IMG/VR virus record: IMGVR_UViG_3300035698_027847
Location: 1-20,560 of that record
Source: a virus
Reading direction: 5' to 3' (one strand)
DNA: 20,560 nucleotides
Below the pieces are notes generated by a model that was not told the origin of the DNA, did no database searches, and was given only the letters and a program-made list of their open reading frames with translations. The first letter of the stretch is position 1. Each line of letters begins with the position of its first letter. Positions 1-20,560 of this stretch are shown here, piece by piece. Made by a program: the position numbers and the translations under genes.

Positions 1-909
1 ATATTTGTTTGTATATTTGTTTGTATATTATTATCAAAAAGTTGTAATTGTAATATTAAGCAAGAAGATACTCACTTTATGATGATAGATGACAATGTTG
101 GAAAATCGGCTAACAAGTATGTTTTTGATAATGAAATAATATCTAAAGCAAAAGAATCTTTTGGCAATAACACTAAGATTAAATATAAAAACATTGAAGC
201 GTTAACAGATGCGACATATTTGATTAGATCATATGCTAAAACGAATAATAAGGTTGATTTGGAATGTCATTATGCTGGAAAATTAAAATATATCTTTCAT
301 GAAGTACATTTAAAAGACAAAGATGGGGAAGAGGGACCAGCTATTGGTTATGTCATGATTTATGCTAATGGGAAGGTTGTTAGTAAGGCATATAATTACA
401 AAGTGCAAGTTCATACGTTGGTACAACAAGAAAAAGATAAATATAAGGTTATTAATTCTGCGGATTTAATAATGCTACAAGCAGGATTAGCAGTTAGAAA
501 AGATAGTATTAAAAAAGATTGGAGAGAACATCCTTTTGCTTTACCAATTGAAAATGCTGAAACTTATATAAATATAAAAAATATTAAAAAAGGTAAAATA
601 GTTTTTGATTTCTCTCCAGATGTTGGTATACATACAATAGTTCTTTTGAAAAATAAAAATATAGATTTAGTTCCGAATATTGGGTTTTCATTGATAAGTT
701 ATAAAAAAGATGGAATTGATAAGTTTAGATTTATTCGATTCGGGGTTGGCGGAAGAGACGTAAAGAATGGATTTAATTATAGTTTTTCTCCTTTTTTATA
801 TAACTTACACGATTTAGTTTTGTTCTTAGATAATACATATATTGGACCTATAATAGGGTATGATAAAAGAAAATTCAATTTAGGTGCAACAATAACTCTA
901 AAATTTTAA
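1..909 (+). CDS. 5'-truncated exported/lipoprotein-like phage protein, function unknown
   Basis: The frame is open from the first base of the window, so the gene starts upstream and only its 3' part is seen. An internal ATG-ATG at 79 could be mistaken for the start. The codons before it encode a hydrophobic run (IFVCIFVCILLSKSC) followed by a Cys-Asn-Cys and then polar residues, which looks like the end of a signal peptide, possibly with a lipobox-type cysteine. No ribosome binding site precedes base 79. The middle of the protein is lysine-rich and polar. The last 90 or so residues alternate hydrophobic and polar residues, with many glycines and aromatics, and end in Phe, as beta-barrel or beta-sandwich proteins often do. 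I infer an exported or envelope-associated product. I do not recognise the family with certainty. Confidence 0.7.
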   Translation: MFVCIFVCILLSKSCNCNIKQEDTHFMMIDDNVGKSANKYVFDNEIISKAKESFGNNTKIKYKNIEALTDATYLIRSYAKTNNKVDLECHYAGKLKYIFHEVHLKDKDGEEGPAIGYVMIYANGKVVSKAYNYKVQVHTLVQQEKDKYKVINSADLIMLQAGLAVRKDSIKKDWREHPFALPIENAETYINIKNIKKGKIVFDFSPDVGIHTIVLLKNKNIDLVPNIGFSLISYKKDGIDKFRFIRFGVGGRDVKNGFNYSFSPFLYNLHDLVLFLDNTYIGPIIGYDKRKFNLGATITLKF

Positions 910-946
910 AAGAGTTAATAAGACACCATACAAAAAAGGAGAAAAT

Positions 947-1873
947 ATGTTTACACCCGAAGATTATGAAAAAAGCGAACAGGAGACTTTTAATTCTTAT
1001 TCAAATGCAGAGGATAGGATAAAAGAGTCAAATAGAGGGAAGCTTATTTATAAAATAGAAGAAGATAAAAGTCATATATTGAGAATTTTAATTCCACCTC
1101 CATCTTCTAAAAAAAGACATGGTGCTTGTTATGTGTATGATAAGCATTTTTTAAAAACAAATGAAGGCAAATTTGTTGTTGTCAATTGTACAAAACCTTT
1201 TGAAGGGGTTTGTCCTATTTGTGAAAAAATGCTTAATTTAAAGAATAAATCATCTTATTCAAAAAAGATAGGTAATGGAGAAGAAAGTAAAAAATTAAAT
1301 AGTCAAAGTTATAATATTAGGCCTCAACAAGAATTTCTTTATACTGTTCTTGATGAAGACAATAATATGGTGTTTTTGCAATTATGTGAAAAGGCGAATC
1401 AAGTTTTAAAAGATCAAATTTCTCTTCAAAGAAAAGCCTTGGGTGATAAATATATAAGTATTTATAGCATTGAAGACGGTAGAAGTATTATTATTAAGAA
1501 AACAAAAAAGATTAAGGGGGGTGGGCCTAGATTTGAATGGCAATGGGCGATTAGTTTATTTCCTGAGAAAACTCCTATTCCTAAAAAAATAATTGATGAC
1601 TATGAAGAATTATATATATATCCAGAAGATATTTTAGTAAAAAATTATACTGTTGCTGATTTGGAAAATGCCGCAAATGGTAATTTTGATTTTGTTGAAT
1701 TATATAAAAATGATAATGATAATAATAATAACAATCCAGAAATTCCTTCACCAATATGTTCTAAGCCTATTACTCATTTAATTACGAAGAAAGAAGTAAT
1801 TGAGACAATCAAGAAAGAAATTGACCCGATTAATCAAGAAATTGATGATGAAATAGAAGATTTAATGAAATAA
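947..1873 (+). CDS. T4 gp32-like single-stranded DNA-binding protein
   Basis: This 308-residue protein has the architecture of T4 gp32, which coats ssDNA during replication and recombination and recruits partners through an acidic tail. A basic N-terminal segment leads into a core with H67, C81, C89 and C92 (CPIC). That arrangement closely matches the His-Cys-Cys-Cys zinc site of T4 gp32. Residues around 250-265 form an asparagine-rich low-complexity linker. The C-terminus is acidic and ends DDEIEDLMK, as expected for a partner-binding tail. The start at 947 follows AAAAGGAG at good spacing. It is the first gene of a recombination block, just upstream of a possible mediator and the UvsX recombinase, which supports the call. 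Family assignment comes from motif pattern and context, not from an alignment. Confidence 0.88.
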   Translation: MFTPEDYEKSEQETFNSYSNAEDRIKESNRGKLIYKIEEDKSHILRILIPPPSSKKRHGACYVYDKHFLKTNEGKFVVVNCTKPFEGVCPICEKMLNLKNKSSYSKKIGNGEESKKLNSQSYNIRPQQEFLYTVLDEDNNMVFLQLCEKANQVLKDQISLQRKALGDKYISIYSIEDGRSIIIKKTKKIKGGGPRFEWQWAISLFPEKTPIPKKIIDDYEELYIYPEDILVKNYTVADLENAANGNFDFVELYKNDNDNNNNNPEIPSPICSKPITHLITKKEVIETIKKEIDPINQEIDDEIEDLMK

Positions 1874-1901
1874 TAATAAAATAAAATAAAGGAGTAATAA
1901 A

Positions 1902-2438
1902 ATGACTGAAGAGAAAAAAAGCAATAAATATCAACTTTTACCTATAAAAATGATTCCTTATGTTGAAAAACTTTTTGATAAAGTTAATCCGAATCAGGTA
2001 GATATTGAATATATTAACAAATACAAGAAAACGGTAAAAGAATTATATGGAGGTTCAATAGAAGATTGTAAAAATTTAGGTAGTGAATTTTTATATGCTA
2101 GACAAATCTGCATTGTAAATTCAAGCGTAGCTGAAAGTTTTAAATTGGAAGCTAGACGAAGATTAGGGAGAGAAAAGGCGTTAGCCTTATTAGATAGGGC
2201 TGTTTTGAAATATGGGTTTGTAAAAGCAGACAAAGAAGGGAATGTCTCTACTACAATTACAGACGGCAAAGCACAAGCGTATGTTGAGATGGATGATGAA
2301 GTTTTACGTATAAAAATATTAGAAAATAGCTGGGAAATGATTTCTAAATTTTTTATTAATCAAGCGAAATACTTTGAAGATTGTTATAATTGGGTAAAGA
2401 AAAATTTAGATGTTGAAATTCAATTATCCTCTAAATAA
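1902..2438 (+). CDS. Helical protein between SSB and recombinase; candidate UvsY-like recombination mediator
   Basis: This 178-residue, mostly helical protein has no catalytic motif that I recognise. The start at 1902 follows AAAGGAG. The second half runs from a basic helix (LEARRRLGREKALALLDRA) through an acidic turn (VEMDDEVLRIK) to a helix with W, F and Y residues and a final basic helix. That order resembles T4 UvsY, where a basic helix precedes a K..V..D.DVL segment and a tryptophan-containing helical end. UvsY loads UvsX onto gp32-coated ssDNA. Here the gene sits exactly between a gp32-like and a UvsX-like gene, which suits such a role. The similarity is by eye and weak, so the functional call is an inference. 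It could also be an unrelated conserved phage protein. Confidence 0.8.
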   Translation: MTEEKKSNKYQLLPIKMIPYVEKLFDKVNPNQVDIEYINKYKKTVKELYGGSIEDCKNLGSEFLYARQICIVNSSVAESFKLEARRRLGREKALALLDRAVLKYGFVKADKEGNVSTTITDGKAQAYVEMDDEVLRIKILENSWEMISKFFINQAKYFEDCYNWVKKNLDVEIQLSSK

Positions 2439-2463
2439 AATTAAAAGAAAGGAAAGAAAAGAA

Positions 2464-3528
2464 ATGGCTATTGATAAAGATTTACTTAAAAAATTATTTG
2501 GTAAAGAAGAAACAGTAATTCCTTTTATTGATAAATATTGGCCTACAATATCACCATCCGTCAATTATGCATTACAGGGTGGAATAGTTCCAGGTCGATT
2601 TTACACTTTTTTTGGTGGGGAATCTGCTGGGAAAACGATGTTTGCTGTTTCATGTTGTGCTCAAATGCTGAAAGATGATCCTGAGGGCATAATTATTTGG
2701 TTTGATGCTGAAAAATCTTTTGATCAGCATTGGATAGATGTTTTTATGTCAGATGAACAAGGATTCACAGAAGAAGATAGAAAGTTAAGATTTAGGTTAG
2801 AGCCTGTTGATTATGGTAGAGAAGTTTTTGATTTTTTTGCTGAAAAAGTTGTAACTATGCATGATAAAGGATTGAAAGTTTTATGCTGTGTTGTTGATAG
2901 TTTGCACGGAATAATTCCGCCAAAAGAAGAAGTTAAAATAAATACAGAAAAAATAGTTATGGGGGATTTATCTTCTTATTTACCTGGAGCTTTAAGACTA
3001 ATAGTTACTCCGTCTCGCAAAAGAGATATTACTTGGGTGTTTTTATCGCAGTCTAGGATACAATTTGATCCTATCCAAAAGCAATTAGGGAATAAATTCA
3101 AATTAACTGGTGGTCAAGCTTTATTACATTTTTCGGATGCTATTCTTCATTTTGAAAAAAAAGAAGGAAAGAAAAATAAGATTTTTGATACGGAATTACA
3201 GGGAATGGACGGCAAAGATTCTCAAATTGGACATTACATTAAAATGAAAGTTTTAGAAAAGAGTAGAGTCGGTGTACCTAATCGTGTTGCTATATTTAAG
3301 TTTTTGTATGATAAGGGGGTTGTTGATGTTTGGGAAGAAATAATGGGATTGGCGTTAGGCTTAGGAATTCTAAAATTAGAAGGAAAGACTTATTTTTATA
3401 ATGAGAAAAAAATGGCTGTTGGCAGATCTGAATTATCTCAGAAAATAAAAGAGAACGAACAATTACAACAAGAATTATATATTAAAATAATGGGGGACGA
3501 TAATAATGGAATTTTTAGTGATAGGTGA
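2464..3528 (+). CDS. UvsX/RecA-like strand-exchange recombinase
   Basis: This 354-residue RecA-fold ATPase pairs and exchanges DNA strands in recombination-dependent replication and repair. The Walker A motif is GGESAGKT at residues 51-58. WFDAEKSFD at 79-87 matches the conserved FIDAE region of RecA proteins. Walker B is VLCCVVDS with D145. A VFLSQSR segment near residue 190 matches the RecA motif that senses ATP and DNA. The start is placed at 2464 rather than an in-frame ATG at 2410, because 2464 follows GAAAGGAAAG and gives the usual recombinase N-terminus, whereas 2410 lies inside the preceding gene. The length is closer to T4 UvsX (about 390) than to a full bacterial RecA with its C-terminal domain. 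The 3' end overlaps the nuclease gene by 23 bases, suggesting coupled translation. Confidence 0.93.
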   Translation: MAIDKDLLKKLFGKEETVIPFIDKYWPTISPSVNYALQGGIVPGRFYTFFGGESAGKTMFAVSCCAQMLKDDPEGIIIWFDAEKSFDQHWIDVFMSDEQGFTEEDRKLRFRLEPVDYGREVFDFFAEKVVTMHDKGLKVLCCVVDSLHGIIPPKEEVKINTEKIVMGDLSSYLPGALRLIVTPSRKRDITWVFLSQSRIQFDPIQKQLGNKFKLTGGQALLHFSDAILHFEKKEGKKNKIFDTELQGMDGKDSQIGHYIKMKVLEKSRVGVPNRVAIFKFLYDKGVVDVWEEIMGLALGLGILKLEGKTYFYNEKKMAVGRSELSQKIKENEQLQQELYIKIMGDDNNGIFSDR

Positions 3529-4561
3529 TTTGCATTTAAAATTAGTAAATCTTGAAATTGTACAAATATTTTTTGATTATGTTAATAAAATATTAGAAAA
3601 AAAATGTTCTATAGGTTCTAATGTTAGTCTAGTTTTCCTTGGAGATATTTATGATGTTAAATCTATTATTAGAGTTGATGTCCAGAATTTCTTTTTTAAA
3701 CAATTGCATAAGTTATTGCAAAAGAATTTAAAGCAAATTTATATAATTTTGGGGAACCATGACTATACTAATTTAAATTTAGTAACTCATGCTTTTGATT
3801 TTGTACATTTGTTTTGGGATAAAATCACTATAGTTGATGAATTTAAACTTATATGTCCTGCAATAGGTGCGATTCCTTATCGAAATACATCAGAAGAATT
3901 TAAAAAAGAATTGTCAAAGTCTCAACATGATTTAGATATTTTGTTTTGTCATCAGTCTATCAATGAGTTTTATTTTAATCCACAAATGAAGGTGAAAGAA
4001 AGTAATAGCGTTAGTATTAAAGATTTTGGCAAAAGTAAAGTAATTGCTGGTCATTTTCATACATATCAAGAAAAAGATAATGTATTATATCTAGGATCAC
4101 CATTGGCGCATAGTTTTGCGGAATCTAATGAAGAAAAGAAAATCTTATATATATCTGGTATTGATAATAAAGAATTTGAGTTTTTTTCTTTAAAAGAGAT
4201 ATTGCCGCAATATTATTCTTTTGAGGTATCTTTAGAGGATTTGTTAAATGGCAAAGTAGATAAATACAATAATAGAGATTTTGTGAGGTTTGTTGTTAGA
4301 GATAGTCAAGAAAATTGTCAAAAAGTGAGTAAGCATTTTTTGACTTCTTTGATAGAACAAGATATATTACCGAAATGTGATAATATTTTTATTCAATATG
4401 ATTTTTTAGATCCATCGATTAAAATTCAAATTAAGGAGAATCAATCTATGATTGAGATGTTTGAGGATTATATCAATTTATATCTAACAGATTGTCAAGA
4501 CAAAGAGTTTATTCTAAATTTAGGAAAAAATAAATATTTGAAAAAAGTTTTAAATCAATAG
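3506..4561 (+). CDS. SbcD/Mre11-like (T4 gp47) nuclease subunit of recombination exonuclease
   Basis: This 351-residue calcineurin-type metallophosphoesterase contains the full set of metal ligands in order: GDLH (D8, H10), LGDIYD (D47), GNHD (N84, H85, D86), CHQS (H149) and GHFH (H183, H185). LYLGSPLAHSF near residue 195 is the typical end of the nuclease core of SbcD/gp47 proteins. In T4, gp47 works with gp46 to resect DNA ends and create the 3' ssDNA used by UvsX. The matching gp46/SbcC gene lies one small gene downstream, so the complex is encoded here. The start overlaps the recombinase end and follows GGGGGAC. The C-terminal third is less conserved and presumably caps the core and contacts the ATPase. 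Confidence 0.93.
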   Translation: MEFLVIGDLHLKLVNLEIVQIFFDYVNKILEKKCSIGSNVSLVFLGDIYDVKSIIRVDVQNFFFKQLHKLLQKNLKQIYIILGNHDYTNLNLVTHAFDFVHLFWDKITIVDEFKLICPAIGAIPYRNTSEEFKKELSKSQHDLDILFCHQSINEFYFNPQMKVKESNSVSIKDFGKSKVIAGHFHTYQEKDNVLYLGSPLAHSFAESNEEKKILYISGIDNKEFEFFSLKEILPQYYSFEVSLEDLLNGKVDKYNNRDFVRFVVRDSQENCQKVSKHFLTSLIEQDILPKCDNIFIQYDFLDPSIKIQIKENQSMIEMFEDYINLYLTDCQDKEFILNLGKNKYLKKVLNQ

Positions 4562-4575
4562 AGAAAGATATGTTT

Positions 4576-4908
4576 ATGCCGTTTTATAGATTTAAGTGTG
4601 GCAAATGTAATGAGATTTTTATAAAGATATGTCATCCTGATCACATTCCTAATGTTGTTTGTCCAAATTGTGGGATTATTTCAAGGAAGTTGCCTTCATT
4701 AATCAATGAACCTACAATAAATGTCTGCTTAGATACACATAAAAGGAAAAAAGTAATGAGAAAAATCAATAAAATCATGAAAGATAGGTCGATGAAGTAT
4801 CAAAAAAAATATGAATTAGGTGAAATGGTTGAAAAATATGGAATAGATATGATTGCTAAAAATACGAATTTTATAGATCAAAAAACAAATAAAATTAAAA
4901 AGGATTAA
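4576..4908 (+). CDS. Small FmdB-like zinc-ribbon protein
   Basis: This small protein of 110 residues starts MPFYRFKCGKC, with a second cysteine pair in VVCPNCG. Two CxxC knuckles about 20 residues apart form a zinc ribbon like that of FmdB-family proteins, which typically begin MPxYxYxC. The start at 4576 is preferred over an in-frame ATG at 4570, because it gives that family start and an 8-base gap to GAGAAAG, while the earlier ATG leaves only 2 bases. The rest is basic and probably helical, which may mean nucleic-acid or protein binding. It lies between the two subunits of the gp46/gp47 complex, only 3 bases before the ATPase gene, so it is co-expressed with it. A direct role in the complex is a guess. 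Confidence 0.8.
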   Translation: MPFYRFKCGKCNEIFIKICHPDHIPNVVCPNCGIISRKLPSLINEPTINVCLDTHKRKKVMRKINKIMKDRSMKYQKKYELGEMVEKYGIDMIAKNTNFIDQKTNKIKKD

Positions 4909-4911
4909 ACT

Positions 4912-6768
4912 ATGATAAAATTAATAGAATTAAAAGTTAAAGATTTTTTGTCGTATGAAGAGTTAACTGTTACATTTGAAAAAGGATTGTTTTTGCTGGA
5001 TGGATATAATTATGATGAAGAAACTTCTAATGGAAGTGGGAAATCGGCAATAATAGATGCAATTTGCTTTATCCTTTATGGAGATTTGCCAAGAAAAATT
5101 AAATTAGATGAAGTTGTTCGGTGGGGGCAAACTACTCTTGATACGCAGTTGAGTTTCAAAAGAGGTGAGGATATTTATTTTATTCATAGAACTAGGAATC
5201 CAAATGTCTTAAATTTTTATAAAAACACTAAAATTAAGAATGGTAGAGATAGCCGAGAGACACAACAATTTATCAATAAAATTATTGGATTGAGTTTTCA
5301 AACATTTTTAAAGAGCATTTATTTTTCTCAAAATACTGATATTGTTCAACAATTTTTATTTTCTAATGACGAAGAAAAAAAAGATGTATTAACTGAAATT
5401 TTAGATTTATTTGTTTTTGATACTTGTTTTGATTTAGTTAAACAAGATTTAAGAATAATTAAAGAAAAAACTGAGGAATTATTAAATAATCTCAATTTTT
5501 GTAAAAAAGAATTGATTACGAAAAAAGAGCAATCAGTTCAAATGGCGAGGTTATCGGATTCTTTTGAATTAGTTCGAGATACAGATCTTAAAAAGTTTAG
5601 AGATAAAATAAAGGATTTGATGACTGAAAGAAGAGATGTGAAGAAAAAATATAATGATGATTGTAAATTAGTAGAGGTAATTGACAATAATCAGAATAGA
5701 ATTGATGAGTTGAGAGAGACATGTGATGACTTGATTGATAATAATTTAAGCAAAAAGTGTTTGAATAAAGCTACTAATGACAAAGAATTACAAATTTTAA
5801 GTAAGCAGAAAAGACAATTTAATGATTTGATAGCAGCAGGTAAATGTCCAACTTGTCAACAAGATGTGAAAGATGAAAATTTATTGGATTTCATTAAGCC
5901 GTTGAATGTTAAGATTGGAAAATTAGAAGATGAAAACAATATATTAATTAATGATATAGCTAAAACAGAGAATAAAGTTGAAATTAATAAAGCAAAGAAA
6001 AAAGAAATTGATAATTTAAGAATAAAAGTTATCGCCTCTCAGAATATTTTTAAAAATTCTACTCAAAATTTTAAAAAAATGACAGAGAATATAAACAAAC
6101 ATATTGATAATTTTAATGAGTTAATTAATAAAAAGGAAGAGGAAAGTAATAATTATGGTGAAATGGTTGAAAATTTGAAAATTGAGATTGAACAACAAGA
6201 AAATAAAAATGTCAAAAAGAAGGAGACATTGAAAAAAGCAGAAAAACAAATTAACGCATATAGTTTATTAATAAAATCTTTTAGTCGAGAAGGGATAAAA
6301 GCGTTTGTTTTTGCTAAAGTTATTAACGAAATTAATTTGTATCTTGCAGAATATTTAAGGCAGATGTTTGATAGTAATATTTTATTAAGATTTGACGTAG
6401 AGTCTTTAAATTCAAAAGGTAATATAAAGCAAAAGATTGATACTGTTTTATTGATAGATAATGAGAAAAGGAATATTCACGCTTTGTCCGGTGGGGAGAG
6501 GGCAAGATTACTTTTGGCAACTAGTTTTGCACTATCTAAGATCATTTCAGTCAGATCTTCAGCAGTACCAAATTTTATTTGTCTTGATGAGTGTTTTGTT
6601 GGATTAGATAATGCTGGCAAAGAGAATATTATGCAATTTCTTATTAAGTTATGTGAATCAAAAGATTTTGTGTGGGTTATTGACCATAGTAATACATTTC
6701 AAAATATGTTTGATGGAGTTTATAAAGTAGAAAAAAAGAATGGAGTAAGTGCATTGGTAGTTAATTAA
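4912..6768 (+). CDS. SbcC/Rad50-like (T4 gp46) ATPase subunit of recombination exonuclease
   Basis: This 618-residue SMC-type ATPase has Walker A (GSGKS, residues 41-45) in the N-terminal lobe, then two long charged helical arms that probably form an antiparallel coiled coil. A zinc hook, CPTC, sits at residues 312-315 at the tip. The C-terminal lobe has the ABC signature LSGGE (525-529) and Walker B FICLDE (D559, E560), followed by a D-loop (GLD). The protein resembles T4 gp46 in size and is shorter than bacterial SbcC, so the arms are short. With the upstream gp47/SbcD-like nuclease it should form the end-resection complex. The start at 4912 lies just after the zinc-ribbon gene; the upstream sequence AAAAAGGAT serves as ribosome binding site. 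Confidence 0.93.
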   Translation: MIKLIELKVKDFLSYEELTVTFEKGLFLLDGYNYDEETSNGSGKSAIIDAICFILYGDLPRKIKLDEVVRWGQTTLDTQLSFKRGEDIYFIHRTRNPNVLNFYKNTKIKNGRDSRETQQFINKIIGLSFQTFLKSIYFSQNTDIVQQFLFSNDEEKKDVLTEILDLFVFDTCFDLVKQDLRIIKEKTEELLNNLNFCKKELITKKEQSVQMARLSDSFELVRDTDLKKFRDKIKDLMTERRDVKKKYNDDCKLVEVIDNNQNRIDELRETCDDLIDNNLSKKCLNKATNDKELQILSKQKRQFNDLIAAGKCPTCQQDVKDENLLDFIKPLNVKIGKLEDENNILINDIAKTENKVEINKAKKKEIDNLRIKVIASQNIFKNSTQNFKKMTENINKHIDNFNELINKKEEESNNYGEMVENLKIEIEQQENKNVKKKETLKKAEKQINAYSLLIKSFSREGIKAFVFAKVINEINLYLAEYLRQMFDSNILLRFDVESLNSKGNIKQKIDTVLLIDNEKRNIHALSGGERARLLLATSFALSKIISVRSSAVPNFICLDECFVGLDNAGKENIMQFLIKLCESKDFVWVIDHSNTFQNMFDGVYKVEKKNGVSALVVN

Positions 6769-6782
6769 AAAGGAGGAATAAA

Positions 6783-7201
6783 ATGGAAAAAAGTAAAAAA
6801 AAAGCTAAGGAAAATAATAAAAATATGGAAATAAATTGGGAGATGAAATTTAATGAGTTATATGAAAAAGTCAAAGTTGCTAATAAAATAATGGCTATTC
6901 AAGTAGCGACTTTTAATACTTTAACAGCGTTGATAAAAAACAATTTTAATATTTGGTTAAGACATGAGAAAGGGCAGATAATTGCTTCAGTAACTTCTTT
7001 TCAAAGAGAAGAGGATGCTACAGACAAGTTTGTGGGAATACTTTTCAGGAGGTAGCAATAAAAATAGCAAAGGAGGCAGATAATTGTCTTAGTGGTGCTA
7101 TGGATTTGGCAATGATGTTTTTAGAAAACACAGGGGATTTGCCAGATGAAGTAAAGGCAGAAGTTAAAAAGGCAATAGTGGAAGGGGGAACAAGAACATG
7201 A
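6783..7201 (+). CDS. Unknown helical protein, reading frame apparently split by a -1 shift near 7043
   Basis: The first frame starts at 6783 after AAAGGAGG and gives 90 residues, ending in TAG at 7053-7055. A second frame, offset by -1, stays open from before that stop to a TGA at 7199-7201 and reads as a plausible acidic helical tail (for example MDLAMMFLENTGDLP). It has no ATG, GTG or TTG near its start. Its stop overlaps the next gene's ATG as ATGA, as coupled phage genes often do, so this looks like real coding sequence. Joining the frames at the CTTTTC stretch (7041-7046) gives about 139 residues. Alternatives are a separate gene starting at AUA 7058 after a perfect AGGAGG, a natural frameshift mutation, or a sequencing error. 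Function is unknown. The coordinates cover both parts. Confidence 0.55.
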
Positions 7202-7662
7202 TAAACTCAATAGCAGCACTTGATTTAGGGACAACATGTGGTTGGGCATTATATTACTACGGTGTAGAGAAAAGTAAATTTAGCGGAGTATGGGATTTAT
7301 CTGTTAAAAGAGATGAGAGCCGAGGTATGAGACTTATTAGATTACGGAACAAGTTAAACGAAATAGGAAAAGTAGATTTGCTTGTTTTTGAAGTATCTAA
7401 AAACCATATGTCAACATTAGGTGCGGAAGTAGCAGGAGAGTTAAGAGGAGTAGTCACAAATTGGTGTTATGATAACAAAGTAGAATATAATGGTGTACAT
7501 TACTCAGACATAAAGAAGTTTGCTACAGGGAAAGGTAACGCAAATAAAGAAAAAATGATAAAATCTTGTATAGAAAAACTTAATTATAAACCACAAGATG
7601 ACAATGAAGCCGATGCAAGGTGGTTATTGGAGTATAGTATTGAAGAATTCATTAAAAATTAA
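7198..7662 (+). CDS. RuvC-like Holliday junction resolvase
   Basis: This 154-residue protein has an RNase H-like fold signature of the RuvC family, which cuts Holliday junctions symmetrically. The first catalytic Asp is in ALDLGTTCGWA (D9), the Glu is in VFEVSKN (E65), and the C-terminal acidic pair is in DDNEADA (D135, D139). A conserved KKFATGKGNANKEKM segment precedes them, as in phage RuvC-like enzymes, where a lysine and G-K-G-x-A-x-K-x-M pattern is typical. The start at 7198 overlaps the upstream stop in an ATGA arrangement, and the SD is GGAAGGGGGAAC. In T4 the equivalent job of branch clearing before packaging is done by endonuclease VII; here a RuvC type lies next to the recombination genes and just before the terminases. 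Confidence 0.88.
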   Translation: MINSIAALDLGTTCGWALYYYGVEKSKFSGVWDLSVKRDESRGMRLIRLRNKLNEIGKVDLLVFEVSKNHMSTLGAEVAGELRGVVTNWCYDNKVEYNGVHYSDIKKFATGKGNANKEKMIKSCIEKLNYKPQDDNEADARWLLEYSIEEFIKN

Positions 7663-7669
7663 AGAAATT

Positions 7670-7984
7670 ATGGATAATTATCAACCTGAAATGGATGCTT
7701 TTGATTTAGATGCGAGAAGCTCTTGGTTATCAGAATTTGGGGTATTAACATCTGAATTTTTAGAAAGAATGATTGTTATTCTACAAGCTATTGATTCAGG
7801 TATATCTAGTGTAGATATAGATTATGAAAAAAATTTACAGAAATTAACCATTAATATTTATTTAAAAAGTTTTTGTTATTATTTTAAGAAGAAAAAGGTA
7901 GTTAAAAAATTATTTTTCTTTATAGAAAGGAATTTTTATAAATACGAAGTAATTTTGAAAATCAAAAAATATAGAAGAAGTTGA
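7670..7984 (+). CDS. Small unknown protein with basic C-terminus
   Basis: This 104-residue protein is not one I recognise. The frame is open further upstream to an ATG at 7598, but that start lies inside the RuvC-like gene. The ATG at 7670 gives a sensible N-terminus (MDNYQPEMDAFDLDARSSW) 7 bases after the RuvC stop, with only a weak purine stretch (AAAGAA) as ribosome binding site. The first half is acidic and probably helical. From about residue 60 onward the sequence becomes rich in Lys, Phe and Tyr, quite unlike the first half. That contrast, with several A and T runs in the DNA, leaves open a frameshifted or decayed 3' end. It may be translated by coupling from the resolvase gene. Confidence 0.55.
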   Translation: MDNYQPEMDAFDLDARSSWLSEFGVLTSEFLERMIVILQAIDSGISSVDIDYEKNLQKLTINIYLKSFCYYFKKKKVVKKLFFFIERNFYKYEVILKIKKYRRS

Positions 7985-7990
7985 ATAGTA

Positions 7991-7998
7991 GGGGGGGG
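7991..7998 (+). promoter_or_regulatory. Eight-G tract serving as ribosome binding region of the small terminase gene
   Basis: Eight consecutive G residues stand 5 bases before the ATG at 8004. No ordinary AAGGAG is present, so this G run must provide the pairing with 16S rRNA. Such a tract is striking in AT-rich DNA and could vary in length. Confidence 0.5.
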
Positions 7999-8003
7999 TA
8001 TTT

Positions 8004-8633
8004 ATGGATAAAAAAGATAATAATAGTTTGTTGTCAATAAAAGAGGGCACTAGAGCATTGTTGCCGCAAAAAAGAGTAACTAAACCCAAAAATTTGAATC
8101 CCTTCCTCAATGAAGTTTTGTTTAAATTATGGCTGGAGGGAAAACCGATTAAGTCGTTATTGAAACTTTGTAAAAAGGAGGGGTATCCTTTACAAGAAAA
8201 ACAATTTTTTAATGCAATGAGATTTTATCGATGGCGTGAAAGACGGATGGCAATTCTTAATGAAGTTTCAGAAGAAATGAATAGGCGAATTATAGATTCT
8301 AAAGTTGAGGAATTAAATTCTTTTTTGATGTTAAAAGATGCAAATCTAAAGTTAATAGAAGAATTTTATTATGCAATGATGGATGGGGAAAAAATAAATA
8401 GTTTTTTTATGGCTAAAGATTTTGATCAATTTAAAGATATTATTAGTTATTGTAAAGAGATGTTAGAGGGGAAAAGTGAAAGTAAATCAGAAGGACAAGA
8501 GGAACAAGGAACTAATCAACAAGTACAAGTCATTTTTCAACATGCAGCCGAAAAAAGAGATTTGTTGATAAAAAAAATGAAAAAAGAGGCAGATTCTATT
8601 TATTTAGATAAAACGAATAATGGAGAAGAATAA
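8004..8633 (+). CDS. Probable terminase small subunit
   Basis: This 209-residue protein lies directly upstream of the large terminase, the usual place for the small subunit that recognises phage DNA and starts packaging. Residues 34-80 (FLNEVLFKLWLEGKPIKSLL onward) look like a helix-turn-helix region, followed by helical segments suitable for oligomerisation. A charged, glutamine-rich stretch around 155-175 is likely a linker, and the basic C-terminal end could contact the large subunit. No nuclease or ATPase motif is visible, consistent with the role. The start at 8004 follows an 8-G tract. The 3' end carries the GGAGAAG that acts as ribosome binding site for the next gene. The call rests mainly on position and on the helix-turn-helix-like pattern, as small terminases diverge strongly. 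Confidence 0.7.
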   Translation: MDKKDNNSLLSIKEGTRALLPQKRVTKPKNLNPFLNEVLFKLWLEGKPIKSLLKLCKKEGYPLQEKQFFNAMRFYRWRERRMAILNEVSEEMNRRIIDSKVEELNSFLMLKDANLKLIEEFYYAMMDGEKINSFFMAKDFDQFKDIISYCKEMLEGKSESKSEGQEEQGTNQQVQVIFQHAAEKRDLLIKKMKKEADSIYLDKTNNGEE

Positions 8634-8636
8634 AAA

Positions 8637-10520
8637 GTGGAATTAGATAAATTAACAACAGAAGAATCTATTGAAATGTTTGAAGATTTGCCTCAAACTA
8701 AAGAAGATTTGGACGTTTATTTTAGATATTTTTATGGAATTTACTTATCTTCTAAACCGATAGAAGATGGAAATTCGTCGCCACTTGATTTCGCATGGGA
8801 TATTTTTACAAGTATGATGGAGATGAAAATAAATGTTAATTTAGAAGATTATAATATTTTAGGCATAGCTTGTCGGTCCGGTCAGAAGAGCCTTACTTGT
8901 GCTGCTATAGAACTTTTAGCACTTACGTTTGACAGATGGCGTGATTATTTTCACATGGCCTCGATTTATGATCAATCGAGAGTAACATACGGATATGTTC
9001 AAGACGCATTAAATAAGCGGTATGTCGAAGATGTGGCTACAAAAAGTATAATGAGTGAAACTACGAGCAGATTTAAAAGAAAATTAAAAATTGGAACTGG
9101 AACAATTAGGGCAGTGAATAGTTTTCATGGGTCAATTATTCAAGATGAAGTGGATTTAACAGATAAGAAAGTTTTTATTGAGTCTAAAGGGATGTTATCG
9201 CCAGGGATGGGAAAAAGTCCTTTGAATATTTGTATTAGTTCGAGAAAATATGCTTTTGGTAATATCCAAGAAATGATCAATAAAAAGAAAAAAGACATAA
9301 ATTATCCTTTAAAAATACATAGATGGGGACAGTTAGAAATAACTAAATATTGTGACAAACAAAGATCAGGTGAACAAAACACGGAATTATATGTTAATGA
9401 AGAATATTTAGTTGCTTTGAATTATAAAGAGTATAGCCAGTTAAATATCGAGAAAAAAGATAAATATATAAAATATCCAGCTTATCAGAATTGTTATGAG
9501 TGTGGTATTTTTTCGTTTTGTCTTGGGAGATTAAAAAATCAAAAAAAAGACAATCCTTTTTTACAAGGCATAGACGATGTAAGACGTTTATTTTTTACTG
9601 ATGATACTGAATTTTTTAAGGCACAGAGATTAAATAGAAAACCGTCAAGTTCTGGTCTTGTGTATCCGATGTTTGATCCTGCGATTCATTTTATATCATA
9701 TGATAGAATGTATGAAATTTTTATGGGGGAGAAATATGAAGAAGAGGGGGAATTAGACCTTAATAAAATAATTGAATTATTTGAAAGACATAGTTGTAAA
9801 AGATTTGTCGGGGTAGATTTTGGATTTAATATGGCAGTAGCTTTATTAGCAGTAATAGACGGCAAAGATAATATATATATATTAGATGAGTTAGTAGTTC
9901 AATACAAGTCAGATGCAGAATTTGCTTTAGAAACACATCATAGATGGGGGCATTTAGGAATAAGCAAACTGTTCCCTGATATAGAAAGTCCTGGAGCTAT
10001 TAAAGAATTCAAGAGATATTTTTCAGTCGTTAATACAGATCATCCTCCTTATTCAAAAATTTCTAAAGATGTTAAATGGGGCATCGGATTAGTTAGAAAG
10101 AGTTTAAGAGTTCCAGGGTCAAGAAATGAAAGTAAGTTGTATATCCATAATTCTTGTGAGGAAACAGGAGAGGAGATGCAAGTTTATCGTTTAAAGATAG
10201 ATCCTGAGTTAGATGAGCCTACGGATACAATAAGAAAGAAGCGCGATCATTCTATGGATGGTTTAAGATATTTAATAGTTGGAATCTTAGGCATGGTTAG
10301 AATGAAATATATCGTTGTAGAAGACAAAAAACCATCATTAGATTATAGTCCGATTGGTTATGACAAGCATTTACCTCAAAAATCACCGACGGCGGACGAA
10401 TTAGCGTTATATTTGGGACATATGGGGTTCGTAGATAATTCTTCAGAATTTGAAAAAAAAGAGGGGAAATTAAAAAGAAAAGAAGTCTCTGGAAGTAAAG
10501 TTAAATTTACGTTGGCATAA
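8637..10520 (+). CDS. Terminase large subunit (packaging ATPase and nuclease)
   Basis: This 627-residue protein is the DNA-packaging motor. It begins with GTG, 8 bases after GGAGAAG in the end of the upstream gene. The ATPase domain has a deviant Walker A, CRSGQKS (residues 79-85), in which Gln stands before the Lys, and Walker B SIIQDE with D170 and E171. The nuclease domain begins with VGVDFGF (D394) and ends with DHSMDGLRYL, the usual late Asp motif of RNase H-like terminase nucleases. Between the two domains lies a cysteine cluster, C239 with CYECGIFSFC (C286, C289, C295), that may bind zinc or an iron-sulphur cluster. In virions of related phages this protein acts only during assembly, docked on the portal. 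The portal gene lies one small gene downstream. Confidence 0.9.
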   Translation: MELDKLTTEESIEMFEDLPQTKEDLDVYFRYFYGIYLSSKPIEDGNSSPLDFAWDIFTSMMEMKINVNLEDYNILGIACRSGQKSLTCAAIELLALTFDRWRDYFHMASIYDQSRVTYGYVQDALNKRYVEDVATKSIMSETTSRFKRKLKIGTGTIRAVNSFHGSIIQDEVDLTDKKVFIESKGMLSPGMGKSPLNICISSRKYAFGNIQEMINKKKKDINYPLKIHRWGQLEITKYCDKQRSGEQNTELYVNEEYLVALNYKEYSQLNIEKKDKYIKYPAYQNCYECGIFSFCLGRLKNQKKDNPFLQGIDDVRRLFFTDDTEFFKAQRLNRKPSSSGLVYPMFDPAIHFISYDRMYEIFMGEKYEEEGELDLNKIIELFERHSCKRFVGVDFGFNMAVALLAVIDGKDNIYILDELVVQYKSDAEFALETHHRWGHLGISKLFPDIESPGAIKEFKRYFSVVNTDHPPYSKISKDVKWGIGLVRKSLRVPGSRNESKLYIHNSCEETGEEMQVYRLKIDPELDEPTDTIRKKRDHSMDGLRYLIVGILGMVRMKYIVVEDKKPSLDYSPIGYDKHLPQKSPTADELALYLGHMGFVDNSSEFEKKEGKLKRKEVSGSKVKFTLA

Positions 10521-10598
10521 TTAATGATTATAATTAAAATTTTTTAAGGTTTTATATTATAATTTTAAAAAATTTTTAAATTAAAAGGAGAGATAATA
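10521..10598 (+). promoter_or_regulatory. AT-only intergenic hairpin with possible promoter -10 box
   Basis: This 78-base gap contains an inverted repeat, AAAATTTTTTAA at 10536-10547 and TTAAAAAATTTT at 10565-10576, with a 17-base loop. Within the loop and the start of the second arm is a perfect TATAAT (10558-10563), but there is no good -35 element 17 bases upstream. A strong AAAAGGAG follows at 10584-10591. It could be a weak promoter or an RNA-stability hairpin for the following gene. No G-C pairs support it, so it is tentative. Confidence 0.3.
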
Positions 10599-10985
10599 AT
10601 GGCGACAGCACATATGAACTTGACAGATAGAATTTTGGTGTATCAAGATGTATTAACTACTAATGCTCCCAAAAAAGTTATTATAGATGAGACATTGAGT
10701 GTTATTAAAGATTATACTCAGAAAAATAAGTATGACTTGAATAAAATTGGTCCATTTACTCAAGATATAGACTTACCGACATGTCCAGCATCTTTTGTTT
10801 ATATTTTAACAGATCAAACGATTAGTATAAGATTTAATGGTGAAGTAGATAATAATTGTTCAGTTTCTCCAAGTGTTTCAGGAACAAAAGATGGGATGCT
10901 GATTAAAAGAGGAAATTTTACAGCTTTAAGTATTTTTTGTGATGTTGTTGATTTAGCTGATATAACTGTTTTTGTGGGAGTTTAA
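10599..10985 (+). CDS. Small probable virion protein, beta-rich
   Basis: This 128-residue protein sits between the large terminase and the portal gene. The second half alternates hydrophobic and polar residues (FVYILTDQTISIRFNGEVD, then a glycine turn, GTKDGMLIKRGNFTALSIF), typical of a beta-sandwich. Small phage structural proteins often share this pattern of a chain ending in hydrophobic strands with a T/S-K-D-G turn, so I infer a virion surface, decoration or neck component. It has a strong, well-spaced AAAAGGAG and its own AT-rich leader, so it may be made in larger amounts than its neighbours. The stop lies 2 bases before the portal start, and its last codons contain the GGGAG used by the portal gene. 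No catalytic motif is visible. Confidence 0.65.
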   Translation: MATAHMNLTDRILVYQDVLTTNAPKKVIIDETLSVIKDYTQKNKYDLNKIGPFTQDIDLPTCPASFVYILTDQTISIRFNGEVDNNCSVSPSVSGTKDGMLIKRGNFTALSIFCDVVDLADITVFVGV

Positions 10986-10987
10986 AA

Positions 10988-12688
10988 ATGGAAAAAAATA
11001 AAAATAATTTATTCTCAAAATTTAAAGATATTGTTGGTCTAAAAACTGATAGTTGGCTAAATAAAGCAAAAAGCGGGTTGAATGATTCTTATGTTTTTAG
11101 ACGTAAATCGATATATATGGATTCTACTGAGATTACAAGTTCAGGAGTTTGGGAAGAGAAACCGGCTCTTGTGTCTTTTGATATTTTACGGCAAGTGTCT
11201 ACGTCAGATATGGTAGTCTCTGCAATTATAAATAAATTAGTTAATAGAGTTGCTGCATTTTCTAAGCCGCAAAAAGACAGATATACTGTGGGATATGTCA
11301 TCAGATTAAGAGATAAAGATAAAGAAATTGGGGATAAAGAAAAACAAAACATAAAAATAATTGAAAAATATATTAATAATACAGGGCATGTAACTGATCA
11401 ACGACCTCCTGAAGATAGACGAAATTTTGATACGTTTTTACGGTTAATTACAAGAGATACATTAATTTATAATCCAATTTCAATAGAATGTTTAGGATCT
11501 AAAATTAAGGACAAAATGTCTTATTTTATCCCTGTGTCGTCTGGTACAATTCGATATGCAGTAAAAGATTTAAAAGATAAAATTAAGGATTTGAAAGGAA
11601 TGATGTTCAATTTAGATAATGATCCTGATAGGTTGAAAAATTTAGAGGAAGCACAGGAAAATATAGAAAATATAAGATTTGTTCAAATTTATAAAGGTCA
11701 AATAATGGCAGCTTATACCGATAAAGATTTAATTTATCGGCATAGAGTACCAAGTGTGGAAATTGTGTATCGAGGATATCCACCAGCAGAGTTAGAATGG
11801 CTTTTAAATACTGTAGCAAGTCATAGAATTTCAGAAATTCATAATGAAGTCTTTTTTAAGCAAGGGCATTCTAATAATGGAATTTTAAATATTAAGTCAG
11901 AATTAACAGAAGAAGATATGATCGGGATAAAAAGGATGCTACAGCGTCAATCTGCTGGAGTACGCAATGCGTGGAGACAGCTAGTATTTAATGCTCCTGA
12001 AGGGCTGGAATGGTTGCCTATGTCATCTATGTCCAATAGAGACATGGAATGGTATCAGTGGATGACATATTTAATTAGATTGATTTGTGCGGTATACGGA
12101 ATCAATCCGTCAGAAATTAATTTTGATATATCTAAAGATAGTGGTTCTTCATTGGGCGGTGATAGTGGTAGTAGAAATGAAGTTATTTTAAAAGATACAA
12201 GAAATAGTATTTTACGTCCATTATTGAATTGGATTCAAGATATTATTAATGATGAAATTTTAGTTAGATTTGATAAAGATTTAGCAGATGAATATGTTTT
12301 TGAATTTGTTGGTTTAGATTCTCAGGATGAAGACGTAGAATTAGATAGGATTAAGAAGAAAGTAACAACTGTTTATACAGTTAATGAAATCAGGAAAGAA
12401 ATGGGACAAGAAGATTTGGAATATGGAGATATTATTTTGGATTCTGTTTATTTGCAGTATTTATCTCAAGAAAAAGGTATGAATGAAGATGGTGGATTTT
12501 CTCCTGATGGTGGATTTAATGGTGGATATGAGGGCGAAGAAGTTGAAGGAGATGTTTCAGAAGAAGAGGCATCAAAAGAAGAATCAAAGAAAGCATTGGT
12601 TAAAGCAGTTATTGGAAAAAATAAGAAAAAAGCTCAAAAAGCATTAAAGAAGTTAAAAAAACCTTTGAAAATCGAGTGGTATGATTAA
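10988..12688 (+). CDS. Portal protein
   Basis: This 566-residue protein is the likely portal, the ring at the capsid vertex through which DNA enters and to which tail and terminase dock. Its most telling segment is LICAVYGINPSEINFD near residues 365-380, which matches the AxxFGIPPxxL motif of HK97/SPP1-type portals. It is preceded by a region with W, R and Q residues (the stem and wing) and a long helix around 185-220 (KDLKDKIKDLKGMMFNLDND). Length, position after terminase and before the Mu gpF-like gene fit. The C-terminal part is acidic and glycine-rich, then switches to a lysine-rich end. The start follows GGGAG in the previous gene, and the stop overlaps the next ATG by one base. Confidence 0.88.
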   Translation: MEKNKNNLFSKFKDIVGLKTDSWLNKAKSGLNDSYVFRRKSIYMDSTEITSSGVWEEKPALVSFDILRQVSTSDMVVSAIINKLVNRVAAFSKPQKDRYTVGYVIRLRDKDKEIGDKEKQNIKIIEKYINNTGHVTDQRPPEDRRNFDTFLRLITRDTLIYNPISIECLGSKIKDKMSYFIPVSSGTIRYAVKDLKDKIKDLKGMMFNLDNDPDRLKNLEEAQENIENIRFVQIYKGQIMAAYTDKDLIYRHRVPSVEIVYRGYPPAELEWLLNTVASHRISEIHNEVFFKQGHSNNGILNIKSELTEEDMIGIKRMLQRQSAGVRNAWRQLVFNAPEGLEWLPMSSMSNRDMEWYQWMTYLIRLICAVYGINPSEINFDISKDSGSSLGGDSGSRNEVILKDTRNSILRPLLNWIQDIINDEILVRFDKDLADEYVFEFVGLDSQDEDVELDRIKKKVTTVYTVNEIRKEMGQEDLEYGDIILDSVYLQYLSQEKGMNEDGGFSPDGGFNGGYEGEEVEGDVSEEEASKEESKKALVKAVIGKNKKKAQKALKKLKKPLKIEWYD

Positions 12689-12906
12689 TGGCTAGAGTGA
12701 TTATAAAATTAGCTAAGAACGAATGTATGTCTGATGTCAGAGAAAGACTATTAAAAGCTTTATCTACTGATGAGATATTAGAATCAACTGAGCAATATGA
12801 TGATGAATTAATGATAGATTTAGAGAAAGAGGCTGAGAAGTCGTTTTCAAAAATGTATCTTGAAATAATGAAACAAATAATTATTGAATTAAAGACAGGT
12901 TTATAA
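12688..12906 (+). CDS. Small unknown protein in head gene block
   Basis: This 72-residue acidic and probably helical protein has no motif that I recognise. Its ATG shares one base with the portal stop (TAATG), and its own stop abuts the next ATG directly, so it is almost certainly translated together with the portal and head genes. Basic and acidic residues alternate in helix-like fashion (EILESTEQYDDELMIDLEKE). An assembly helper or a small head-associated protein is possible, but nothing in the sequence shows it. Confidence 0.65.
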   Translation: MARVIIKLAKNECMSDVRERLLKALSTDEILESTEQYDDELMIDLEKEAEKSFSKMYLEIMKQIIIELKTGL

Positions 12907-13806
12907 ATGTTAATTACAGATGGAACAAAAAAAAGATTAATGCAGATTATTGAAGATCATTTTGATGGAATTATGATTAAAATGGTTGGTAGAGAAGATA
13001 TATCAAGAGAAATGATAGGCGAATTAATCAATAAAGGCATTATTTCGCCTTTTCCAGAATATGAGAATTTTGTAGAAGATGCTTATTTTATAGGGAAATT
13101 AAGATCAGATGTTAAATCTAAGCAAATATCATTAAAAGAACTAAGATTAAGAGAAAAGGAAGTAATTTTATCTGATGTTGAGAAATATGCTATTAATAAT
13201 ATCAGAGAATCAGCCGGTGTTTATATAAGTAAATTAAAAGATTTAGCTCAAACACATTTGCTTGAGACAATAAACAATTTAAACATGGATTATAGAAATG
13301 TGATATTAAGTGGAGTTATTCGACCGATATTGACAGAAGGCATTGCTAAGAGAAAGATGACAAATGCTATTGCATCTGAGATGAGAGATAAGACAAAAGA
13401 TTTGTTTAGAAATTTTCAGAGAATAGTATCTACAGAGTTAACTACTGCGGTAAATGTGGGGTCTCAGGATGCTATAATAGCTCGTCATCCAGAGAAAACT
13501 TCTAAAGACATATATGTGTTTAAGGTAGCACATGATGATGCGGCTTTGTGTGATTATTGTCGGAAATTTCATTTAAATAGAGATGGTACACCAAAGGTAT
13601 ATAAATTATCAGATCTTCAATCTAATGGTGACAATTATGGTAGAAAAGCAGCTAGTTGGAAGCCAACAATTGGGGCTACACATCCAAATTGTAGGTGTGA
13701 ACCACTTGTTTATATCGCGGAAGGATGGGATTTTGACAAGAAAACGAAAGAATTGAAATTTGTAGGTAAGGGGAAAGAGAGTTGGAAGAAGAAAAAACAT
13801 CAATAA
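12907..13806 (+). CDS. Mu gpF/SPP1 gp7-like phage head morphogenesis protein
   Basis: This 299-residue protein fits the minor head protein family (Mu gpF, SPP1 gp7), found next to portals and thought to be carried in the head and to bind DNA or portal. A mostly helical, basic N-terminal part is followed by IVSTELTTAVNVG (about residues 173-185), the conserved helix of the family. Next come zinc-knuckle-like residues CDYCRKFH (C215, C218, H222) and the hallmark GATHPNCRCEPLVYI (H259, C262, C264) near the end. The last 30 residues are basic. It starts directly after the previous stop with AAGACAGG upstream. It is the last head gene here, as no scaffold, protease or major capsid gene follows. 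Confidence 0.87.
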   Translation: MLITDGTKKRLMQIIEDHFDGIMIKMVGREDISREMIGELINKGIISPFPEYENFVEDAYFIGKLRSDVKSKQISLKELRLREKEVILSDVEKYAINNIRESAGVYISKLKDLAQTHLLETINNLNMDYRNVILSGVIRPILTEGIAKRKMTNAIASEMRDKTKDLFRNFQRIVSTELTTAVNVGSQDAIIARHPEKTSKDIYVFKVAHDDAALCDYCRKFHLNRDGTPKVYKLSDLQSNGDNYGRKAASWKPTIGATHPNCRCEPLVYIAEGWDFDKKTKELKFVGKGKESWKKKKHQ

Positions 13807-13919
13807 TTCTGTTTATTTAAAGAGGATTAAAAATATTTTTAATTTTTATAAAAAAAAATTTGATTTTGATAAAAAAATAGTGTAGGTGGTAAATAAGAAT
13901 TAAAAGGAGAATAAAAAAA
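13807..13919 (+). promoter_or_regulatory. Intergenic region with perfect 18-base palindrome and weak promoter-like elements
   Basis: This gap separates the head genes from the next replication and accessory block. It contains a perfect palindrome, ATTAAAAATATTTTTAAT (13826-13843), followed by T- and A-runs. Further on are TTGATA (13866-13871) and TAAATA (13890-13895) spaced by 18 bases, a poor match to a sigma70 promoter. A strong AAAAGGAG then precedes the next ATG. It may be a transcription boundary, but without G-C pairs the palindrome would be a weak terminator. Confidence 0.3.
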
Positions 13920-14393
13920 ATGAAATTAGAAGATCAATTAGCAATTATTCAACAAAAAATAGACTTAGTAAATATTTACAAAGAGATACTCCTTCTAAAA
14001 AAAGTCCCTTTAGAAAAAGAATTAAAAGTTGGAAAGATATCCGAACGAAGGGTGTTGACTGAGATAATTTTGTTTGCTAAAAGAAGAATTGAAGATATAG
14101 AAGGAAAAGAAATTATTCGTAGAGAAGAAAAACCTAATGTAGTAGTTAAAGAAAAAGTTTTTGTTGATAAAAAAGATAAAAATCAACAAAAAAATGATTT
14201 TGAATTGATAGTTGGAGACAGGTGTAAAATTACTGCTTTGGGAAATGTTTCACCAGACACAATAATTAGTAAAATTTGTACTTATGATTTTGTTAGGATT
14301 TTAGAAATAAAAGGTGAAACAGCAAAAGTAAAACATATAGGACAAGGTTTTGTTTTTTTCGTTCCATTAATTGATATAGAAATAAAGAAATAA
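13920..14393 (+). CDS. Unknown protein with helical N-terminus and small beta C-terminal domain
   Basis: I do not recognise this 157-residue protein. The first 70 or so residues are charged and probably helical (KLEDQLAIIQQKIDLVNIYK), with possible coiled-coil character. A lysine-rich linker follows around 80-95. The last 60 residues look like a small beta-barrel: GDRCKITALG, then FVRILEIKGETAKVKHIG, then FVFFVPLIDIEIK, a pattern seen in SH3-like folds where a G-D start and an Ile-Lys-Gly turn are common. This is structural inference only. The start follows AAAAGGAG. It is the first gene after a likely regulatory gap and lies in the same block as the FKBP-domain and beta-clamp genes. Confidence 0.7.
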   Translation: MKLEDQLAIIQQKIDLVNIYKEILLLKKVPLEKELKVGKISERRVLTEIILFAKRRIEDIEGKEIIRREEKPNVVVKEKVFVDKKDKNQQKNDFELIVGDRCKITALGNVSPDTIISKICTYDFVRILEIKGETAKVKHIGQGFVFFVPLIDIEIKK

Positions 14394-14406
14394 AGGAGAC
14401 ATTATT

Positions 14407-15015
14407 ATGAAAGGATTTAGAGAAATGCCAAAGTTAACAAAAAAAGAAATGATTGAAGGACAAAATATACAAAAAGACAGTATTCCGCAAGTTGTCTTTA
14501 ATCTTGAAAAAGAAGTTAAGACATTGAAAAAAGACATTTATTTTTTAAAAGAAAATGTATTAAATTTTATAACTGAGTCTTTTGATTGTAAAATTGGTAC
14601 TATTATTTCGTTATGCAAAAAGAAAGATATCTTCAATGATGATGAATTTAATATTGAATTTAAGAATATAATTGTTGAATTAACTGAAGTAAAAGAAAAA
14701 ATAGCAGACAATAAAGGGAAAGTTAAGGATGTGGATAGAGCTATTCAGAATAAGGATGTTGTGATTATTAATTATGTTGGTAAGATTGATGAAAAAACGT
14801 ATCCAGGTAGTAGTCAGAAAAATTTTAGATTTCGAGTAGGAGATCCTAAGATTTTGAATGATTTTAACACTAAAATAATTGGTAAAAATAAAGGTGAATC
14901 CTTTGAAATGGATACTAAATTTTTAGAGGGATATCATAATAAAGAGTTGATTGGGAAAGTTTGTCATTTTTATGTTGAAATTTTAAAAGTAAAAGAGGAT
15001 AAGGATGAATCTTAA
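14407..15015 (+). CDS. Protein with C-terminal trigger-factor-like FKBP (peptidyl-prolyl isomerase) domain
   Basis: This 202-residue protein has two parts. Residues 1-110 are charged and helical, probably a coiled coil. Residues 114-196 match the PPIase (FKBP) domain of bacterial trigger factor in order: DVVIINYVGKID, a FRFRVGD strand, NDFNTKIIGKNKGESFEMD, then the F-L-E-G-Y-H segment and LIGKVCHFYVEILKVKE. Trigger factor has D-x-V-x-I-x-F/Y-x-G, then F-x-D-x-I-x-G-x-K-x-G-E, then YH...L-x-G-K. Trigger factor's ribosome-binding and C-terminal chaperone domains are absent. An isomerase or chaperone role in folding a phage protein is inferred. Its gene overlaps the clamp gene by 11 bases, so the two are co-translated. 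The start follows AAAGGAG. Confidence 0.75.
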   Translation: MKGFREMPKLTKKEMIEGQNIQKDSIPQVVFNLEKEVKTLKKDIYFLKENVLNFITESFDCKIGTIISLCKKKDIFNDDEFNIEFKNIIVELTEVKEKIADNKGKVKDVDRAIQNKDVVIINYVGKIDEKTYPGSSQKNFRFRVGDPKILNDFNTKIIGKNKGESFEMDTKFLEGYHNKELIGKVCHFYVEILKVKEDKDES

Positions 15016-16153
15016 AATTGAAAGACCTGAATTATTAAATATTTTAAAAAAATGTCAGACGATATCTAAGTCTAAAAGCACCTTATCTATTTTATCAAAC
15101 ATTTTATTGTCAAAAAAAGGAAATATGTTGACAATAAAAGCGAATAATTTGGAAATGGAGCGAGTAATTATATCAAATAGTGAATATTTAGAGAATGAAG
15201 AAGATGTCTCTTTTTGTTTGTCGCATAGTTTGCTTGTTTCTATTTTAAATTCTAGTTTTTGTGATTATGTTATTTTTGAATTATCTGAAGAGACCAAAGA
15301 ATGTAATATTAAATTAGATGATGCTGAATTTAAAGTTTCTTATCTTTCTAGCGAAGAATTTCCTAAATTTACGGATATTATAGAAAAATTAGATATAGAT
15401 TGTTACATTAAAGCAGAGATACTATATGAATTATTTCATAAAACATTATATGCAGCTTCAAAAGATACTAGTGATTTAAAATTGAGCACTGTAGATTTAG
15501 CTTATAATTCAAAAACTAAAGAACTTAGAACGATTGCGACAGATGGTAAGAGATTGGCAAAAAGTAAGATATTATGTGATTTAGATGGTGTTATTGATTT
15601 TTCAACTAAAATTTCAGTAAGTTGTTTTTCTAGTATATTGTCTTTTTTGAAAGATTGTGGCAACCAAGATAATGTTCAATTTGCATTAAATTCAAAAGGC
15701 GGCAAATTTATTTACAAAGATGGGTACATTTATTATCGTTTGCTGGAAATGGAAGATATCGATTTGGACAAATATATTGTTAATTATGAAGAAGAATATG
15801 TAAGTGTAGATTTTAATAAAGATGAATTAAAGATGCTTTTATTAAGATCTGAAATTTTGTATGAGACGGCAAGTTATATTGTTTTTTATTTAGACAATGA
15901 TTATTTGTCTGTTTCTGTCAAGAATAAAGATTCAGGGGCATTAGTAGATAAAATCAAGGTTTTGTCAAAAAATGCTAATAAGTTGACAATATGTTTTAAT
16001 CCTTCTTTTTTGAAAGAATGTTTAGACTATTTAGACGATGAGATAGTAAAATTTTATTTTAAAGATAATGTGTTACCTGTTATAGTTACTTCAGGTAAAG
16101 ATGGAATTTATAAAAATATGGGATTAATCATGCCAATCAGATTTGATGAATAA
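15005..16153 (+). CDS. DNA polymerase III beta subunit-like sliding clamp (DnaN-like)
   Basis: At 382 residues this matches the length and layout of bacterial DnaN, a ring-forming clamp that holds polymerase on DNA. Three repeated domains are evident. Recognisable segments are the opening LKIERPELLNILKKCQTI, the first-domain end F-K-V-S-Y-L-S-S-E-E-FP-K-F (like bacterial KLPSLPAEDFP), TIATDGKRLAKSK near residue 178 (bacterial ATDGHRLA), and the end NMGLIMPIRF (bacterial VVMPMRL). T4 uses the unrelated gp45 clamp with a gp44/62 loader, so a beta-type clamp beside T4-like recombination proteins is notable. No loader is seen here. The start overlaps the preceding gene by 11 bases and follows AGAGGATAAGG. 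Confidence 0.9.
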   Translation: MNLKIERPELLNILKKCQTISKSKSTLSILSNILLSKKGNMLTIKANNLEMERVIISNSEYLENEEDVSFCLSHSLLVSILNSSFCDYVIFELSEETKECNIKLDDAEFKVSYLSSEEFPKFTDIIEKLDIDCYIKAEILYELFHKTLYAASKDTSDLKLSTVDLAYNSKTKELRTIATDGKRLAKSKILCDLDGVIDFSTKISVSCFSSILSFLKDCGNQDNVQFALNSKGGKFIYKDGYIYYRLLEMEDIDLDKYIVNYEEEYVSVDFNKDELKMLLLRSEILYETASYIVFYLDNDYLSVSVKNKDSGALVDKIKVLSKNANKLTICFNPSFLKECLDYLDDEIVKFYFKDNVLPVIVTSGKDGIYKNMGLIMPIRFDE

Positions 16154-16161
16154 AGGATATA

Positions 16162-16422
16162 ATGGAAAAAAACAAAAATATTAGTTCAAAGGACTTTTTT
16201 TTATCTTTGAAGGAAAATGTTGTAAAAAAACTTCAAAAAGAGATTAAGAAAAAGAAGAATATAATTTATTCTCAAGATAAAATTATATCTGATCTAGGTG
16301 TTCAATTAAGTGTAATGTATAATTTATTGTCAGAGCTAAAGGAAGCTAAAACGCAACAACAAACAAAAAGAGTATTAAGTAAACATTCTGTCAACTTAGA
16401 AGAGGTTATGTATATTCAATAG
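16162..16422 (+). CDS. Small helical protein of unknown function
   Basis: This 86-residue protein is lysine-rich and mostly helical, with a heptad-like stretch in the middle that could form a coiled coil. I know of no family match. It begins 8 bases after the beta-clamp stop, with AAAGGAT as ribosome binding site, so it is probably translated together with the clamp. A clamp-interacting motif (such as QLSVMYNLL near residues 49-57, a loose Q-L-x-x-x-x-L-L) can be imagined but is weak evidence. Confidence 0.6.
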   Translation: MEKNKNISSKDFFLSLKENVVKKLQKEIKKKKNIIYSQDKIISDLGVQLSVMYNLLSELKEAKTQQQTKRVLSKHSVNLEEVMYIQ

Positions 16423-16441
16423 CGAGAGGGGAATAAAACAA

Positions 16442-16900
16442 ATGGATTATTTTCTAAAAGTAAAAAAACCTATTTTTGCATCAAAAGAAGAGATAGATAC
16501 AATTGTTAAGAGTTTTGAACTTAGGGATAATAGAAAATTAGAAGAAATAGAAATTCAGAATATAAGAGAAAATATAAATAAAGATATTAATCGAATCGGG
16601 ACATTAAGAATGGTTGAACATTTGGTTTTAAATTATTGTTCTGAAATGGAAAAATTAAAGAATCAATTAGATTTTCAAGAGTTAAGAAAAAAGTTTAGAA
16701 ATTTTGATTATGCTCAATATAATTATTATAAGTTGTCAGATGATGAATATCAATTGATTCGTAAATTATTAAATCATGACCAATATTCTAATAAAGATAT
16801 ATCCGGGAATAAAAAGCCTTTAGTTGATGTTGGTGAAGTATTATCATTAGTTTTTCATGCTCCAAATGTCGAACCGGAGGATTATAAAATAAAAAATTAA
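16442..16900 (+). CDS. Unknown 152-residue protein
   Basis: No family is recognised. The protein is charged and helical, with F-R-N-F-D-Y-A-Q-Y-N-Y-Y in the middle and a probable folded end (PLVDVGEVLSLVFHAPNVEPED). The start at 16442 follows GAGAGGGG. It ends 21 bases before the repeat-protein gene and shares its orientation and spacing, so the two may be one transcription unit. Confidence 0.65.
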   Translation: MDYFLKVKKPIFASKEEIDTIVKSFELRDNRKLEEIEIQNIRENINKDINRIGTLRMVEHLVLNYCSEMEKLKNQLDFQELRKKFRNFDYAQYNYYKLSDDEYQLIRKLLNHDQYSNKDISGNKKPLVDVGEVLSLVFHAPNVEPEDYKIKN

Positions 16901-16921
16901 AATTCAAAAAAAGGGGGAAAA

Positions 16922-18058
16922 ATGGGGGGACAAATTACGTTTAGGTCTTCATTGTATGATTTCAAACCTATACTTTGGAAAGGGGAAGAAAAAGAATTAA
17001 AAAAAATTAAAATTAAAGAAAAAAATTTATTTTTGGATTTAATAGAAACAGATCCTATAATAAATAAAGATTATTTGTGGTGGATAAATTATTGCAAAGA
17101 ATACCGACATCCGTATGTAATTGCTAAAGGCAGCTTGAAGAATAAATATTTAAAAAGACGAAATGTTAAGCAGCAAGTTTATGGATTTTTCCGGTATATT
17201 AAAGGAGATTATGTAATGGAATATGATAATAAAAAAGTAGAAGAAGAAGAAAAGGTAGAATTGAAAGAACAATTCGACAAAAAATTGACATTAGAACCTG
17301 ATTTAGTGGAGCAAGAATTAAGCGGATTTGTTGACGAAGAAGTAACAGATCTTGACTTAGAAAGTGAATCAGTTTTTAGATTATCAAGTGAAAATGAAGA
17401 TAAAGATAAAGACGTAAAATTCTCTTTATTGGATGAGTTACCTGAAGAATCATTAGAGGAATTATTAGAGGACTCACCAGAGGAATCACTAGATTCATTA
17501 TTAGACAAAACATTAGACAAATCACTAGAGGAATCATCAGATACAATGCCTGAAGTATCTCCCGAAGTATCTCCTGAAGTATCCCCTGAAGTATCATCAG
17601 ATATAATGCCTGAAGTATCGCCTGAAGTATCTCCCGAAGTATCGCCTGAAGTATCTCCCGAAGTATCGCCTGAAGTATCTCCCGAAGTATCTCCTGAAGT
17701 ATCATCAGATATAATGCCTGAAGTATCTCCTGAAGTATCATCAGATATAATGCCTGAAGTATCTCCTGAAGGCGTTATTCGCCCTTCAGAAATTATAAAA
17801 AATGAAGAAATAGTTAGTGTAAAAGAAGAAGTAAAAGAAGTTATAAATACTATTAATGAAGAAAAGAGAGTTTTTAAGGGTGAGAAAAAATTTAATATTT
17901 TAAGATTTGTAAGAGAGAATATTGGTAAAGACAATGGATGGTTATATACTGAACTTATGTCATTAAAAGAAAGTGGAGAAGTTCTTATTGAATTAAAAGG
18001 TAATTTGAAGAAAAAAATTGTACAATATCGGTGGATGGTTAATAAACATAAAAAGTAA
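16922..18058 (+). CDS. Acidic repeat protein with PEVS array, function unknown
   Basis: This 378-residue protein has three parts. Residues 1-100 are a small folded region rich in W, Y and K (DYLWWINYCKEYRHPY). Residues 100-285 are acidic and low-complexity: first degenerate SLEELLEDSPEESL-type repeats, then a tandem array of four-residue S-P-E-V units interrupted by SSDIM, rich in Pro, Glu and Ser like an extended linker. The last 60 or so residues are basic and folded (FNILRFVRENIGKDNGWLY onward), resembling a winged helix, so DNA binding is possible but unproved. The start follows AAAAAGGGGG. It ends just before a strong terminator. A flexible spacer between two folded ends is a reasonable structural inference; function is unknown. 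Recombination within the array could change its length. Confidence 0.8.
   Translation: MGGQITFRSSLYDFKPILWKGEEKELKKIKIKEKNLFLDLIETDPIINKDYLWWINYCKEYRHPYVIAKGSLKNKYLKRRNVKQQVYGFFRYIKGDYVMEYDNKKVEEEEKVELKEQFDKKLTLEPDLVEQELSGFVDEEVTDLDLESESVFRLSSENEDKDKDVKFSLLDELPEESLEELLEDSPEESLDSLLDKTLDKSLEESSDTMPEVSPEVSPEVSPEVSSDIMPEVSPEVSPEVSPEVSPEVSPEVSPEVSPEVSSDIMPEVSPEVSSDIMPEVSPEGVIRPSEIIKNEEIVSVKEEVKEVINTINEEKRVFKGEKKFNILRFVRENIGKDNGWLYTELMSLKESGEVLIELKGNLKKKIVQYRWMVNKHKK
17534..17770 (+). repeat. 12-base tandem repeat array coding for SPEV units
   Basis: The units are 12 bases, TCNCCNGAAGTA, encoding S-P-E-V, in blocks of 4, 8, 2 and 1 plus a final partial unit. Each block begins with ATGCCTGAAGTA (MPEV) and is preceded by TCATCAGATATA or TCATCAGATACA (SSDI or SSDT). 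Inside the longest block, TCGCCTGAAGTA and TCTCCCGAAGTA alternate, so 24 bases form a higher-order unit, a sign of expansion by recombination or slippage. All units keep the reading frame. Confidence 0.95.
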
Positions 18059-18083
18059 ACGAATAATGTTTTTTATTTAATTA

Positions 18084-18120
18084 AAAGTCATTTGTCTAAA
18101 AAGGCAAGTGGCTTTTTTTT
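18084..18120 (+). terminator. Strong intrinsic (rho-independent) terminator
   Basis: A 14-pair stem (AAAGTCATTTGTCT with AGGCAAGTGGCTTT, including four G-U pairs) with an AAAA loop is followed by a run of eight T counted from 18113, the first three of which also close the stem. It lies 25 bases after the repeat-protein gene and ends that transcription unit. It is the clearest terminator in the window. Confidence 0.9.
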
Positions 18121-18137
18121 ATCTTTTAACTTGTTGA

Positions 18138-18147
18138 ATGATATCAT
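18138..18147. promoter_or_regulatory. Short perfect palindrome (possible operator)
   Basis: ATGATATCAT is a perfect 10-base palindrome between the terminator and the first promoter. It might bind a dimeric regulator, but palindromes of this size arise by chance in AT-rich DNA. No second copy was noticed. Confidence 0.2.
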
Positions 18148-18181
18148 GATTTATTATTTTTATATAAAAAAAACAAAAAAC

Positions 18182-18210
18182 TTGACATAAGCATAGTTAA
18201 CATATATAAA
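18182..18210 (+). promoter_or_regulatory. Sigma70-type promoter P1 (consensus -35)
   Basis: TTGACA (18182-18187) matches the consensus -35 box exactly. A 17-base spacer leads to TATAAA (18205-18210), one base from the consensus -10. Transcription should start near 18217 and give a leader of about 108 bases before the DUF932-like gene. It lies just after the terminator, where a new unit is expected. Confidence 0.85.
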
Positions 18211-18268
18211 TATTAGACATGGTTAAAAATAAGAATTTAATACGAAGTAAGAATAATATTAAAAGTTT

Positions 18269-18297
18269 TTGATTTTGGATTAGAATAATAGTATAAC
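18269..18297 (+). promoter_or_regulatory. Second sigma70-like promoter P2
   Basis: TTGATT (18269-18274), a 17-base spacer and TATAAC (18292-18297) form a second promoter-like arrangement 87 bases after the first. It would give a leader of about 22 bases before the ATG at 18326. The match is less good than P1. Together they suggest strong, host-polymerase-driven expression of the following genes, as for phage early genes. Confidence 0.55.
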
Positions 18298-18325
18298 AAT
18301 AAATAGAAGTAAAAGGAGAATAATA

Positions 18326-19279
18326 ATGCAATACGAAGAATTAAAACAAACGATAGAAGAAAGATATGAAAGAGAAAAACCTTTTGATTTGTCAATAGAT
18401 TGTCAGAAAATAAGATATATCTTTGACCAAGAAACTAAACAGCCATATTTATTGCAAGACAATGCCAAAAATTCTTTATTTCTGAGTGATTTAGCGCATG
18501 ATCAACTATTAACAAAATTAGGACTCCCGAATTCATATTTAAAGAAATGTTCATCTGAGTTAAAAGAAAATAATGTTAATTACTTTTTATCAAAAACAAA
18601 AAAGCAATGGAAATTTAGAGTAATAAATGAAAACTTAGTAAGAGCGATAGTCAATAACTCTTACATTCCTATCGATAATTTGACATTGATTGATTTTATA
18701 GAGCCATTTTTGAAAAATAGAGATGTTACTATATCAGATTATCTGATCAATGAAAATATGACTTCTATTCGATTTGTGTTTGAAGAAAAAGATGATAAAA
18801 CAGATGATATCGTCAGGAAAGGAATAGTTGTCCAAAATTCAGAAGTTGGGTATATTGCTCTGCAATTCCGAGGTTTATTGTATAGATCAAAGGATAAGAA
18901 TTATTTTATTTTTCCGAAATCTATGGGAGGTGTACATTTTAGACATAGAGGGGATGAATTAAGAATTTTAAAGATTTGTGCGTCAATTATGTTTAATATC
19001 AAATCAGAATTTAATAGTTTTTATGATAGTTTTCAAAGACTTAAAGAAGTAAAAATAGAAGACCCGTTTTCTTACATTAAAAATTTATGTAATACGCAAA
19101 GATGGCCGAACCAATATAAGAATTATTTTATTTCATCCTGCAATAATGTTCCTAATAAATCTATGTATAATATAGTAAATGCTTTGACCATTGGTGCTCA
19201 GAATTTATCATTACATGAGAGAGCTAAAATTGAAGAATTTTCAGCAAATTTAGTTATTAAGACTGCTAATTCATTGTAA
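18326..19279 (+). CDS. DUF932-like phage/plasmid protein
   Basis: This 317-residue protein fits the DUF932 pattern known from phages and plasmids. It has a region about a leucine-rich segment and LGLPNSYLKKC (near 70-80), the hallmark VRAIVNNSYIPIDNLTLIDF (near 110-130; family form R-A-x-x-S-x-x-Y-x-P-x-D-N), then G-I-V-V-Q-N-S-E-V-G-Y-I-A-L (near 170; family N-S-E-x-G), and FRHRGDEL followed by a helical end. The biochemical role of the family is not established. The start follows AAAAGGAG. It is the first gene after two promoters and a terminator, which suggests early and strong expression. The family assignment is by eye. Confidence 0.72.
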   Translation: MQYEELKQTIEERYEREKPFDLSIDCQKIRYIFDQETKQPYLLQDNAKNSLFLSDLAHDQLLTKLGLPNSYLKKCSSELKENNVNYFLSKTKKQWKFRVINENLVRAIVNNSYIPIDNLTLIDFIEPFLKNRDVTISDYLINENMTSIRFVFEEKDDKTDDIVRKGIVVQNSEVGYIALQFRGLLYRSKDKNYFIFPKSMGGVHFRHRGDELRILKICASIMFNIKSEFNSFYDSFQRLKEVKIEDPFSYIKNLCNTQRWPNQYKNYFISSCNNVPNKSMYNIVNALTIGAQNLSLHERAKIEEFSANLVIKTANSL

Positions 19280-19341
19280 AGAATAATCTTGTTTTTCTTT
19301 TTTTGGGGAATTATAATGTAAAAATGAAAAAAGGGGGGGCT

Positions 19342-19800
19342 ATGATAGGAATAAGAAATAAGGATGGATCAATAAAATTAAGATTAGAGACTTGGAAAGA
19401 AATGTTTAAGGTGTTGGTTGTTCGGCATCAAATGGAACTTTCTTTATCTCCTAGATTTTATTTGCCCGTCAGGAAAGTAAAAAATTCTATAGAATGTTGG
19501 ATTTTTCCTTTAGCTCCTATTGTATGGATTCTATATATTATTAAGAGTATTTTTAAAACTATTGAGTTAAGTTGTGGTCAATGGTTGCAGTTGTTGGATT
19601 ATAATGTCGAAATGTTTAAAAAACATTTTAAAGCTAAAGAACGGGATAATAAGAATAAGTTTTATCATGAGAAATATAATGATTTAAATGAATTGGTAGA
19701 CGAATATTATCATGAATTGCATATAACTCAAAATGATATGCCAGAAAAAAAAATATTCCAATTGTTAGATTGGTTATTAAATAAATCAATAAAAGTATAA
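19342..19800 (+). CDS. Probable membrane-associated protein of unknown function
   Basis: Reading from 19342 gives 152 residues beginning MIGIRNKDGSIKLR. This start is preferred to an in-frame TTG (19303) and an ATG (19324), because AAGG at the beginning of a G-run lies 7 bases before it. The middle contains a hydrophobic stretch (CWIFPLAPIVWILYIIKSIF, about residues 52-71) flanked by basic residues, which may be a membrane helix or amphipathic anchor. The C-terminal half is charged and helical (KAKERDNKNKFYHEKYNDLN). I do not recognise it. Position in a probable early unit makes a host-envelope or takeover role conceivable, but this is speculation. The ribosome binding region contains a seven-G tract, like the eight-G tract at 7991. 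Confidence 0.6.
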   Translation: MIGIRNKDGSIKLRLETWKEMFKVLVVRHQMELSLSPRFYLPVRKVKNSIECWIFPLAPIVWILYIIKSIFKTIELSCGQWLQLLDYNVEMFKKHFKAKERDNKNKFYHEKYNDLNELVDEYYHELHITQNDMPEKKIFQLLDWLLNKSIKV

Positions 19801-19816
19801 ACAAAGGAGAAAAATT

Positions 19817-19993
19817 ATGGGTAGATATGTACCTAATCCCGGAAGCAAAGAAGCGATAAAAAAAGGATGTACTTGTCCGGTTATTGACAATAGGTATGGA
19901 AAAGGATTTTCGAAAGATAAAGATAACAAAATTTTATATTGGATTTCAGAGGGATGTCCTTTGCATGATAAAGAAAAAAAGAGCAAATCCTGA
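19817..19993 (+). CDS. Small conserved cysteine-containing phage protein
   Basis: This 58-residue protein starts MGRYVPNPGSKEAIKKGCTC after AAAGGAG at ideal spacing, and is easily missed by its size. Its pattern, PNPGS-x-x-A-x-x-x-GCTCPV-x-DN-x-x-G-x-G near the start and a final CPLH, is one I recall as recurring in small phage and prophage proteins, with three cysteines and a histidine (C18, C20, C47 and H49) that may bind a metal. Function is unknown. It ends 27 bases before the next ORF, in the same probable transcription unit as the DUF932-like gene. Confidence 0.8.
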   Translation: MGRYVPNPGSKEAIKKGCTCPVIDNRYGKGFSKDKDNKILYWISEGCPLHDKEKKSKS

Positions 19994-20020
19994 TTTGTTT
20001 ATAATTTTAGAAAGGTTAAA

Positions 20021-20410
20021 ATGATAAAAATATTGGCTGAAAAAATAAAAGCAAAAAATTTAAAAGTAGGAGATTTTTTCTCAACTTTAGATCAAAAATA
20101 TTGGGATACTGCATTAAATGGTGAAAATGAGCAAGTAGGTGAATCTGTCTACATCAGAACTATCGCATTAACACCAAGAGACCAGTATGACGTTGACGTG
20201 TATCGATTGAAAATTATTGATGACTATGAAAACGGGAAAGAAGTTAATGAATGGTTAGAAGATTGTGCATCTGAAATAGTCTTGGATAATAGCGAGTTAA
20301 GCGATTGGGATAAAAAATTTATTGAATCAATAAGTGATCAATATTTTCAAAATGGGATTTTGACAGATAGACAGATTGAAATGTTAAAAACAATATGGGG
20401 TAAAATATAA
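20021..20410 (+). CDS. Unknown 129-residue protein with conserved-looking helical C-terminus
   Basis: The N-terminal 65 or so residues look beta-rich (KNLKVGDFFSTLD, then YIRTIALT and VDVYRLKII). The C-terminal 40 residues (LSDWDKKFIESISDQYF, then ILTDRQIEMLKTIWGKI) form a helical module. I recall similar ends, L-S-x-W-E/D-x-x-F-x-E-S-I and L-T-x-R-Q-x-x-x-L-x-x-I-W, on several small phage proteins of unknown function. The start at 20021 follows AGAAAGG. The gene stands downstream of the 58-residue protein and before a micro-ORF and repeats. No enzyme motif is visible. Confidence 0.7.
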   Translation: MIKILAEKIKAKNLKVGDFFSTLDQKYWDTALNGENEQVGESVYIRTIALTPRDQYDVDVYRLKIIDDYENGKEVNEWLEDCASEIVLDNSELSDWDKKFIESISDQYFQNGILTDRQIEMLKTIWGKI

Positions 20411-20428
20411 ACAATAAAAGGAGGAACA

Positions 20429-20470
20429 ATGGATCAAATAATTGATCAAAGAAAAGTAAAAGCAAAATAA
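20429..20470 (+). CDS. 13-codon micro-ORF with strong ribosome binding site
   Basis: AAAAGGAGG (20416-20424) stands 4 bases before an ATG that begins a 13-residue peptide (MDQIIDQRKVKAK) ending in TAA. Inside is an inverted repeat, GATCAA-ATAA-TTGATC (20432-20447), that could form a small hairpin just after the start. It could be a leader peptide, a remnant of a longer gene or chance. Such a strong site before so short an ORF is odd. There is no evidence of translation. Confidence 0.35.
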   Translation: MDQIIDQRKVKAK

Positions 20471-20479
20471 AAGCAAAAT
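20458..20479. repeat. 11-base tandem duplication
   Basis: AAAAGCAAAAT occurs twice in direct succession. The micro-ORF's TAA stop spans the junction of the two copies. The unit is not a multiple of three, so any reading frame through it shifts. It looks like a recent slippage duplication. Confidence 0.85.
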
Positions 20480-20482
20480 AAA

Positions 20483-20547
20483 CTATTATAATAGCCATTT
20501 AGGCACAAAACTTTTTTGCATCTTATAGCTATTATTATAGCCATTTA
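20483..20547. repeat. Two near-identical 19-base direct repeats with a 46-base period
   Basis: CTATTATAATAGCCATTTA (20483-20501) recurs as CTATTATTATAGCCATTTA (20529-20547), one mismatch in 19. Copy 1 contains a perfect palindrome, CTATTATAATAG. Between the copies lies an imperfect inverted repeat, GCACAAAA/TTTTTTGC. No gene is seen from 20471 to the window end. It could be a protein-binding site, an origin-type iteron pair, or the start of a longer array continuing outside. Confidence 0.75.
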
Positions 20548-20560
20548 TAAAAAACGTTAA

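Follow-up and report, generated by a model that had tools for sequence, protein, structure and literature searches.

A small phage gene between SbcC-like and RuvC-like genes, split over two reading frames, is best explained as one gene with a single-base frameshift

The two reading frames found at positions 6783 to 7201 of the virus record IMGVR_UViG_3300035698_027847, analysed over its whole 20,560 bases (hereafter the window), very probably represent one phage gene broken by an ordinary single-base frameshift, either a true mutation or a consensus error. The region would constitute one small gene for an uncharacterised protein of about 140-165 amino acids, broken at about 7035-7041. Translation from 6783 would run through five wrong codons to the stop at 7053 and yield a 90-residue product without the C-terminal part. 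An intact homologue was identified in related viruses, and a single indel separates the two frames of the copy in the window. A frameshift mutation or sequencing error had been listed as one alternative in the sequence-only reading, and it is this alternative that the continuous homologues, together with one single-base gap, bear out.

The virus is AT-rich with a strongly positive GC skew, and the window encodes UvsX-like, SbcD-like, SbcC-like and RuvC-like proteins, a terminase, a portal protein and a DNA polymerase processivity factor. The split gene lies between the SbcC-like and RuvC-like genes. Its frame-0 ORF (6783-7055, plus strand) comprises 90 codons and ends at TAG 7053-7055, and the -1 frame has a stop at 6965-6967 and then none until TGA 7199-7201, which overlaps ATG 7198 of the RuvC-like gene within ATGA. 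Mean codon log-odds are equal in the two parts, at +0.206 for the 5' part and +0.214 for the 3' segment, and the remaining two frames of the 3' stretch give -0.91 and -0.51. For ILFRR, the five codons that close the first ORF in frame 0, the value is -0.68. The earlier description of a split over two frames with ATGA coupling to the next gene is thereby confirmed in its coordinates and in the coding character of the 3' segment, which also matches a homologue, and the naming of that next gene as RuvC-like agrees with its PHROG match. The 3' frame had been said to hold no ordinary start codon, which proved incorrect: ATG 7100 is in frame, though it would leave only 33 codons. The features are collected in Table 1.

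Table 1. Positions in the window of the split gene, its signals and the following gene
Feature	Position	Strand	Basis and remarks
Shine-Dalgarno (SD) sequence AAGGAGG of the split gene	6770..6776	+	Read from the sequence; good SD
5' part of the gene	6783..7055	+	L015 homology, codon scores; last five codons (7038-7052) out of the gene's frame
Probable single-base indel site	7035..7041	+	DNA alignment; judged by amino-acid similarity alone, anywhere in about 7016-7046
3' part of the gene, running in the -1 frame to TGA	7037..7201	+	L015 homology, codon scores
AGGAGG, QEV codons in the gene's own frame	7047..7052	+	L015 alignment, window motif count
RuvC-like Holliday junction resolvase gene, ATGA overlap with the split gene	7198..7662	+	phrog_159, E 8.6e-26

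Relatives were reached through the terminase, which gave L015 (85% identical) and L016 (59%). A terminase profile then gave L020, L021 and L023 (65%), three records identical to each other across the 1251 bases compared, plus the more distant L024 and L025. In L015 (IMGVR_UViG_3300035698_028165), positions 6127-6576 form one continuous, syntenic ORF of 150 amino acids between SbcC and RuvC. The 5' part of the split gene matches this homologue with 55% identity over 76 residues (E 7e-33), and the 3' part with 55% identity over 51 residues (E 2e-16). The latter match, together with the codon scores, indicates that the 3' segment is more than a chance open frame. In L021 (3241-3738), as in L020 and L023, the homologue is likewise unbroken, a single ORF of 165 amino acids that is 32% identical to that of L015 over 115 residues in a single frame (E 5e-17). 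Every homologue found, in L015 and in L020, L021 and L023, is continuous. The proposed search of relatives for a continuous homologue thus succeeded in both groups, and the suggestion of one protein of about 139 residues is supported by both parts matching the single ORF of L015. The syntenic place in L016 holds an unrelated 72-residue ORF, and the gene gave no match in L024 or L025. Used alone as a query, the read-through protein retrieved no homologue from IMG/VR, the phage collection, PHROGs or Pfam, and a scan of genome contigs returned no relative.

The DNA alignment of the window with L015 contains one single-base gap at about 7035-7041, after which ACTTTTCA is identical in both. The shift had originally been placed at the T-run of CTTTTC (7041-7046), a position that is not supported, as this run is unchanged in L015, whose ORF passes through it without a break, and the alignment gap falls just upstream of it. 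In a switch-point scan against L015, a switch at the T-run scored 363 and switches at 7025-7037 scored 371-377, and against L021 the T-run switch was neutral (202 vs 198-201). The sequence comparison suggests that the T-run is not the preferred place of the shift, though the scan alone leaves room for it.

Against L015, dN of the window copy is 0.281 in the 5' part and 0.289 in the 3' part, with pS values of 0.70 and 0.68, respectively. The 3' part displays no relaxation of constraint and no further stop. Since the two parts resemble each other in codon usage and dN/dS, the shift appears to be recent in the virus population or to be an error in the assembled metagenome consensus. An unrelaxed 3' part is compatible with a mutation of very recent date or with an error of assembly; in principle, ongoing translation would explain it as well. 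Among the about 22 window genes comparable with the L015 contig, the split gene alone is broken and the others align in one frame, so there is no sign of a generally indel-rich assembly. The indel does not lie within a long homopolymer, which, combined with the absence of a comparable frameshift elsewhere, argues mildly against a generally error-prone assembly. No near-identical second copy of the virus was found in IMG/VR, as searched with records very close to the window possibly withheld.

A programmed -1 shift at U_UUC in CTTTTC, producing a 139-residue fusion beside the 90-residue product, was also considered and is very unlikely. The tetramer U_UUC (7043-7046, frame 0) belongs to the Z_ZZN motifs, a class with weak shifting in E. 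coli (PMC4066793), and the 3' part remains open and constrained, as such a mechanism would have it. However, the gene occupies a single frame in both related lineages, so that the two-frame arrangement is not conserved, and the fusion residues ILF fit L015 worse than a switch just upstream (363 vs 371-377). The only slippery motif at the shift point is this weak tetramer, and the L015 alignment gap lies upstream of it. No stimulator was found, either as an upstream SD-like sequence or as a downstream structure: AGGAGG is downstream of U_UUC, and nothing stands out in the downstream fold (z -1.54, folded without pseudoknots). Unstimulated Z_ZZN tetramers in E. coli shift with a mean frequency of about 0.15% (0.147% vs 0.112% in controls), and U_UU.C ranks second to A_AA.G once a strong pseudoknot is added (PMC4066793). 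In-frame T_TTC has 10 occurrences in the window's other genes. The downstream position of AGGAGG, the fold z-score, the frequency of T_TTC and the continuous homologues together make a programmed shift unlikely, and no relative uses one. A trace of full-length product from the weak U_UUC tetramer is possible. It is a similarly slim prospect that a gene recently broken by an indel is kept working in this lineage through an adopted -1 shift at U_UUC or through reinitiation at AUA.

Scarcely credible is a two-gene arrangement, in which termination at TAG 7053 would be followed by reinitiation of a second gene at AUA 7058 (or ATG 7100) behind AGGAGG, the protein being made in two pieces. In its favour, AUA 7058 follows AGGAGG at a distance of five bases and has the upstream stop very close by. 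AUA is, however, a very poor start codon, and homology in the 3' frame is already evident before AUA 7058 (GNTFQEV). AGGAGG at 7047-7052 aligns to CAA GAA GTA (QEV) of L015 and thus codes for Q-E-V, and its count in the window, 7 copies against 5.7 expected, is not unusual. AUA 7058 is an internal codon whose L015 counterpart in the alignment is an internal ATG, and the gene is continuous in both relatives, against a separate second gene. The perfect AGGAGG followed by ATA 7058 pointed out earlier is present in the sequence but, as QEV codons, would hardly serve as a start signal, and its likeness to a ribosome-binding site is probably due to chance. The chance that the two open frames are unrelated or fortuitous is negligible, as both match one protein significantly and have coding-like codon usage, against which stands only the lack of Pfam matches. 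Two further mechanisms were rejected: a +1 shift at AGG AGG, as tandem rare codons, would move ribosomes into the third frame and not into the homology-bearing one, and a run of four T is too short for transcriptional slippage.

A Pfam search with the family gave no match above cut-off, PHROG similarity was weak (phrog_28743, E 0.011, of unknown function), and a PDB sequence search returned no relative. For the L015 homologue, AlphaFold gave a low-confidence model (pLDDT 50); it tentatively predicts a helix, three strands and two helices, and the break would fall just before the first C-terminal helix. From its position among recombination genes, the gene may have an accessory part in recombining or repairing DNA. 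For annotation, the region is best entered as a single frameshifted gene and neither as a pair of genes nor as a recoding signal, and the consequence extends little beyond this. The gene encodes a small, conserved, uncharacterised protein adjoining recombination genes (SbcC, RuvC-like).

Other loci of the window were also compared with the L015 contig. The ORF at 16922-18058 carries SPEV / SDIMPEV motifs repeated at 17376-17800, and the L015 contig matches its N- and C-terminal parts, the repeat region being unmatched. The Mu-F-like head protein homologue of L015 (12304-14205) contains an insertion of ~310 amino acids relative to window 12907-13806, with intein-like ends (THPN-SVVDPKTVIYTKKGWVKIKDI ... 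FIARGVVIHN-CRCEP) and an endonuclease-like middle, as assigned by eye. The window copy reads THPNCRCEP without the insertion and, also by eye, looks like an empty site.

Compared with known systems, the split gene shares U_UUC in frame 0 with the programmed -1 signals of IS1/IS3 elements (tetramer U_UU.C, PMC4066793), but differs from them in having no upstream SD stimulator, unusual structure or conservation, and its relatives are read without a shift. The homologue of L021 (also of L020 and L023) is a single-frame homologue that resembles it in following the SbcC-like gene, and differs in its length of 165 amino acids and an extra ORF (3735-4355) before the RuvC-like gene. By eye this ORF looks like a GIY-YIG/NUMOD homing endonuclease; it is absent from the window and L015, and its ATG overlaps the stop of the split-gene homologue. 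The start region of the intact L015 homologue (6100-6135) bears a 13-bp tandem duplication (GGAGGACACCAAT twice) that creates two SD-ATG pairs, the first ATG opening a frame of merely a few codons. The L015 homologue has the same syntenic SbcC-like and RuvC-like neighbours as the split gene, and its stop likewise overlaps the next start (GTGA), whereas it is read in one frame of 150 amino acids and its C-terminus is longer by about 20 residues.
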